From assembly GCF_003555545.1 (NCBI RefSeq), contig NZ_CP032157.1, positions 624,546-688,545 of the forward strand: a stretch of 64,000 nt of DNA, written 5' to 3'. The notes under the pieces were generated by a model that did not search any database, was not told the DNA's origin, and saw only the letters and a program-made list of their open reading frames with translations. Below are positions 1-64,000 of this stretch, piece by piece (within the stretch, counting starts at the first letter, position 1; every line of letters starts with the position of its first letter). This stretch comes from Paraflavitalea soli. Its GTDB lineage: Bacteria; Bacteroidota; Bacteroidia; Chitinophagales; Chitinophagaceae. The translations under genes and the position numbers were made by a program.

Positions 1-117
1 ATTTAATCCGTTTCTGACAGTTATATCATGAAAGAAAATATTGCCAGTTTGAGCGTAAACACCCAAATTTAAAAACACGCATAATAAGGCACAAAACAGG
101 CGGCAAAATTTCATCAT
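1..117 (-). CDS. N-terminus of a secreted or membrane sensor protein (partial)
   Basis: Only the first 39 codons lie in the window; the gene runs off the left edge. Two ATG codons open it (MMKF). A hydrophobic signal peptide follows and ends in VYAQ, a typical Bacteroidota signal-peptidase site. The mature part starts TGNIFFHDITVRNGLN. That resembles the first strand of two-component regulator propeller proteins (hybrid or HisKA_3 sensor kinases), which often begin with a Phe-x-x-Ile/Leu-Thr-x-x-x-Gly-Leu motif. The family assignment rests on this short stretch and is tentative; the signal peptide and reading frame are clear. Confidence 0.5.
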   Translation of the reverse strand, partial: MMKFCRLFCALLCVFLNLGVYAQTGNIFFHDITVRNGLN

Positions 118-342
118 TACTTTAGTGAGGTGGGAAATTTCCTTCAAAATACGAATGTATATAATCAAGTGCTCTGAAAAGCGAACTACCCTGGTAAAAA
201 GGGCCTTAAACCGGATAAAAATGGCCTTAAAGTGCGGTCATCGTTCATGATCATATAATCCACCGAAACGGATGCCTGACAGGTTAAGGTGAAAAGCCGG
301 CATTGCTCCGTTCTTCAGAAAATCACTTCGTCGCGCTGTTTA

Positions 343-350
343 TACGTTTG
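343..350 (+). promoter_or_regulatory. Candidate Bacteroidota -7 box upstream of the 436 gene
   Basis: TACGTTTG matches the Bacteroidota -7 consensus TAnnTTTG and lies 86 bases before the chosen ATG. No convincing TTG is seen at the -33 position, so support is weak. The rest of 118-435, between the divergent partial gene and the 436 gene, shows no other recognisable feature. Confidence 0.28.
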
Positions 351-435
351 GAGGCATTGAATAGCATAATGACTTAACTCTGTTTGCAGGCATTTTCAGG
401 GAGAGCAATCTTTGTGGTATCAAAATAAAAATGAA

Positions 436-1365
436 ATGAAAAAATTACACCTTCTATTGGTCGTGTTGTTTATAACAACCATAGCAGCAGCCCAAACGCC
501 TCAATTAATAAACTACCAGGCAGTGGCGCGTAATAATAGTGGTCAGGCACTGGCTAATCAAACCATTAAAATACGTATCAGCTTGAATGCCTCAGATGCC
601 AGCAGCGCCACCACTTTTTACAGCGAAACCAGAACGGTTACCACAAATGCCCTCGGCTTGTTTAATGTTCAGATAGGCTCATCCGGAGCCAGCGCTACTT
701 ATGGCAGTATCAGTAATACAGAATGGACAGATGGCAGCAAAACACGCTTTATAAAAGTTGAGTTGGATGTAAACAACAGTGGTGTTTTTACGGATATGGG
801 CAGCCAGCAACTGGTATCGGTGCCTTTTGCATTAGCTGCTAATACTGCAGTTAACAGTGCTAAAATTGGTGGCCGTACGGTTGATTCAGTTACAGCGCCA
901 ACGAATGGGCAGGTGTTAACCTGGAATTCCAATAGCAGCATCTGGCAGCCTTCAACTATTGTAACCAATGCTCCTGTAATAAAACAATTTGCCGGCCAGG
1001 TACCTAATCCCATTCCTACCAGCCCCAATTGGGTGTTTGTAGGTGCAACCCAAAGTATTACTATTGTGGGTGGTAACAAATTTATTACCGGTAACTTTAG
1101 TGCATCATTAGGTACTAATTTGGGAACTGGGGCTACAGTGTCTCTCTGTGCGTGCTGGCAAAATTCAAGTGGCGGATCCATTACTCCATTTAATCCTACC
1201 AATTACCCGGAGGCCATTGTGGAATCAAACAGGAGGATCGTTAGTTATAATGGAGCTATATCACTTTCCAGCGGCACTTATAACCTAGGTCTCTGCATCC
1301 GCAATAACTCTGGCGTTGCACTCAATTTTAATGATTATTTCTCGGGTTACATGCAGTTACATTAA
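436..1365 (+). CDS. Secreted surface protein of unknown function
   Basis: 309 residues from ATG 436. An in-frame TTG at 412 would add eight polar residues before the signal peptide and is less likely. The signal peptide MKKLHLLLVVLF...AAAQ is followed by TPQLINYQAVARNNSGQAL, the opening typical of a Bacteroidota family of secreted beta-rich proteins. The first half, up to the VSVPFALAA block, looks like one domain. The second half is Gly/Ser/Asn-rich. No catalytic motif is visible. A second secreted protein with a type IX sorting tail starts 57 bases downstream on the same strand, so the two are probably co-transcribed. Role unknown; cell-surface location is inferred. Confidence 0.72.
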   Translation: MKKLHLLLVVLFITTIAAAQTPQLINYQAVARNNSGQALANQTIKIRISLNASDASSATTFYSETRTVTTNALGLFNVQIGSSGASATYGSISNTEWTDGSKTRFIKVELDVNNSGVFTDMGSQQLVSVPFALAANTAVNSAKIGGRTVDSVTAPTNGQVLTWNSNSSIWQPSTIVTNAPVIKQFAGQVPNPIPTSPNWVFVGATQSITIVGGNKFITGNFSASLGTNLGTGATVSLCACWQNSSGGSITPFNPTNYPEAIVESNRRIVSYNGAISLSSGTYNLGLCIRNNSGVALNFNDYFSGYMQLH

Positions 1366-1422
1366 TCCGTACATTTTCATTTGACCGGTTAACAACTATT
1401 AATAAACAAATAAGCCTCTTAT

Positions 1423-2381
1423 ATGATGATGGCAGTAATAAAATGTAAAATGGCGGTGCTGTTGTTGCTGGTTTGTACTGTCACTTCAGCGCAACAATTG
1501 AGTATACAAACCATTAATGCTGCCGGACAAAGCCATAGTGCGGGGGGCTGTTACTGGAAGATGCAGTAGGAGGCCCGGTAGTGGCGGCAGTAAACAGCAC
1601 TGATATTATGTATACGCCTGATTTTTTACAACCCAACGCTGGCACCACCACCAGCATACCTACAGTGGGAAATGCCCAAACAACCAGCGGGTCGGCAGGA
1701 ATTGATAACGGCGGTGGTACACTATTGAAAAATGCCCTGATGCTTGAATTTACTGTTGGTGAAGTTGCCAGTACCAGCTTGCAGCAAACCGGCGGATTGC
1801 TTACACAGGGTATTTTACAGCCTTATACGTTAACCATTTTGCCGGTGACGGGCCTCGACCTTTTTGCCAGCCGCGTAAACAGCAACGAGGTTCGGCTTAC
1901 CTGGAAAACGGTCCAGGAGATCAACAACAAAGGATTCTTTGTTGAACGGAGAAAAGAAATCGATACTAGTTTTGCTGTGGTTGCTTTCGAAAGCACGAAA
2001 ACACCTTCTAGTACCAGTAATTTCTCTAATGAATACACTCTTACAGATGCCAATAATTTTACGGGGCGAACTTATTACCGGTTGAAACAGCAGGATATCG
2101 ATGGCCGCTTCTCTTATTCTGTTATCCGGTGGGTAACTGGAGAAACGAATAAAAGTATTCACTTAAAAGCATGGCCCGTGCCTGCTATCGATCATTTCAA
2201 TGTAAGCCTCACGGGTATCGAAAAAGATGTTGTACAGGTGTTTGATGGGAGCGGAAGACTCGTGCGCTCATTCATGCTTACGGCCGCGAACCCGCAACAG
2301 GTAAATGATCTGATGCCGGGTGTTTATATACTTAAGCTTGTAAGCGACAAGAATATCAATCAACGGGTAATTGTGCAGTGA
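1423..2381 (+). pseudogene. Type IX-secreted surface protein, frameshifted in a G6 run
   Basis: ATG 1423 opens a signal peptide (hydrophobic stretch ending TSAQQ) and reads on to AAGQSHSAGG, then reaches a TAG at 1567-1569. The downstream frame continues LLLEDAVGGPVV and runs unbroken to 2381. It ends in a type IX secretion sorting domain (about the last 70 residues, with GVYILKLVSD and RVIVQ). Adding one G to the six-G run at 1542-1547 joins the two frames exactly. The middle carries the VRLTWKTVQEINNKGFFVER module that commonly precedes the sorting domain. Either a one-base deletion broke the gene, the run is phase-variable, or the assembly has an indel error. A shortened product from an internal start near 1581 would lack a signal peptide. 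Confidence 0.8.
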
Positions 2382-2404
2382 TCAATTAATTGGTTCAAAA
2401 AGAT

Positions 2405-2449
2405 AAAGAGGCCGTCTCCTGTATCTGCAAAACAGGGGACGGCCTCTTT
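2405..2449. terminator. Bidirectional terminator hairpin
   Basis: An 18-bp stem (AAAGAGGCCGTCTCCTGT against its complement, one G-U pair) encloses a 9-base loop. It lies between the converging ends of the frameshifted secreted-protein gene (plus, 2381) and the DUF4397 gene (minus, 2477). Confidence 0.8.
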
Positions 2450-2476
2450 GGGTATATTGGATCTTATAATTCAGTA

Positions 2477-3220
2477 TTACTGTTTGGATGTATCATCCGT
2501 CACCGTACCATTGGCAATAAACCTGATCTGTACTTTTTGCTTGTCATCGGTAGCGCCGGGTTTACCAACCAATAAGATGGTGTATATTTTTTTCTGTTCC
2601 AGGGTAATATCACGGCTGGCATTCACCCCATTGTTGTTTTTAACAGCCACGCTGATCTGTCCTGGTGTTACAGCCTTAAACTCACTCACTGTGCCATAGG
2701 CTGCATTATCGTTCACTACATTGCTGCCATTGGCTGTTACGGTAACAGTAGAATTGTTCACCGAATCAGTAATGGCATTGATATACCGGACATAAGCTTT
2801 GCCATCAGTCGTTGTCAGGCTATCGAAGTTGTCTATAGATACAATGTTCTTGTAGGCACTGTCGGTGCCAATCACGAACAGAGAGTAATATTTGTTGGCC
2901 TCGAAAGTATAATTGGTGCTGGTGAGCCGGCTGCCATTTCTGTAGTCGAAAGCTTCTACTGGCCTGCTGCCTGTATAAATGTTCTGGTACACGCCGGTAT
3001 AACTGGTGTAGTCGAGTGGCGCCTGGGTGAGGCTATTGCCGGAAAGCCTGACCACCAATGCCGGTTGGTCGGGCGCCAGGTTAAATGCCATCAAACCTGC
3101 TGCGGGAATATCGGGGCCATTGTCTTTATCTTTCAAACAGGCGGTAAATAATATACCTACCGATATAACTGCAATAACGGGGATCAAACTCCTACGTAGA
3201 TAATTCAAAGCCTTGTTCAT
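2477..3220 (-). CDS. DUF4397-family lipoprotein
   Basis: 247 residues with a lipoprotein signal: membrane segment VIAVISVGILF then lipobox FTAC with the Cys near residue 28. The mature protein holds two repeats of a small beta-sandwich typical of DUF4397: RLSGNSL...YTGVY...YYSLFVIGTDS and AYVRYINAITDS...VTVTANGSNV...YTILLVGKPG. The conserved phrase VRYINA is the family hallmark. It is predicted to be anchored in the outer or inner membrane. Function is unknown for the family; a role in surface adhesion or sugar binding would be speculation. It is a single-gene unit, convergent with the upstream secreted-protein pair. Confidence 0.8.
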   Translation of the reverse strand: MNKALNYLRRSLIPVIAVISVGILFTACLKDKDNGPDIPAAGLMAFNLAPDQPALVVRLSGNSLTQAPLDYTSYTGVYQNIYTGSRPVEAFDYRNGSRLTSTNYTFEANKYYSLFVIGTDSAYKNIVSIDNFDSLTTTDGKAYVRYINAITDSVNNSTVTVTANGSNVVNDNAAYGTVSEFKAVTPGQISVAVKNNNGVNASRDITLEQKKIYTILLVGKPGATDDKQKVQIRFIANGTVTDDTSKQ

Positions 3221-3544
3221 ATCATGCTTTTTTTAAAGTGAATAAAGACTCTCATTGGGGCAGTTGAATTGGCGTGCGGAGAAACTCGTCTGGAGAATTT
3301 TGCAAGTAGAATAGGGGACTGCAAAACTATTGAAAAAGCCGTGCCGGAAGTATTAAAGGAATGATAAAGGACCGTTAAAACATCGTTAGCATACGCCTGT
3401 ATTTGACAGAAAGTGAGGCTTATAAGTGAAAGAAAAAGGAACTGGAGGGATTAGTCCTCTGCAGTTCCTTTTCTATTAAAAACCAATTAATTCATGGCTA
3501 TACTATTGAGGCTTCGACAAGATCAGTCCGACTGGAGATCATGA
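3221..3544. other. Intergenic region 3221-3544
   Basis: 324 bases between two minus-strand genes. It holds the upstream region of the DUF4397 gene, a terminator hairpin (3434-3472) for the DUF4199 gene, and at 3511-3526 a fragment GCTTCGACAAGATCAG related to the dispersed palindrome seen at 7670, 6361 and 37880. No gene was recognised. Confidence 0.6.
3434..3472 (-). terminator. Terminator of the DUF4199 gene
   Basis: Stem AAAAGGAACT paired with AGTTCCTTTT, extended inwards by GAGG/CCTC. On the minus strand the hairpin is followed by a T-rich run, as expected for an intrinsic terminator of the gene ending at 3545. Confidence 0.65.
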
Positions 3545-4081
3545 TCAGGCAGTCTCAACCTGTGGCTTTGCTTTTCTTTTTAAGAACAGGGCGCTGATCA
3601 GGGATACCAGAAGCCCCAGGGGGAGTATCTCGGCGTATGTGACGAGGACCACAAACAAAGGATTCTTATACAGTTGGGTAAACTTTGCCATGTTAGCAGC
3701 CTGTTCGCTCAACTCGGCAGGTGTGGCGCCCTTGCTTTTGGCTTTGTCCATTACGCAGGCAGCGTACTTTTCGGCAAAGTCGGGAATGAATACATAGAAT
3801 TCTACCAGCCATGATATTACATACATGGTAGAGGCAATTAATGTGATGTATAGGCCTATTCTGAATGCCTTGCCAAAGGAGATCACTCCCAGGTTGTGCT
3901 TATCCCTGAAATTCTTAATGCCCACAAAAATGAAGGAAAAGGCTACCAGCATAGTGGTGTAGCCAAGTACCTCATTACCCTTGAAATCCTGGTGATTGGC
4001 GATCATGGCAGCGGAATAAAGCATCATGGCGGTGACAATGAAGCCGGCAATCAATCCAAAAACGAGAATAGTCTTTTTCAT
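3545..4081 (-). CDS. DUF4199-family membrane protein
   Basis: 178 residues from ATG 4081 (MKKTILVFGLIAGF). An earlier in-frame start at 4138 would add 19 non-membrane residues and is less likely. Four hydrophobic helices are visible: about residues 4-27, 37-55, 70-95 and 140-165. Between helices 3 and 4 lies a charged loop, DFAEKYAACVMDKAKSKGA, typical of DUF4199. The basic tail KRKAKPQ is cytoplasmic. These proteins are inner-membrane proteins of unknown function found across Bacteroidota. A membrane-attached LuxR-type regulator is divergently placed only in name: it also reads on the minus strand just upstream, and the two families often sit together. Confidence 0.78.
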   Translation of the reverse strand: MKKTILVFGLIAGFIVTAMMLYSAAMIANHQDFKGNEVLGYTTMLVAFSFIFVGIKNFRDKHNLGVISFGKAFRIGLYITLIASTMYVISWLVEFYVFIPDFAEKYAACVMDKAKSKGATPAELSEQAANMAKFTQLYKNPLFVVLVTYAEILPLGLLVSLISALFLKRKAKPQVETA

Positions 4082-4213
4082 GTTCAATGAAGTTGCGATG
4101 AAGTATTGTTGAAAGGTTACATGGCAAATTTGGCGCATAAAACTTCGCCGGCTCTCATACTTTGGGGTGATTTTGAGGCTGTTTGCTCATTTCATACCTA
4201 AGGGTGAAGATGT

Positions 4214-4705
4214 TTATGGTATGATACTCAGTCGCTTAGCTTTTTCAATAGCCTGGGTCCTTCTTTTTACATCCAATTTGAGGAAAAGGTTGGAGGAGTG
4301 GGTTTTCACCGTGTTGAGGGATACAAATAAATGGTTCGCTATTTCCTGGTTGCTGTATCCCTGGGCTATTAAATGCAGCACTTCCATTTCCCGCTTGCTG
4401 ATGCCGGATTGATGGAGTGCTTTTTCATTTAGGGTAAATTCGGTCTTCGGGAGCGCCGGTACCTCCTGGTGGATGAATACCTCTTTTTCTACTACTACCG
4501 TTCTGATCTTCGGTTTACTGAGCTTCATGGCCAGCCAGATGCCCAGGCCAGTGAAGATAAGGGCAATAGCACCGGCATACACCTCAAAAGCATGATCAAA
4601 AATGATGAAACGCAGTTGCAGCCACCGCAATACGAAAAGTAAAGCAGCCAGCGAAATGCCATACAGGATGATGAGCTTGTTCCTTATGAGTGCCTTTATG
4701 ATCAT
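4214..4705 (-). CDS. Membrane-anchored LuxR-type transcriptional regulator
   Basis: 163 residues from ATG 4705 (MIIKALIRNK). A GTG at 4813 would add 36 residues and is disfavoured because family members begin close to the first membrane helix. Two transmembrane helices (about residues 10-30 and 38-60) precede a linker and a C-terminal LuxR/GerE helix-turn-helix: KREMEVLHLIAQGYSNQEIA, then VSLNTVKTHSSNLFLKL. No receiver domain is present, so the signal probably comes from the membrane part or a partner. The neighbouring DUF4199 membrane protein (3545) and the 116-residue membrane protein (4837) are possible partners or targets. Confidence 0.82.
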   Translation of the reverse strand: MIIKALIRNKLIILYGISLAALLFVLRWLQLRFIIFDHAFEVYAGAIALIFTGLGIWLAMKLSKPKIRTVVVEKEVFIHQEVPALPKTEFTLNEKALHQSGISKREMEVLHLIAQGYSNQEIANHLFVSLNTVKTHSSNLFLKLDVKRRTQAIEKAKRLSIIP

Positions 4706-4836
4706 AGATGCGCCGGTAATGATGGATGCCTGTACCAAAAATACAATTTTTCTTTCCAGGCATAGGGGCATGTTTCCCTCCACCAGGAAGTGAGGCGGCC
4801 ACGCATAATGCACTAAAATGGAGGCAGAAGGACCGG

Positions 4837-5187
4837 TCAGGCTGTTTTTTGCTTTCTCCTCATCAGGAGCAGTGATATCTTAAACAGGGCTACCAGCACC
4901 GGCATAAACGACAGGATGGCCAGGAAGGCGCAAACAATGGCTTCCACGGGCATCAGTTCACTGCTTAAAGAATCTGAAACGTTTTCGTAAAGAAGAAATA
5001 TGGTGAGCATGGAAAATACCAGGGTGGCAACAAGACTAATACACAGGGTAATAACGATATTCCGGCCTCCTTTTTCTTTGCCGTTCAGTTTTATTTTATC
5101 TACAAAGAGCATAGATAGGAATAAACCTCCAAGGGAAATGCCCATCAGGGTTTTCACAATTGCGGGTATAAAATCAAACATTTCCAT
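4837..5187 (-). CDS. Small membrane protein of unknown function
   Basis: 116 residues with three hydrophobic helices: about residues 8-29, 43-68 and 82-108. The N-terminus is MEMFDFIPAIV and the C-terminus is very basic (LLLMRRKQKTA). No known family is recognised. It lies 131 bases upstream of the LuxR-type regulator on the same strand and may be co-transcribed with it. A small inner-membrane accessory protein is the most that can be said. Confidence 0.6.
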   Translation of the reverse strand: MEMFDFIPAIVKTLMGISLGGLFLSMLFVDKIKLNGKEKGGRNIVITLCISLVATLVFSMLTIFLLYENVSDSLSSELMPVEAIVCAFLAILSFMPVLVALFKISLLLMRRKQKTA

Positions 5188-5521
5188 GACTGAAACAATT
5201 TAGAGTAACTAATACAGGGGTTAAAATGGCTACGGACCAGCGTTATTACACTGGTATCTTTGTTTCTGTTTGTGGAGTGAGACCCGGGAGTTACTGCAAT
5301 TTAAACAGTACACATAGGCAAAGGAACACGGTAGCTTACACAGGAAAGTGGGAATTGGAATAGAGGGTTGTTAATGCAAAGTTACTGTAAAAAGGGCAGA
5401 TACGATTGCGTAGAAGTATCATTTGTATACCTGCAGGTTAAAAATTGATTTAAGGCAAATCCTTTTATGTTACATGTTGTATCTTCCCGGTTCATATCAA
5501 CCAACTGTATAAACGAGCTAT
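5188..5521. other. Intergenic region between divergent genes, 5188-5521
   Basis: 334 bases between the minus-strand membrane protein (start 5187) and the plus-strand TIM-barrel gene (start 5522). TATCTTTG at 5255-5262 matches the -7 consensus on the plus strand but is 260 bases from the gene and has no clear -33 partner. Otherwise only upstream regulatory sequence is expected; no gene was seen. Confidence 0.45.
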
Positions 5522-6355
5522 ATGACATCAAGACGTAACTTTTTACAGCAATCTGCCCTGGGACTGGCAGGTACCCTTACATTGCCCCTTGCTTCCCAGG
5601 CCGCCATTGCCCCCAAAGCCCCTGCGCCGCTTAACACAGGCATTGCCGGTTACACCTTTGCGAAATTTGACCTGGAAAAGGCCATCGCTATGATGAAGAA
5701 GGTGAATATCAACTATATTTCTGTAAAGGATTTTCACCTGCCACTCAACAGCACGGACGAAAAGATCCAGAGTGTATTAAAGCAATTTGCCGATGCGGGG
5801 ATCAAGATATATGCCGTAGGGGTCATCTACATGAAATCCAAAGAGGCAGTAGATCAGGCCTTTGATTATGCCAAAAGAGTAGGGGTGCCCCTTATTGTAG
5901 GTGTGCCCAATCCCGAGTTGCTGGATTATACAGAATCGGTAGTAAAGTCATCCGGCATCCGGCTGGCCATTCACAACCATGGACCGGAAGATAAGTTATA
6001 CCCCAGCCCTAAGAATGCATACGATCTTATCAAAGACAGGGATGAGAAAATGGGTTTGTGTATGGACATTGGTCATGCCATCCGTGCCGGCGCCGATCCT
6101 GCAGCAGTGGTAAAACAATACAAGAACAGGATATTTGATCTCCACATTAAAGATGTAAGCCTGGCAGCTAAAGACGGTAAGGCCATTGAAGTGGGCCGTG
6201 GTGTTATTGATTTCCCCGCATTGGTGAAAGCCTTACGGAAAAGCAATTACCAGGGCATTTGCAGCATAGAGTTTGAAAAAGACATGACAGATCCTTTGGC
6301 AGGATTGGCCGAATCGGCCGGTTACTTCAAAGGAGTCGTGAAATCAATAGGATAA
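5522..6355 (+). CDS. Secreted sugar phosphate isomerase/epimerase-like TIM barrel
   Basis: 277 residues. The N-terminus MTSRRNFLQQSALGLAGTL is a Tat signal peptide with twin Arg at residues 4-5, so the folded, metal-loaded enzyme would be exported. The rest is an AP-endonuclease-2/xylose-isomerase-like TIM barrel. Probable metal-site residues are in AIHNHGPED, MDIGHAIRAG, FDLHIKD and CSIEFEKD. Exported members often act in carbohydrate or inositol turnover, but the substrate here is unknown. It is a single-gene unit followed by a palindromic repeat and a terminator. Confidence 0.82.
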   Translation: MTSRRNFLQQSALGLAGTLTLPLASQAAIAPKAPAPLNTGIAGYTFAKFDLEKAIAMMKKVNINYISVKDFHLPLNSTDEKIQSVLKQFADAGIKIYAVGVIYMKSKEAVDQAFDYAKRVGVPLIVGVPNPELLDYTESVVKSSGIRLAIHNHGPEDKLYPSPKNAYDLIKDRDEKMGLCMDIGHAIRAGADPAAVVKQYKNRIFDLHIKDVSLAAKDGKAIEVGRGVIDFPALVKALRKSNYQGICSIEFEKDMTDPLAGLAESAGYFKGVVKSIG

Positions 6356-6360
6356 ATATA

Positions 6361-6409
6361 TTGTCAGGTGAACCAGTCGAAGCCGGTTTCGACAAACTCA
6401 ACCTGACAA
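6361..6409. repeat. Dispersed palindromic element (TTGTCAG family), copy 1
   Basis: Inverted ends TTGTCAGGT and ACCTGACAA enclose an inner GTCGAA...TTCGAC dyad. It starts six bases after the stop codon of the TIM-barrel gene. Related copies are at 7670-7738 and 37880-37926. Confidence 0.65.
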
Positions 6410-6419
6410 GCTCATTCAA

Positions 6420-6456
6420 AAAGCCGCTTCAGTTTTACGCTGAGCGGCTTTTTTTG
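6420..6456 (+). terminator. Rho-independent terminator
   Basis: Stem AAGCCGCTTCAG against CTGAGCGGCTT (one bulge) with loop TTTTACG, followed by a run of seven T. It terminates the TIM-barrel gene. Confidence 0.82.
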
Positions 6457-6558
6457 TTGGGGGAGTTGCTATCGAAAATAGGTATTGGTATCCTTATTGA
6501 GCGATGGCTGCTATAACTCGTTGCCTTTTTGCCTGGATGCCTCGTTGCTCTTTTGCCT

Positions 6559-7590
6559 TTAATAAAACTTTGGCAGGGGATTCAGTTGCAGGTTCTGGCG
6601 CTGGTGCCAGTACGGATACACAGATTCCCGATCGCTGGCTGCATCTAATTTCTTTACCTGTTCGGTGGTCAGGTTCCAGCCAACAGCTCCGAGGTTCTGT
6701 TGCAACTGCTCTTCATTGCGGGCGCCAATGATGATGTTCACCACCGTGGGTCTTTGCAACAGCCAATTCAGGGCTACCTGCGCTACGCTTTTACCGGTCT
6801 CTGCCGCTACTTCATCCAATGCATCCATGATATTGTACAGGAGTGCTTCGTTGAGCGCAGGTCCATGGCCGCCGCCTTGCTGTACACGGTTTTCCCTGGG
6901 TAGTGGCTGGTTGCGCCGGTATTTACCACCCAGGCGGCCAGAAGCCAGCGGGCTCCATACAATGGTGCCTATTTTCTGGTCCACACCGAGTGGCATCAGC
7001 TCCCATTCAAATTCGCGGTCCAGCAGGGAATAATAAGCCTGGTGTGCAATGTATTTTGTCCAGCCATATCTTTCTGACACAGACAAGGATTTCATCAGGT
7101 GCCAGCCGGAGAAATTGGAACAAGCTATATAACGTACTTTGCCGCTTTGTATCAACGTGTCCAGCGTACGTAATGTTTCATCTACCGGGGTATTGCCATC
7201 AAAGCCGTGCATATGGTAGATATCGATATAATCTGTTTGCAGGCGGCGCAGGGAATCTTCCACAGACTTTAGCAGGTGATGCCGCGAAGAGCCAAAGTTA
7301 TTAGGCCCATCCTCCATCACAAACGTAGCTTTGGTTGAGATGAGTACTTTATCCCTGATCCCTTTTAGGGCAACACCCAGTATCTCTTCCGCTACACCTC
7401 TTGAATATACATTGGCCGTATCAAAGAAATTAACACCGGCTTCCATACATAATTTTACCATGCGGTTAGCGTCTTCCTGCTGGGTACTGCCCCATGCTTT
7501 GAAGAATTCACCCACGCCGCCAAATGTTGCCGTACCAAAACTTAATACTGGGACCTGTAATCCGGAATTGCCTAAAAATCTGTGTTCCAT
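6559..7590 (-). CDS. Aldo/keto reductase
   Basis: 343 residues, the usual length. It is an NAD(P)H-dependent cytoplasmic oxidoreductase of the AKR superfamily, reducing aldehydes or ketones. The catalytic tetrad is visible: Asp57 and Tyr62 in FFDTANVYS, Lys87 in LISTKATF, His128 in YHMHGFDG. The cofactor-binding end is IIIGARNEEQLQQNLGAVGW. It begins MEHRFLGNSGLQVPVLSFGT, as in the general YhdN/IolS-like group. Substrate unknown. It is convergent with the TIM-barrel gene and divergent from the redox operon at 7919, separated from it by a large palindromic repeat. Confidence 0.9.
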   Translation of the reverse strand: MEHRFLGNSGLQVPVLSFGTATFGGVGEFFKAWGSTQQEDANRMVKLCMEAGVNFFDTANVYSRGVAEEILGVALKGIRDKVLISTKATFVMEDGPNNFGSSRHHLLKSVEDSLRRLQTDYIDIYHMHGFDGNTPVDETLRTLDTLIQSGKVRYIACSNFSGWHLMKSLSVSERYGWTKYIAHQAYYSLLDREFEWELMPLGVDQKIGTIVWSPLASGRLGGKYRRNQPLPRENRVQQGGGHGPALNEALLYNIMDALDEVAAETGKSVAQVALNWLLQRPTVVNIIIGARNEEQLQQNLGAVGWNLTTEQVKKLDAASDRESVYPYWHQRQNLQLNPLPKFY

Positions 7591-7669
7591 ATATGGTATT
7601 TGATGATATATGGAAAAATAACAAGGAGGATGCCGGATTGTTGCGTGTAAGTTGTAAGGTTAAGTGTAG

Positions 7670-7738
7670 TTGTCAGGCTGAGCTCTCGAAGCGGCTTCGA
7701 CAGAGTTTATCCCGCTGAGGCGGGATAAACTCTGACAA
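7670..7738. repeat. Dispersed palindromic element (TTGTCAG family), copy 2, with an extra hairpin
   Basis: Outer ends TTGTCAG and CTGACAA. Inside are a CGAAGC/GCTTCG dyad and a perfect 15-bp hairpin, CAGAGTTTATCCCGC (7701-7715) paired with 7720-7734 around loop TGAG. It lies in the divergent gap between the aldo/keto reductase and peroxiredoxin genes. The long hairpin is not in the other copies. Confidence 0.7.
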
Positions 7739-7918
7739 TCGTTGGCTGGTTTTTTGACCCGTTCCGGGGCATGAAGTTTGAAGGACAAAGGGTTAAGTAA
7801 AACCGGGCAGGATATAATAGCTGTCATTAAAAATCTTATTGTAGCTTTAATATCCTATCCGGCCTTTCTGAGCCGCATCCCCCTTTCCTCTTCCATCATT
7901 AATAAAAACATCCTGATT

Positions 7919-8419
7919 ATGCTAACAAAGAATGATTTGGCCCCCGATTTTGAATTAAAGGCCTCACCCGATGAATCATTTTCCCTCCAACAATTCAGAG
8001 GAAAAAATGTGATCCTTGCTTTCTATCCGGCCGACTGGAGTCCTGTTTGCGGCGACCAGATGGCGCTTTACAATGAAATGCTTACGATCTTTGCAAAGTA
8101 CAATGCCGTATTGCTGGGGATTTCTGTGGACAGTAAATGGTGCCATAAGGCCTACGCGGACCAACGCAAACTCCGTTTTCCCCTGTTGGCAGATTTTGAA
8201 CCCAAAGGAGCTGTGTCCAGGAAATACGGAGCTTATGATGAAAAGGAAGGTCAGAGTGAGCGGGCTTTGTTTGTCATTGATGGCAATGGAGTTATCCGCT
8301 GGAGTTATCTTTCCCCGATCCTGGTAAATCCCGGCGCTGATGGTATCATTGAGGCGCTGGAAACTATAACCACCTCTACAACTACCAATCATGGCGTCAA
8401 AACTCACACCTCCGCTTAA
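7919..8419 (+). CDS. Peroxiredoxin (AhpC/TSA family)
   Basis: 166 residues from ATG 7919; the upstream in-frame extension to 7778 encodes no recognisable sequence. The peroxidatic site is YPADWSPVCGDQ with Cys44. The usual Thr of the P-x-x-x-T/S-x-x-C motif is Ser here. A second Cys (about residue 79, SKWCHKAYADQ) is not at the PrxQ resolving position, so it could work as a 1-Cys enzyme or use an outside thiol partner. Thioredoxin-fold features LLADFEPKGAVSRKYGAY and ALFVIDGNGVIRW follow. It reduces peroxides in the cytoplasm. Its end overlaps the start of the DsbA-like gene by 29 bases, and a thioredoxin (10287) closes the operon. Confidence 0.88.
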   Translation: MLTKNDLAPDFELKASPDESFSLQQFRGKNVILAFYPADWSPVCGDQMALYNEMLTIFAKYNAVLLGISVDSKWCHKAYADQRKLRFPLLADFEPKGAVSRKYGAYDEKEGQSERALFVIDGNGVIRWSYLSPILVNPGADGIIEALETITTSTTTNHGVKTHTSA

Positions 8420-8927
8420 TCAGTACGATCACGTGCTGGGGGCGCAACACCCGGTGATAGAATTGATTGAATTTGGGGATTATCAATGTCCGCATTGTGG
8501 GGCTGCTTTTCCCATTGTCAAACAATTACAGAAGACCTATGTTAAAAATATGTTGTTCGCTTTCCGGCACTTCCCGTTGACCAATGCCCATGAATATGCT
8601 TTTACAGCCGCCGTTGCTGCGGAAGCGGCAGGCAGACAGGATCGTTTTTGGGAAATGCATGATCTTATATTTGAAAACCAGGATCAGTTGAGTGAAGAGT
8701 TGTTTCCCGAATTGGCGAAGGCGATTGGATTGAATATGGCGGCATTTGGCAGGGACCTGGCTGATCCGGCATTGACGGAGAAAGTAGAGGCCGATTTTGA
8801 AAGTGGCGTACGCAGCGGTGTCAATGGCACCCCGTCCTTTTACATAAACGGCCATAAGTACAATGGCAGTTATGATTATGATGGTTTGTCGGCTGCCATT
8901 GAACAACACATTACAGTAAAACATTAA
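8391..8927 (+). CDS. DsbA-family thiol oxidoreductase, cytoplasmic type
   Basis: 178 residues, ATG 8391, overlapping the peroxiredoxin gene by 29 bases (translational coupling likely). The active site is CPHC at Cys33-Cys36 within DYQCPHCGAAF. The helical insert runs from about residue 70 to 130, and the cis-proline loop is NGTPSFYINGHKY. No signal peptide is present, so it acts in the cytoplasm rather than the periplasm, unlike classical DsbA. The closest general type is the DsbA-like thioredoxin domain (Thioredoxin_4) used for thiol-disulfide exchange. Probable partners are the peroxiredoxin and thioredoxin of the same operon. Confidence 0.88.
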   Translation: MASKLTPPLNQYDHVLGAQHPVIELIEFGDYQCPHCGAAFPIVKQLQKTYVKNMLFAFRHFPLTNAHEYAFTAAVAAEAAGRQDRFWEMHDLIFENQDQLSEELFPELAKAIGLNMAAFGRDLADPALTEKVEADFESGVRSGVNGTPSFYINGHKYNGSYDYDGLSAAIEQHITVKH

Positions 8928-8968
8928 TAGCAACAATCATTTATTAATACTAAACCAGTTCATAAGCT

Positions 8969-9898
8969 GTGGCTAAAGATTATTATTCCATATTAGGCAT
9001 TAACAAGAAAGCAACGGAAGAAGAGATCAAGAAGGCTTTTCGCAAGTTGGCGGTTAAACATCATCCTGATAAGAACCCCGGCAATAAAGAGGCGGAGGAA
9101 AAATTTAAAGAGATCAATGAAGCTTATGAAGTATTGAGTGATCCGGAGAAGCGGAAGAAGTATGATAAGTACGGCGCCAACTGGAACCAGTTCAATGGCG
9201 CACAGCAGGGCCAGCATCAATACCAGGGCGGATCACAGGGCAGCGGGCAATCGTATCGTTTTGACAGCGATTCCGACGAGTTCTATGGGCAGGCTGGCGA
9301 CTTCTCCGACATCTTTGGAGAGTTCTTCAACCGGTCGGGTGCGGCTGGAGGAGGTGGATCAAGACGGGGCGGTAGCCGCAAACAAAAAGGGCAGGACTAC
9401 CATTCCGAAATGACCATTGGCATGGAAGAAGCCTACCAGGGCACCGCCAGGGTCGTTACCCTCAATGAACAGAAAATACGCATTACCCTCAAACCAGGCG
9501 CTTACAGTGGTCTTACCATCAGGCTGGCCGGTAAAGGCGCGCCAGGCATCAATGGCGGACCTGCTGGTGACCTTTTCATTACCATACAGGTATTGCCACA
9601 TACCCTGTACAAACGGGATGGTGATGATATCCGGCAAACTGTACCCGTAGACCTGTTTACAGCCGTATTGGGAGGTGAAAAGGAAGTGAATACCCTGGCA
9701 GGCGTATTGAAGATCAAAATACCGGCCGGTACGCAAAATGGCAAGCTGCTCCGCATCAGGGGTAAGGGGATGCCGGTGTACAATAAGCCCGATCAAACCG
9801 GTGATCTGTTGGTAGAAATACAAGTATTGATACCGGAAAAGCTGACAGCCGGACAGCAGGAACTTTTCAGGCAATTGCAATCGTTATTTCAAACATAG
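8969..9898 (+). CDS. J-domain co-chaperone, CbpA-like
   Basis: 309 residues with a GTG start ([15 protein letters not shown]). Domains in order: J-domain at residues 1-70 with the HPD motif (KHHPDKNPG), a Gly/Phe/Gln-rich linker at about 75-135, and two DnaJ C-terminal beta-domains from about 145 to the end. There is no Cys-rich zinc finger, which separates it from DnaJ and matches CbpA. It stimulates DnaK ATPase and delivers misfolded protein. Its place between thiol-redox genes suggests a joint response to oxidative protein damage. Confidence 0.9.
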
Positions 9899-9920
9899 AA
9901 CCTGATAAATTCTAATTATT

Positions 9921-10286
9921 ATGCTTCCCGATGTAATTATTTATCCATCGTATACTGATACCTGGTCCACGGTGTTGGATGATATCAGGGACATATTGAT
10001 CAGCCGGCAGCTTATTCATTATGCAGGTTCTTTGCGTGAACGTTGCATGCTGGAAGACATAGAATTGGAAAAAGCAGTACAAAAAGCCTTGGTGGTTTGT
10101 GTAACCGCAGGCATCAGTCCGGCAGAGCATTTCAAAAGCATTTTTATTTATGCAGGCGAAGCTTTGAAAAAAGACTGGCTGGTTTCCGACCTGGGTTTGC
10201 AACTCATTATCCTCAATGCCGATATTGCCAACCCGGTAGTGGCCAGGTTGCAGGTTGAACTGGCTTCAGGCAGGGTGTCACATTAA
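9921..10286 (+). CDS. Conserved-looking protein of unknown function in redox operon
   Basis: 121 residues, no recognised domain. It is mainly helical with hydrophobic and acidic patches and three Cys (CMLEDIELEKA, VVCVTAG, region). No signal peptide or membrane helix. The ATG lies 22 bases after the J-domain gene, and its TAA directly abuts the ATG of the thioredoxin gene (TAAATG), so co-translation with thioredoxin is likely. This context suggests a role in redox control or chaperone work, but no function can be read from the sequence. Confidence 0.7.
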   Translation: MLPDVIIYPSYTDTWSTVLDDIRDILISRQLIHYAGSLRERCMLEDIELEKAVQKALVVCVTAGISPAEHFKSIFIYAGEALKKDWLVSDLGLQLIILNADIANPVVARLQVELASGRVSH

Positions 10287-10598
10287 ATGATCATTATGAA
10301 ATCATTCGCAGAACTTATTCAGGGCGATACGCCGGTACTGGTCGACTTCTATGCAGATTGGTGTCAACCCTGCAAGGCCATGGAACCCATTGTGCGGGAA
10401 GTGGCCAGGGAATTGACCAATAAAGTAAAGACCATCAAGATCGATGTAGATAAGAATCAGCATGCAGCACAAACCTATGGCGTAACGGGTATCCCCACCC
10501 TGATACTTTTCAGGCACGGCAAGGTGCTGTGGCGACAGTCGGGCATGGTGCCCAAAAGCAGTTTGATGGCGGGAATTAGTCCCCACCTTATTGGCTAG
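10287..10598 (+). CDS. Thioredoxin
   Basis: 103 residues from ATG 10287 (a second in-frame ATG at 10296 gives MKSFAELIQG, equally plausible). The active site is DWCQPCK, with Gln replacing the common Gly of WCGPC; this variant is known in many bacterial thioredoxins. The fold is complete: VLVDFYADWC, IKIDVDKN, and the cis-Pro loop TGIPTLILF. It reduces cytoplasmic disulfides using thioredoxin reductase. As the last gene of the 7.9-10.6 kb operon it probably recycles the upstream peroxiredoxin and DsbA-like protein. Confidence 0.92.
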   Translation: MIIMKSFAELIQGDTPVLVDFYADWCQPCKAMEPIVREVARELTNKVKTIKIDVDKNQHAAQTYGVTGIPTLILFRHGKVLWRQSGMVPKSSLMAGISPHLIG

Positions 10599-10689
10599 TT
10601 GGGGGCTGTTTAACGGCACTTCAGGGGGGTGGCCATTTAGCGTGCGTTAATAATCCGTACTTTAGCTGTGGGATCATTACGGATTGATT

Positions 10690-11472
10690 ATGAAAGCAAC
10701 AACTATTGGATATCACTTGGGCGGACGATTGGACCTGAAACTAATTAAGAACAGTCTCACCTTTCATTGCGTTTACGCCGATCCTACAGAACTCATCTAC
10801 GAAACCAGTCAGTATTCCTGGTTCCAGGTATTTGATTACGGAAGCGTGGTCTTCTTCGGCATTGAAAAGACTTTACAGACAGATATTATTGGCAATCTCC
10901 GGAAGATCCTCTCCCTGGCGGTCAATGAACTGGAGAGCGAAGAGATCGGGCTGGAGATGATCCCCGATTCTCCTACCAAGGTATTGTTTGATAAGATCAT
11001 TGTCAACCATATTAACCTCGATGTGGCCAAGATCGTGATGCTCAATATTGCCCAGTCAGTAGCCCTGGATTATTATATTGACCAAACCAATATCCTGCTC
11101 GAGCAAACCACTTACTTCAGCAATGAGTTGGAAGAAAAAGGGAAGTTCTCTATCAAGGGCAAGGGCTTGTTAAAGTACATTGGGAAGGCCCTTAACCTGA
11201 AGAATAAGATAGCACGCAACCTGTACATTTTTGACAGTCCTGATATTACCTGGGACGATCAATACCTCAACGACCTGCATACGCAACTGAATATCGAGCT
11301 GGACATCAGGATCAGGTACCGCAGCCTGCAGGAAAGCCTGAGCATTATCCAGGAAAACCTCGAGATCTACAAAGATATTAACCAGCACTCCCACAGTTCT
11401 ACCCTCGAATGGATCATCATTATCCTTATTGCAGTGGAGATCGTGAATATCATTTTCGATAAGATATTTTAA
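10690..11472 (+). CDS. RMD1/YagE-family protein (DUF155)
   Basis: 260 residues from ATG 10690 (a TTG at 10684 adds two residues). The N-terminal half carries the DUF155 core with FQVFDYGSVVFFGI. The middle is alpha-helical (LNIAQSVALDYYIDQTNILL). The C-terminal end has a single membrane helix, EWIIIILIAVEIVNIIF, preceded by the conserved HSSTLEW. The yeast relatives Rmd1 and Rmd8 have poorly defined roles; bacterial members are also uncharacterised. It is a single-gene unit convergent with the ORF6N gene, with only nine bases between their ends. Confidence 0.85.
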   Translation: MKATTIGYHLGGRLDLKLIKNSLTFHCVYADPTELIYETSQYSWFQVFDYGSVVFFGIEKTLQTDIIGNLRKILSLAVNELESEEIGLEMIPDSPTKVLFDKIIVNHINLDVAKIVMLNIAQSVALDYYIDQTNILLEQTTYFSNELEEKGKFSIKGKGLLKYIGKALNLKNKIARNLYIFDSPDITWDDQYLNDLHTQLNIELDIRIRYRSLQESLSIIQENLEIYKDINQHSHSSTLEWIIIILIAVEIVNIIFDKIF

Positions 11473-11481
11473 GGTTCCAGG

Positions 11482-12051
11482 TTAGAGCTGGGACTTAAAA
11501 CCTATTCTATCCCTCTCTCCCCATTTCTTTTGCGCCGCCTTTTCATCCAGCAGGTTTTCCATTGCGTCGTAGATATGGCTGAGTTGTGTATCATGCTCGC
11601 CTAATCGCTCCCGGATCAGTTTTATCTGCTCCCTAATGTCGTTTTGCACCAGCAAGGTTTTCCTGATTTCTACAAATACGCGCATAATAGCTATGTTCAT
11701 GGAGATAGATTTATCGGAGTTAAGGACGGAACTTAACATGGCTACACCCTGTTCAGTGAACACATGGGGAAGATATTTTAAGTGTTTACCATGGGCAGTG
11801 TTCAAGGTCACAATTTGTGACTTTGAAGGCGCTGTGTTTTCAATACCATCAATCTGGTATCGTAGATTGTCCCATTCCTGGTGGGTAAGCTGAAACATAA
11901 AATCGGTCGGAAACCTTTTTAAGTTTCGTTTTACTGCCTGATTGAGTACCCTGGTTTCTACTTCATAGAGTTCTGCCAAATCCTTATCAATCATTACGCG
12001 CTCACCCCGAATCTCATAAATTCTGTTTTGGATAGTTTGGATCAATGCCAT
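11482..12051 (-). CDS. ORF6N-domain DNA-binding protein
   Basis: 189 residues from ATG 12051 (two further codons upstream begin with ATG 12057). The ORF6N/KilA-N-like domain spans about residues 5-95: YEIRGERVMIDKDLAELYEV, NLKRFPTDFMFQLT, YLPHVFTEQGVAMLSSVL. The rest is a helical or coiled tail (KLIRERLGEHDTQLSHIY). These domains occur in phage and chromosomal proteins and are thought to bind DNA. No phage genes surround it. A 43-base perfect palindrome lies 48 bases upstream (12099-12141), and a related 27-base palindrome lies inside the coding sequence at 11801-11827, suggesting self-control. Confidence 0.85.
   Translation of the reverse strand: MALIQTIQNRIYEIRGERVMIDKDLAELYEVETRVLNQAVKRNLKRFPTDFMFQLTHQEWDNLRYQIDGIENTAPSKSQIVTLNTAHGKHLKYLPHVFTEQGVAMLSSVLNSDKSISMNIAIMRVFVEIRKTLLVQNDIREQIKLIRERLGEHDTQLSHIYDAMENLLDEKAAQKKWGERDRIGFKSQL
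11801..11827. promoter_or_regulatory. Palindrome inside the ORF6N coding sequence
   Basis: Two 13-base arms (TTCAAGGTCACAA and TTGTGACTTTGAA) flank one T, with a single mismatch. The core TCACAATTTGTGA is identical to the core of the upstream palindrome at 12114-12126. It encodes residues K-S-Q-I-V-T of the ORF6N protein. Confidence 0.55.
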
Positions 12052-12098
12052 AAACACTGTTTTTAATTATAATCGCTTGATAATTAATTACGTATGTG

Positions 12099-12141
12099 CC
12101 CCTAATCTTAAGATCACAATTTGTGATCTTAAGATTAGGGG
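12099..12141. promoter_or_regulatory. Perfect 43-base palindrome upstream of ORF6N
   Basis: Two perfectly complementary 21-base arms (first arm begins CCCCTAATCTTAAG) flank a single T. It sits 48 bases before the ORF6N start and 170 bases before the divergent transglutaminase gene. It could be an operator for the ORF6N protein or a terminator-like hairpin; the shared core with the in-gene palindrome favours an operator. Confidence 0.55.
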
Positions 12142-12276
12142 ATTTAAGCCATCTTTTTCGATCTTTCCTCAAGGAACATATTATTTTACATTTCCATATA
12201 CGGCAAGTATAGGTTTTCCGATTTCTGTAGCCAAGTCACTGCAAACGTAGATAGGGGTTAGTATGTATAATTAATT

Positions 12277-12284
12277 TAGATTTG
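12277..12284 (+). promoter_or_regulatory. Candidate -7 box of the transglutaminase operon
   Basis: TAGATTTG is an exact match to TAnnTTTG and ends 26 bases before the ATG at 12311. The -33 region (GGGTTAG) is only a partial match, so this remains a candidate. Confidence 0.42.
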
Positions 12285-12310
12285 CAACCGCAACCCCCTA
12301 AACGACCTGT

Positions 12311-14251
12311 ATGAGAATTAACTTCCTACTTGTATTATTACTCAGTGTAATTTGCCTTCCCGCTTTAGCGCAACCCCAAAGTTCTGATGATGAGGGGCTT
12401 GGACAGATTGCCGCCCTTCGTAAGATCCAAAAGAAAGCCCAATATGGTGCTCACTTGATTCAGAAGGAGGTGAATTTCAGTACCGGTAAAGGGATCAACG
12501 GTCTGCCGGTAGTCACCGTATCGGAAAAGGGCATTGTAGAAATGGTAGCCATAGAGCCTAAAACCAATATTGGTTACCTGCTGCCTTACAACCAGTTTGT
12601 AAAACTGGCTGATTATGATTTTGAGGTATACTTTAGAAACGGATTCAGGAGCGCGAAGTATCCTCCCGCAAAGATTTCACTCACCGATGAGTCTATCTTC
12701 TTTGATGACAGCTATGGCATGGTATATGGGTTCCTGGCCCAGGCCAGCGGTACCCGGTGCCGGTTCAAATACAATTACGAATACTCAGATGCCAAATACC
12801 TGACAAGGGTATTCTTTCACCAGGGGTTTCCGGTAAAACAAAACAGCATTAGCTTTAAAGTGCCTGACTGGCTGGAACTGGAGATCATTGAAAAGAACTT
12901 TGCCGGTTATAAGATCAGGAAGGAAGTAAAGAAGGAGAAGAACCTGAATGTTTATACTTACACAGCCGAAAGCCTGCCTGGTATTAAGCAGGAGCCCGCT
13001 TCGCTGGGAAAGCCCTATTACCTTCCACACCTGGTGATCACTGTACGCAGCTATACCGTCAATCAAAAAAAGGTCAATGGGTTTAAGTCGCTGGATGATA
13101 TGTACAGCTGGTACAATTTCCTGTATAAAAAAGCCGATAACCAAACCGATGTGCTGAAAGCACAGGTAACGCAATTGTTGCAGGGTAAAACGACAGATGA
13201 GGACAAAGTAAAAGCCCTCTACTATTGGGTGCAGGACAATATACGGTACATTGCTTTTGAAGAAGGGTATGCTGGCTTTGTGCCGCAAACCGTGCAGGAG
13301 GTTTTTAAGAATAAGTACGGCGATTGTAAAGGCATGGCCAACCTGCTGACGGAAATGCTCAAACTGGGTGGTCTTGACGCCCATTTTGCCTGGATCGGTA
13401 CCCGTGAAATACCATATGATCGTAACGAAATACAATCGCTTTGCGTAGACAACCATGCTATCAGCGTATTGTACCTCAAAGGCAAAACCTATTTCCTGGA
13501 TGGCACGGAAAAATATGGCGCTTTTGGCACAAACGCTTACCGTATACAAGGCAAAAACGTGCTGGTGCAGCATGGTGATACCTATAAAGTAGAAAATGTA
13601 CCACCCCCTTCACCGGAAGATAACAAGATGGCTACACAGGCATCACTTACCCTCAAAGGCAATAAGATCACCGGGCATGTGAAACTAACCTTTGACGGGG
13701 AGTCGAAAAACTTCTTTCACTATATCTACAACAATATTCCCGCCAATAAGCGCAAGGAATTCATTACCCGCATGGTAGAGTTGAATGGCGGTAATTCAGA
13801 AGCGACCAATGTCAAAACATCCGATTTTAAGGACCGCGATATTCCCCTGGTGGTAGAAGGCGATGTAGAGATCAGCAACCAGGTGACCCAGGTAGATAAG
13901 ACCTGCTATATTGGTATTGACTTCTTTCCCGGAACCTTTACCAACTTCACCCCCGATGAAGACAGGCAAAACCCGATTGATCTCGACAATGTGTTTGTTA
14001 CCAATGATGAGGTAACACTTGAGTTGCCTGCCAAAGCTAAAATGCTGGCAGCTCCTCCTAATTTTCAATCGGCTTTCAACAGCAACAGTATGGAAGCTTC
14101 TTATACCGCCACCGGCAATAAGATCGTACTGAAGAAGAAGCTGCGTATGACATCGCCGGTGATCAATACTGCCGACTTTGTAGCCTGGAAAACCTTCCTC
14201 AACAAGATCAAAGAATTTAACCGCAACAACGTAACCATAGGTTTGCCTTAA
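12311..14251 (+). CDS. Secreted DUF3857/transglutaminase-like protein
   Basis: 646 residues with a signal peptide ending LPALAQ. An N-terminal DUF3857-like beta domain is followed by a transglutaminase-like core at about 290-400. The full triad is present: Cys339 in YGDCKGMANLL, His382 in DNHAISVLYL, Asp397 in FLDGTEKYG. A C-terminal beta domain (DUF2569/3858-like) follows. Members are exported and may act as proteases or cross-linkers, but substrates are unknown. The 763-residue gene 34 bases downstream is a degenerate relative, and the two are probably one operon. Confidence 0.85.
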   Translation: MRINFLLVLLLSVICLPALAQPQSSDDEGLGQIAALRKIQKKAQYGAHLIQKEVNFSTGKGINGLPVVTVSEKGIVEMVAIEPKTNIGYLLPYNQFVKLADYDFEVYFRNGFRSAKYPPAKISLTDESIFFDDSYGMVYGFLAQASGTRCRFKYNYEYSDAKYLTRVFFHQGFPVKQNSISFKVPDWLELEIIEKNFAGYKIRKEVKKEKNLNVYTYTAESLPGIKQEPASLGKPYYLPHLVITVRSYTVNQKKVNGFKSLDDMYSWYNFLYKKADNQTDVLKAQVTQLLQGKTTDEDKVKALYYWVQDNIRYIAFEEGYAGFVPQTVQEVFKNKYGDCKGMANLLTEMLKLGGLDAHFAWIGTREIPYDRNEIQSLCVDNHAISVLYLKGKTYFLDGTEKYGAFGTNAYRIQGKNVLVQHGDTYKVENVPPPSPEDNKMATQASLTLKGNKITGHVKLTFDGESKNFFHYIYNNIPANKRKEFITRMVELNGGNSEATNVKTSDFKDRDIPLVVEGDVEISNQVTQVDKTCYIGIDFFPGTFTNFTPDEDRQNPIDLDNVFVTNDEVTLELPAKAKMLAAPPNFQSAFNSNSMEASYTATGNKIVLKKKLRMTSPVINTADFVAWKTFLNKIKEFNRNNVTIGLP

Positions 14252-14285
14252 TCAGACCTGTGTTAATCAGCAACGCTCCAAACTA

Positions 14286-16577
14286 ATGTGCATGAAACGA
14301 ATTATTACCTGCTGTGTACTGGCCATGATAGCCTATGGCGCTGCATATAGCCAGCAACGCATTTCTAAAAAGCAAGTGGAACAGTTCCAGAAGAACCTGG
14401 AAAAAACACCCCTGTTATCCGAGGAAGATGCCGATTTCAAAGGCAGCAACAACGCTACCAGGTGGGCCGGCGAAAGTGCCGTGATCCTCTGCCAGAAAAC
14501 CAGTTTTAATTTCGATAAGAAAGGGATAAGTGCGGGCAAGCGCATCGGCCGTAATATTTACGGCTTGCTATTGGCGCCCCTCACCTTCGGGTCTTCCATC
14601 TATTGGGCCAATGCTTCGAATGAAACGAAGATATTAATAGAGGAAACTGAGCGCCGTAAGATCCTGCTTAATGATAAGTTTGCTATTGATCAATATTCCG
14701 TGCTCTATTTCCGGCTGTCTACAGAAGGAGATGCATTTGCAGCCCGGGTGGTCAAGAAGAACGGAACCATCGAGCCCGTGGATATTGCAGAAGCCATCAG
14801 CGTGGAAGATATCAAGCAGGTGCCGGGTGTTTTCAGAAGTTATACCGATGAGCGTTTTTCTTCTTCTTACCGTCCGGCTTATTTCAAGATAGCGGTTCCG
14901 GGACTGGAAGAAGGAGATGCCATTGAATATGAATTCAAGAACTTCAATAACCAGCAATATGCTTTTAATCCCGATTACCGGGAGTTTGATCCCGTTTATT
15001 ATCTCTGCAACCGGGAATTGCCGGTGGCCAAACAAGTGATTGAAGTGGTGACGGAAGATGATAAATACTTTATTGGCTATAAAAGTCTGAAAGGGGCGCC
15101 TGAATTTGTACAAAGCACCAATAAAGACAATAAAGTATTTCGCTGGGAGGACAATAACCGCGAGAAAATGACGGATACCCGGTATGTAAATGAGTTTATG
15201 GAATTGCCTTCCATCAAGTTCCAGGTAGTGTATGCCCGCAATAAGAGTAAGAACCTGGTATGGTTCAAGGATGAAGCAGAGATGAAGAAGGGCATGACAA
15301 CCGAGGAGTTGGGCGAGAAAGCAAAGACCTTCTGGCTGAACCCCGAGAAGCTGCGGAGCACCGGTAATTATGCGGTAGGATCAAGCGATCCTGCCTATAC
15401 GGCCAATGAGATATTTAAGAAACTGAAGAAGAAGGGCATTAAGGATGCCAGCCCGGATGAGTATGTGCAGAAAGCTTATTACATGATCAGGGCCCAGACG
15501 ATGGTGGGCAACTGGAGCGATTTTGCCTTTGCCAAAGTATTCTCAAGGTTGTTGGAGTTAAATAAAATAGAGCATGAGATCGTGGTGAGTGCATCCAATA
15601 ACCGGAGCAGCCTCAATACGGTGGCTTTCACCCAGGAAATAGCCTGGCTTATCAAGTACAAAGGTAAGTACTACAGCAATCCCGGAGAACATGGCAATCC
15701 ACAGGAATTGCAGGCCTGGCTGGTAGGGAATAATGCCGTTCGTTTTCCATACAATAATGTACAAACAAAAGCGGTGAGCGAAATGCTGCCACTGACTGAT
15801 ACATTGGACAATGCCGTGCTGACCCTGGTGACTGCCCAGCTGGATGAAGCTAAAGTGAATATGTCGGTAGATAAGACCGTTGAGGCCAAAGGACTGGTAA
15901 AGGACGATGTGATTGATGAAGCATTGGCCCTTACGCCCTATATGGAAAATGATTTCAGGAATGTTGATGGATTGGGTATGTGGGAAGGGTTGAACGCCAG
16001 CCAGGAAGAGAAAGCCACCGAGACCTTTAATAAACAAAAGAAGGAATGGAAAGAGCAGAAGCCCATTATGATGAAAGAGCTGGCAGAGAACGAATATGGA
16101 TACCATGTAGAGAAATACGACAACTTCCGCCTGCTGCAGGATGGCAGGAGCAATAAGAAACGCAACCTCAAGTATGGAGAAGCATTTTTATTGGCCGATA
16201 TGACCGCAGCTGCCGGTAACGACCTAGTGGTGGCAGTGCCCGGTTTAATGGGCTTGCAGCCTAAGATCAGGAAGGAAGAGCGTACCCGCCTCATGCCCAT
16301 CGACGTGCGCTACCCACGCGCACTCAACTGGAAGATCATGTTTACGATCCCGGCTGGCTATGAAGTGCAGGGATTGGATAAGCTGCAAAAGAAGGTGGAG
16401 AATGCCTGTGGCAGTTTTACCAGCACAGCTTTTGTAGAAGGCAATGTCTTGCATGTATACGCTAAAAAGATCTATGCCGGCCGTCGATTTGATATCGCTC
16501 AATGGGCCCAGATACTGGAAATACTGGATGCCGCCTATGAAGTATCGCAGGCAAAGGTCATCCTGAAGAAAAAATAA
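14286..16577 (+). CDS. Large secreted DUF3857-like protein with degenerate transglutaminase core
   Basis: 763 residues; ATG 14286, or 14292 (MKRIITCCVL) as the better signal-peptide start. The signal peptide ends AAYSQQ. The N-terminal part (ADFKGSNNATRWAGESAVIL, PGLEEGDAIEYEFKN) resembles DUF3857. The later part (YYMIRAQTMVGNWSDFAFAK, then IKYKGKYYSNPGEHG) follows the plan of the upstream transglutaminase, but at the aligned triad positions no Cys is present, Glu replaces His and Pro replaces Asp. It is therefore probably non-catalytic and may be a structural or binding partner of the upstream gene. Confidence 0.72.
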   Translation: MCMKRIITCCVLAMIAYGAAYSQQRISKKQVEQFQKNLEKTPLLSEEDADFKGSNNATRWAGESAVILCQKTSFNFDKKGISAGKRIGRNIYGLLLAPLTFGSSIYWANASNETKILIEETERRKILLNDKFAIDQYSVLYFRLSTEGDAFAARVVKKNGTIEPVDIAEAISVEDIKQVPGVFRSYTDERFSSSYRPAYFKIAVPGLEEGDAIEYEFKNFNNQQYAFNPDYREFDPVYYLCNRELPVAKQVIEVVTEDDKYFIGYKSLKGAPEFVQSTNKDNKVFRWEDNNREKMTDTRYVNEFMELPSIKFQVVYARNKSKNLVWFKDEAEMKKGMTTEELGEKAKTFWLNPEKLRSTGNYAVGSSDPAYTANEIFKKLKKKGIKDASPDEYVQKAYYMIRAQTMVGNWSDFAFAKVFSRLLELNKIEHEIVVSASNNRSSLNTVAFTQEIAWLIKYKGKYYSNPGEHGNPQELQAWLVGNNAVRFPYNNVQTKAVSEMLPLTDTLDNAVLTLVTAQLDEAKVNMSVDKTVEAKGLVKDDVIDEALALTPYMENDFRNVDGLGMWEGLNASQEEKATETFNKQKKEWKEQKPIMMKELAENEYGYHVEKYDNFRLLQDGRSNKKRNLKYGEAFLLADMTAAAGNDLVVAVPGLMGLQPKIRKEERTRLMPIDVRYPRALNWKIMFTIPAGYEVQGLDKLQKKVENACGSFTSTAFVEGNVLHVYAKKIYAGRRFDIAQWAQILEILDAAYEVSQAKVILKKK

Positions 16578-16599
16578 AGCAAACGAATTACAACAGGAA

Positions 16600-16658
16600 G
16601 GCGGGTCACCGTGCGCAAAGCTATGGCTATGCTGCGGGCTGGCTCACCTTCTTTTTTT
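16600..16658. terminator. Probable terminator between converging genes
   Basis: An imperfect GC-rich stem (AAGGCGGGTCACC against GGCTGGCTCACCTT with wobble pairs) is followed by seven T at 16652-16658. The T run overlaps the stop codon of the convergent SGNH hydrolase gene. Confidence 0.45.
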
Positions 16659-17862
16659 AGTCATTCACCAGGAAGTAAACGATCCGGCAGGCATTGCCGG
16701 CGCTTTGGCTGTTTTTCTCAGCCGCTATTTTTAATTGCAGTGTATGTTTCCCTTTCTTAAGATCATTGCCCAATAGCAGGTACCAGGGCAGGTGCAAAGA
16801 CTTGCTCCATTGCGTAAAGAGATCAACTTCTTTGAAGGGACCATTATCAACGGAATAAGACAGTATGCCCGCGTCTTTTCCCGATACAATGGCGATGCCA
16901 ATAGCCGTGCCTTTAAAGGGCAAGGTGAGCGTGGCGCCGGGTGTAGTGGCCACCAGCATAGGCTTGTGCACAAAACCAGGGCGGGTATGCAGCCCTTCAG
17001 TGGGTGTCCAGTTGGGGATTAATTCCCACCCTTCAGCAAGTCGGGCATTTTCAATGCTATAATACCGTCCATTTTCCAATGCCTGTTTGTTGAGTGCTTT
17101 GGGCAACGGGTAGGGGAGTATGTTGAGTGAATGAACCTTTTCCAGCTCCATAGCGCACCTTTGCAGCAATTCACGGATGCTAGCAAAATACAATTGTTGC
17201 CCAAAAGGAGAGGGATGCAAATCCTTAAAGTCTTTCTCCCAACTAAACTCGCCATGGCGCATCCGGTCATGTACTTCTTTGGCGAGATTGATAAAGGGAA
17301 GGTTGTAGTGTTTCGCGATCAATGCATGATTGGCGACCTCGGTGGGTACCTGGTTGTTATCGTAATCTTTTGTTTTATCGGAATCAGCAAAGGCCATCAG
17401 TACAATATCCATGGCAGGATTGGTTTTGCGGGCATGGCGTACGATCCCTTCCAGGGTGTGTACCTGCGTAAGACTGTCGGTGCCATTGACATGATCGTTC
17501 ACCGCCGCTTCCAGGAACAGCAGGTCTATTTGCCCGGAGTCCAGTACGTCCCTTTGTAAACGGAATACATGCGGCAGGCTGCCCAGTGAAGGGATACCGG
17601 CATTGATAAAACGGAAATCAATGGCCGGATAACTTTGCCGCAGGAAGGAATCTACTTTATTCCGCCATCCCTGCATGTTGGTAATGGAACCTCCCAGGAA
17701 GGCTACGGTGATCTGCCGGCCCTTGCCGAACGCAGCATAGAAATTCCTTAATCCGCTTCCGCTTTGGATATACGGATCATAGGGCAGCGGCTTTATGTCC
17801 TGGGCCATGGTGGTGAGCAGGAGGCAGCAACTAACAGACAGCAGGGCAAAATGGCGGTACAT
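16657..17862 (-). CDS. Secreted SGNH/GDSL hydrolase
   Basis: 401 residues with a signal peptide (LLSVSCCLLLTTMAQ). The SGNH blocks are visible: block I GGSIT near residue 58 (nucleophile Ser), block II Gly/Asn in INAGIPSLGS, block III AAVND, and block V DLHPSPFG with Asp and His of the triad. A C-terminal beta domain of about 150 residues probably binds carbohydrate or stabilises the fold. It likely removes acetyl or other esters from polysaccharide. An imperfect dyad at 17934-17959, 72 bases upstream, is shared with the promoter of the AraC regulator at 20892. Confidence 0.86.
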   Translation of the reverse strand: MYRHFALLSVSCCLLLTTMAQDIKPLPYDPYIQSGSGLRNFYAAFGKGRQITVAFLGGSITNMQGWRNKVDSFLRQSYPAIDFRFINAGIPSLGSLPHVFRLQRDVLDSGQIDLLFLEAAVNDHVNGTDSLTQVHTLEGIVRHARKTNPAMDIVLMAFADSDKTKDYDNNQVPTEVANHALIAKHYNLPFINLAKEVHDRMRHGEFSWEKDFKDLHPSPFGQQLYFASIRELLQRCAMELEKVHSLNILPYPLPKALNKQALENGRYYSIENARLAEGWELIPNWTPTEGLHTRPGFVHKPMLVATTPGATLTLPFKGTAIGIAIVSGKDAGILSYSVDNGPFKEVDLFTQWSKSLHLPWYLLLGNDLKKGKHTLQLKIAAEKNSQSAGNACRIVYFLVND

Positions 17863-17933
17863 GCAATTGTTTTAGAACTTGCAAGCTATCCTTTCACCCG
17901 CGTTTGGCAAACAAATACAGCAGCTAATTGATA

Positions 17934-17959
17934 TACTATTTTAACATCCATAAATAGTG
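17934..17959. promoter_or_regulatory. Operator-like dyad upstream of SGNH hydrolase
   Basis: TACTAT-T-TTAACATC-CATA-AATAGTG. It shares 21 fixed positions with 20822-20846 in front of the AraC gene and has ACTAT/ATAGT ends. Confidence 0.4.
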
Positions 17960-18099
17960 AGCCCGTCACCCCCTGCAAGTTCTGCCATGCAGGGCAAAAC
18001 AAGCAGAGGTGACAGGCTGCTTAGGGGATAAAAGAAACCATCCTGCACATAAAAGCTTTGGCAAGGTGGGCCGCCCTGCCGTACCGCAATTGCAGCGCA

Positions 18100-18119
18100 G
18101 TCCCGCAGTATTGCGGGAC
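18100..18119 (-). terminator. Hairpin downstream of ppsA
   Basis: A perfect 8-bp stem GTCCCGCA/TGCGGGAC around loop GTAT, 23 bases after the ppsA stop. There is no T run on the minus strand, so it is a weak or factor-assisted terminator at best. Confidence 0.4.
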
Positions 18120-18141
18120 GACTCACCTTAATCCATACCGC

Positions 18142-20577
18142 TTAGGCAATCAATACTTTTAGTTGCTTTTCAATGCTATGAATGGCTTTGACTGTTTTGT
18201 AATAAGAGTCCGGTGTTACGGAAATAGAATCGATACCCATCTCTACCAGGAACTGTGCAAAGTCGGGAAAGTCCGAAGGCCCTTGTCCGCAAATCCCTAC
18301 CGGGATGCCGGCTTCCCGCGCCGCCCTGATCAACATGGTGATCATTGATTTGACCGCCTCATTGCGCTCGTCATAGATATGGGCTACCAGCGAGGAATCC
18401 CTGTCCAGGCCCAGCACCAGTTGTGTAAGGTCATTGGAGCCAATGGAGAAGCCATCGATGTGGCGGGCAAATTGCCGGGCCATGATGATATTCGAAGGCA
18501 ATTCTGCCATCAATACCACTTGTAAGCCATCAGTTCCCCGCTCCAGCCCTCCTTCTTTCATGGCATCGTATACCTGTAACAGCTCTGTTACCGTACGGCA
18601 AAAAGGGATCATCACCACGATATTCTTCAGTCCCATTTTTTCCCTGGCCATTTTGATGGCCTTGCATTCCAGCAGGAAAGCTTCCTTGTATTGAGGTGAG
18701 TAATACCGGGAGGCGCCACGCCAGCCGATCATGGGGTTTTCTTCTGCCGGTTCAAAATGGTTGCCGCCCAGCAGGTTGAAATACTCATTGCTTTTGAAGT
18801 CCGAAAAACGTACCAGCACCTTATGCGGATAAAATGCAGCGGCTATCTTAGCCACTCCCTGCGATAGTTTCTGTACAAAGAAATCTTCCTCATCTGCGTA
18901 TCCTTTGGTAATATCGTTGATGGCGGCCGTGAGGTGGTTATCCTTCAATGCACGGTGGCGCAGGAGCGCCAGCGGATGCACTCTGATGTAGTTGTTGATG
19001 ATAAATTCCTCGCGGGCCAGGCCAATGCCCTTGCAGGGCAGGCTGGCAAAGCGGAAGGCCATATCGGGCGATGCTACATTGAGCAATACCGGTGTATCCA
19101 CTTCCGGGAAAGAACTGAGGTCATAAGAGGCTGTTTCAAAGGGAATAATGCCGCTATAGATCAATCCTGTCTCTCCTTCAGCACAGGAGGCGGTGATGGT
19201 TTGCCCTTCCTGCAGCAATTGCGTGGCATTGCCACAGCCTACAATGGCAGGTACGCCCATTTCACGGGCCACAATGGCTGCATGGCAGGTCCTGCCTCCT
19301 TTATTGGTGATGATGGCCGACGCTTTTTTCATGATGGGCTCCCAATCGGGGTCCGTCATATCTGTTACCAATACATCTCCTGCTTCAAACTGCAGGCTAT
19401 GCATGTCTTTTGTATCTGTGGCATCCAATAGGCGCACCCGGCCGCTGGCAATCTTATCGCTTACTGCAATGCCTTTGGCGATTATCTTACCGGCCCTGCC
19501 GGCATCCTTCATCGTGTACTCCGTAAAAGCGCCTGCCTGCCGGCGGGAGTGAATGGTCTCTGGCCGGGCCTGTACAATGTACAGTTGACGGGACATGCCG
19601 TCCACGGCCCACTCTACATCCATGGGGCACCAGCGCTGGTGCAGACCGGAATAGTATTTTTCAATTTCCATTACCCATTTGCTCAGTTGGAGTATCACCG
19701 TATCTTCCAGGCAGAAATGGTTTTTCTCATAAGGGCTGGTGCCTACAATCGCCACACGCTCGCCGGGTTCATCACCATACACCATCTTTTTATCTTTGGC
19801 ACCCAGTTTCTTTTCAATGATGGCCTGGTATCCTTTCTGTAAGGCAGGTTTGAATACGATGAACTCATCGGGCGAAATAGTGCCTTGCACTACCAGTTCG
19901 CCCAGGCCATAAGCGCCATTGATCACGATGGCATCTTTAAAACCACTTTCTGTGTCCAGTGAGAATGCTACGCCGGAGGCGCCCAGATCAGCCCGCACCA
20001 TTTTTTGTACACATACCGACAGGCCGATCTTGAAATGATCGTATCCAAAGCGCTGGCGATAACTAATGGCCCTGTCGGTGAACAGGGAGGCAAAACAGCG
20101 TTTCACCGATTCCAGCAGTTGATCCAGCCCTCTTACATTGAGGTAGGTATCCTGTTGTCCGGCAAAGGAAGCATCTGGCAGGTCTTCAGCAGTAGCAGAG
20201 GAGCGCACGGCTACATCCGTACACAGTTGTTTGTGCTGATCCGACAGGTGATCGTAGGCATCACTGATCTGGTCGATCATTTCCGGGGGCAAGGGACTGC
20301 GGGAGATCAATTGTCTTACCGCTGCGCCACTTTGTTGCAGCGACGCCATATCATCGGGCTGCACTGCTTCAATAAGTTGTCGTATCCGTTCTTCCAGTTT
20401 GTTGAAGCGGATAAACCGGGTATATCCTGCTACCGTGATGATAAATCCCTGGGGGATCTTTACGCCCAGTGGGGTAAGGTGTTGCAGCATTTCTCCGAGA
20501 GACGCGTTTTTCCCGCCTACCAGGTCTATATCCCTGATACCTGCCTGGCTAAGTTCCATAATGATCCGGCTTGACAT
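18142..20577 (-). CDS. ppsA: Phosphoenolpyruvate synthase
   Basis: 811 residues, close to the usual 790-800. It converts pyruvate, ATP and water to PEP, AMP and phosphate for gluconeogenesis in the cytoplasm. The N-terminal ATP-grasp part has GGKNASLGEML and VRSSATAEDLPDASFAGQQ. The swivelling phosphohistidine domain has GGRTCHAAIVARE with His432. The C-terminal PEP-binding barrel ends with GICGQGPSD carrying the catalytic Cys. The fucose locus in this window yields pyruvate, so this enzyme would feed that carbon into sugar synthesis (inference). The gene is divergent from the AraC regulator at 20892. Confidence 0.95.
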   Translation of the reverse strand: MSSRIIMELSQAGIRDIDLVGGKNASLGEMLQHLTPLGVKIPQGFIITVAGYTRFIRFNKLEERIRQLIEAVQPDDMASLQQSGAAVRQLISRSPLPPEMIDQISDAYDHLSDQHKQLCTDVAVRSSATAEDLPDASFAGQQDTYLNVRGLDQLLESVKRCFASLFTDRAISYRQRFGYDHFKIGLSVCVQKMVRADLGASGVAFSLDTESGFKDAIVINGAYGLGELVVQGTISPDEFIVFKPALQKGYQAIIEKKLGAKDKKMVYGDEPGERVAIVGTSPYEKNHFCLEDTVILQLSKWVMEIEKYYSGLHQRWCPMDVEWAVDGMSRQLYIVQARPETIHSRRQAGAFTEYTMKDAGRAGKIIAKGIAVSDKIASGRVRLLDATDTKDMHSLQFEAGDVLVTDMTDPDWEPIMKKASAIITNKGGRTCHAAIVAREMGVPAIVGCGNATQLLQEGQTITASCAEGETGLIYSGIIPFETASYDLSSFPEVDTPVLLNVASPDMAFRFASLPCKGIGLAREEFIINNYIRVHPLALLRHRALKDNHLTAAINDITKGYADEEDFFVQKLSQGVAKIAAAFYPHKVLVRFSDFKSNEYFNLLGGNHFEPAEENPMIGWRGASRYYSPQYKEAFLLECKAIKMAREKMGLKNIVVMIPFCRTVTELLQVYDAMKEGGLERGTDGLQVVLMAELPSNIIMARQFARHIDGFSIGSNDLTQLVLGLDRDSSLVAHIYDERNEAVKSMITMLIRAAREAGIPVGICGQGPSDFPDFAQFLVEMGIDSISVTPDSYYKTVKAIHSIEKQLKVLIA

Positions 20578-20891
20578 GTGTTTTTGTTTTTCAGATTATA
20601 GTAAGAGCAAAGGATTTCCCGCTCATTTTTGAATGAGTTACATAAAGACACCAAGGACCGACTGGATTATTGTAAGTACAATGAAAGCTAATGCAGGCAA
20701 TGGTTCCATGCAGCAGCAGGAATGCCTGAATTGTATATTGCAATCAATCGTAGCACCTGATTGCGTAACAAAAGTAGGTGCAAATATTAAAACCGCTTAC
20801 CATTCTCTTACCCAGTTTTTGTACTATCTTAACATCAGAAATAGTGTATGCAGTATATTTTATACCATGAAAGTATTAAAATCGATTTAGC
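20578..20891. other. Divergent regulatory region ppsA / AraC gene
   Basis: 314 bases between two divergent genes. It holds the operator-like dyad at 20822-20846. An open frame at 20633-20890 has no coding character (see rejected items). No other feature was recognised. Confidence 0.5.
20822..20846. promoter_or_regulatory. Operator-like dyad upstream of AraC regulator
   Basis: TACTAT-C-TTAACATC-AGA-AATAGTG, near-identical to 17934-17959. It ends 45 bases before the regulator's ATG and is probably an autoregulatory site. Confidence 0.4.
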
Positions 20892-21764
20892 ATGAAGGCC
20901 CACTTAATGAAGATCCACCTGGATGCTGAACATTCCTTCAGCGTGCGGCATGATATAGCACCTCATTTTTATGACCATTGGCATTATCATCCCGAGCTGG
21001 AGCTGGTACATATAATCAAGGGGTATGGGCGGCAGTTTATTGGTGATCACATCCACCACTTCAAGGCCAATGACATGATATTGCTGGGCGCTGATCTGCC
21101 ACACTGGTTTCGCAGCGATGAAAAGTTCCTGCGCAAGAATTCCACCTTACAGGTAGAGGCCATCATTGTTCATTTTACGCCGGAATGCCTGGGGGCCGAT
21201 TTCTTCCGGTTGCCGGAGAATAAAGACCTGCTCAAACTGTTTGATAAAGCTCAACAGGGCGTTCGTATTAAGAACCAGACTCGGGCCCTGGTGGCGGAAT
21301 ATATGCAGCAGTTGGTAACGGCCCGCAAAAGCGAACGCATCATCCTGCTTATGCAGGTGCTGCATACGATCGCAGGATCAAGGCAAACAAAGACGGTATG
21401 TAGTAAGGGGCTCGATTTTCATTACAATGACAGGGAGGCGGATCGTATGAATAATATCTACCAGTATATCATGAAGAACTTCTCCCGCGAGATCAGCCTG
21501 GAGCAGATCGCTAAAGTGGCCCATATCAGTCCCAATTCTTTCTGCCGGTATTTTAAGTCCCGTATCAAGAAGACCTTTTCACAGTTCCTGATGGAAGTGC
21601 GCATTGGTCATGCCTGCAAGCTGCTGGCTGAGACGCAAAAGAGTATTGCGGAAGTATGTTATGAAAGCGGCTTCAATAATTTCTCCAATTTCAACCGCCA
21701 TTTCAAATCCATTACCACCAAAACACCCATGGCGCACAGGAAACATTATCAGAATACGGAATAG
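20892..21764 (+). CDS. AraC-family transcriptional regulator
   Basis: 290 residues; ATG 20892, or ATG 20907 (MKIHLDAEHS). The N-terminal cupin domain binds an effector: DHWHYHPELELVHIIKGYGR and GDHIHHFKANDMILLGADLPHWF. The C-terminal double helix-turn-helix covers about residues 180-285, with EISLEQIAKVAHISPNSFCR and AEVCYESGFNNFSNFNRHFK. Such cupin-AraC regulators in Bacteroidota usually control sugar genes. Shared operator-like dyads suggest it controls itself and the SGNH hydrolase at 16657; the effector is unknown. Confidence 0.9.
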   Translation: MKAHLMKIHLDAEHSFSVRHDIAPHFYDHWHYHPELELVHIIKGYGRQFIGDHIHHFKANDMILLGADLPHWFRSDEKFLRKNSTLQVEAIIVHFTPECLGADFFRLPENKDLLKLFDKAQQGVRIKNQTRALVAEYMQQLVTARKSERIILLMQVLHTIAGSRQTKTVCSKGLDFHYNDREADRMNNIYQYIMKNFSREISLEQIAKVAHISPNSFCRYFKSRIKKTFSQFLMEVRIGHACKLLAETQKSIAEVCYESGFNNFSNFNRHFKSITTKTPMAHRKHYQNTE

Positions 21765-21842
21765 AGAAGACAGTATATAGAATACAGCAGTTGAAAGACC
21801 TGGAGTTAAAGGGGCTGAGTCGGGGTAGTAAGCCGGGCTGCC

Positions 21843-22340
21843 TTAAAAGATAAGGTAAAAGGCCAGTGTGCTCAAGGCGATGCCAAAGCAAAAGTATACC
21901 TGCTTTCGCTTGCCCGGGATGCCGGTTTTTATTATACCCAGCGTCATCAGCAGGGAGTGAATGATCAGGTAGGCCATCACGCCATAGCCCCAATAGTTAC
22001 CGTTAATGGTGCCGATATCACTTATGTAACACCGGCCCTCCTTTTCGCACCAGGACAAACGGGCTGGCCTTCTGCATAGCAATGTCTTTTGTATTTGAAA
22101 GGTGTCACCTATGAGTACAGCATTGTATAAATATTCCGGTACCTTGTATTTGTTGCCCGCCTTGGTTAAAAAGAAATAGGTCAGCCAACTATCTACTTCT
22201 GTTCTTGTTCTTGATGTAGTGCCATTGTCCAGCACTTCCATTTGCTGATGTTTTGGTAAGAGGAAGTTGTCGCTGGTGATCATAATGCCAATTGCCAGCG
22301 ATAGCCAGATTAATATGCGGTGGGTGGGTGGGGCTGCCAT
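21843..22340 (-). CDS. Membrane protein of unknown function
   Basis: 165 residues with an N-terminal helix (ILIWLSLAIGIMI), an outside domain with three Cys (LLCRRPARLSWCEKEGRCYI), and two C-terminal helices (YGVMAYLIIHSLLMTLGII and VYFCFGIALSTLAFYLIF). No family is recognised. It starts five bases after the stop codon of the upstream 309-residue gene on the same strand, so they form an operon. Function unknown. Confidence 0.6.
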   Translation of the reverse strand: MAAPPTHRILIWLSLAIGIMITSDNFLLPKHQQMEVLDNGTTSRTRTEVDSWLTYFFLTKAGNKYKVPEYLYNAVLIGDTFQIQKTLLCRRPARLSWCEKEGRCYISDIGTINGNYWGYGVMAYLIIHSLLMTLGIIKTGIPGKRKQVYFCFGIALSTLAFYLIF

Positions 22341-22345
22341 AATTA

Positions 22346-23275
22346 TTACTGTAGCTCATTCATCATATCGAGAAACTTCTCCGGCGGAAAGAACTGTATC
22401 GTTTTTTCATCCAGTGTATAAGGTAAGGGGTAAAATGCATTGTCGTAATACCAATATAGCTTATCGCTGATGGAGCCCGGTCCTTCCTGGTGCATGCCGT
22501 TAATGACCGGTATCAGGCCCGTAATCACCCGCACAGCTTCGCTGCTTTCAATAGGGTAGATCAATACAGCATGCCGGTGCGGAATGCCCACCAATGACCC
22601 GTAAGTGCCCACTAAACGGCTGTCATGGGGTAAATCAAAAACAATATTGGGCGTGAAGAAATGCTCGCCGGTTACAAACCAGATATCAAAATCACCCAGG
22701 CGCTCCCGGGAAATATCAAATTGGTAATTGGACTTTACATTGATGATGCCTATTCCAAAAAGCTCATCCTCTGATTTTTTCCATAGAATGCTTTGTTCGG
22801 GTTTTACATTCGATACACTGTGGGGAAAATCAAATACCAGCATGGCAATAATATCTTCTGTTATGCGCCTGGTGATGATAATGTCGTCGCTAATATGCGA
22901 CAAATAATCCTGCGCATATAACCTTACCCCAAGGTGGCTTTTTACATACTCATAATCATGCGCCTGGCTGTTGAAGTCCTGATTGAAGCGGTCAATATGA
23001 CCAAAGGAATCAAAATGCCGGGTGATCAATTCTTTCCACTCCTTGATGGGTGATTGATTACACTGCTGGGCAATATTAACCAACCCGTGATTCGTTTTTT
23101 CCTGCTCTTCGTTTTCAACTATTACTACACCTTCGTTGTAAGCAAATTCAGCCTTCTTTTTCCTGAAATAGGTTTCTATATGGCTGATGAAAGTATTGTA
23201 TTCGTCCTGTTTAAAGAAAGAGGCCCATTCGGGTACCGGGTATATGGGTCTTTTACGCTTGAAGAATGAAAACAC
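22346..23275 (-). CDS. Cytoplasmic protein, DUF1444-like
   Basis: 309 residues, no signal peptide. The part from LGVRLYAQDYL through the VFDFPHSV block, then ELFGIGIINVKS and FDIWFVTGEHFFTPNIVF, resembles the layout of the DUF1444 (YtpQ) family, including a C-terminal stretch with HRHAVLIYPI. The similarity is by pattern only. No catalytic motif is seen. It is the first gene of a two-gene operon with the membrane protein at 21843. Function unknown. Confidence 0.55.
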   Translation of the reverse strand: MFSFFKRKRPIYPVPEWASFFKQDEYNTFISHIETYFRKKKAEFAYNEGVVIVENEEQEKTNHGLVNIAQQCNQSPIKEWKELITRHFDSFGHIDRFNQDFNSQAHDYEYVKSHLGVRLYAQDYLSHISDDIIITRRITEDIIAMLVFDFPHSVSNVKPEQSILWKKSEDELFGIGIINVKSNYQFDISRERLGDFDIWFVTGEHFFTPNIVFDLPHDSRLVGTYGSLVGIPHRHAVLIYPIESSEAVRVITGLIPVINGMHQEGPGSISDKLYWYYDNAFYPLPYTLDEKTIQFFPPEKFLDMMNELQ

Positions 23276-23472
23276 GTGCTGGGTGGTTGGGTTTTAAGGG
23301 TTTTTCTTAATGTCGTCCCAATATAGAGCGCGACGGTAATACCTGCAAGTGCGGTGATGGCCTGTCGAGACCTTTTATTTATTGTGCATTGGTCTGGAAT
23401 TTATTTTTCCATTGCTCGCCGGGTGTGGATTTATTTAGCTTTCTGGCCTTACTTTTGTGAAAATTTTCGTGC

Positions 23473-23841
23473 TTGAAGCAAGCGGGCGCTATATTATTGC
23501 TGGTGATCGTAATGGCACAAACCTTCAGCAAATGCTGTGTGGTACTGAGTTTTGCCATCAACCAGCGTGCTATAGCAGCTACTTTATGTGAGAACCGCGC
23601 AAAGCCCAATTCCGATTGTCATGGTAAATGTTACCTGCGCAAGCGGATGGCTGCACAGGAAAAACAGGAAGGCGCTCCGCTCAATGGCGGCAAAGAAAAA
23701 TTTGAAGTGCTGTTGTTCAACGAAGTATCAAAAGAGATGACCGTTGAACCCCTTACAGTGATAGCCACCCCATTCTCCATGTATGCTGCGGCTCCCATCC
23801 AACGGGACAATGCCGCCATCTTCCACCCTCCACGCGCTTAA
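23473..23841 (+). CDS. Small secreted four-Cys protein ahead of a TonB receptor
   Basis: 122 residues from a TTG start. A hydrophobic N-terminus (AGAILLLVIVMAQTFSKCC) is a signal peptide or anchor. The conserved-looking centre is LCENRAKPNSDCHGKCYL, a CxN-x(7)-CxGKC-type motif seen in small Bacteroidota proteins next to TonB receptors. The Cys pattern and context suggest metal (iron or copper) binding or sensing, but this is inference. It is followed by the TonB-dependent receptor (24125) and a PepSY protein (26471), all on the plus strand. Confidence 0.65.
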   Translation: MKQAGAILLLVIVMAQTFSKCCVVLSFAINQRAIAATLCENRAKPNSDCHGKCYLRKRMAAQEKQEGAPLNGGKEKFEVLLFNEVSKEMTVEPLTVIATPFSMYAAAPIQRDNAAIFHPPRA

Positions 23842-24124
23842 TTAATTGATTACAATCAATGTTCGGATGCTATTGGTGTACGCATTGCTTACCGGTGAGC
23901 AGTGTAATAAACCTCTGGTGATCTGTTTTCCCGGCCTCCGTGTAAGGCGTTGTATGACATGCGCAGCAAGTGTAATGCTACGCTGGTAATACGTGCCTGT
24001 TCCGGAACCGGCCTGTCGATTCATGCTTTGAATTGCTCACTTCATGCACTATGTGATTGAAGTGGCCCATTGTTCCATGCACTTTTGCGGCGGCAAAGGT
24101 TGCTCCAACTTCAGCCAAAACCGG

Positions 24125-26467
24125 ATGATTATGAAATCAGTGATCAAATACCTTATCACGCTTTGTTGCGTATTGTTCATACAATCCCTGTACGCCCAAT
24201 CGGGCCCCTGTAAGGGAAAAGTAATTGATGGTATTACCAAAGAGCCTATAGCCCATGCTTCCATCCAGATCAACAACGCGAAGCAGGGAACTTATACGAA
24301 TAACAAAGGAGAGTTTGAATGGCCATTCAATGGCACACAGCAGGAACTGCTTGTATCTTTTATAGGTTACCAACCACTTACTGTGTTGGTCAATCAACAG
24401 CAATCCTCCCTGGTGATCGAGTTGCAGTCCAGCAACAACACCATGCAGGAAGTAGTGATCTCTGCCAACCGCGATGTGGCGCGCCGTTCACAGGCACCCG
24501 TGGCGATCAATACCCTCACCGCGAAGACAATACAGGATACCCGGCCCATTACGGCCGACCAGGTACTGAATAAAGTAAGTGGCGTATACATGGTCAACCT
24601 GGGCAATGAGCAGCATTCCATGAGTATTCGCCAGCCAATGACCACCAAGAGCCTGTTCCTCTACCTCGAAGACGGTATTCCCATTCGTACTACAGGTTTG
24701 TTCAACCACAATGCTTTGCTGGAAATGAATATGGCGGCTGTACGTAACATCGAAGTGATCAAAGGGCCTTCCTCTTCTCTCTATGGTAGTGAGGCCATTG
24801 GTGGGGTAGTGAACTTCATCACCCTGGCACCTACTGCCCTTCCTTCGCTGAAACTGTCCGTACAAGGCAATGATATCGGCTATAAAAGGGCCGACGTGCA
24901 GACCGGCTTCACCAGCGGCAAATGGGGCGTAAGTGTAAATGGCTATTATGCCGATAAACGCAATAGCTATATTGAGTACAGCGACTTTCATAAAGAGATC
25001 GTAAGCGCCCGCATTGATTATCGCTTCAGCGAAAAGACAATGCTTACCAACAGCATCACCTGGATGGATTACTACAGTGATATGCCGGGGGGAATTGACA
25101 GTACCAGGTTTGCCAATAGATCATTCAGCAATCCGCAGACCTTTACTTACCGCAAGGTGAGGTCCCTGCGCTACCGCTCCACCCTCAACCATGTATGGAA
25201 TGACAGGAGCAAGAGCAGTGTATCCCTGCTGTACCGCGACAATAGCATTGGCCAAAATCCTGCTTATGCTGTAAAAGATGATTACCGCCGGCAGGGTAAT
25301 GGCTGGGTAGGTAAAAAAGACCTGGCCCATGGGGAGATCAACGATGCTTCCTTCAACAGTTATGTGTTGATTGCGCAACACAAACAACAGTTTGGCTGGA
25401 AAGATGCCGCGATCATTGGTGGCATCAGTGCCGACATAAGCCCGTCTACTTACCGGGCCGATTATATCCGCATCAAAAAGGATTCCGTTTCCGGCAAGTA
25501 CCTGGGTTATGAATCCAAAGACAGTGTACTTACACATTACCGCAGTAATATCAACAACTATGCAGCCTTCCTCAATATGGAGCTGTCACCTGTGGAGAAG
25601 TTGCGCATCGTAGCTTCTTTGCGCTATGATCTTTTCCAATACAAATTTGATAATTACCTGAAGCCATCTGCCTTCAGCGGATCGCCCGATACTACCAATC
25701 ACTTCAGTGCCGTGAGCCCCAAGATTGGCTTTACTTACAACTTCAGTCGCTCAATAGGTGTTTATGCCAACTATAGCCAGGGTTTTGTACCGCCACAGGT
25801 TACAGAAATGTACAAGGGGGTAAAAGTACCCAACCTCGATCCTTCGGTTTTCTATAATTATGAGGCTGGTGGCTGGATCAGCCTGCTGAAAGGAAAGTTA
25901 AGTGCCGACCTGAGTATTTATTATCTCGATGGCACCAATGAAGTAGTATCCGTAAAACTGGATGATGGTTCTACGGAGAACCGCAATGCCGGTAAGACCT
26001 TGCACAAGGGTATTGAAATGGGTATTAATGCCAACCCTGTAAAAGATATCAGTTTCCGTTTTAGCGGCGCGTATAGTCGCCATGAATTTACCAGCTTCAA
26101 TGAGAAAGGCGTTAAGTACGATGGCAATGAAATGAATGGCGCACCCAACTGGATCTACAATACCGAGGTATGGTACCGTCCTTCTTATGTAAAAGGTTTA
26201 CGGGTAGGCGTGGAGTGGCAACACCTGGGCAGTTACTGGCTCGATCCCGTCAATACCGTGAAATACCCCGGCTTCAATGTGGTACACCTGCGGGCAGGTT
26301 ATCTATGGAAGGGGTATGAGGTGTGGGTGAATGCCATCAACCTGGGCGATAGCTATTATGCCTACACCGCCAGTAAAAGCAGTTTCGGGTATAGTTATAA
26401 TCCGGCTGAGCCACGCAATATCAATGTAGGCTTGTCCTGCGATTTTGGTCAATTCTTTAAAAAATAA
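24125..26467 (+). CDS. TonB-dependent outer-membrane receptor
   Basis: 780 residues from ATG 24125 (MIMKSVIKYL; ATG 24131 also possible). The earlier in-frame start at 24044 encodes a Cys/His-rich stretch that does not look like a signal peptide. Order: signal peptide ending LYAQ, a carboxypeptidase-regulatory-like domain (KGKVIDGITKEPIAHASIQI), a plug with IEVIKGPSSSLYGSEAIGGV, and a 22-strand barrel ending in Phe-Lys-Lys. It imports a scarce ligand across the outer membrane using TonB energy. With a four-Cys protein and a PepSY protein as neighbours, a metal complex is the likely ligand. No SusD follows, so it is not a glycan importer. Confidence 0.88.
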   Translation: MIMKSVIKYLITLCCVLFIQSLYAQSGPCKGKVIDGITKEPIAHASIQINNAKQGTYTNNKGEFEWPFNGTQQELLVSFIGYQPLTVLVNQQQSSLVIELQSSNNTMQEVVISANRDVARRSQAPVAINTLTAKTIQDTRPITADQVLNKVSGVYMVNLGNEQHSMSIRQPMTTKSLFLYLEDGIPIRTTGLFNHNALLEMNMAAVRNIEVIKGPSSSLYGSEAIGGVVNFITLAPTALPSLKLSVQGNDIGYKRADVQTGFTSGKWGVSVNGYYADKRNSYIEYSDFHKEIVSARIDYRFSEKTMLTNSITWMDYYSDMPGGIDSTRFANRSFSNPQTFTYRKVRSLRYRSTLNHVWNDRSKSSVSLLYRDNSIGQNPAYAVKDDYRRQGNGWVGKKDLAHGEINDASFNSYVLIAQHKQQFGWKDAAIIGGISADISPSTYRADYIRIKKDSVSGKYLGYESKDSVLTHYRSNINNYAAFLNMELSPVEKLRIVASLRYDLFQYKFDNYLKPSAFSGSPDTTNHFSAVSPKIGFTYNFSRSIGVYANYSQGFVPPQVTEMYKGVKVPNLDPSVFYNYEAGGWISLLKGKLSADLSIYYLDGTNEVVSVKLDDGSTENRNAGKTLHKGIEMGINANPVKDISFRFSGAYSRHEFTSFNEKGVKYDGNEMNGAPNWIYNTEVWYRPSYVKGLRVGVEWQHLGSYWLDPVNTVKYPGFNVVHLRAGYLWKGYEVWVNAINLGDSYYAYTASKSSFGYSYNPAEPRNINVGLSCDFGQFFKK

Positions 26468-26470
26468 GTC

Positions 26471-28135
26471 ATGTCCCTTCGTCAATATATCCGCCGGCAT
26501 ATGTACCGGTGGCACCGCATAGCCAGCCTCATCATTGCCATTCCGGTATTGTTGTGGGCTTTCAGTGGCTTTATGCATCCGCTGATGACCAATATCCGGC
26601 CGCAGGTAGCTACCCAACGGTTATCCACGCCTGTTATTGATACTTCGAAGATCAGGGTGTCATTGGCCAATGCCCTGGCAAAGAACAGGATGGATAGTTT
26701 TAGCCAGTTCAGATTGGTAGTCATGAGTGGCAACTGGTTTTACCAGGTGGCCCTGCCGGGCAATAAGGTATTGAAATATTTCAGTGCTGAAAACGGCAAG
26801 CTGTTGCCGCAGGGCGATGAACTCTATGCGCGGTACCTGGCCAAACAATTCCTGGAGGGAGACGAACAGGTACCGGCAGCTGCGGGCGCAGCAGCGCATA
26901 AGATGCTGGCCTCGCTAAAACCGGAGCCCTTGCCCGATGGCAGTACCACCGATGCTGCCGAAGCATTGAATGGTGACCATGATTGCTGCACCAATACCAT
27001 GGCTGCTATCATGAATACTACCAAAGGCGCCAAAGTAAGTAAGGTGCAATTCATAGAGCAGTTTGATGGCGAATACAAATATGTGAGCCGTTACCTGCCT
27101 GCTTACAAAGTAAGTTTTGATCGTGCGGATGGGGTGCGCATTTATGTGGAGACCGCCCAGGACCGTTTTGCTTTTGCTGTAGACAACAAACGGGCAGCTT
27201 TTGATACTTTCTTCTCTTTGTTCCATACGTTGAGCTGGCTGGATGTATTGGGCAAGGGGAAACATGTGGTGGAAATATTGATCATGCTGCTGGCCATGTT
27301 TACCACTGTGATGGGCCTGTACATGTTCTTTACTACGAAGACGAAAAATGTCAAAGGCAACACGACAATCCGCGCCCGCCGAATACACCGGTACACCTCC
27401 CTTACAGCTTCCTTGTTTACCCTCCTGTTTACCTTCAGCGGGGCCTTTCATGCTTTTGAAAAACTAACTACGGAGACAAGGGATCAATATGTCGACCATC
27501 ATTTTGCCGCTGCACAAGCTATTCCCGACTGGCAAAAACTCTATGCAGCGGCAGGACCGGATAAGCTGATCACCAACGTATCGCTGGTAACTATGCAGGA
27601 TGGTCTCTATTGGCAGGTATTCAATAAGAACAGTAAACCCGAAATGAGGAAGGCTGCTGCCGCCGGAGGTAAGGACCTCATGAAAAGCATGAGTGTGCCA
27701 CCGCCCACCACCCTGTATGTGGGGCTAAAGGATTATGCAGTGCTGCCAGCTGGTGAAGAGCAATATGCGCGCTGGCTGGCAACCTCTTTCAGTGAGAGAC
27801 CGGCTGATAAGATCATTAGTACCAGGGTCATCACAAAGTTTGAGGATGAATATGGTTTTGTGAACAAGCGGCTGCCGGTGTGGAAGATAGGTTATGCGGA
27901 GAACAGCCAGGAACGTTATTATGTAGAAACCAGCACGGGCAAACTGGCCACGGTGGTCAACGACAAGGACCTGGTGGAAGGATACAGTTTTGCCCTGTTC
28001 CACAAGCACCATTTTATGGATTGGGGTGGTAAGATGCTGAGGGATATCAGTACCATGTTCTGGGCCCTGATGCAGGTGATGATGGTGCTGGTGGGCCTGT
28101 GGTTCTGGATGAAAACAAGAAAAAATAGCCGTTAA
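26471..28135 (+). CDS. PepSY-domain inner-membrane protein
   Basis: 554 residues starting three bases after the TonB receptor stop. Membrane helices are visible at about residues 15-37, 255-282, 305-328 and 525-545. PepSY-type domains lie outside between them. It starts RRHMYRWHRIASLIIAIPVL, typical of PepSY_TM proteins. A His/Asp/Cys segment (DHDCCTNTM) near residue 172 might bind metal. In siderophore loci such proteins are proposed to reduce the metal-siderophore at the inner membrane; that role here is inference. Confidence 0.85.
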   Translation: MSLRQYIRRHMYRWHRIASLIIAIPVLLWAFSGFMHPLMTNIRPQVATQRLSTPVIDTSKIRVSLANALAKNRMDSFSQFRLVVMSGNWFYQVALPGNKVLKYFSAENGKLLPQGDELYARYLAKQFLEGDEQVPAAAGAAAHKMLASLKPEPLPDGSTTDAAEALNGDHDCCTNTMAAIMNTTKGAKVSKVQFIEQFDGEYKYVSRYLPAYKVSFDRADGVRIYVETAQDRFAFAVDNKRAAFDTFFSLFHTLSWLDVLGKGKHVVEILIMLLAMFTTVMGLYMFFTTKTKNVKGNTTIRARRIHRYTSLTASLFTLLFTFSGAFHAFEKLTTETRDQYVDHHFAAAQAIPDWQKLYAAAGPDKLITNVSLVTMQDGLYWQVFNKNSKPEMRKAAAAGGKDLMKSMSVPPPTTLYVGLKDYAVLPAGEEQYARWLATSFSERPADKIISTRVITKFEDEYGFVNKRLPVWKIGYAENSQERYYVETSTGKLATVVNDKDLVEGYSFALFHKHHFMDWGGKMLRDISTMFWALMQVMMVLVGLWFWMKTRKNSR

Positions 28136-28571
28136 CTGATTAAAAATCAGCTCATAATACTGTGTTTCAAGATTTCCGAATTGCACTGAATAAATTCGCC
28201 CAGTATGCGATTGTGCCCGTTTTCCCTTGATAATCTGCCTATTATGCAACCTTCGGTTGCACCCGATTTTACTCCGACTTGCACTGCATAGGCTAAGTCA
28301 GTGCAAGTTGTAGGCTTACGCAGTGCAATTACCATATGGGAGATCGGCCATAAAACTACTATTGGCAGCCAACAGGAGCAAGCTGTTAGATGCACCTTCG
28401 TTTATAAAAGTCATTAGAGGCGATTGGCGGGCCTTTTTGTTTGAATGGGTTTGGTGTTATGGATTTGAACAACGGGGCGTAAAGAGGCTGTAATGCGGCT
28501 ATAGCAGCGTGAGACAACAGGTAGATGTTGATCTGACTCAGACGATCTTTGTGTATGGGGTTACATGAAAT
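28136..28571. other. Intergenic region with four TTGCACTG motifs
   Basis: 436 bases between converging genes. TTGCACTG occurs at 28181-28188 and 28279-28286, and its complement at 28299-28306 and 28321-28328. The four form nested inverted pairs: outer AATTGCACTG (28179-28188) with 28321-28330, inner ACTTGCACTG (28277-28286) with 28299-28308. No gene was recognised; a structured RNA or regulatory module is possible. Confidence 0.45.
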
Positions 28572-29177
28572 TTATAACATGTAAAACAGTCCGGCCTGGA
28601 AAACCCGGTTGGCGCCATCTTTCATGCTGCCGGTAGGGTTGCCGTTTGCATCGGTAGTGATGCCTTTGATCAATCCGCGGAAACCATAATTGTAACGTAC
28701 TTCTACCCCCAGGTCGGGCATGAGGTGAAAGGCGGCGCCCAGGTCGAGGCCCCAGTCGAAATGCTGGTAGAGGTTGGTAATATCAGATTTGTTGCCGCCA
28801 AATTTTGAAGTGGCTTTGACGAGATACCCAAATTCGGGACCGATCAGGAACTGGAGTTTGGATCCAATGGGGAAGCCGGCGAGTACCGGCAGGTTTATAT
28901 AGTTGAGCCGGCTGGTGACGTTCCCGCTGCCACCTGTTACCGGGTAGCGATAGCCTTTTACGGAGTATTGCAGTTCGGGTCTGATAAAGAACTTGTCACT
29001 GACCTGTATCCGGGCCAGCAGTCCTGTATTGAACCCGATGCTGGCTGTATTGGGATCGGCATCCCGGTATTTGACATTATTAATGTTGATGCCGCCTTTC
29101 AGACCAACTTTCACCTGGGCATAAGTGGTGAGGCAGCCAGCTACTAACACCAGGATCAGAACGCAATACTTTTTCAT
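28572..29177 (-). CDS. Porin-family outer-membrane beta-barrel protein
   Basis: 201 residues with a signal peptide (KYCVLILVLVAGCLTTYAQ). It belongs to the PorT/OMP_b-brl_2 type of eight-stranded barrel: VKVGLKGGININNVKY, FFIRPELQYSVKGYRY, LNYINLPVLAGFPIGSKLQF, LGVEVRYNYGF, and terminal FQAGLFYML. The last aromatic/Leu end is typical for barrel insertion. Function unknown, probably a small surface barrel. A good promoter candidate lies at 29205-29235. Confidence 0.85.
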   Translation of the reverse strand: MKKYCVLILVLVAGCLTTYAQVKVGLKGGININNVKYRDADPNTASIGFNTGLLARIQVSDKFFIRPELQYSVKGYRYPVTGGSGNVTSRLNYINLPVLAGFPIGSKLQFLIGPEFGYLVKATSKFGGNKSDITNLYQHFDWGLDLGAAFHLMPDLGVEVRYNYGFRGLIKGITTDANGNPTGSMKDGANRVFQAGLFYML

Positions 29178-29204
29178 GGAAGAATGGGGGATTTATCCTG
29201 GCCC

Positions 29205-29235
29205 TAAATATAGTCCTCTTTTTTGTTAAGCACAA
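29205..29235 (-). promoter_or_regulatory. Promoter of the porin-family gene
   Basis: On the minus strand TTG (29235-29233), 20 bases, then TATATTTA (29212-29205), close to the Bacteroidota TTG-N20-TAnnTTTG pattern. The -7 box ends 27 bases before the ATG. Confidence 0.48.
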
Positions 29236-29429
29236 TAACAGGTGATGAGTAATGCCCTATGCCGCTACTGTGCTTACTGTTGGGGACGCCCGGGCAAACC
29301 TTCGGCAAGAGCAGGGCGGTTACGTACAAATGCGGTATTTTTAAATACGGCAGGAAATCACGGAAAAGTGGTAGATGGTTAACCCCTGAAATCAGGTTTC
29401 TTTGTAAGGAACAAGGAGAATTCTTACGA

Positions 29430-31394
29430 ATGAAACAAAGGCTGTTGGCAGTTTGCTTATGGTGGCTGTGGGCGTATCAGGCTCCGGCACAAACGCCTTA
29501 TATTGACAGCCTTACCCAGGAATTGAAAGGATCATTGGCCGATACTTCCAGGGCCTATAGTATGATGCGGCTGGGCATTGCCCTGGAAACCGTCGATACA
29601 GCGTTGTGTTCAAGAACCTACAATGAGGGAATACAATTTGCCAGCTCCAAAGGGTTGGATTACCAGGCAGCTCTCCTCTACTTCAACAGGGCTTACCTGT
29701 ACATTGCAAGAGCTTCCTACCAGGAGGCCGAAAAAACACTCGATTCGGCGCTTGTCTTCCTGGGAAGGTCCAGTCATGTGAACACTTTATTTAAGACAGC
29801 AAGTGTATATGCTACGCTATCTGAGGTGAAGCGGCACCAAGGCGATTACCAGCAAGCAGTAGCCTGGCAAAACAAAGCCATTGAGTTATATATCAAGCTG
29901 GATAAACCGGCCAGTCTGCTTACTGCCTATATCAACCAGGCCTCAGTCTTCAAGGACCTGAATGAATTTGTGAAAGAGGAGGAATATGGCCGGAAGGCTT
30001 TGGCCATTGCCCGCTCAACGGGCAGGCGGCAGGACTTGTTCAGTGCCCATTTCACCATTGCGCTGGCCCTCACCATGCAGAACCAATACCAAAAGGCAGA
30101 CGATCATATTGATTCATCACGCAAATATTATGATGAGAACTACGCACACCAGGCCGTGATCAGTTATCACCTGGTGGCCGGGCTGATTGATATGAACCTG
30201 AACAGGCTGGCATCAGCCAATGAACACTTTACCAAAACAGGCCAGATCGCAGAGCAGGCCAAAGATGTGTTTGGTAATATCCAGGCGAGGTTGCAGCTGG
30301 CCCGGGTACTTACCCTGCAGAAAAAGTTCAGGGAAGGAGAAGCCTTGTTGCTGGCCATACAAAAGGAAAGGGCCGATCTTCAAATGAACCACCAGGTGAT
30401 CCTCCTGGATTACCTGGCAAGGTTATATGAAGAATGGGGTGATGCTAAGAAGGCGCTTCCCTATTATAAAAAGTATAAGGAGGTGTCTGATTCCATGTCC
30501 AGCATTCAAAATAAACAGTATGCGAGCAACCTGGAAGTGCAATACCAGACAGCGCAAAAAGAAGCCACCATACAGCAGCTGGAAGCCGATAAAAAGTTTC
30601 AGCAATTGAACATCCGCCAGAAAAATACCTTAAATTATATCCTGATCGGCGGCGCTGTGGGTTTGTTGGTCATATCATTGCTGACCTATAGGAATTACAG
30701 GCACAAACAAAAGTTACAGCAACAACGGATCAATGAGCTGGAAACAGAGCAGCAGCTCACAGCGGCAGAAGCGGTGTTGAAAGGAGAGGAGCAGGAACGT
30801 ACCCGCCTGGCAAAGGATCTGCACGATGGATTGGGCGGTATGCTGTCGGGCATCAAATATTCCCTGCGTACAGTGAAGGAAAATCTGGTCATGACGCCTG
30901 CCAATGCGCTGGCATTTGAACGCAGCATGGATATGCTGGATAGTTCTATCCAGGAGATGCGACGGGTGGCGCACAATATGATGCCGGAAACCCTGGTGAA
31001 GTTTGGCCTTGATGCAGCGCTGAAAGACTTTTGTAATGACATTACGCAATCAAACGCCTTGCAGGTTACGTATCAGTCTATCGGTATGAACGGCCCGGAT
31101 ATTTCCCAAACAACTACGATCACCATTTACCGTATTGTGCAGGAACTGATCAATAACGCGATCAAACATGCCGCTGCACGCACATCGATCGTACAGATCA
31201 GCAGAACGGGAGATAAAGTATCTTTAACGGTAGAAGATGATGGGGGTGGATTTGATCCGGCCATACTCCAGGGGACCAAAGGCCTGGGCTGGAGTAATAT
31301 TCAAAACCGGGTAGGCTATCTGAAAGGAAATACAGATATACGGAGTGAACCGGGAAAAGGTACTTCTGTTCTTATTGAATTTGAAACAGCATGA
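29430..31394 (+). CDS. TPR-containing sensor histidine kinase (HisKA_3 type)
   Basis: 654 residues from ATG 29430, preceded by AAGGAG-like sequence. The earlier in-frame region to 29259 does not look like protein. Signal peptide ending APAQ, tetratricopeptide repeats at about 40-360, a membrane helix at about 401-420 (LNYILIGGAVGLLVISLLTY), a short coiled coil, then the HisKA_3 phospho-acceptor KDLHDGLGG with His465 and an HATPase (ELINNAIKHA, VEDDGGGFDP, GLGWSNIQNRVGYL). The signal is probably sensed in the periplasm. Its last four bases (ATGA) overlap the response regulator gene, its cognate partner. Confidence 0.92.
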   Translation: MKQRLLAVCLWWLWAYQAPAQTPYIDSLTQELKGSLADTSRAYSMMRLGIALETVDTALCSRTYNEGIQFASSKGLDYQAALLYFNRAYLYIARASYQEAEKTLDSALVFLGRSSHVNTLFKTASVYATLSEVKRHQGDYQQAVAWQNKAIELYIKLDKPASLLTAYINQASVFKDLNEFVKEEEYGRKALAIARSTGRRQDLFSAHFTIALALTMQNQYQKADDHIDSSRKYYDENYAHQAVISYHLVAGLIDMNLNRLASANEHFTKTGQIAEQAKDVFGNIQARLQLARVLTLQKKFREGEALLLAIQKERADLQMNHQVILLDYLARLYEEWGDAKKALPYYKKYKEVSDSMSSIQNKQYASNLEVQYQTAQKEATIQQLEADKKFQQLNIRQKNTLNYILIGGAVGLLVISLLTYRNYRHKQKLQQQRINELETEQQLTAAEAVLKGEEQERTRLAKDLHDGLGGMLSGIKYSLRTVKENLVMTPANALAFERSMDMLDSSIQEMRRVAHNMMPETLVKFGLDAALKDFCNDITQSNALQVTYQSIGMNGPDISQTTTITIYRIVQELINNAIKHAAARTSIVQISRTGDKVSLTVEDDGGGFDPAILQGTKGLGWSNIQNRVGYLKGNTDIRSEPGKGTSVLIEFETA

Positions 31395-32005
31395 ATGTAA
31401 CGGTATTTATAGTAGATGATCATTACATGGTGATCGAGGGAATACGTTCTTTGTTGCAGCATGACAAGCGTATGGAATTGAGCGGTCATGCTACCAGCAC
31501 GGTTTCCTGTATGGCGTTTTTGCAGGGATGTCAACCCGATGTGATCCTGATGGATATTAACCTCGGAGATGAAAGCGGCATTGATCTTTGTAAAATAGTG
31601 AAGGATAAATATCCTTCCATCAATATTATTGGGTTGAGCACTTTCAATCAGCAGACCTTTATTCAAAAGATGCTGGACAATGGGGCATCGGGTTATGTAT
31701 TGAAAAATGCTACGCAGGAGGAACTGATCGAAGCGATCCTCACCGTGATCAAGGGAAAGACCTATCTGAGTCTGGAAGCATCACGGGTGCTGAGTAAAAA
31801 AACGTCGACGAATATTGTTCTTACCCGCCGGGAAAAGGAGGTGCTGGAACTGATTGCCGACGGTCTCACCAATAATGAGATTGCCCAAAAGCTTTTCGTG
31901 AGTGTATCCACCGTCGATACCCACCGGCGCAACCTGCTGGAGAAATTTGAAGCCCGTAATATCGCCTCCCTTGTTAAAATTGCCATGCAGCAACAGCTGA
32001 TATAA
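31391..32005 (+). CDS. NarL/LuxR-type response regulator
   Basis: 204 residues. The N-terminal receiver has acidic Asp9-Asp10, phospho-acceptor Asp55 in VILMDINLGD, and switch residues in IIGLSTF and VLKNA. The C-terminal LuxR-type helix-turn-helix is TRREKEVLELIADGLTNNEI followed by VSVSTVDTHRRNLLEKF. It overlaps the kinase gene by four bases, so the two are translated together. Targets are unknown. A repeat array starts right after its stop codon. Confidence 0.93.
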   Translation: MNVTVFIVDDHYMVIEGIRSLLQHDKRMELSGHATSTVSCMAFLQGCQPDVILMDINLGDESGIDLCKIVKDKYPSINIIGLSTFNQQTFIQKMLDNGASGYVLKNATQEELIEAILTVIKGKTYLSLEASRVLSKKTSTNIVLTRREKEVLELIADGLTNNEIAQKLFVSVSTVDTHRRNLLEKFEARNIASLVKIAMQQQLI

Positions 32006-32013
32006 ACTCATTA

Positions 32014-32432
32014 TCATTTCGAGCGCAGTGAAGCGGAGTGAGAAATCTTTTGCCTCGAAAGCAGATTCCTCCCTGCGGTCGGAATGACAATAAAGAGAGG
32101 AGCATCACTCTTATTCTGTCATTTCGAACGGAGCGAAGCGTAGTGAGAAATCTTTTGTCTCGAAAGCAGATTCCTCCCTGCGGTCGGAATGACAACAAAA
32201 GAGGAGCATCACTCTTATTCTGTCATTTCGAACGTAGCGAAGCGTAGTGAGAAATCTTTTGCCTCGAAAGCAGATTCCTCCCTGCGGTCGGAATGACAAT
32301 AAAGAGAGGAGCATCACTCTTATTCTGTCATTTCGAACGGAGAGAAGCGTAGTGAGAAATCTTTTGTCTCGAAAGCAGATTCCTCCCTGCGGTCGGAATG
32401 ACAATAAAGAGAGGAGCATCACTCTTATTCTG
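32014..32432. repeat. Direct repeat array, four units of about 105 bases
   Basis: Units start at 32014, 32119, 32223 and 32328, each opening with TCATTTCGA, and a partial fifth starts at 32433. Each unit has a palindromic part (TCATTTCGAACG... to ...CGGTCGGAATGACA, about 75 bases with imperfect inverted ends) and a 30-base link that holds its own AATAAAGAG/CTCTTATT dyad. Copies differ at few positions (C/T, A/G). It starts nine bases after the response regulator stop and gives open frames on both strands because 105 is a multiple of 3. Confidence 0.85.
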
Positions 32433-32940
32433 TCATTTCGAACGCAGCGAAGCGGAGTGAGAAATCTGCTGTCGAAGCATACGTCTTAGAATGGTTATCA
32501 TTTCTTAATAAATACCCCTATGTGAAATAGGTTCCCTGGGCGGCCATTGGTCAAATAAGTCTTTATTCAGGAATTTCCATTCCGGGTTTGTTATATTTAT
32601 CAAGATTGTTTTCTTGTGACGGCTCCAGCGTTTAAGTTCTTTTTCCCTGGCAATAGCAGCCTGGATCATACCAAAAGATTCATAGTAAAGAAGAAAGTGA
32701 CAAAAATATTTTCCTGCGAACGAAGTGGAGTTGCCGCGGTTTAGATAGTGTTCAATGATGCGTTGTTCAAGATTATTGGTGACTCCAATATAAAGTGTGG
32801 TCTTGTTGGAGTTGGTGAGGATATAAACATAATAGGTATGCGTGGTCTTCATTGGAAGTTTATCCAGTATACGAAAAATCTGAGAAGTTAGATTGAAGGC
32901 CAATGCTTCGATAGCGGATTTCTCCCTGCGGTCGAAATGA
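32433..32940. mobile_element. Putative repeat-flanked GIY-YIG element
   Basis: Left arm 32433-32479 and right arm 32904-32940 are inverted copies of the same repeat family as the adjacent array. Their inner ends GAAATCTGCTGTCGAAGCA and TGCTTCGATAGCGGATTTC pair at 17 of 19 positions, and the outer ends TCATTTCGAACGCAG and CTGCGGTCGAAATGA pair at 14 of 15. The arms differ by an 11-base insertion. Between them lies only one gene, a GIY-YIG nuclease. Mobility is inferred from this layout. Confidence 0.5.
32505..32852 (-). CDS. GIY-YIG endonuclease, small stand-alone type
   Basis: 115 residues from ATG 32852. The frame stays open further upstream, but that part is encoded by degenerate repeats and is not protein-like. 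The GIY-YIG core is complete: YYVYILTNSNKTTLYIGVTN supplies the two tyrosine motifs (YVY and YIG), followed by Arg in NLEQRIIEHY, then the AAIAREKELKRWSR helix carrying Glu of the catalytic site, and NPEWKFLNKD. No DNA-binding domain is fused. It is a metal-dependent DNA nuclease of the UPF0213/YhbQ-like kind. It is bracketed by inverted repeats and flanked by a repeat array, so it may process or move those repeats. Confidence 0.88.
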   Translation of the reverse strand: MKTTHTYYVYILTNSNKTTLYIGVTNNLEQRIIEHYLNRGNSTSFAGKYFCHFLLYYESFGMIQAAIAREKELKRWSRHKKTILINITNPEWKFLNKDLFDQWPPREPISHRGIY

Positions 32941-33205
32941 CAAAGGGAGATCGAAATAAAAAGAGGAGAGACCGAAATAAAAAAGAGGAGAGACCGAAAT
33001 GATAAATAGGAAAGGCCGAAATGACAAAGAAAGAAAGTCGAATGGCAAAGAAAGTTGAATGGTAAAAAGGAAGTTGAATGATAAAATGGGAATCTTATAA
33101 CAAGCGAGTAGAGATGTGTAAGGTGCAATTGTAAACCATAGCATACTAAAAAGCGCATCCGGAGAAGGACACGCTTTTGTTATGTAAGATAATATTGATC
33201 AACAT
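32853..33205. other. Intergenic region with degenerate short repeats
   Basis: 353 bases upstream of the GIY-YIG gene. It contains the right arm of the repeat element (32904-32940). From about 32941 to 33085 there are about seven degenerate units of 18-23 bases with cores such as GAGACCGAAATAAAAA, GGCCGAAATGACAAAG and AAGTTGAATGATAAAA, apparently grown from the arm's end. No gene was seen. Confidence 0.6.
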
Positions 33206-33997
33206 TTACTGACTGATCGCCCTATCCAAATGCACATAACCGCCATCTACATGGATGAGTTGACCGGTTGTGTGGCTGGAGGCAGAAGACAACAGAAAAG
33301 CAGTGGCATTGCCAAGTTCTTCCGCTGTGGTCATACGGTTTTCTAATGGTATCTTGGCTACAATAGAAGCCAGTTTTTCCTCTGAATTCGGCAGGCTGCT
33401 GATCCACCTTTCATACAAGGGCGTCCAGCACTCTGCCACTACAATAGCATTCACACGGATGCCATAGGGCAGGAGCTCTACCGCCCATTCACGGGTGAGG
33501 GCATTGCGGCCTCCATTGGAAGCTGCATAAGCCGACGTGCCACCCTGGCCCGTTTCAGCTGTCTTGGAACTGATGTTCACAATAGCCCCTTTCGACTTCT
33601 TCAGTTCGGGTAAGGCATATTGCGCTACCAGGTAATAATGCACCAGGTTCTTGTGCAGCGAAGCAATAAATGCCTCATAACTGCCATTCTCCAAACCTAC
33701 GCCATCATTTACACCGGCATTGTTGACCAGTCCGTCAATGCGGCCATATTGTTTGATCACTGCTTTTACTGCCTGCTCGCAGGCTTCCGGTTTAGTAAGC
33801 TCGGCCACTACCTGACCCGCCTGCTGGCCGGCAGCTTTGATCTCTGCTACTGTTTTCAGGTTGTCCTCTTCATTGCGCCCCATGATCACCGGGATAGCGC
33901 CTTCTGCTGCCAGTACTTTCGAGATGCCTTCTCCAATACCTTTCGCGCCGCCTGTTACAATAATGACCTTGTCTTTTAATTGAAGATCCATCTGCAA
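33206..33997 (-). CDS. SDR oxidoreductase, probable L-fucose dehydrogenase
   Basis: 263 residues (ATG 33997 or 33991). The Rossmann motif TGGAKGIG is at 15-22, NNAG at 92-95, and Ser143/144 and Tyr157 are present. The catalytic Lys of YxxxK is Asn161 (YAASN), read directly from AAT. The ALTREWAVELLPYGIRVNAI stretch and C-terminal VDGGYVHLDR match the L-fucose dehydrogenase-like SDR group, which oxidises L-fucose to L-fuconolactone with NAD(P). Context strongly favours fucose over other sugars: a FucP, a mutarotase and fucosidases are in the same locus. It is the last gene of the operon, five bases after the hydrolase gene. Confidence 0.78.
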   Translation of the reverse strand: MQMDLQLKDKVIIVTGGAKGIGEGISKVLAAEGAIPVIMGRNEEDNLKTVAEIKAAGQQAGQVVAELTKPEACEQAVKAVIKQYGRIDGLVNNAGVNDGVGLENGSYEAFIASLHKNLVHYYLVAQYALPELKKSKGAIVNISSKTAETGQGGTSAYAASNGGRNALTREWAVELLPYGIRVNAIVVAECWTPLYERWISSLPNSEEKLASIVAKIPLENRMTTAEELGNATAFLLSSASSHTTGQLIHVDGGYVHLDRAISQ

Positions 33998-34002
33998 TAT
34001 TT

Positions 34003-34857
34003 TTATGGTTGGTATGCTTTGGCTACCTGTTTGCTGGTGCCCAGTCCGTCGATGCCTAATTCCATTACATCACCCGCCTTGATATAAATAGGGTTGGGTT
34101 TTTGTCCAAGGCCCACGCCGGCTGGTGTACCCGTAGAGATGATATCGCCCGGCAGCAGCGTCATGAACTGGCTGAGGTAAGCTACCACATAGTTCACATT
34201 GAAAATGAAATTGCTGGTATTGCCATCCTGCATGGTCTTTCCGTTAACGGTCAGCCACAGGCGGAGGTTGTTAACATCTTTTATTTCATCGGCTGTAGCG
34301 ATCCAGGGACCTAATGGTGCAAAAGTATCGCAGCTCTTGCCTTTTACCCATTGGCCGCCACGTTCCAGCTGGAATGCCCGCTCGCTGTAGTCATTGTGCA
34401 GGGCATAACCTGCGATATAACCAGCTGCGTCTTTTTCTTCTACATAGGTTGCTTTTTTGCCAATGATCACCGCCAGTTCAACTTCCCAATCCGTCTTCAC
34501 ACTGTTCTTTGGAATCACCAGGTCATCATTGGGGCCTACCAGTGCCGTGGTCGATTTGAAGAATACGATCGGCTCCTTTGGAAGCTCCATATTGCTTTCG
34601 CGGGCATGGTCGGCATAATTGAGACCAATGCAGATGATCTTGGAGGGCCTCACCTGGGGGGCTGCCCAACGGATAGCAGCAGGTACTTCCGGTAAGGAAG
34701 GTTTTTGAGCAAGGGCCGCTTGCAGTTTGGCAATGCCATCTTCTGTGAAGAAGGTCTCATCGTAATCACGTGTAATGGCCGATGTGTCATATCTTTTTCC
34801 ATCCAGCAAAATACCGGGTTTCTCGTGGCCGGGTTCTCCAAATCGGATCAGTTTCAT
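34003..34857 (-). CDS. Fumarylacetoacetate-hydrolase family; probable 2,4-diketo-3-deoxy-L-fuconate hydrolase
   Basis: 284 residues, cytoplasmic, typical FAH-family length. Metal ligands are visible: Glu125 and Glu127 in DWEVELAVIIG and Asp156 in LHNDYSER. Other family parts are CIGLNYADHARES, KSCDTFAPLGPW, and GTPAGVGLG. In the oxidative fucose (or rhamnose, LRA6) pathway this enzyme cleaves 2,4-diketo-3-deoxy-L-fuconate to pyruvate and L-lactate. Neighbouring SDRs and LutABC support this reaction here. Acylpyruvase or ureidoglycolate lyase activities cannot be excluded from sequence alone. Confidence 0.85.
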   Translation of the reverse strand: MKLIRFGEPGHEKPGILLDGKRYDTSAITRDYDETFFTEDGIAKLQAALAQKPSLPEVPAAIRWAAPQVRPSKIICIGLNYADHARESNMELPKEPIVFFKSTTALVGPNDDLVIPKNSVKTDWEVELAVIIGKKATYVEEKDAAGYIAGYALHNDYSERAFQLERGGQWVKGKSCDTFAPLGPWIATADEIKDVNNLRLWLTVNGKTMQDGNTSNFIFNVNYVVAYLSQFMTLLPGDIISTGTPAGVGLGQKPNPIYIKAGDVMELGIDGLGTSKQVAKAYQP

Positions 34858-34900
34858 ATACTAAGTATTGTTTTTCTTTTTTAATAAGTATGTTTTGCGC

Positions 34901-34939
34901 TGTATTTAGCTCGCAGCTCGTTGCTCACAGCTCGCGGCT
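34901..34939. repeat. Short repeat after lutC (AGCTCG type), copy 1
   Basis: About 40 bases, TGTATTTAGCTCG then AGCTCG-type blocks, ending GCTCACAGCTCGCGGCT. It directly abuts the lutC stop codon. About 35 of 40 positions match the copy at 35591-35630. Confidence 0.7.
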
Positions 34940-34940
34940 T

Positions 34941-35507
34941 TTACGTACAAATAAACACCTGCAAGCTCCTTGGTCCATGGGCGCCAATGACCAGCGATTG
35001 TTCAATGTCGGCAGTCTTCGAAGGACCTGCAATGAATACGCCATAATCAGGGTTCTGTTTGCCCATTATCCCATAAGCCTGGTGCATATTGCCTACCAGT
35101 GTTTGTTCGTCGATCACCAGCACCAGGTGCTGGGTGATAAATGGCAATACCCGCTCCACGCAATCCTTATCAGTTAGCCAGATAGCGCCATTCTCTGCTA
35201 CACCCAGTTGCCCTTTAAGAACGACCAGATCAAGCAGGGCTGGTTCTTTGAGCAGCGATGCGTTGGTGTTGCTGTCGCCATGAATGAAGTCGGCCACCCG
35301 CCTGGCATCGGGCCATCCTTCTTTTATTTTCGCCGGCAGTTCCTGCAGGCTGCCCAGCACAGTAGCCGCTCCTCCGGCCTTGGTAATGGATGCTGTAAAA
35401 GCTGTCACCAGGTCATTGGCCGCAAAAACAAAAGTCGCCATTTCCGGTAAAGGCACCAGGGCTGGTTTGTTTTGCCTTGCGGCGGTTAGTATTTTATCCC
35501 TACTCAA
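34941..35507 (-). CDS. lutC: LUD-domain lactate utilisation protein C
   Basis: 188 residues. LutC-type LUD domain with SRDKILTAARQNKPALVPLP at the start, then LLDLVVLKGQLGVAENGAIW, QHLVLVIDEQTLVGNMHQAY, and GPSKTADIEQSLVIGAHGPR, the signature of LutC. Together with LutA and LutB it forms the cytoplasmic iron-sulfur complex that oxidises L-lactate to pyruvate. L-Lactate is the expected product of the neighbouring diketo-fuconate hydrolase. It lies between lutB and the hydrolase gene in the operon; short repeats flank it on both sides. Confidence 0.9.
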   Translation of the reverse strand: MSRDKILTAARQNKPALVPLPEMATFVFAANDLVTAFTASITKAGGAATVLGSLQELPAKIKEGWPDARRVADFIHGDSNTNASLLKEPALLDLVVLKGQLGVAENGAIWLTDKDCVERVLPFITQHLVLVIDEQTLVGNMHQAYGIMGKQNPDYGVFIAGPSKTADIEQSLVIGAHGPRSLQVFICT

Positions 35508-35590
35508 TAGTTCTATTATTAGTTGTTTTCTGTTCTGTTCTTAAAGCTTCGAGACTCGAGCTGCGAGCCTTGGCTTTGATTGTTCATTAC

Positions 35591-35630
35591 TGTATTTAGC
35601 TCGTCGCTCGAAGCTCACAGCTCGCGGCTG
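35591..35630. repeat. Short repeat over the lutB stop codon, copy 2
   Basis: TGTATTTAGCTCG...GCTCACAGCTCGCGGCT. It supplies the last four codons (Ser-Arg-Glu-Leu) and the TGA of lutB. Confidence 0.7.
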
Positions 35631-36997
35631 TTTTTCTTATACCACTCCCGGAAGCTTTCTTTCGGAGGTTCCGGCAGGTCTCTTTGCCTGGCCCAGGGAT
35701 TCAGTTTTTTGTTCATGGCCAGCGAAGGGAACCAACGCAGCAACTTGCGGGCCCATTTCCCGGCAAAGGTATAACGGGCAGGGGAGGAGAGCACACCGGC
35801 CATTACTTTCATGCTGGCTGTTTTGGCTGCGGGTACATAGCCTTCCTTCGTTAATACCTGCCGCCATTGGTACAGCTGGTTGTGAATATCGATCTTCACC
35901 GGGCATACATCTGTGCAGGAGCCACAGAGGGTAGAAGCAAAAGGCAGATCGGCATTCTTGCGCATGTCGAGGTTGGGCGCCAGTATAGCCCCGATAGGGC
36001 CTGCCGTGGCATTGTGGTAGCTATGCCCGCCGCTGCGCCGGTATACGGGGCAGGTATTGAGACAAGCGCCACAACGGATACATTTTAATGAATTGCGAAA
36101 GGCTTCCCGGCCCAGTTGGGTGGTACGGCCATTGTCAACTATCACGATGTGCATTTCCGATCCCGCTGCGGGTTTCCTGAAATGACTGGAATAAGCAGTA
36201 ATATTTTGTCCCGTAGCATTCCTGGCCAGCAGGCGCAGGAACACGCTGAGGTGTTCTGTGCGGGGGATCAGCTTTTCGATGCCCATGCAAGCAATATGCA
36301 CTTTGGCCAGATGGGCGCCCAGGTCGGCATTGCCTTCATTGGTACATACTACAATAGCACCTGTTTCGGCTACTGCAAAGTTGACGCCGGTGATGGCGAT
36401 GTCGGCCGCCAGGAATTTCTGCCGCAGGTGTTCCCGGGCAGCCAGGGCCAGGTACAAAGGATCGGAAGCGCCTTTTTCGGTGCCCAGGTGCTGGTGGAAT
36501 ATTTCGCCTACCTCTTCTTTTTTGATGTGAATGGCAGGCAGTACAATATGGCTGGGCATCTCCTTGTTCAACTGCACGATGCGCTCTCCCAGATCGGTAT
36601 CCACTACTTCAATGCCCTGTGCTTCCAGGTATTCATTGAGGTGGCATTCTTCCGTGAGCATGGATTTGCTTTTCACGATCTTCTGCGCCCCATGTTTGGC
36701 CATAATGCCATGAACGATCCTGTTGTGCTCGGCAGCGTCGGCCGCCCAATGTACGGTAACGCCGTTGCTGATGGCAGCAGCTTCAAACTCCTGCAGGTAC
36801 TCATCGAGGCGGGAGAGGGTATGGTCCTTGATCTGTGAAGCCAGTTCCCGCAATTGTTCCCATTCTGGAATTTCATTGACGACCTTATCCCTTTTGTACC
36901 GCACAAACCACAAGGTCTCATCATGCCACTGTACACGTTCTTTATTCCTGAGGAATTCTGAAGCGGCTTCGGGATGTGTAATATTATGAGTGTTCAT
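35615..36997 (-). CDS. lutB: Lactate utilisation iron-sulfur protein B
   Basis: 460 residues, normal LutB length. The N-terminal LUD domain runs to about residue 300 (TGVNFAVAETGAIVVCTNEG). Two [4Fe-4S] motifs follow: CIRCGACLNTCPVYRRSGGH and CGSCTDVCPVKIDIHNQLY. A C-terminal DUF3390-type tail ends in WYKKNSREL. It passes electrons in the LutABC L-lactate dehydrogenase. The final four residues and stop codon are encoded by a repeat element shared with the lutC downstream region, so the native tail may have been slightly altered. Confidence 0.93.
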   Translation of the reverse strand: MNTHNITHPEAASEFLRNKERVQWHDETLWFVRYKRDKVVNEIPEWEQLRELASQIKDHTLSRLDEYLQEFEAAAISNGVTVHWAADAAEHNRIVHGIMAKHGAQKIVKSKSMLTEECHLNEYLEAQGIEVVDTDLGERIVQLNKEMPSHIVLPAIHIKKEEVGEIFHQHLGTEKGASDPLYLALAAREHLRQKFLAADIAITGVNFAVAETGAIVVCTNEGNADLGAHLAKVHIACMGIEKLIPRTEHLSVFLRLLARNATGQNITAYSSHFRKPAAGSEMHIVIVDNGRTTQLGREAFRNSLKCIRCGACLNTCPVYRRSGGHSYHNATAGPIGAILAPNLDMRKNADLPFASTLCGSCTDVCPVKIDIHNQLYQWRQVLTKEGYVPAAKTASMKVMAGVLSSPARYTFAGKWARKLLRWFPSLAMNKKLNPWARQRDLPEPPKESFREWYKKNSREL

Positions 36998-37009
36998 TGA
37001 TCAATTCTG

Positions 37010-37136
37010 TTTCTTGTTTCGGGTTTAGCGTTTCGGGTTCTTTATGTGTAACATGCTAACTAAGTATTAAGTTGCTGCAATTGCGCTTGGTCTTAAAGGC
37101 GCGGCAGCAACCCGACACTCAAAACGCTAAACCCGA
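37010..37136. repeat. Intergenic repeat (CCCGAAACGCTAAAC type), copy 1, over the lutA stop
   Basis: About 127 bases, starting TTTCGGGTTTAGCGTTTCGG and ending with CACTCAAAACGCTAAACCCG; the two ends are imperfect inverted repeats. It supplies the last five codons (Ser-Gly-Leu-Ala-Phe) and TGA of lutA. A second copy is at 38756-38885. Confidence 0.72.
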
Positions 37137-37862
37137 AGCCAATACCTCCGATATATGCATTACTTCAAAAGGCAGTTTTTTTCTTTTGATCAATCCTTCC
37201 TGGTGCATGAGACAACTCATGTCGGTACCCGTGATCACCGTAGCCTGGTGTTTGGTATAGTCGTCGATCCGGGAAAGCCCCATGGCCGATGATACGGCCT
37301 CTTCGGTAACGCAGAATGTGCCACCAAATCCGCAGCATTCATCGGGCCTGTCGAGGTCCACCAGTTCCAGTCCTTCCACCATCTTTAATAACTGAACCGG
37401 TTTAGAAAAGTAAGGCACCACGGTTTCGGTGGAAGAGGCCAGCTTCAATCCTCTTTGTCCATGACAACCCTGGTGCAGGGCTACTTTTTGGGGAAAGGAA
37501 GCTTTAATGGATTTTACCTGTACGATATCGGTCAGGAACTCACAGAGCTCATACACTTTATGGCGGATAGTGCTGGCTGCAGCCTCCTGCTTGTCATCGT
37601 GCAGGTGATCTTTTATATGCAGCACACAACTGCCGGAAGGGGATACAATATAATCGTACCCGGCAAAGGCTTTGATGAAATTGCTGTTGCAGGAACCGGT
37701 CAAATGCTCAAAGCCTCCATTGGCCATGGGCTGTCCGCAGCAGGTTTGTTGCATAGGATAATGTACATCCAGGCCCAGGTGCTGCAACAACCGCAGGGTA
37801 GCAATGGCCACCTTTGGATAAAACTGGTCTACATAGCACGGAATGAACAGGGCAACACGCAT
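37119..37862 (-). CDS. lutA: Lactate utilisation protein A, Cys-rich (CCG) subunit
   Basis: 247 residues, usual LutA length. Two cysteine-rich CCG domains: MRVALFIPCYVDQFYPKV with QTCCGQPMANGGF, and LHQGCHGQRG with DECCGFGGTF. These ligate a non-cubane or [4Fe-4S] cluster as in GlpC/HdrB. It is the third part of the LutABC L-lactate oxidation complex. It is the first lut gene in transcription order (lutA, lutB, lutC), following the KDF dehydrogenase-like gene. Its C-terminal residues SGLAF are read from the intergenic repeat, which may have replaced the original tail. Confidence 0.92.
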   Translation of the reverse strand: MRVALFIPCYVDQFYPKVAIATLRLLQHLGLDVHYPMQQTCCGQPMANGGFEHLTGSCNSNFIKAFAGYDYIVSPSGSCVLHIKDHLHDDKQEAAASTIRHKVYELCEFLTDIVQVKSIKASFPQKVALHQGCHGQRGLKLASSTETVVPYFSKPVQLLKMVEGLELVDLDRPDECCGFGGTFCVTEEAVSSAMGLSRIDDYTKHQATVITGTDMSCLMHQEGLIKRKKLPFEVMHISEVLASGLAF

Positions 37863-37879
37863 CTTTGATTACTGGTTAT

Positions 37880-37926
37880 TTGTCACCCTGAGCTTGTCGA
37901 AGGGCTTCGACAGCTCAGCCTGACAA
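37880..37926. repeat. Dispersed palindromic element (TTGTCAG family), copy 3
   Basis: TTGTCACCCTGAGCTTGTCG... paired with ...CTTCGACAGCTCAGCCTGACAA. Its edge is five bases from the stop codon of the SDR gene at 37932. Confidence 0.72.
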
Positions 37927-37931
37927 TATGA

Positions 37932-38696
37932 TTAACTATTCAATTTAATAAACCCGCCATCAATGGGATAATCGCAACCTGTAATGAAGGAAGACTCATC
38001 GCTGGATAAATACAGGACAAGTGCTGCTATTTCTTTAGGTTCGGCCATACGGCCAATGGGCTGGGATTTGGATAATTTCTCAAACATCTCCGCTTCACGA
38101 CCTGGATAATTGTTCTTTAAGAATCCATCAACGAAGGGAGTATGGACCCTGGCCGGGGAAACAGAATTGCACCGGATATTTTCATGGAGATAGTCTCTGG
38201 CTACCGACAAGGTCATGGCCATGACGGCCCCTTTAGCAGTAGAGTATACAAAGCGGTCTGATAATCCTACCAGGGCTGCGATAGACGCCATATTGACGAT
38301 CACACCGCCTTTGGCCGCCCGCAACTGGGGAATGGCAGCATACAGACAGTTGTACACGCCTTTGACATTCACCTTTATTACCCGGTCAAAGTCTTCTTCG
38401 GAAGTGGTATCAGCCTTGCCAATATGAGCAATGCCCGCATTGTTGACCAGGATGTTCAGTGCCCCGATCTTATTGAATGTATCCAGTACATCGGCCTGGC
38501 TGGCTACATTGCAGCTGTGGGCAACGGCTTTACCACCGGCAGCGGTGATCTCCTGTACCGTAGCGGCGGCATTTTCCTCGCTCAGTTCAATAATATGCAC
38601 TTCAGCTCCCTGTTGGGCAAACAAGACGGATATGGCCCTGCCTATTCCGCTGCCGCCTCCTGTGACTACTGCTTTTTTACCGGCTAATGAAAACAT
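37932..38696 (-). CDS. SDR, probable 2-keto-3-deoxy-L-fuconate dehydrogenase
   Basis: 254 residues, complete classical SDR. Motifs: TGGGSGIG near 12-19, acidic Glu37 after the second strand (IIELSE, pointing to NAD rather than NADP), NNAG at 85-88, Ser138, Tyr151 and Lys155 in YSTAK, and VSPARVHTPFV. It is the expected oxidising step that turns 2-keto-3-deoxy-L-fuconate into the 2,4-diketo acid cleaved by the hydrolase at 34003. Unlike the other SDR of the operon (33206) it has a normal catalytic Lys. Its place after fucP and before lutA supports the fucose pathway; specificity is inferred. Confidence 0.82.
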   Translation of the reverse strand: MFSLAGKKAVVTGGGSGIGRAISVLFAQQGAEVHIIELSEENAAATVQEITAAGGKAVAHSCNVASQADVLDTFNKIGALNILVNNAGIAHIGKADTTSEEDFDRVIKVNVKGVYNCLYAAIPQLRAAKGGVIVNMASIAALVGLSDRFVYSTAKGAVMAMTLSVARDYLHENIRCNSVSPARVHTPFVDGFLKNNYPGREAEMFEKLSKSQPIGRMAEPKEIAALVLYLSSDESSFITGCDYPIDGGFIKLNS

Positions 38697-38755
38697 CTTG
38701 TCTATGGATTAAAACGTGTAAAATTATAAGGTTAACTGTAAGTAACTGTCCTGTT

Positions 38756-38885
38756 CTGTTTCGTGTTTTGAGTTTGCTGTTTCGTGTTCTTTGTGTGTAG
38801 CCTATTGACTAATTATCAAGTCGCTATTGTGCAGGTTGTTTAAAACGCGGTAGCAACCCGACACTCAAAACCCGAAACGCTAAAC
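38756..38885. repeat. Intergenic repeat (CCCGAAACGCTAAAC type), copy 2, over the fucP stop
   Basis: About 130 bases similar to 37010-37136 over the whole length, e.g. GCGGTAGCAACCCGACACTC. The TAG of fucP lies in its GTTTAGCG end. Confidence 0.7.
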
Positions 38886-40163
38886 TGCCTTCACCTTATG
38901 TCCTTTCCAGCCAAAATACAATACCACTACAAAACACAGCAAAGGTATGAGGTAGCCATCCTGGATATTGTGGGTAGCATCTGCGATGATACCCGACAAG
39001 GGTGGCAATAAGGCCCCGCCTACAATCGACATCACGATCAGGCTGGAACCCAGTTTGGTATCATTGCCCAATCCCTGGATACCCAGTGAAAAAATGGTTG
39101 GGAACATGATGCTCATAAAGAAGGCAATACCGATCAGGGCATATACCACTATCATTCCATGACCGTAAATAGCTAACAGGGAAAGCAATACGTTGATGAT
39201 CGAGTAGATCGTCAGCAGTTTGGCGGGTTGCACATACTTCATCAGGAAGGTGCCTGCAAACCGTCCTACCATGAAAGCCAGTCCATATCCCAATCCCAGG
39301 TAATATTTAGCGGCTATAGTTTCTTCGAGGCCCACGGTAGTAGCCATTCTGATAAAGAAGCTGGAGACACATACCTGGGCGCCTACATAGAAGAATTGCG
39401 CAATAACGGCCCAGGTAAGGTGCTTATGGCGGAAGGCATGTAAAAAATTGCTGCTTTGATCATCTCCCTCTTCTTTGGTATCGGGCATTTTGGTAAAATA
39501 GATGATCACGGCTACCAGTAATATGATGACCCCCAAAATGAGGTAAGGCCCCTTTACACTGTTTGCTTCTGATTGCAGGTAAGCATCCCTTACGGTGCTA
39601 CCCATTGCTTCCAGTTCCTGTTCTGTATAGTTCTTGCCGGAAAGAATAAAGGTGCCGCCGATAAACGGCGCTACCATGGCTGCCAGTCCATTGAAGGATT
39701 GGGCAAGGTTGAGCCGCTGGGTGGCTGATTCAGGCGGTCCTAATACCGTTGCATAGGGATTGGCGGCTGTTTCCAGGAAGGTCAATCCACAGGCAATCAC
39801 AAACAGGGCACCCAGGAAAAACACATACTGGCGGGTGTCGGCAGCAGGAATAAACAGAAAACATCCTATACCGAAGAAGATCAGCCCCAATAATATCCCC
39901 GATTTGTAACCAAATTTTCGCATTACATAACCTGCGGGCAGGGCCATCAGGAAGTAAGCGATAAATACAGCTGAGTCAACCAGCGAAGATTGCAGGTTAT
40001 TTAGCCGGAAGGCCTTACGCAGGTGGGGTATGAGGATGGGATCGAGATTGTGTACGAATCCCCAGAAAAAGAATAAGCTCGTAACCAGAATAAAAGGAAG
40101 TAATAATTTCTTACCTGTGCTGGCGGTTTGTTTAGGGAGTGTTGGCGAAGCAATACCTGGCAT
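38880..40163 (-). CDS. fucP: L-fucose:H+ symporter
   Basis: 427 residues, major facilitator superfamily, 12 predicted helices. It fits the FucP type: early FFFWGFVHNLDPILIPHLRK motif (helix 1-loop), then LETAANPYATVLG, and LNLAQSFNGLAAMVAPFIGG, all typical of FucP-like sugar/H+ symporters. It brings L-fucose through the inner membrane. It lies between the mutarotase and the 2-keto-3-deoxy-fuconate dehydrogenase in the same operon. Some FucP relatives carry glucose or galactose, but context supports fucose. Confidence 0.9.
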   Translation of the reverse strand: MPGIASPTLPKQTASTGKKLLLPFILVTSLFFFWGFVHNLDPILIPHLRKAFRLNNLQSSLVDSAVFIAYFLMALPAGYVMRKFGYKSGILLGLIFFGIGCFLFIPAADTRQYVFFLGALFVIACGLTFLETAANPYATVLGPPESATQRLNLAQSFNGLAAMVAPFIGGTFILSGKNYTEQELEAMGSTVRDAYLQSEANSVKGPYLILGVIILLVAVIIYFTKMPDTKEEGDDQSSNFLHAFRHKHLTWAVIAQFFYVGAQVCVSSFFIRMATTVGLEETIAAKYYLGLGYGLAFMVGRFAGTFLMKYVQPAKLLTIYSIINVLLSLLAIYGHGMIVVYALIGIAFFMSIMFPTIFSLGIQGLGNDTKLGSSLIVMSIVGGALLPPLSGIIADATHNIQDGYLIPLLCFVVVLYFGWKGHKVKAV

Positions 40164-40187
40164 AGTTGTTATTTATTGGTGCGTGTT

Positions 40188-40538
40188 TTAACTGTTGCTG
40201 TTTAAGTCGAATATCTTTTCCATTAATAGCCATTTTTCGCCGGGTTTGGCGGAGGGCAGGGCCTGCTGGTATTGCCACATCAACTCTTCCCAGCGTTGTA
40301 CCGTAGGATTGGCTGCATCGGCAATATTCTTCTTATCAAAGGAAAAATCAGCATTCACCTCCATGATCATGAACAGGCGGTTCTCTACCCGGTATATCTC
40401 CAGCAGTACAATGCCGCTTTCGCGGATGGATTGTAATATGTCGGGCCATACTGCTTTATGGTAGGTTTCGTATTCTGCGATCAACACCGGATCATTCTTC
40501 AGGTCAAGCGCCAGGCAATATCGTTTATTGGTACTCAT
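40188..40538 (-). CDS. L-fucose/L-rhamnose mutarotase (COG3254 type)
   Basis: 116 residues, an alpha/beta ferredoxin-like fold. It carries YCLALDLKNDPVLIAEYETY, then HKAVWPDI with the probable catalytic His, VENRLFMIMEV, and a closing EKWLLMEKIFDL. The family (RhaM-like, DUF718) interconverts alpha and beta anomers of deoxyhexoses. In fucose-oxidation operons of Xanthomonas, relatives act as L-fucose mutarotases, which is the likely role here. It is the first gene of the catabolic operon and is divergent from the SusC gene; the gap of 353 bases should hold both promoters. Confidence 0.88.
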   Translation of the reverse strand: MSTNKRYCLALDLKNDPVLIAEYETYHKAVWPDILQSIRESGIVLLEIYRVENRLFMIMEVNADFSFDKKNIADAANPTVQRWEELMWQYQQALPSAKPGEKWLLMEKIFDLNSNS

Positions 40539-40891
40539 ACGATTAAACTATGTTGTCGAAAGTAAGTCTATGATGGGGCAGGCCATCCTGTGCCATCCCG
40601 TAATTCTAACCTCAATATTCATTAATGTTCCTGAAAATAAGCATGCATTGCCAAAATAGTTTATTACAATGGCAATAACCGGAAATCTTGCCTGACAATT
40701 TGTGCCTTAATTGCATACGTAACCTGCTAAAACCTGCAATTAAGCAAAAGGCTCATTTTAATTGCTATATCCGCCCCGATACTGACCTGTCGGGGTCGCA
40801 GGGTTTCATAAACCCCATTACAAAAACGTTCCGGACAATGATCGCATTGGCTATGTGCGGTGATTGTCAAACATTGAAAATTGCATGCTTT
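40539..40891. promoter_or_regulatory. Divergent promoter region of the fucose locus with inverted repeats
   Basis: 353 bases between the catabolic operon and the SusC operon. A perfect pair TTAATTGCA (40707-40715) and TGCAATTAA (40735-40743) has a 19-base spacer; a third TTAATTGC lies at 40758-40765. Also ATTGCC (40647-40652) pairs with GGCAAT (40671-40676), and TAAACTAT (40544-40551) with ATAGTTTA (40656-40663). These are candidate operators for a shared fucose-responsive regulator. No regulator gene lies beside the region. Confidence 0.5.
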
Positions 40892-43800
40892 ATGGAAAAG
40901 AAGCTCTTTCTTGCCCCCCGGGTTCTGTACAGGACCAGGCCCTGGTGGTGTCTTCCCCTGTTTGTTTTATTCTCCTTATTTCTTTATTCTCCGGCTCAGG
41001 CCCAATCCCGGCAAATCACTGGTGTAGTTACAGACCTGAAGGGTAATCCGCTTTCTGGTGTTAGCGTGAACCTGAAAGGTACTACCACGGGGGTGACCAC
41101 CGGCGCTGATGGGAAATATTCCCTGAGTGTTCCGGATGACAAGGCCATCCTGGAATTTTCTTCTGTAGGATACCTTACCAAGGAAGAAAAGGTAAATGCA
41201 CGGACAACCATCAGCCTGTCCCTGAATGAAAGTACCTCCAACCTCGATGATGTGGTGGTTATTGGCTATGGTGGAAAACAAAAGAAACGGGACGTTACCG
41301 GATCTATCTCCTCTGTAAGCGCCAAACAGATCGAGGAGCGCCAGCCCATCAACCTGTTTGATGCCCTCCAGGGCCAGGGAGCTGGTATCCTGGTAGTGAA
41401 CGATGGTGGCGGTGCACCCGGTGCAGAAGGTACCATCCAGATCCGTGGTGCTTCTTCGCTGAATGCGGGTAATGGCCCCTTGTACCTGGTAGATGGTGTG
41501 ATCAACCCCAATGGTTCCAGTATTAACCCTATGGATATTGAACGTATAGAAGTATTGAAAGATGCGGCTTCTGCTTCTATCTACGGTTCCCGTGCTGCTA
41601 ATGGTGTGATCATCATTACTACCAAAAAGGGAAAGGAAGGCAAGCCGCGTCTTGACCTCAACTATTCCAGTGTTTTTGGTAAACTGGCCCATAAGCTCCC
41701 CATGAACAATGCGGCAGGAGTGCGGGCATTCAGGCGCTTACAAAATGATAATCCTACTTCAGGCGGTAATACGGATTCATTGAATCCAGGTTTTAATGCG
41801 GATAATGATATGCAGGACCTCTTGTTGGGTGAAACTGGTAAGAAAACCACGATCAATCTGGGTGTCAGTGGTGGCCGGCCTGGCCTAACCTACTATACAG
41901 GACTTAATTACCTCGAGGATAAATCCATCATTCCCAATAGCTGGGTTAAAAGGGTACAGGCCCGTACGAATATAGAATACCAGGCTACCAAAAACCTGCG
42001 GTACAGCAACAATATAACTTTCGTTTGGCAAAAAGGTAATACTATACCGGTAGGACGTACAGTGAATGTGGCTTTTGACCGTCCCGCCTTTTCGCGGATA
42101 TTTTATCCCGACGGCTCACTCACCAGTTATATTGGTTCCAAACGAAACCCCCTGGCCAATGCCTTGTATGAAAAGAATGAGACCGAGGTTATGTCGGGAC
42201 AACTTAATAATGTACTGCAATACCAGCTGTATAAAGACCTCAGTTTCACCACCATGTTCAATGCGATCCTGGAGAATAAGCAAAACATCCAATTCTCCCC
42301 GCGGTTCTTATCAGCCAACAAGGATCAGAACAGTGGAGCAAACGAGATGGCCAAAAACTTCTTCTGGGAATACCAGGCATTCTTCAACTATAATAAGAAG
42401 ATCGGTGATCACTCTATCCAGGGTGTAGTTGGTTTCAGTGCCGATAAGAGACGCAATGACCTTCAGCACAGTGAGTATAAGAATGTAGTAAACGAAGAGA
42501 TCTTCGTTACCTTCCCTTCTTACCTGGTACCCCTTGAAACTTATTCTACTGCTGCTGGTGTTACCAGTCAGAACGTATTCACACGGTGGAACTATAGCTA
42601 TAAAGGCACCTACAATTTGTCGGGTGTATTCCGCAGGGATGGTTCATCCCGTTTTGGACCTGAAAACAAGTATGGTAACTTCTTCTCCGGTTCTGCCTCC
42701 TGGCGTTTTTCTGATGAGAAGTTTATGAACTGGGCGCTTGGTTTCCTGAACGATGGACGTATCCGGGTAGGATATGGGCAGGTAGGTAATGACCAGATCG
42801 GTAACTACGATCACCTTACCAAATACCAGTTTGATGGTAGCTATGGTGGTGTTGGTAGCGCTATTACCAGCGACCGTTTTGGCAATAGCTTTATCAAGTG
42901 GGAAACAGTAGAACAGAAAAATGCTGCTATTGAACTGAGCTTTTTCAGAGGAAGGCTGCAGTTCTCTGCTGAATATTATATTAAAACAACGAAAGACCTG
43001 CTGTATGACCGGCCACTGGCCAATGAAACAGGTTATACTGTAGTAACCACCAATGTTGGTTCTATTAGAAACAGAGGCCTTGAGTTCATTGCTAGTGGTA
43101 CACCTATCGTCAGCAAGAACTTTAACTGGGATATCAGTGGTAATATTTCCTTTGAGCGTGGTACGATCGTAGAACTGGCAGATGGTACTCCTTTCATAGC
43201 CGGTAGTAAATGGTATGTGGAAAAAGGTGGCCCGATCGGCAATTTCTTTGGCTGGCAAAACCTGGGTGTTTACCAGTGGGACGAATCCAATGCTTATACA
43301 CAGAACTGGGACAAACTCACTGTTGTATTGGATAAAGATGGTAAGCCGCTTTACGAAAATGGTAAACCAGCGTACACCTTCAATGGTCAACCATATAATG
43401 ATAAAGTATACAGCCTGTATGATCCTTCCGGTAAGTTCAAAGGTGGCGATACAGAGTGGAAGAACCTCAACGGCGATAGCCTGATCAATGATGCCGACAG
43501 GCATGTGATCGGTAATTACCAGCAGGATTTCTACCTGGGTTTTGTGAACAATTTCAGGTACAAACAGTGGGGATTATCTGTATTGATCAATGCATCGATC
43601 GGCGGTGTTGTATACAATACGTTGCAGTATAATGCCAACTATCCTTCCAATACAGGCGCCGGTACCCCGCAGGTAGTAGCTAATTCCTGGAAAAAACCGG
43701 GCGATATTGCTACCATGCCTTATTATCCGCAAAGAACAAATCGTGGAAGTCTGAAGCCTGGTGGTAACAGCCTTTACCTGGAAGATCGTTCTTTTATCAG

Positions 43801-44026
43801 GCTTTCCAGCGTAAGGCTTACTTATACCCTCAACCCAGCCTGGGCCAAGAAAGTATTCACCAAAGGTATTACCGCTTATATTTTTGGACAAAACCTGCTG
43901 ACCTATACCAACTATACGGGATATGACCCCGAGTTCAGTGCGGGTAACGTATTAACACCTGGTGAAGATGCCGGAAAGTATCCCAAGCGCAGGGAACTGG
44001 GTGTAGGTGTAAATGTTAACTTCTAA
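40892..44026 (+). CDS. SusC/RagA-type TonB-linked glycan transporter
   Basis: 1044 residues from ATG 40892 (MEKKLFLAPR); the open frame reaches back to 40688 but that part is not signal-like. Signal peptide ending AQAQ, a carboxypeptidase-like domain (GVVTDLKGNPLSGVSVNLKG), a TonB-box region (DDVVVIGYGGKQKKRDVTGS), plug (PLYLVDGVIN, DIERIEVLKDAASASIYGSR), and a barrel to the end (VGVNVNF). It imports oligosaccharides across the outer membrane together with the SusD partner 11 bases downstream. As first gene of the degradation operon it probably takes up fucosylated oligosaccharides. Confidence 0.95.
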   Translation: MEKKLFLAPRVLYRTRPWWCLPLFVLFSLFLYSPAQAQSRQITGVVTDLKGNPLSGVSVNLKGTTTGVTTGADGKYSLSVPDDKAILEFSSVGYLTKEEKVNARTTISLSLNESTSNLDDVVVIGYGGKQKKRDVTGSISSVSAKQIEERQPINLFDALQGQGAGILVVNDGGGAPGAEGTIQIRGASSLNAGNGPLYLVDGVINPNGSSINPMDIERIEVLKDAASASIYGSRAANGVIIITTKKGKEGKPRLDLNYSSVFGKLAHKLPMNNAAGVRAFRRLQNDNPTSGGNTDSLNPGFNADNDMQDLLLGETGKKTTINLGVSGGRPGLTYYTGLNYLEDKSIIPNSWVKRVQARTNIEYQATKNLRYSNNITFVWQKGNTIPVGRTVNVAFDRPAFSRIFYPDGSLTSYIGSKRNPLANALYEKNETEVMSGQLNNVLQYQLYKDLSFTTMFNAILENKQNIQFSPRFLSANKDQNSGANEMAKNFFWEYQAFFNYNKKIGDHSIQGVVGFSADKRRNDLQHSEYKNVVNEEIFVTFPSYLVPLETYSTAAGVTSQNVFTRWNYSYKGTYNLSGVFRRDGSSRFGPENKYGNFFSGSASWRFSDEKFMNWALGFLNDGRIRVGYGQVGNDQIGNYDHLTKYQFDGSYGGVGSAITSDRFGNSFIKWETVEQKNAAIELSFFRGRLQFSAEYYIKTTKDLLYDRPLANETGYTVVTTNVGSIRNRGLEFIASGTPIVSKNFNWDISGNISFERGTIVELADGTPFIAGSKWYVEKGGPIGNFFGWQNLGVYQWDESNAYTQNWDKLTVVLDKDGKPLYENGKPAYTFNGQPYNDKVYSLYDPSGKFKGGDTEWKNLNGDSLINDADRHVIGNYQQDFYLGFVNNFRYKQWGLSVLINASIGGVVYNTLQYNANYPSNTGAGTPQVVANSWKKPGDIATMPYYPQRTNRGSLKPGGNSLYLEDRSFIRLSSVRLTYTLNPAWAKKVFTKGITAYIFGQNLLTYTNYTGYDPEFSAGNVLTPGEDAGKYPKRRELGVGVNVNF

Positions 44027-44037
44027 AACCGATTGCA

Positions 44038-45570
44038 ATGCACAACAAAAGAATATATATACCGGTCTTACTGCTACTGGTCATGATGACGGGCAGTTGT
44101 AAAAAGTTTTTGACCCAGAATCCCCTGGCCGAGGTAGCCGAATCGCAATTCTTCAAGAGCAAATATGATGTGGATGCTTCGATCTCGGGTATGTACCGGT
44201 TGTTCCAGGACCAGATGGTAGGTGATGCCCAATATAAGGACCGCTATCATATATGGGGAGAGCACCGTTCTGATAATTTCGAGCGCTTCCTGAGCTATAC
44301 TACCAACCAGGTAAATGAAATAACATTGAATGGCCTGACGCCTGATAATGAATTTGCTTCCTGGACAGGTTTGTATAGCGTGATCGCCAGGGCAAATGTG
44401 AACATTAAAAAAGTGGCAGGTGCGGCTGCTTTCGACAGCCGCGTTACCAAGGAGGTTATTGACAAAGCGCAGGCTGAAAGTTATGCTATGCGGGCAATGG
44501 CTTATTTCTACATTGTTCGGGTATGGGGTGCAGCGCCGGTGTGGACAGAACCTTTTGAATCGCTGTCCGATAGTTCTATGAGGTCGCGTGAGCCGGCATC
44601 AAAGATCATCGATGAAGTGATCATCAAAGACCTGGAAAAAGCGTATGCTTTGACCCTCAAAGCCCAAACGCCTACTGTTTGGTATATGGGCGAAGGTGCT
44701 ATCTGCGCCCTGATGGCCGATGTGTATATGTGGAAGAAAGATTATCCAAATGCTATTATCTGGATACAAAACCTTTTCAAAGCCAAAGCACCTACAGGTA
44801 AAGTATACGGTGGTAACCTGGTCACGGATCTGCAGCCTACTGCTACCTGGAAAAACATGTTTACGGCGCCAGCCAGCAGCATTGAAAGCATCTGGACACT
44901 CGATTGGACATTTGCCGCGAGCGGATGCGCCTGTATGAGTATTTCCTATACGCCCAATAACAAGCAGTACATCATTGGCCTGGAAATGTGGCAGAATTGG
45001 TTCCTGCCTTATCAGAATACACTGCCCTTACCAGATATCCGTGTACGGCAAACACATGATGTGTGGCAAAACAATCGCGATAAGTTTATCAAATACTATG
45101 CATCGCCCGCCAATCCAACAGCTTCTTATACCTTCCCGGCAACACCTGAGGAAATACCTGCCTATGTGACCATGTACCGCCTGGGAGATATGTACCTGTT
45201 GTATGCAGAAGCGCTGAATGGTAACAATGACCTGGCAGGTGCACTGAAGTACCTGAACTTCATTCGCAAGCGTGCGGGTGTGCCGGAATATGTGGCGGGT
45301 GATCCGCTGGTGGCTACCAAAGAAGCGATGGAAGATGCCATCCTGCAGGAAAGACAATATGAATTGTATGGCGAAGGCAAACGTTGGTTTGACCTGGTAC
45401 GCACCAACCACGTACAAAAGGTAATGGACCCGGTATTAAAGAGACGCCAACTGGCAGCTGGTAGCGACCAGGTGGGCTTTCCGGACCTGAGAAAAGTATT
45501 GTGGCCCCTTAACAGGTCAGTACTGAATGCGAATAAAAAGCTGGTACAGAACCCCTCTTATGCCGATTAA
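44038..45570 (+). CDS. SusD/RagB-type glycan-binding lipoprotein
   Basis: 510 residues with a lipoprotein signal; Cys near residue 21 in MTGSCKKFL, followed by NPLAEVAESQFF as usual for SusD. The TPR-like helical scaffold is visible (ESYAMRAMAYFYIVRVWGAA, PASKIIDEVIIKDLEKAYAL) and the C-terminal QERQYELYGEGKRWFDLVRT hallmark is present. It captures the glycan at the cell surface and acts as the lid of the SusC barrel. Binding specificity cannot be read directly. Confidence 0.95.
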   Translation: MHNKRIYIPVLLLLVMMTGSCKKFLTQNPLAEVAESQFFKSKYDVDASISGMYRLFQDQMVGDAQYKDRYHIWGEHRSDNFERFLSYTTNQVNEITLNGLTPDNEFASWTGLYSVIARANVNIKKVAGAAAFDSRVTKEVIDKAQAESYAMRAMAYFYIVRVWGAAPVWTEPFESLSDSSMRSREPASKIIDEVIIKDLEKAYALTLKAQTPTVWYMGEGAICALMADVYMWKKDYPNAIIWIQNLFKAKAPTGKVYGGNLVTDLQPTATWKNMFTAPASSIESIWTLDWTFAASGCACMSISYTPNNKQYIIGLEMWQNWFLPYQNTLPLPDIRVRQTHDVWQNNRDKFIKYYASPANPTASYTFPATPEEIPAYVTMYRLGDMYLLYAEALNGNNDLAGALKYLNFIRKRAGVPEYVAGDPLVATKEAMEDAILQERQYELYGEGKRWFDLVRTNHVQKVMDPVLKRRQLAAGSDQVGFPDLRKVLWPLNRSVLNANKKLVQNPSYAD

Positions 45571-45582
45571 ATTATAAATAAC

Positions 45583-46359
45583 ATGAAAAAGAATATAAAG
45601 ACCATATTCAATACGATCCTGTTGGCGCTTGCTGTTGTGGTATTGTTGCCGGGGTGCAAAAAACTCTTTGGCCTGAGCAAGCAGGAAGACTATGATTATG
45701 TAAAAGAAACGCTCGATCCGCATATTAATATTACTGCCCGTCAGTTCCTGGAGAACAGGAGCTATGGAGCTACTCCACAGGATACTGTTTTCAAATGGAT
45801 GAGGCTGGGGCTGGAATATGCCGGTATTGACCTGGCTGAATATGAGAAGCCCGGTCGCACATTTATATTCATGCACAACGAAGCGGTGCGGAGATTGGAT
45901 GCCACCGGTAAGGTTACAGGCGGCATGTGGTTCACTTATCCCATTGTATTAAAAGATATAAATGGCAATCCCATCCTCGATCCGGTTACGGGGGCTCCTA
46001 AAACTGCTCCTGCCACCAAATGGAGCGATTATGATAAGGGAACAATTAAAAATTATTTCCTGTACCTGATCGGTGAGGGGGTGTATAATTTCGAAGACCT
46101 GAATAACCTCAATAAGGACATTCAATCCCTGGTGCCTGCGGGTACCGTGGCTACTAAAGAATCATTATTGGGATGGATAAATGGTGGAAAAGGATTTGAT
46201 CAGGAAGGCAAATTCAACCTCAAGATCAAAAGTAACAATGACCTGGGACCTATAGTACACAACGACCTGGTAGATGACCGGTCGGCCGGTTACATCGCCA
46301 CCAATGGCGTGGTGCACGTATATGGTAATCCGCTGGTACCATACAGAGCTCAACAATAA
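45583..46359 (+). CDS. Fasciclin-like surface lipoprotein of the utilisation locus
   Basis: 258 residues; lipoprotein signal with Cys near residue 25 (LLPGCKKLFG). The remainder resembles a divergent fasciclin (FAS1) domain: TFIFMHNEAVRRL near the middle and YIATNGVVHVYGNPLVPYR at the end, which matches the FAS1 H2 box layout of NGxxHxxD. It occupies the place of SusE/SusF, the surface glycan-binding proteins. Binding of the polysaccharide or adhesion is inferred. Two hairpins (46362-46390 and 46399-46430) follow it. Confidence 0.65.
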   Translation: MKKNIKTIFNTILLALAVVVLLPGCKKLFGLSKQEDYDYVKETLDPHINITARQFLENRSYGATPQDTVFKWMRLGLEYAGIDLAEYEKPGRTFIFMHNEAVRRLDATGKVTGGMWFTYPIVLKDINGNPILDPVTGAPKTAPATKWSDYDKGTIKNYFLYLIGEGVYNFEDLNNLNKDIQSLVPAGTVATKESLLGWINGGKGFDQEGKFNLKIKSNNDLGPIVHNDLVDDRSAGYIATNGVVHVYGNPLVPYRAQQ

Positions 46360-46361
46360 GC

Positions 46362-46430
46362 GGATAAAAGTGGTCTGAGACCGTTTATCCCAACATATCA
46401 AAGGTGATATCTTCTAAGGTGTCACCTTTG
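46362..46430 (+). terminator. Two hairpins after the lipoprotein gene
   Basis: GGATAAA (46362-46368) pairs with TTTATCC (46384-46390), with an inner GGTC/GACC. Then CAAAGGTGA (46399-46407) pairs with TCACCTTTG (46422-46430). No long T run follows, so partial termination or mRNA processing between the transport and enzyme genes is more likely than a full stop. Confidence 0.5.
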
Positions 46431-46502
46431 TACTTCAACGTTTTCGGTTTTATTTAATCCAATCATTACCTGTTGAAAGCAATGTTTGCAGATATTCGTA
46501 AC

Positions 46503-48959
46503 ATGAACAGGATATTAATTGCTTGTATTTTGATGGCTGGCAGTCTTTTGCCGGCAAAGGCCCAGGTAAGCACAAGGCTTACCAACAACTGGGAATTCCT
46601 GAAACAAGACCTCGGCGGCATATGGGAATCTGTAAGGCCGGTAGGCAAAGGCAACCCGGAAAGCGTACCCCTGTGGGAACCGGTTGTATTGCCGCATTGT
46701 GTAAATGCCACCGATGCGGTAGACCCGGATATCAATTATTACCAGGGGCCAGCCTGGTACCGTACACAGCTGGACATCAAAAATCCGTACCCCAACGGCA
46801 GAACCCTGCTGCACTTTGAAGGGGCCGGACAAAAAACAGACGTATACGTGTACACCACGAAAGTGGGCAGCCATGTAGGCGGGTATGATGAATTTACCGT
46901 CGATATTACAGAAGCTGTCAATGTCTTTATGCAAACAGAAGTGTATCAGAAACAGTTCAAAGGGAAAATACCGGTATCCATCCGCACCGATAATTCCCGC
47001 GACCTGGAAATGATTCCCTCTGATCTGTCAGACTTTAATGTATATGGTGGTTTATACCGTTACCTGAACCTTGTGTACACACCTGCCTTGTCCATTGATA
47101 AGTTATTTGCACTGGCCGAAACGAATAATGCCGGTAAGACCGGTAAACTCACCATTAAGTCCCGTTTTTATAATCCACAACGCATCAGCAATACTTCTTT
47201 GGTGGTAAAGCTGTTTGATCCTGCCGGTAAACTCGTACAAAACCTTTCCCGGGCAATACTTACGGGAGAAGGGGAGGTGAACCTGGCCAGTTTTACAGTA
47301 AAGAAACCACAACTGTGGTCAACGGATGCCCCCGCACTTTATACTGTTGAAGTAACCTTGAAAAGACCGGAAGGAAGTTATACGCAACGGGAGAAGATCG
47401 GCTTCCGGAACTTTGAATTTGTGGACAATGGTCCTTTTAAATTGAATGGCAAACGCCTGTTGCTGCGCGGCACCCACCGTCATGAAGACCATGCAGGCGT
47501 AGCTGCTGCCATGACAGACGCACAAATGCGCCAGGAAATGATCATGATGAAAGAGATGGGCGTAAACTTTATTCGCCTGGGGCATTACCAGCAATCACGT
47601 ATCATCCTGAATTTATGCGACAGCCTGGGTATAGTAGTATGGGAGGAAATTCCCTGGTGCCGCGGCGGTCTGGGTGGTGATGTATACAAAGCGCAGGCAA
47701 GGCGTATGCTGCGCAATATGATCGAACAGCATTATAACCATGCATCGGTGATCATCTGGGGCCTGGGCAATGAGAATGACTGGCCCGGCGATTTTCCGGA
47801 GTTTGACAAGGAAAAGATCAGGACCTTCATGAAGGAGCTGAATGACCTCTCGCATCAATTAGACCCCACCCGCAAGACGGCTATCCGCCGCTGTGATTTT
47901 TGTAAGGACATTGTCGATGTCTATTCTCCTTCTATCTGGGCGGGCTGGTACAGGGGTATCTATACCGAATACAAATCGGTAACAGAAGAGGAATTCAAAA
48001 AAGTAAAACATTTTCTGCATGTGGAATGGGGTGGCGACAGTCATGCCGGCCGTCATTCAGAAAATCCCGATAAAGCCTTGCAGGCACTGAAAGCCGCCGG
48101 TGCGGCCGATGAGCGTGCAGGGGATGCTTCTTTGTTTGGAGGCGCTGCACGTGCTTCCAAAGATGGCGACTGGAGCGAATCTTATATCTGTAACCTGGTA
48201 GACTGGCACCTGAAAGAACAGGAAACCATGCCCTGGCTTACCGGTACTGCCCAGTGGCCCTTTAAAGATTTTTCAACACCGGTAAGGCCCGACAACCCGA
48301 TACCGTATATGAACCAGAAGGGAGTGGTAGAAAGAGACCTTACCAAAAAAGAGGCATACTACGTATTCCAATCTTACTGGACCGGGCAGCCAATGGTACA
48401 TATTTATGGGCACAGCTGGCCCGTACGCTGGGGGGCAGCAGAAGAGGAGAAAATGGTAAAAGTATATTCCAACTGTGATGAAGCAGAGTTGTTCCTCAAT
48501 GGTAAAAGCTATGGCGTTAAAAAGCGCAGCACGCAGGATTTTCCGGCGGCAGGCCTGCGCTGGAATGTGAAGTTTGCCAAAGGACTCAATTCTATCAATG
48601 TAATAGCCCGCAAGGGAAAAGAGTTTGTACGGGATGCCATCAGTTTCCAATACCAAACAGAAACCTGGGGAAAGCCTGCCAAACTGGACATGGCAAAAAT
48701 TAAAGAAGAAAAGGGCATCGCTACGGTAGAGGTGAGACTATTGGATGATAAAGGCATTCCCTGCCTGGATGCAGTGAACTGGGTGCGTTTTGGCCTGGCC
48801 GGCGACGGTAAACTGATCGACAACCAGGGTACGTCTTCCGGAAGCCGTTATGTTCAAATGTACAATGGCCGGGCTACTATAAAAATACAAACCAACAAGG
48901 GCATAAATGTGGTGAGTGCGCAAAGCGCAGGCATTACAACCGCCACACTTCCATTATAA
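46503..48959 (+). CDS. Glycoside hydrolase family 2 enzyme
   Basis: 818 residues from ATG 46503 (MNRILIACILMAG; in-frame starts upstream at 46473 and 46482 give no signal peptide). Signal peptide ending PAKAQ. GH2 layout: jelly-roll sugar-binding domain (YYQGPAWYRTQLDI), immunoglobulin-like domain, TIM barrel with GLGNEND (acid/base Glu) and HVEWGG (nucleophile Glu), then C-terminal beta domains. GH2 members cleave beta-galactosides, beta-glucuronides or beta-mannosides; the exact sugar is not clear. With GH88 in the operon, beta-galactosidase or beta-glucuronidase action is plausible. Periplasmic. Confidence 0.88.
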   Translation: MNRILIACILMAGSLLPAKAQVSTRLTNNWEFLKQDLGGIWESVRPVGKGNPESVPLWEPVVLPHCVNATDAVDPDINYYQGPAWYRTQLDIKNPYPNGRTLLHFEGAGQKTDVYVYTTKVGSHVGGYDEFTVDITEAVNVFMQTEVYQKQFKGKIPVSIRTDNSRDLEMIPSDLSDFNVYGGLYRYLNLVYTPALSIDKLFALAETNNAGKTGKLTIKSRFYNPQRISNTSLVVKLFDPAGKLVQNLSRAILTGEGEVNLASFTVKKPQLWSTDAPALYTVEVTLKRPEGSYTQREKIGFRNFEFVDNGPFKLNGKRLLLRGTHRHEDHAGVAAAMTDAQMRQEMIMMKEMGVNFIRLGHYQQSRIILNLCDSLGIVVWEEIPWCRGGLGGDVYKAQARRMLRNMIEQHYNHASVIIWGLGNENDWPGDFPEFDKEKIRTFMKELNDLSHQLDPTRKTAIRRCDFCKDIVDVYSPSIWAGWYRGIYTEYKSVTEEEFKKVKHFLHVEWGGDSHAGRHSENPDKALQALKAAGAADERAGDASLFGGAARASKDGDWSESYICNLVDWHLKEQETMPWLTGTAQWPFKDFSTPVRPDNPIPYMNQKGVVERDLTKKEAYYVFQSYWTGQPMVHIYGHSWPVRWGAAEEEKMVKVYSNCDEAELFLNGKSYGVKKRSTQDFPAAGLRWNVKFAKGLNSINVIARKGKEFVRDAISFQYQTETWGKPAKLDMAKIKEEKGIATVEVRLLDDKGIPCLDAVNWVRFGLAGDGKLIDNQGTSSGSRYVQMYNGRATIKIQTNKGINVVSAQSAGITTATLPL

Positions 48960-48960
48960 A

Positions 48961-51303
48961 ATGATGAGAATACTGCTGTTCATATTGATGCTTGTTGCCA
49001 ATACTGCTTTTGCCAAAGAGCTGTATGTATCGGTGAAAGGGAATGATAAAAACCCAGGCACCAAAGCATTGCCCTTTGCCACCCTGGAAAGAGCGAAGCT
49101 GGAAGCGCGGAAGTATAAAAAAGAAGAGGTAGTGGTATATATTATGCAGGGTACCTGGTACCTGTCGCAACCGCTGGTATTCAGGGGTATTGACAGTCGT
49201 AACGATTATGCTTCTTTATATTTTATGGCGCTGCCCGGTCACCGCCCTGTAATAAAGGGATCGAGAAAATTGACACTTAATTTTAAGCCCTATCAGAACG
49301 GTATCCTGCAAGCTGCTTTACCCGCATCGTTTCCGGAAATGGATCAGTTGTATGTGAATGGTGTACTACAGGTGATGGTACGTTATCCTAATTACCAGGA
49401 ACACACATTGCCCTTGCATGGTACTGCACAGGATGCACTGAGTGCCGCCCGTATCAGAAGCTGGGCCAATCCCACAGGTGGTTATATTCACGCCCTCCAT
49501 TCGGGCGAATGGGGTGGTATGCATTACCGTATTACGGGAAAAAATACTGATAGTACTTTACGTATGGAAGGCGGCTGGCAAAACAACCGCCCTTCGCCCA
49601 TGCACAAAAACTATCGGTATGTAGAAAATATATTGGAGGAGCTGGATACTACCGGTGAATGGTATGCTGACCGTGTAAAAAATATCCTGTATTATAAACC
49701 GGCAGCGGGCGTGGATATGAGTAAGACAACTATAGAAGTACCCGTGTTGGAGAACCTGGTATCCTTTAAAGGGTTGCCCGGTCACTATCTTACAAATATT
49801 GCTATCTCAGGTATCCGGTTTGAACATACCCTGCGCACCTTCATGAAGAACAAAGAGCCCCTGTTGCGCAGCGACTGGACCATTTACCGTTCCGGGGCTA
49901 TTGATTTGGAGTATACCAGAGACTGTGCGATCAATGCTTGTGAGCTGTTCTCCCTGGGCGGCAATGCTGTATTTTTCAGCAATTACAATAAAGATGCCAT
50001 GGTAACGGGTTGCCACATAGCACAGATTGGCGGGAACGCCATCAGTTTTGTGGGCAATCCGAAAGCGGTACGTTCTCCTTCGTTCCGTTATGAAGAGTAT
50101 GTGCCCTATATGCAAATGGATAAAATGCCGGGGCCTATAGGAGACGATTTCCCAACAGGGTGTTTGGTGTTTGATAATCTTATACATGATATTGGTCTTG
50201 TGGAGAAACAGGTGGCAGGTGTGCAGCTATCCATGTGTCAGCAGATCAGGATCGTACAAAATACCATCTACAATGTACCCCGCGCAGGTATTAATATAAG
50301 TGAAGGCACCTGGGGTGGACATGAAATTGCTTATAACGATGTATTCAATACCGTACAGGAAACCGGTGATCATGGTGCTTTCAATTCCTGGGGCAGGGAC
50401 CGTTATTGGCATCCCAACCGCGCGGTGATGGATTCCCTGATGGCTGTTCATCCTGATCTGTGGAAGCTGGATGCGGTGTTGCCTACAAATATCCATCATA
50501 ACCGCTTTCGCTGTGATAATGGCTGGGATATTGACCTGGATGATGGCTCGTCCAATTACCATATTTATAATAATATCTGTCTCAATGGAGGACTGAAGTT
50601 GCGGGAAGGGTACCATCGTAAAGTAGAGAATAATATTATCCTCAATAATTCCTTTCATCCGCATGTATGGTTTCGCAGCAGTCTCGATACTTTTCAACAT
50701 AACATAGTATCAGGGCCTTACCTGCCCATTCGTATACCTGATTGGGGCCCGGGAGTGGATAGTAATTTTTTCCCCGATGAAGCGGCACTACATACGACAC
50801 AGCAGTGGGGTATAGATGCGCATTCCGCCGCCGGCGATCCGCTATTTATTGGTCCCGCTGCCGGTAATTATGAGGTGAGTGATCGCTCTGCCGCGAAAGC
50901 AGTTGGTTTTCACCCATTCGATATCGAAGTTGGCGTGCAGTCCGATCGGTTACGCAAACTGGCCGCAAATCCCCCCTTACCGGTGCTCATAAAGGCCTCC
51001 GCTGATGCTTCGGCCACTTATACTTTCCTCGATATGAAAGTAAAGAACCTCAACACCCTGGCAGAACGCTCGGCCACAGGAATGGATAAAGAAACCGGCG
51101 TGCTGGTACTGGAAGTACCGGACAATGCACCCTGGCATAAACTGGTACAACCCAATGATGTAATACTGGAACTGGCCGGTGTGCCGGTGAATAATATACA
51201 AGACCTGCTGAATGCAAGGATGAAAGTGCAATGGCATGCTGCGGCTGTTGTGGTCATCTTCCGCAACCAGAAGCGCCAGGAAATTAAAGGACCATTGAAA
51301 TAA
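48961..51303 (+). CDS. Secreted right-handed beta-helix protein with C-terminal PDZ domain
   Basis: 780 residues from ATG 48961 (second ATG 48964), one base after the GH2 stop codon. Signal peptide MMRILLFILMLVANTAFAKE. Beta-helix repeats run from about residue 30 to 600, opening with ELYVSVKGNDKNPGTKALPF and including repeats such as CAINACELFSLGGNAVFFSN and IVQNTIYNVPRAGINISEG. Acidic and His-rich turns (TGDHGAFNSWGRDRYWHPNR, DIDLDDGSSNYHIYNN) suggest an active or metal site. A PDZ-like domain of about 90 residues closes it (QPNDVILELAGVPVNNIQDL). Such folds serve polysaccharide lyases and GH families; no exact family was recognised. Confidence 0.75.
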   Translation: MMRILLFILMLVANTAFAKELYVSVKGNDKNPGTKALPFATLERAKLEARKYKKEEVVVYIMQGTWYLSQPLVFRGIDSRNDYASLYFMALPGHRPVIKGSRKLTLNFKPYQNGILQAALPASFPEMDQLYVNGVLQVMVRYPNYQEHTLPLHGTAQDALSAARIRSWANPTGGYIHALHSGEWGGMHYRITGKNTDSTLRMEGGWQNNRPSPMHKNYRYVENILEELDTTGEWYADRVKNILYYKPAAGVDMSKTTIEVPVLENLVSFKGLPGHYLTNIAISGIRFEHTLRTFMKNKEPLLRSDWTIYRSGAIDLEYTRDCAINACELFSLGGNAVFFSNYNKDAMVTGCHIAQIGGNAISFVGNPKAVRSPSFRYEEYVPYMQMDKMPGPIGDDFPTGCLVFDNLIHDIGLVEKQVAGVQLSMCQQIRIVQNTIYNVPRAGINISEGTWGGHEIAYNDVFNTVQETGDHGAFNSWGRDRYWHPNRAVMDSLMAVHPDLWKLDAVLPTNIHHNRFRCDNGWDIDLDDGSSNYHIYNNICLNGGLKLREGYHRKVENNIILNNSFHPHVWFRSSLDTFQHNIVSGPYLPIRIPDWGPGVDSNFFPDEAALHTTQQWGIDAHSAAGDPLFIGPAAGNYEVSDRSAAKAVGFHPFDIEVGVQSDRLRKLAANPPLPVLIKASADASATYTFLDMKVKNLNTLAERSATGMDKETGVLVLEVPDNAPWHKLVQPNDVILELAGVPVNNIQDLLNARMKVQWHAAAVVVIFRNQKRQEIKGPLK

Positions 51304-51323
51304 CCTTATAAAATCATCAACCA

Positions 51324-53879
51324 TTGAAACGTATTGCTTTTCTGTTTGCTGTATCGCTGGGCGCTGTAGCTGTAAGCGCACAAACTGACCCACACCTGAA
51401 ATTGTGGTATGCCAAGCCTGCCAAAGCCTGGGAAGAAGCTTTGCCCCTGGGCAATGGGAAGACCGGTGCCATGGTCTTTGGCGGAGTAAAAAAAGAACGC
51501 TACCAGTTAAATGATAATACCCTATGGAGCGGCTTCCCCGATGGAGGCAATAATCCCAATGGGCCAACCGTATTACCGGAAGTGCGCAAAGCCGTATTTG
51601 ATGGCGATTATATCAAGGCTGCCGATCTGTGGAAAAAGATGCAGGGCCCTTATTCTGCCCGCTACCTGCCCCTGGGCAACCTGTTGCTGGAGTTCCCATT
51701 TGCTGATACCCTGGGTACCGGTTATTACCGCGACCTTGACCTGAACAATGCTACGGCTACCGTACGCTATACCACCGGCGGTGTGCAATACCAGCGGGAA
51801 ACCTTCACCAGCTTTCCCGATAAAGTAATGATGGTGAGGCTTACAGCCAACAAAGGCAAACAGGTAAGCTTTACGGCTGCGCTTACCAGCAAACTGCACT
51901 ATAGTGTAAAGGCAACGGCCAATAACCAACTGGTATTGACCGGCAAAGCGCCTAAGTTTGTAGCTAACCGCGAATCCGAACCCCAACAAGTGGTGTATGA
52001 TGAAGACCCGAAAGGGGAGGGGATGAACTTCGTGATCTATCTCTATATCAAAACAGAAGGTGGCACAGTAAAACAATCCGGCGACCAACTGTCGGTTACA
52101 GGAGCTGATGCGGTGACGATCTACCTTACCGAAGCTACCAGTTTCAATGGGTTCAATAGATCCCCTGGCAAAGAAGGGAAGGACCCCAATACAGAGGCTA
52201 AGACCAATCTTGATAAAGTTCGGATCTTGTCCTGGGCACAAATTAAGCAGCGTCACGTGAGTGACTACCAGGCTTTGTTCAACCGCGTAAAGCTGAACCT
52301 GGGTACGAATGAAGATGCCGTGAAGCTGCCTACTGATGACAGGCTGCGCCGTTTTGCAGATACCAAGAACGATAACCAGTTACAGACGTTGTATTATCAG
52401 TTTGGCCGTTACCTGCTGATCGCCAGCTCACGCCCGGGGTCCAGGCCGGCTAACTTACAAGGCATCTGGAATGACCATGTACAACCGCCCTGGGGAAGCA
52501 ACTATACCACCAATATCAATACAGAAATGAACTACTGGCTGGCAGAGAATACCAATCTCTCCGAATGTCACCAGCCTTTGTTTGATTTCATGAAAGAACT
52601 GGCCGTGAATGGGGCCGTGACCGCCAAAGTGAATTATAATATCAGGGAGGGCTGGGTAACGCACCATAATTCCGACCTGTGGGCCAAGACCTCACCACCC
52701 GGCGGTTTTGAGTGGGACCCCAAGGGAATGCCACGCTGGAGCTGCTGGCCCATGGCAGGCGTATGGTTCAGCACTCACCTGTGGGAGCATTACCTGTATA
52801 CCGGCGATAAGAAATGGCTGCAGTCAACAGGCTATCCCTTGATGAAGGGCGCTGCACAGTTTATGTTGCACTGGCTGATCAAGGACAAGACTACCCCCTG
52901 GCTGGTAACCAATCCTTCTACTTCGCCAGAGAACACCATCAAGCTCAATGGAAAGGAATACCAGGTAGCCCTGGCCAGTACAATGGATATGTCTTTGCTG
53001 CGGGAATTATTTGCAGCGGTGATCAAGACGAGTACAGTGCTCAATACAGATGCCGCTTTCCGCAAGCAGGTACAGGAAGCTTATGATCAATTGTATCCTT
53101 ATCATATAGGCCAGTATGGCCAGTTGCAGGAATGGTATGGTGATTGGGATGATCCGAAAGACAAACACCGTCACCTGTCGCATTTGTTTGGTCTGTATCC
53201 CGGTAGCCAGATCACCGTACAACAAACACCTGAACTGGCAGCTGCCGCCAAGCAATCGCTTATTCACCGGGGTGATGTAAGTACGGGCTGGTCGATGGCC
53301 TGGAAGATCAACTGGTGGGCGCGGCTGCAGGATGGAGACCATGCCTATAAAATATTAAGCGATGCCTTTACCTATATTGATCCCAACCAAACCCGTGAGA
53401 CCATGGGCGGCGGCGGTACCTATCCCAATCTCTTTGATGCGCATCCACCTTTCCAGATCGATGGCAATTTTGGCGCCACAGCAGGTATCACAGAAATGTT
53501 GCTGCAAAGTCATGCCGGTTACCTCAGCCTATTACCCGCATTGCCCACAGCCTGGGCAGCAGGGAGCATCAAGGGCATTAAAGCCAGGGGCAACTTTATG
53601 GTTGATATCCAGTGGAAGGAAGGAAAGCTGGCGGTAGCTAAGATTATATCTGGTTCAGGAGGTATTTGTCGCATTAAAACCACCACACCTGTTAAAATAG
53701 TGGAAGTAAAAGCCAATCCTGTGCAAGGTGCCAACGCCAATCCGTTGAATATTGCATATGGAAAAGTGGTGTATGAAAAGAACCCACAGGCGAAGCTGGT
53801 GAGCATTGGCAAAGAAGGAGAATATATGATGGAGTTTCCGACTGTAAAGGGTAAGACGTATACCATAGTGAATCAATAA
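51324..53879 (+). CDS. Alpha-L-fucosidase, glycoside hydrolase family 95
   Basis: 851 residues from a TTG start; signal peptide ending AVSAQ. N-terminal GH95 beta domain begins [20 protein letters not shown] and has [12 protein letters not shown]. The (alpha/alpha)6 barrel carries residues corresponding to known GH95 catalytic residues: Asn397 and Asn399 in [11 protein letters not shown], Glu536 in STSPEN, Asp713 in PFQIDGNFG. It removes alpha-1,2-linked L-fucose (some members act on L-galactose). The released fucose would enter via FucP. It lies in the middle of the operon after the beta-helix/PDZ gene. Confidence 0.93.
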
Positions 53880-53896
53880 TAAATCATAAATCTTCG

Positions 53897-56044
53897 ATGA
53901 TGCGTTTAAGACAGCTGTATGCTCTTCTCCTTTTAACAGGCATTGCTATTAGTACAACGGCTCAACAGCCGGTATGGACGGAGGTGGCGCCAGGGGTATG
54001 GAAAACCATTGCAGGCAAGCCGGAAGCTTTTGACCTGTTGAAGGCAGCAGGGGCTACACCCAATAAAGAGGCATTGGCTGCGATCACCAAAGCTGGTTTC
54101 CCTTTTACCAAAGCCGACATTGCAGCCCGCGTACAGGATGGCAAAACTTACCTGCGGTTTCCGCTGCAAAAAGAAGAACAGGTATATGGTTTTGGCCTCA
54201 ATTTTCAAACCATCCACCAGCGTGGTAAGATACTGCAACTGCATGTAGACCATTTTGGAGGTAAGGACAATGGACGTACCCATTCACCTACCCCTTTCTA
54301 TGTATCCTCATTGGGATATGGCGTATTCATCAATGCCGCCCGGTACATCAATGTGTATGCAGGGGCAGGTGTGCGGAAGGATAGTAAAAATCCACCGGTG
54401 GCCAAAGACCGCAATACCGATAAGTCATGGGCTTCCCGTCCTTATTCCGATGCGGTAGAAATGCTGGTGCCTGCGGCTGGTGTGGAAGTATATGTGTTTG
54501 CAGGCCCTACTGCACTGGATGCAGTACGCCGGTTCAATTTATTTAATGGCGGAGGTTGTTTGCCGCCACGGTGGGGACTGGGTTTTACCCAACGCGTACA
54601 GCGGTTATACAATGCAGCTGATGTAGAAAAAGAAGCCAACGATTTTGAGCAGAAGGGATACCCGCTCGATTATATAGGCCTGGAACCGGGCTGGCAAACC
54701 AAATCCTATCCCTGCACTTTTGAGTGGGATAAGACCCGTTTTCCACAGCCGCAGGCGTTTGTGAAAGCGATGCTGGACAAAGGCATCCGCCTCAACCTGT
54801 GGTTGAATCCTTATGTGTCCCCGGAAGCTTCCATTTATAAGTCTATATTGCCTTATACAGGATCTCATACGGTATGGGTGGGTGCCGTGCCCGACTTTAC
54901 CATGCCGCAGGCACGTAATATCTTCTTTAACCAGCTTAAAAAAGACCAGGTAGGTATTGGCGTAAGCGGCTATAAGATCGATGAGGTGGATGGGTATGAT
55001 CATTACCTGTGGCCTGATGTAGCTACCTTCCCTTCGGGCAACAGCGCTGAACAATTGCGCCAAACCTATGGGGTATTGGCACAGCGCTACAGTACGGATA
55101 TATACCGCCAGCAAAACTCCCGCACCTTTGGTTTGGTGCGTGCTTCCAACGGCGGCGCTTCTTCTTTCCCTTACGTGATCTACAATGATTACTATAACCA
55201 TGAAGACTTTATTACCGCCCTCATCAATAGTGGTTTTGCCGGGGTATTGTGGACGCCGGAGGTACGGGCTTCCAAAACAGGCGAGGAGTGGTTGCGTCGT
55301 TTTCAGACAGTGATCTTTTCTCCCATGGCCATGATCAATGCCTGGTCAAGCGGTACCAAACCCTGGAGTTATCCCGAAGTGGCTGAACAGGTAAAACAAC
55401 TGGCTTTGTTGCGTATGCAGATGATGCCTTACTGGTATACAGAGTTTGCCAAATACCATTACCAGGGTATTCCGCCATTCCGCGCTATGAACCTGGAACC
55501 AGGCTTCAAACAGGAAGTTAAAAAAGAAGCAGTCAACGAAAACCTGGAGCAGAATCCTTATGCGGAAGCAGCTTCCAAAGAGATCAAAGATCAATATATG
55601 GCCGGTGAATACTTATTGGTGGCGCCTTTGTTTACCGGGCAAACTACCCGCAAAGTGATCCTGCCCAAAGGCAAATGGTATGATTTCTACACCGGTGCTT
55701 ATGCCGGGGATGGTGAAGTGATCACGGTAACACCCGGACTGGATAAGATACCCGTATATGTAAAAGATGGCGGCATTATACCGATGATGCCTGCTATGTT
55801 GCACGCGCCCAAGGCTGGTGAAGTAGTAGACCTGGAAATACGTTATTACGGTGATAAACCCGGTACCTATACCTTGTATGATGATGATGGCGAAACCTTC
55901 AACTATGAAAAAGGAGCTTATAGCTGGCGTACCATCAGCGTTTCAAAAGGAGCAGGTGGCCAATTGAAAGGAACGATCACCGCGCCAGCTGCCGGAAAGC
56001 CGAATACCATCGGTAAGGTAACATTTACGAAAATGACCAATTAG
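53897..56044 (+). CDS. Glycoside hydrolase family 31 enzyme
   Basis: 715 residues with a signal peptide ending TTAQQ. N-terminal beta domain with FPLQKEEQVYGFGL, GH31 barrel with PPRWGLGF, and nucleophile Asp362 in GYKIDEVDGYD. The proximal beta domain after the barrel has PPFRAMNLEP, then YMAGEYLLVAPLF, and PLVKGKWYDFYTG-like sequence (actual: LPKGKWYDFYTG). Family members act as alpha-glucosidases, alpha-xylosidases, alpha-galactosidases or lyases. The motif around the nucleophile is not the usual WxDMNE, so the substrate is open. Periplasmic; same operon as GH95 and GH29. Confidence 0.88.
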   Translation: MMRLRQLYALLLLTGIAISTTAQQPVWTEVAPGVWKTIAGKPEAFDLLKAAGATPNKEALAAITKAGFPFTKADIAARVQDGKTYLRFPLQKEEQVYGFGLNFQTIHQRGKILQLHVDHFGGKDNGRTHSPTPFYVSSLGYGVFINAARYINVYAGAGVRKDSKNPPVAKDRNTDKSWASRPYSDAVEMLVPAAGVEVYVFAGPTALDAVRRFNLFNGGGCLPPRWGLGFTQRVQRLYNAADVEKEANDFEQKGYPLDYIGLEPGWQTKSYPCTFEWDKTRFPQPQAFVKAMLDKGIRLNLWLNPYVSPEASIYKSILPYTGSHTVWVGAVPDFTMPQARNIFFNQLKKDQVGIGVSGYKIDEVDGYDHYLWPDVATFPSGNSAEQLRQTYGVLAQRYSTDIYRQQNSRTFGLVRASNGGASSFPYVIYNDYYNHEDFITALINSGFAGVLWTPEVRASKTGEEWLRRFQTVIFSPMAMINAWSSGTKPWSYPEVAEQVKQLALLRMQMMPYWYTEFAKYHYQGIPPFRAMNLEPGFKQEVKKEAVNENLEQNPYAEAASKEIKDQYMAGEYLLVAPLFTGQTTRKVILPKGKWYDFYTGAYAGDGEVITVTPGLDKIPVYVKDGGIIPMMPAMLHAPKAGEVVDLEIRYYGDKPGTYTLYDDDGETFNYEKGAYSWRTISVSKGAGGQLKGTITAPAAGKPNTIGKVTFTKMTN

Positions 56045-56092
56045 TAATTTGATAATCCCGCGCAGTGGGACAAGTTTTAAAAATGTGAGAAT

Positions 56093-57274
56093 TTGAAAAT
56101 ATTGCCATTCTTATCGTCCCGTCTGATTACCTGTCTGGTTCTTTTGCTGGCTACGAGCGTGCAGGCGCAGGAAGCGGCTGATTATTCCAAAGCGATCAGC
56201 AAGACCTTACGCAAGCAGGTATTGAAGGAGGCTGCCTGGGCTTTGCAGCAGGAACCGGTAACAGTTACTGCCAGCCAATCGCCCCGCAGTGCAGGTGGTA
56301 GACATGATTTCTATTCTGAAGGCGACTACTGGTGGCCCAATCCGGTATCGGTGGACAGTCCTTATATACAAAAGGACGGGATGACCAACCCCGACAATTT
56401 TGTAGCCCACCGCCTGGCCATGATCCGCTTCAGCCGCATCATGGGCGCCCTGGCATCGGCTTATAAGATAACCGGCGACAAAAAATATGTAGTACAGGCA
56501 TTGAAGCATTGCCGGGCTTGGTTTACCGACACGGCTACGCTCATGCATCCCCACCTGCTGTATGCGCAGGCGATCAAGGGGCGGGCCACGGGCCGGGGTA
56601 TCGGCATCATCGATACCATCCATTTTATGGAAGTGGTACAGGCGTTGATGTCCATGCAGGAGGCAGCCAATATGCATAAAGCGACATTGACGGCTATTAA
56701 GGAATGGTTTACCCAATACCTTACCTGGCTCACCACGCACCAGTATGGTAAAGATGAAATGAACGCCACCAATAACCATGGTACCTGTTGGGTAATGCAG
56801 GCAGCAGCTTTTGCAAAATTCACGGGCAACCAAACCATACTGGACTTCTGCATCGTCAGGTATAAGACAGTGTTGCTGCCCAACCAGATGGCGGCAGATG
56901 GCAGTTTCCCGCAAGAGTTAAGAAGAACAAAACCTTATGGTTATTCCCTCTTTAACCTGGATGCGATGACAACTGTTTGCCGGATACTTTCGACTAAGGA
57001 AAATAACCTCTGGGCTTTCCAGACGGCTGATGGGCGGTCCATAAAGAAGGGAATAGAATTCCTGTATCCTTATGTGGCTGATAAAAGCAAGTGGCCTTTT
57101 AAGCAGGATGTCATGTATTGGGACAACTGGCCGGTAGCGCATCCCTTCCTGGTATTTGGTGCCGAGGCCTATGGAAATAAAGCATGGCTGGCTACCTGGA
57201 CAAAACTGGACCATGCACCGGTGGTGGAAGAAGTGATCCGCAACCTGCCGGTGAGGAATCCGTTGATATGGTGA
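56093..57274 (+). CDS. Alginate-lyase-family protein (PL5/PL38-like fold)
   Basis: 393 residues, TTG start, signal peptide ending SVQAQ. It is an (alpha/alpha)n toroid resembling the Alginate_lyase Pfam family: YSEGDYWWPNP, AHRLAMIRFSRIMGALASAY, and the likely active-site motif NNHGTCW at residues 227-233, then SFPQELRRTKPYGYSLFNLD. Members cleave uronic-acid polymers by beta-elimination. The product would carry a 4,5-unsaturated uronate that the GH88 enzyme at 59302 could remove. Exact polymer unknown; alginate itself is not implied. Confidence 0.82.
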   Translation: MKILPFLSSRLITCLVLLLATSVQAQEAADYSKAISKTLRKQVLKEAAWALQQEPVTVTASQSPRSAGGRHDFYSEGDYWWPNPVSVDSPYIQKDGMTNPDNFVAHRLAMIRFSRIMGALASAYKITGDKKYVVQALKHCRAWFTDTATLMHPHLLYAQAIKGRATGRGIGIIDTIHFMEVVQALMSMQEAANMHKATLTAIKEWFTQYLTWLTTHQYGKDEMNATNNHGTCWVMQAAAFAKFTGNQTILDFCIVRYKTVLLPNQMAADGSFPQELRRTKPYGYSLFNLDAMTTVCRILSTKENNLWAFQTADGRSIKKGIEFLYPYVADKSKWPFKQDVMYWDNWPVAHPFLVFGAEAYGNKAWLATWTKLDHAPVVEEVIRNLPVRNPLIW

Positions 57275-57289
57275 TAAGAGTCGGCAATC

Positions 57290-57397
57290 AGCAGTCGACA
57301 ATCGTGAATGGGTTCGTACTTCTTTGTGATTATTGACTGCTATTAGTCTGGTCTTTTGATTATCAGAACCCGAAACGCCAAACCCGAAACCCGAAAT
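57290..57397. repeat. Repeats upstream of GH29
   Basis: AGCAGTCGACAATC (57290-57303) pairs imperfectly with GATTATTGACTGCT (57328-57341), forming a hairpin. Then 57367-57397 has ACCCGAAACGCCAAACCCGA, a partial copy of the CCCGAAACGCTAAAC repeat found at 37010 and 38756. Confidence 0.6.
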
Positions 57398-57402
57398 TCT
57401 TT

Positions 57403-59301
57403 ATGACGATCTATAAGAGAATACTTTTTACAACTGGAATAGGGTTAACCTTAAGTATGAACGCCTTCACCCAGAACCCGGGTGATGAGGACAAGGAAAT
57501 GTTCAACCGCTCCAAAGACCGTGATCAAAAGATGATCGATGAAGCGGTAAAAGGGTGGTGGACTGCTTCCATGAAAACACATGAGCAGCGTATCCAATGG
57601 TGGCGGGATGCCCGCTTCGGCATGTTTGTGCACTGGGGTGTTTATTCCCTGCCCGGTGGCGAGTGGAAAGGTAAAAAGGTAGGCGGCTATGCCGAGCACC
57701 TGATGCGCAAGGAAAAGATCAGTCGCCAGGAATACCTGCAGCTGGCCCACCAATTCAACCCGGTGAATTTTAATGCAGAGCAGTGGATACTGCAAGCCAA
57801 ACAGGCCGGGATGAAATACTTCATTATTACCGCCAAGCACCACGATGGTTTTGCCATGTACAATTCCGGTGTATCTGATTTCGATATCATAGACCAGACG
57901 CCATTTAAACGCGACCCGATGGCCGAACTGGCTGCTGCCTGTAAAAAGCATGGCATGCGTTTCGGGTTCTATTATTCCCATGCATTTGACTGGGAACATC
58001 CGGATGGGCCAGGCAATGACTGGGAATACAATAATCCCGGTGGCGATAAACTGTTGCATGGCGGAGTACGTTGGTACGATGAGCATCCGGAATTACTGCC
58101 CAAGGCACAGAAATATGTAACGGAGAAATCTATTCCACAGATCAAAGAACTGATCAATAAGTATCATCCTGATATATTGTGGTTTGATACGCCGCATAAA
58201 TTACCCTTGTCGGAAAACATCCGCATCTTAAAAGCTATCCGGGAAACAGATCCCAATGTGGTGGTAAATGGCCGGCTGGCCAGAAGTGCTGCTATTAGTT
58301 TTGGTGATTATGTGAATACCGCCGATCGTCCGGCTGAATTCTTCCCCGTGACCGGTGATTGGGAAGCCATTCCTACCACCAATGAATCGTATGGGTATAG
58401 CAAGTTCGACAGCAGTCATAAGTCTGTGGCTTTCTTTATCCAACTCATGGCCAAATCAGCTTCCCGGGGTGGCAACCTGCTCATGAATATTGGCCCCAAA
58501 GGAGATGGTACGTTTGATGGAAGGGATATTGCCATCCTGAAGGGAATTGGCGAATGGGTGGATAAGAACAGTGAAAGCATCAGCAAGGCCGGTATTTCCG
58601 GATTGCCTTTGCACAACTGGGGCGTATCCACCCGAAAGGACAATAAGCTCTACCTGCACGTGTTTGAATGGCCCACAGATGGTAAGCTACAGGTAAGCGG
58701 ATTGCCCGCTGCTGCAAAAAAAGTTTATCTGCTCACAGATGCCGGTAAAAAATCAATACTTATTGATCAGACTTTAACGAGCGATGGTTTACGTGGTCTT
58801 ACGGCACAACTGCCGGCCAGGCCTGTAGACACGGCCAATACCGTAGTAGTGGTGGAACTTGCCGGAACGGGTAAATATGACAACATCCCCTATGTAGCTT
58901 CCAATATTCCTGTGACCAGGCTATTGGCTTTTGACGCGGTACAAACCGGGAAGGGATTACAATTTGGTGATGGCAAAACGGATAAGTATTATGTGGCAGG
59001 ATGGAAATCAACCAGTCAGTGGTTACATTGGGATTTCCGCACCAATGCTGCTGTAAAATGCAAAGTAATTATTAAATATCTTGCAGGCCCTGAGGCAGGC
59101 GGTACCTATAGTCTCGATCTGGATGGCACTGCCAGGGAGGAGATCGTGAGCACAGCAAAGAAGGAAACAGATGTGCAGGTGAAAGAGTTGGGTGAGCTGA
59201 CCATCAAACCCGGGGTACATCGTTTAGCGATCAGGCCGGTGGCAGTAAATGGTCAGGAGCTGATGAAACTATTGGAAATACAATTGATTCAAATCCCATA
59301 A
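57403..59301 (+). CDS. Alpha-L-fucosidase, glycoside hydrolase family 29
   Basis: 632 residues, signal peptide ending NAFTQ. GH29 barrel: WWRDARFGMFVHWGVYSLPG, YFIITAKHHDGFAMYNS, RFGFYYSHAFDWEHPD, and the nucleophile Asp262 in DILWFDTP. C-terminal beta domains follow from about 400, including LHVFEWPTDGKLQVSGLP. It removes alpha-1,3/1,4/1,6-linked L-fucose and complements GH95. It is separated from the lyase gene by repeats and directly abuts the GH88 gene (TAA then ATG). Confidence 0.94.
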   Translation: MTIYKRILFTTGIGLTLSMNAFTQNPGDEDKEMFNRSKDRDQKMIDEAVKGWWTASMKTHEQRIQWWRDARFGMFVHWGVYSLPGGEWKGKKVGGYAEHLMRKEKISRQEYLQLAHQFNPVNFNAEQWILQAKQAGMKYFIITAKHHDGFAMYNSGVSDFDIIDQTPFKRDPMAELAAACKKHGMRFGFYYSHAFDWEHPDGPGNDWEYNNPGGDKLLHGGVRWYDEHPELLPKAQKYVTEKSIPQIKELINKYHPDILWFDTPHKLPLSENIRILKAIRETDPNVVVNGRLARSAAISFGDYVNTADRPAEFFPVTGDWEAIPTTNESYGYSKFDSSHKSVAFFIQLMAKSASRGGNLLMNIGPKGDGTFDGRDIAILKGIGEWVDKNSESISKAGISGLPLHNWGVSTRKDNKLYLHVFEWPTDGKLQVSGLPAAAKKVYLLTDAGKKSILIDQTLTSDGLRGLTAQLPARPVDTANTVVVVELAGTGKYDNIPYVASNIPVTRLLAFDAVQTGKGLQFGDGKTDKYYVAGWKSTSQWLHWDFRTNAAVKCKVIIKYLAGPEAGGTYSLDLDGTAREEIVSTAKKETDVQVKELGELTIKPGVHRLAIRPVAVNGQELMKLLEIQLIQIP

Positions 59302-60480
59302 ATGCAAAGCATGAGGTTAATTGTTAGTTTAGCTATTGGTGTTTTATGGCAAGGTTCCTTGCAGGCACAGATAAAACTGCCGGCGGTGATGGCCGATGCA
59401 GAAAAGCAAACGAAGGTGATGTTACAGGCTGTGCCTGCAGCCAAAGAAGGCAAGGCAGACCTGGTATCACCACGCACTATTGAGAATGGTAAACTGAAGC
59501 TGGTGGCTTCACGTGACTGGACCAGTGGTTTCTTTCCCGGTGTGCTTTGGTTCCTGTACCAGTATACCGGCAAGCAGGAATGGCTTAAGGAGGCCAAAGC
59601 CTATACCGCCAATATTGAAAGAGAGAAAACAAATGGCGGTACACATGACATGGGTTTTAAGGTCTATTGCAGTTTTGGTAGCGGATATCGCATTACCAAA
59701 GATGCAGCCTACAGGGAGGTGATCATCCAGTCGGCGAAAACGCTTTCTACACGCTTTAACCCAACCATTGGCTGTATCCGCAGCTGGGACCACCATAAAG
59801 AAGTATGGGGATTTCCGGTCATCATCGACAATATGATGAACCTGGAATTACTGTTCGAAGCTACCAAACTCACCGGCGACTCTTCCTTTTATAAGATAGC
59901 AGTAGCTCATGCGAATACGACGATGAAGAACCATTTCCGCCCGGACTATAGTTCTTACCATGTAGTTGACTACGATACGGCAACAGGCGCGGTAGTAAAG
60001 AAGAATACTCACCAGGGGTATAGTCATGAATCCGCCTGGTCAAGAGGGCAGGCCTGGGCTTTATATGGGTATACCATGTGCTACCGGTATACAAAGAACC
60101 CCGTTTATCTACAGCAAGCAGAACATATTGCGGCTTTTATATTGAATCATCCACGCCTGCCGAAAGACCTGGTACCTTATTATGATTTTGATGCACCGGA
60201 GATACCCAATGCCCCACGGGATGCTTCAGCTGCGGCTGTTATAGCATCTGGTCTGTATGAATTGAGCGGTTATAGCAAGAATGCAAAGCTGTATAACAAA
60301 ACGGCTGATAAGATTGTAACCAATCTTACCGCCTCTTACCGTTCACCCATTGGAGAGAATTTTGGCTTTATCCTGTTGCACAGTACCGGTTCTAAACCTT
60401 CCAACAGTGAAGTGGATGTGCCGCTTAACTATGCAGATTACTATTATTTGGAGGCATTGCTGAGGGGGAGAAAGAAATAG
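59302..60480 (+). CDS. Unsaturated glucuronyl hydrolase, glycoside hydrolase family 88
   Basis: 392 residues, signal peptide ending SLQAQ. Features of GH88: DWTSGFFPGVLWFLYQYTG, NGGTHDMGF with Asp116, GFPVIIDNMMNLEL with Asp176 (the two catalytic Asp), HQGYSHESAWSRGQAWALYG, and YYDFDAPEIPNAPRDASAAA. It hydrates the 4,5-unsaturated uronate left by a lyase, releasing the rest of the oligosaccharide. The lyase at 56093 in the same operon is the natural upstream enzyme. The ATG follows the GH29 stop with no gap. A strong terminator 16 bases downstream ends the operon. Confidence 0.93.
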   Translation: MQSMRLIVSLAIGVLWQGSLQAQIKLPAVMADAEKQTKVMLQAVPAAKEGKADLVSPRTIENGKLKLVASRDWTSGFFPGVLWFLYQYTGKQEWLKEAKAYTANIEREKTNGGTHDMGFKVYCSFGSGYRITKDAAYREVIIQSAKTLSTRFNPTIGCIRSWDHHKEVWGFPVIIDNMMNLELLFEATKLTGDSSFYKIAVAHANTTMKNHFRPDYSSYHVVDYDTATGAVVKKNTHQGYSHESAWSRGQAWALYGYTMCYRYTKNPVYLQQAEHIAAFILNHPRLPKDLVPYYDFDAPEIPNAPRDASAAAVIASGLYELSGYSKNAKLYNKTADKIVTNLTASYRSPIGENFGFILLHSTGSKPSNSEVDVPLNYADYYYLEALLRGRKK

Positions 60481-60495
60481 AAATAAGTAACTTGG

Positions 60496-60539
60496 TAACA
60501 TAGAAAAAGCCTCCTTCGCGGGAGGCTTTTTCTATGTTA
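60496..60539 (+). terminator. Strong terminator ending the enzyme operon
   Basis: A perfect 19-bp stem (TAACATAGAAAAAGCCTCC and complement) around loop TTCGCG, with five T in the right arm. It follows GH88 by 16 bases. Confidence 0.88.
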
Positions 60540-60603
60540 ATGCGTTTTATTTTGGTATGTGCTTTTCTTTTATTGCCAACTATCAGCGACATTTACAACC
60601 ACA

Positions 60604-61089
60604 ATGAATTGTATGCGCATAGGGTTATTGGCTGTATTAATAGGGGTTGTTTTAACTGCCTGCAAGTCTAAGGCGGCTCATGAGGCTATTTATGGCTTGC
60701 CGGTTACTGATCAAAAGCTGTTGAAGGATATGGCAGGCTCCTGGTTTGCTACAGAAGAAACCCACGCCTTGCTGGCGAAAAAGAAATATGCCCGCGACTC
60801 TGTTCACATTGAGCTCAGACCTGATTCTTCTTTTAAGGTGCGATTGCCCGATTGTATGGATGCAGCTGCGAAAGGCGGTTTGGTATGGGAAGCAATAGGC
60901 GGCTGGCGGCTACATAAGAATGGTGATGACTGGAAACTGGGTATGGCCTTTGAAAAAGGCCGCCTGTTCAGGTACAGGACCTTCACCGATTTTGATATTG
61001 TAATAAAGGATTCCGTACTTACCCTGTCCCGCTATGTAGGCGATCCGGATGAAGAAGAGGCATTGCAGTTCAGAAAGGCCCATCCCTGA
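60604..61089 (+). CDS. Small lipoprotein of unknown function
   Basis: 161 residues from ATG 60604 (ATG 60613 also fits). The lipobox is VLTAC with Cys near residue 20. The mature part has a mainly beta pattern: DMAGSWFATEETHALLA, SVHIELRPDSSFKVRLPDC, WEAIGGWRLHKN, FTDFDIVIKDSVLTLSRY. This resembles lipocalin-like proteins that begin with a Gly-x-Trp motif. No certain family. A separate transcription unit after the strong terminator. Confidence 0.7.
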   Translation: MNCMRIGLLAVLIGVVLTACKSKAAHEAIYGLPVTDQKLLKDMAGSWFATEETHALLAKKKYARDSVHIELRPDSSFKVRLPDCMDAAAKGGLVWEAIGGWRLHKNGDDWKLGMAFEKGRLFRYRTFTDFDIVIKDSVLTLSRYVGDPDEEEALQFRKAHP

Positions 61090-61162
61090 TGACAGGAATG
61101 CTGCCCATCGGAAATAATGCTCCGCTCTTGATATTCCTTCTTACATTCGGTTAAAAGAATCT

Positions 61163-62227
61163 ATGGAGTGGAGCAATACCCTCACGCAGCTGCTAAAGAT
61201 AAAATACCCCATTGTTCAGGCTCCCATGCTGGGCGTTACCACGCCGGCCATGGTGGCTGCCATTTCCAATGCAGGCGGACTGGGCTCTCTTCCGGTAGGT
61301 GGTTTATCACCGGAGATTACCCGTGACCTGATCCGTCAGACCAAAGCCTTAACAGATAAGCCCTTTGCGGTAAACCTCTTCGTATACAATATACCGAACG
61401 TGAACCAGAATGCCATCAAACCCATGCAGGCATTCCTGGAAAAACTGGCGGCCGATCACCAGGTGACGTTGCCAACTACTTCCCCCGAAACTTTCCAGTT
61501 CTATTCTTATACTGACCAGGTACCCGTGCTGCTGGAAGAAAAAGTGCCTGTAGTAAGCTTCACCTTTGGTGTATTGAGCGATCCTGCCATCAAAGCATTC
61601 CATGATAAGGGTGTTGTCCTGATTGGCACGGCTACCTGTCTGCTGGAAGCCCTGATATTATCGGGCAAAGGCATCGATGTCATCACCGCACAGGGTATAG
61701 AAGCCGGAGGGCACCGGGGAACATTTGTTGACAATGATACTTTGCCGGCCATTGGCTTGCTATCCTTACTATCATTGATCACCGCTGAGGTTAAACAACC
61801 CGTATTGGCTGCCGGTGGCATGATGGAAGGGAAGTCTATCAAGGCCGCATTGACCATGGGCGCCGCCGGTGTACAACTGGGCAGTGCTTTTATTGCCTGT
61901 ACAGAAAGCATGGCTATTCCGGCTTACAAGGCTGCCATACAGCAGGCCAGCGAAACAGATATTATTCTCACACGGGCCTTTTCCGGCCGCTGGGCCAGGG
62001 GCTTGCGCAATAAACTGATCTCGGCAGTGGAAGGATCGGGCATCCCTATTCCCGTATATCCCGTACAAGCCGGTCTGGTATCACCCTTGCGGGCAGCCGG
62101 TGTCTCCCATAACAATAAAGAGTTTGTACCCCTCTGGGCAGGGCAGGCAGCGTCCAAAGCTAAGACGGCCAGTGCTGCGGAGATATTCGGGGAATTGATT
62201 GCGGAGGCCGGTTTGGGTTATGAATAA
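61163..62227 (+). CDS. Nitronate monooxygenase-like flavoenzyme
   Basis: 354 residues, cytoplasmic TIM barrel binding FMN. Motifs: YPIVQAPMLGVTTPAMVAAI at the start, SNAGGLGSLPVGG, DVITAQGIEAGGHRGTF (with the conserved His near the flavin), PVLAAGGMMEGKSIKAALTM, and GAAGVQLGSAFIACTES. The family oxidises alkyl nitronates to aldehydes or ketones and nitrite; relatives include 2-nitropropane dioxygenase and some enoyl-ACP reductases (FabK). The natural substrate is uncertain. Confidence 0.9.
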   Translation: MEWSNTLTQLLKIKYPIVQAPMLGVTTPAMVAAISNAGGLGSLPVGGLSPEITRDLIRQTKALTDKPFAVNLFVYNIPNVNQNAIKPMQAFLEKLAADHQVTLPTTSPETFQFYSYTDQVPVLLEEKVPVVSFTFGVLSDPAIKAFHDKGVVLIGTATCLLEALILSGKGIDVITAQGIEAGGHRGTFVDNDTLPAIGLLSLLSLITAEVKQPVLAAGGMMEGKSIKAALTMGAAGVQLGSAFIACTESMAIPAYKAAIQQASETDIILTRAFSGRWARGLRNKLISAVEGSGIPIPVYPVQAGLVSPLRAAGVSHNNKEFVPLWAGQAASKAKTASAAEIFGELIAEAGLGYE

Positions 62228-62266
62228 CTAACAATCCATTGTATTTTACAGTACTAATATGCGTGT

Positions 62267-63322
62267 ATGCGGATACCTTTCCTGGTAATAGTAATATTTT
62301 CTCTCGCAGCTTGCCATTTGTTAACGTCTGACTATACGCCCGATATACGGTATGCGAAAGGGGACCAATGGGTGAAAACTTTCAGGAGTGGTGGTTACCT
62401 GGATGCTGCTTATGCCAACGACAAGCTCTATTACGGCAGCTCAGAGTTTAGTAGTGATAGCGGTAACCTTTTTTACTGTCTGGATCTGAAGACGGGCATC
62501 GTAGACTGGGCGGTCCATGTGAGGCAATGGGCAAGTTCGCCTCCCATAGTGGGCGACAGTTTTATTTATTTCAGCGGCTTTACCGGGAGTAATATTTACC
62601 GGTTTGATAAAACAGGCAATAAAATATGGGAGCAGGACGCACCGGATGTTTTTGCCGGGCATACCCTGAATCCTTTGAATAATAATCTCATTGTGCATAC
62701 CGTGACGGATGGTTCTTATGAATTGGCATTTATGGATGGCGCAGTGGTCAATCATTTTGCCAAAACTTCTATGGGAAGCAGTATGCCTGTTTTTTATGAG
62801 CAGTATATGGTCCAGGGAGGGGTGAAAGAAGATACTACGATTGTCGCGCATGGAACCCTGCTGCGTTGCATTGATTACACGAATGGAAAGACAGTGTGGG
62901 AACATGAAGTGGGTGAAAAGCCAGATCCGCTGATGGAGCACGAAGGAAAGGTGTATCTTATATCAAAGGGACCTGTGATGCAGGCGTTTGATATCAAAAC
63001 GGGAGCGAAGTTATGGCAATCGGATACACTTGGTCGCTTGGCAGGTTCTTATCCAACTAGTCCACGGATGGAATTTGATCAGGGAAAAATTATTTACTAC
63101 GATATCGACATGAAGGATATGAGGATATTGGATGAGACTACCGGAAAGGTACTCACCAAGGGTAACTATCAGGACGTTTTGAAGCAACACCTCATGCTGC
63201 CGGTCAATCACTTTTACCGGATACCGGCAGATGGCGGATCGTATTATACCGTGCGGGTGACTGACAGTTTGGATTCGCCCTCGAAAATGTATAGGATATT
63301 TGTAAATAAAGAAAAACGCTGA
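62267..63322 (+). CDS. Beta-propeller (PQQ-like) lipoprotein
   Basis: 351 residues; lipobox SLAAC with Cys near residue 16. At least five repeats of a WD/PQQ-like blade: LFYCLDLKTGIVDWAVHV, IYRFDKTGNKIWEQDA, LLRCIDYTNGKTVWEHEV, MQAFDIKTGAKLWQSDT and MRILDETTGKVLTKGNY. This pattern is typical of PQQ_2/BamB-like propellers. No Cys-Cys or metal ligands for PQQ binding are seen, so it is probably a structural protein. Its length is short for a full eight-blade BamB. Function unknown. Confidence 0.82.
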   Translation: MRIPFLVIVIFSLAACHLLTSDYTPDIRYAKGDQWVKTFRSGGYLDAAYANDKLYYGSSEFSSDSGNLFYCLDLKTGIVDWAVHVRQWASSPPIVGDSFIYFSGFTGSNIYRFDKTGNKIWEQDAPDVFAGHTLNPLNNNLIVHTVTDGSYELAFMDGAVVNHFAKTSMGSSMPVFYEQYMVQGGVKEDTTIVAHGTLLRCIDYTNGKTVWEHEVGEKPDPLMEHEGKVYLISKGPVMQAFDIKTGAKLWQSDTLGRLAGSYPTSPRMEFDQGKIIYYDIDMKDMRILDETTGKVLTKGNYQDVLKQHLMLPVNHFYRIPADGGSYYTVRVTDSLDSPSKMYRIFVNKEKR

Positions 63323-63337
63323 TAAAAACTATTGCTA

Positions 63338-64000
63338 TTGAACCGCATTGACCGACTCATGGGCCTTATTACCGTACTGCAATCCAAAAAGTACGTACTG
63401 CCGGAGAAACTGGCGGAGCGTTTTGGATTGAGTATACGTACCGTGTACCGGGATGTAAAAGCCCTCAATGAGATCGGTGTGCCCGTCAGCTTTGAACCCA
63501 ACAAAGGCTACCATATTGCCAAAGGGTTTTTCCTGCCGCCTTTGCTGTTTACCGCGGAGGAAGCCAATGCCCTCATCCTGCTGCAAACACTGGCCAACCG
63601 GTTTACCGACCAATCTATTGCCAAACACAGCACTTCGGCACTCAACAAAATTAAAGCCGTGCTGCGGTCTTACGACAAGGACCTGGCCGACCAGATGAGC
63701 GCCCAGGTCAATATCTATGTGCCGGAAGAGGAAAAAGCCACTACTGCCCACCTGGCTACTTTACAGCAAGCCATTGCGCAGAAACAAATACTGAATATTA
63801 AATACACCGATAATAAGGGCACGCATACCGAGCGGGATATTGAGCCTGTAGGACTGGTATTCTATACCTATCAATGGCACCTGATAGCCTGGTGCTGGCT
63901 CAGGAATGAATACCGCGATTTTAAAGTAAAGACCATCGTACGCCTCACCAATACCGGCAAACCTTTTCGCCGGGAACATACTTTTGAAGCCACTACCTAC
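63338..64000 (+). CDS. WYL-domain helix-turn-helix regulator (partial, 3' end cut)
   Basis: 221 codons in the window from a TTG start (LNRIDRLMGLITVLQSKKYV); the gene runs past the right edge. An N-terminal HTH_11 domain (EKLAERFGLSIRTVYRDVKA) is followed by a linker and the start of a WYL domain (ILNIKYTDNKGTHTERDIEP, WHLIAWCWLRNEYRDFKVKT). Such YafY-like regulators bind DNA and sense nucleotides or other ligands through WYL. It starts 15 bases after the propeller gene stop and may be co-transcribed or independent. Targets unknown. Confidence 0.88.
   Translation, partial: MNRIDRLMGLITVLQSKKYVLPEKLAERFGLSIRTVYRDVKALNEIGVPVSFEPNKGYHIAKGFFLPPLLFTAEEANALILLQTLANRFTDQSIAKHSTSALNKIKAVLRSYDKDLADQMSAQVNIYVPEEEKATTAHLATLQQAIAQKQILNIKYTDNKGTHTERDIEPVGLVFYTYQWHLIAWCWLRNEYRDFKVKTIVRLTNTGKPFRREHTFEATTY

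Follow-up and report, generated by a model that had tools for sequence, protein, structure and literature searches.

A single-domain GIY-YIG nuclease gene of Paraflavitalea soli is enclosed by inverted copies of a TGTC-tagged palindrome, and the link between its protein lineage and such REPs is not a coincidence and is established as far as sequence reaches. We consider it probable (roughly 0.6) that positions 32431-32942 of the window represent a gene-bearing, autonomous TGTC/CGTC REP element, and that the gene-less dimers next to it and elsewhere in the genome are its non-autonomous form, spread by the nuclease. The window is the whole 64,000-nt stretch analyzed here, positions 624546-688545 of the 8.44-Mb single-contig host genome.

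Gene, arms and array in the window

Repeats were scored with R1, a covariance model built from nine half-REPs of other loci; none came from the host genome or from the 80 loci surveyed below, and four came from genomes in that survey that carry the gene (G023, G100, G092 and G059). The following features were identified.

32012-32089, no strand: REP dimer 1, gene-less, left half with the lowest score (R1 32012-32050 plus, 32061-32089 minus; repeats)
32117-32194, no strand: REP dimer 2, gene-less (R1 32117-32155 plus, 32166-32194 minus)
32221-32298, no strand: REP dimer 3, gene-less (R1 32221-32259 plus, 32270-32298 minus)
32326-32403, no strand: REP dimer 4, gene-less (R1 32326-32364 plus, 32375-32403 minus)
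32431-32479, plus strand: left half-REP, TGTC-tagged, of the unit that bears the gene and is fifth in register (R1 match 32431-32469)
32505-32852, minus strand: single-domain GIY-YIG nuclease gene, 115 aa (PF01541, E = 1.9e-14, Pfam)
32904-32942, minus strand: right TGTC-tagged half-REP, inverted, tag outward (R1 match 32914-32942, minus; inverted pairs)
32943-33085, minus strand: decaying tandem REP heads, CGAAATGACA-like, in steps of ~20 nt (direct repeats)

A preliminary description of this DNA had reported a 115-residue GIY-YIG gene enclosed by inverted arms, and our analysis bears this out: the protein matches PF01541, and the arms form two inverted pairs, 32431-32450/32923-32942 (20 nt, 90% complementary) and 32453-32487/32896-32930 (35 nt, 80% complementary). 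The arms had been placed at 32433-32479 and 32904-32940; they are real and are best drawn a few bases wider, at 32431-32479 and 32904-32942. The four-unit array of the same repeat family was recovered as four inverted dimers at 32012-32403, left of the gene, with eight R1 matches. A point absent from the earlier account is that TGTCATTTCG starts at 32117, 32221, 32326 and 32431, with a step of 104-105 nt between dimer starts; since this step is constant through 32431, the pair around the gene continues the register as its fifth unit. Analysis of the 64-kb window with R1 (E ≤ 1) revealed exactly ten matches, none of them hand-picked and all within 32012-32942, eight in the array and two enclosing the gene.

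In the window every half-unit opens with a TGTC tag; behind it comes a short stem (ATTTC...GAAAT) with GA at its borders. The R1 stem had 82.2% of cells paired compared with 67.1% after shuffling and a covariation of 0.489 compared with 0.207, with 0/500 shuffles as high; stems with slid partners scored worse, and the count of further pair types was not above that of the shuffles. Among 18 half-units compared, 17 carried CGTC or TGTC and one AGTC; as these were picked by eye near genes, GTC itself is partly built into the count. Fourteen of the 18 stems started with AT, and a complementary AT partner was present in 12 of those 14. As an illustration with the same eye-picked half-units, which comprise 16 different stems, at least five of six pairs were formed in 16/18 versus a mean of 2.0 after partner swapping. 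An 8-9 bp stem, a 4-5 nt loop and a CCA tail describe the arms of loci L147, L152 and L140; the window and other Bacteroidota forms differ, with a 5-bp stem and a long GA-rich loop. DNA folding compared with shuffles was unremarkable for the window half-units alone (z = 0.15 and -0.79), with z = -1.76 for the window dimer and -0.05 for a half-unit of L117. Truncated REP heads (tag plus ~10-15 nt), one to three in tandem at ~20-30-nt steps, lie just outside full REPs in several genomes (L201, L209, L212, L143:2689-2746 and window 32943-33085).

Terminal inverted repeats, a feature of IS elements and MITEs, are present around the gene. In agreement with the preliminary description, no target-site duplication could be shown at the window locus by comparison with congeners, because the 5' neighbour gene has only diverged matches there, located elsewhere. 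All four congeners carry a close match to the 3' neighbour gene, and an exact empty site corresponding to the window element was not found in the genus. An Rfam search of 31300-33800 (E ≤ 1) gave no match, and a group I or II intron or other known structured RNA was rejected on this basis. The gene is intergenic and therefore not an intein.

The pattern TGTCATTTCGA occurs 96 times in the host genome compared with 9 times for its reversed form. The cluster with the largest number of copies lies in the window (five in 0.8 kb), followed by four in 0.12 kb at 5,071,603-5,071,723. Counts in the congeners (reversed pattern in brackets) were 119 (8) in G003, 24 (6) in G001, 1 (6) in G002 and 4 (3) in G004. 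Only the host and G003 carry a REP-type GIY-YIG protein among these five genomes, so that counts of 96 and 119 with the gene stand against 24, 1 and 4 without it; the window protein and the G003 protein (L020) are sisters. Many sequences similar to the 49-nt left arm, mostly 85-98% identical, occur in the host genome and G003, and 40 REP copies from three genomes of the genus were inspected. TTGCCGA/CTGCCGA heptamer runs follow many of the dispersed host-genome REPs (L175, L182, L189, L193 and others). A further G003 locus (L016) has a GIY-YIG domain in a long open frame, enclosed by 26-nt arms at 100% (TGTCACCCTGAGCTTGTCGAAGGGTC).

These genus counts also bear on whether a Y1 (RAYT-like) or other transposase moves the REPs in trans, with the GIY-YIG link as a by-product. 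The host genome does encode two Y1_Tnp genes; however, both lie more than 29 kb from the nearest TGTCATTTCGA, all five genus genomes have 2-3 Y1_Tnp genes while TGTCATTTCGA ranges from 1 to 119, and published CGTC REPs are described as unlinked to transposase genes in selected passages of PMC3733652. We regard this reading as very improbable, and RAYT/Y1 was rejected as the REP partner on the grounds of distance and lack of tracking in the genus.

Flanking repeats, protein lineage and REP copy number

To compare flanks, 80 loci with single-domain GIY-YIG genes of the host's family were taken among the high-scoring rows listed, one per tandem cluster; rows near the left contig end, rows in long open frames and some of the remaining rows were left out. 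Each locus was scored by the best ungapped repeat shared by the two 400-bp flanks of its gene, with a threshold of ≥18. This analysis revealed direct repeats in 62/80 loci, inverted repeats in 10/80 and either kind in 67/80, compared with 10/480, 2/480 and 10/480 for same-size control placements in the same loci. A control with ParE toxin genes from the family survey, which are accessory and of similar size (L238 excluded), gave 2/29, 0/29 and 2/29. A strict tagged-hairpin detector was positive on any side in 20/80 GIY-YIG loci compared with 48/1600 placements and 3/29 ParE genes, and on both sides in 10/80 compared with 2/1600 and 0/29. A loose version of the detector was unspecific (positive in 366/1600 placements and 13/29 ParE genes) and was kept for an orientation tally only, in which both tags of the nearest hairpins point outward at 14 of 26 two-sided loci and inward at 4, the other 8 being mixed. 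It had been proposed that the link would be coincidental if arms occurred near such genes at background rate; they do not, as control placements and ParE genes mostly lack them.

By chance, or at a hotspot, small genes might simply land in repeat-rich spacers, and an R1 REP was indeed found within 400 bp of 3/29 ParE genes at the bit score used for the clade comparison below. Against this stand the flanking-repeat and two-sided strict-REP counts given above and the restriction of the REPs to one protein branch. Chance placement was rejected on the placement controls, the ParE controls and this single branch, and we give it next to no weight.

In a tree of 106 proteins all 39 REP-flanked sequences and nine unclassified ones formed one 48-row group with zero tRNA-flanked members and a support of 100/97, in an alignment of 99 columns that leaves many forks open and the bootstrap unsettled. 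The REP label changed 7 times on this tree compared with 31.9 times in shuffles (0/500 as low); the tree omits L016, L145 and L097, the tRNA label of L004 was assigned by hand, and L119, where a tRNA and a tagged hairpin occur together, was counted as tRNA. Of the 121 R1 matches in the 80 loci, 118 fell in the 26 loci of the REP clade, and an R1 match within 400 bp of the gene (E ≤ 0.05) was present in 11/26 REP-clade loci versus 1/47 of the tRNA class. A strong flanking repeat was found in 20 of the 26 (all except L058, L061, L070, L092, L112 and L129) and a strict tagged hairpin in 19 (all except L061, L062, L064, L069, L077, L105 and L112). Fourteen further loci, those new among the 30 clade loci of the genome survey, had REPs by eye in 14/14 cases, on the 5' side only in L270 and L272, and 9/14 passed the repeat threshold of 18. 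Taken together, the proposed association between GIY-YIG gene and palindrome is strongly supported, with homologues of the same branch mostly carrying arms elsewhere.

The expectation that GIY-YIG homologues in general carry arms held for the REP branch and failed for most single-domain genes of the family survey, 48/80 of which adjoin tRNA genes. A tRNA gene lay within 500 bp in these 48/80 loci compared with 13/1600 placements and 0/29 ParE genes. We therefore rejected one mode common to all GIY-YIG genes, the tRNA-linked and REP-linked branches being distinct. The host genome's other seven single-domain GIY-YIG genes likewise adjoin tRNA or pseudo-tRNA genes and lack the window repeat. The tRNA-linked lineages largely follow the isotype of their neighbour, with 16 changes over 48 rows and 10 amino acids compared with a mean of 34.0 (minimum 30) after shuffling, four loci with mixed tRNAs being excluded; vertical descent of the locus could also produce this match. 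All 59/59 tRNA matches were on the strand of the GIY-YIG gene, and the tRNA was upstream of the gene in 44/51 loci. Genes beside a tRNA include L001, L004, L005 and L008 of the host genome and 48/80 of L057-L136, mostly just 3' of the tRNA. Pseudo-tRNA arrays with short palindromes replacing or beside the anticodon arm (TCCCGATAGCAATCGGGA, TCCCCACAGCAGTGTGGGGA) were seen at L008:880-1380, L004:580-2200 and L001:1866-1908, among them five pseudo-tRNA-Ser copies of 101 bp and four 393-bp units that combine a pseudo-tRNA-Asp with a GIY-YIG gene.

A broader reading would cover both branches. Standalone GIY-YIG genes might be unrecognised minimal mobile elements, each lineage wedded to one short structured DNA, either CGTC/TGTC hairpins, whose spread across phyla would be driven by the nuclease, or single tRNA genes by isotype; they would move by cutting and repair copying, with no transposase, intron or intein. 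We advance this tentatively, at somewhat less than even odds.

Copy number was examined with a profile of 28 REP-clade proteins over 117 genomes, which separated with a clean gap (≥69 bits versus ≤62.2) and assigned the clade gene to 44/117. At least one R1 match was present in 37/44 genomes with the gene versus 20/73 without it, at least 10 matches in 23/44 versus 6/73, and at least 30 in 13/44 versus 1/73. The mean was 18.0 with the gene and 2.5 without it (Mann-Whitney P = 2.7e-10, uncorrected for kinship), per-genome counts being bounded by the 64 candidates scored in each. Zero R1 matches were found in seven REP-clade genomes; R1 misses the long-loop form, with 0 matches in G003 despite 119 copies of TGTCATTTCGA. 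The exception in the other direction was G113, with 58 R1 matches and no clade gene, and five other gene-less genomes had 10-16. G113 is a candidate for recent loss of the GIY-YIG gene. The simpler pattern YGTCATYYYGA depended modestly on the gene (median log2 ratio 0.08 versus -0.56, P = 5e-4); an excess of ≥30 was seen in 13 genomes, 9 of them with the clade, and other REP stems escape this pattern.

Loci in other phyla and in close relatives

A tblastn search of 72,556 plasmid records with the window protein (103 aa) gave 32 matching records, 16 of which were inspected. The same query had no match in 50,697 phage records (E = 1e-5), and a phage origin was rejected on this basis. A tagged hairpin lay within 400 bp of the gene in 15/16 plasmid loci and on both sides in 11/16, and these loci span three phyla. 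Enclosing inverted arms were found in Novosphingobium and Sphingobium (31 nt, 100%), Shinella PSBB067 (28 nt, 100%), Neorhizobium (34 nt, 97%) and Aeromonas (28 nt, 93%). Hymenobacter has arms of 35 nt (94%). In Planktothrix (Cyanobacteriota) TGTCATTCTGAG dimers flank the gene on both sides; Spirosoma has a REP dimer on one side and a half-unit on the other, and four Pontibacter loci have an intact hairpin directly behind the gene. REPs occur on a single side of the gene in Photobacterium (L144) and R. tumorigenes (L150), and in Sinorhizobium K101 (L145) repeats of another kind flank the gene. The REP-gene layout thus recurs in alpha- and gammaproteobacteria, Cytophagales and one cyanobacterium. 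Carriers of CGTC REPs named in the parts of PMC3733652 considered here, namely A. lipoferum, N. aromaticivorans, S. meliloti and Neisseria, are among the plasmid matches. As the same gene lineage sits in REPs of Bacteroidota, Proteobacteria and one cyanobacterium, it is the leading candidate for the missing REP-spreading enzyme.

The comparison of relatives for presence and absence, which the preliminary description had called for, showed the REP-gene block in some strains and not in others of both Sphingobium and Azospirillum. In Azospirillum lipoferum 4B a block of REP dimer, gene and REP dimer separates sufB from sufC, the gene lying between the two dimers and not within one. The sufB-sufC region of A. 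ramasamyi, A. oryzae, Azospirillum sp. B510 and TSH58 has no gene block, with matched pieces 97.8, 96.3, 95.4 and 91.1% identical to A. lipoferum, respectively. The Shinella PSBB067 gene also lies between sufB and sufC, as judged from its translated flanks and match H96, and its flanks are too diverged for a comparison of junctions. A REP-flanked gene between sufB and sufC was seen in two alphaproteobacteria of different orders (L147:2857-3475 and L151:2942-3368). On Sphingobium plasmids, the two aligned strains with the gene carry the REP-gene-REP block in the interval from fnrL to a regulator; at the same spot TomTYG64 has a single REP palindrome and three others have neither, in a comparison that leaves out five further records with full-length matches (H34-H38) and one with a shorter match (H41). 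The alignments for Sphingobium and Azospirillum revealed no target-site duplication, their junctions having diverged. A dN/dS of 0.06-0.18 shows the five clade gene pairs tested to be under purifying selection by this measure.

The main rival is that a free-standing homing gene parasitises existing REPs as landing sites while gene-less REPs multiply by other means. The bare REP of Sphingobium TYG64 at the spot where its relatives have REP-gene-REP would be expected of such a parasite, REP-rich gene-less genomes exist (G113), and the sister branch adjoins tRNA genes, which are surely not its creation. However, REP number depends strongly on the gene, tandem gene-less arrays adjoin the gene in several loci, and REP counts in the genus do not follow Y1_Tnp, the only further mobility gene tested. 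We consider homing parasitism unlikely and prefer the autonomous gene-bearing element with its gene-less derivatives.

The nuclease and its relation to known systems

In an alignment of 28 sequences Y10, Y21, G23, H35 and E70 of the protein were invariant and R31 nearly so. We take Y10, Y21 and H35 to be catalytic residues of the GIY-YIG domain; the catalytic Arg and Glu are named in a passage of Dunin-Horkawicz et al. 2006 (PMC1564403). Pfam assigned only PF01541 to the window protein, with no second domain and no PF01797. An AlphaFold2 model based on six sequences reached a pLDDT of 78 and a pTM of 0.72. Its sole Foldseek match below 0.001 was UPF0213 1zg2 (E = 3.9e-4), with Slx1 entries next, and a profile search retrieved 1zg2 (E = 1.6e-12) and 1ywl (E = 3.2e-9). 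Slx1-Slx4 is described in titles of structure entries as processing branched DNA, so a hairpin or cruciform would be a suitable substrate for the window protein. PADLOC was run on two clade proteins, and an anti-phage system was rejected, the window's hit being a weak partial match to UzuA (E = 0.0016).

The same relatives would fit a role in the host or in repair: an Slx1-like enzyme would trim or resolve REP cruciforms and sit in REPs to regulate or stabilise them. By structure and by profile, standalone UPF0213 proteins come closest, followed by Slx1, and Slx1 acts in rDNA copy-number maintenance according to part of PMC1564403. Patchy presence (44/117 genomes) and presence or absence at single loci resemble a mobile gene instead, and we judge a host function improbable.

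For the autonomous element we infer that the nuclease may cut and copy REPs and so may itself move or amplify the palindromes, as had been suggested. A small Slx1-like nuclease would recognise the tagged hairpin, as a cruciform or a single-strand hairpin, and would cut it. The break would be repaired by recombination through REPs, repair could copy the gene into another REP in a homing-like manner, and extra gene-less dimers and tandem arrays would be left behind.

The window repeats resemble the CGTC/TGTC-tagged REP superfamily. In selected passages of Di Nocera et al. 2013 (PMC3733652) these CGTC-tagged REPs are reported from five phyla including Bacteroidetes, with Neisseria dRS3 and two Rickettsia RPE repeats among them; the tag is often TGTC, complementary AT comes first in the stems almost invariably, and a dedicated transposase is apparently lacking. 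Shared with that description are the outer CGTC/TGTC tag, the AT-first stem, the dimers and the dispersal in several phyla, and the Azospirillum and Aeromonas arms have the published 8-bp stem, 4-nt loop and CCA tail. The Bacteroidota form differs in its 5-bp stem, flanking GA..GA and longer loops; by these features it is not clearly among the four published CGTC families as the text passages describe them. In contrast to the published trait of having no mobility gene or enzyme in the parts considered, a GIY-YIG gene is embedded here, beside strict REPs in 19/26 clade loci and 15/16 plasmid loci. The GIY-YIG protein is the best candidate enzyme for CGTC/TGTC REPs, and with a concrete candidate of ~100 residues the question of the missing CGTC-REP enzyme becomes directly testable.

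Standalone prokaryotic GIY-YIG proteins are filed with Slx1 in PMC1564403, of which we considered selected passages; these raise the question of parasitic behaviour among GIY-YIG members beyond the homing and restriction enzymes, and the paper does not use the word palindrome. Neither GIY nor CGTC occurs in Nunvar et al. 2013 (PMC3686654), and no GIY-YIG/REP link was found in titles and selected passages of the open-access literature, subscription papers and preprints lying outside this scope. If the proposed role is true, it would bear on the 2006 question of GIY-YIG molecular parasites raised in those passages of PMC1564403, and a second type of enzyme would be living with REPs beside the RAYTs.

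The standalone Slx1-type proteins of UPF0213 (1zg2, 1ywl) share sequence and fold with the window protein, but they were deposited as hypothetical proteins, and no printed link to REPs was found for them. With RAYT/REP systems (REPtron, REPIN) the element shares a small nuclease gene between REPs of the kind scattered through the same genome, and paired inverted REPs as the non-autonomous form; unlike those systems it has a GIY-YIG enzyme in place of HUH/Y1 and a CGTC/TGTC tag in place of GTAG. With GIY-YIG homing endonucleases (I-TevI type and free-standing HEGs) it shares the catalytic superfamily and a selfish-looking gene inside its presumed target, whereas here no intron and no second Pfam domain were found, the site is a multicopy repeat, and the nearest solved relatives of the protein are of the standalone UPF0213/Slx1 type. 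The system would work like a RAYT/REP pair or a homing endonuclease and is a member of neither family as defined.
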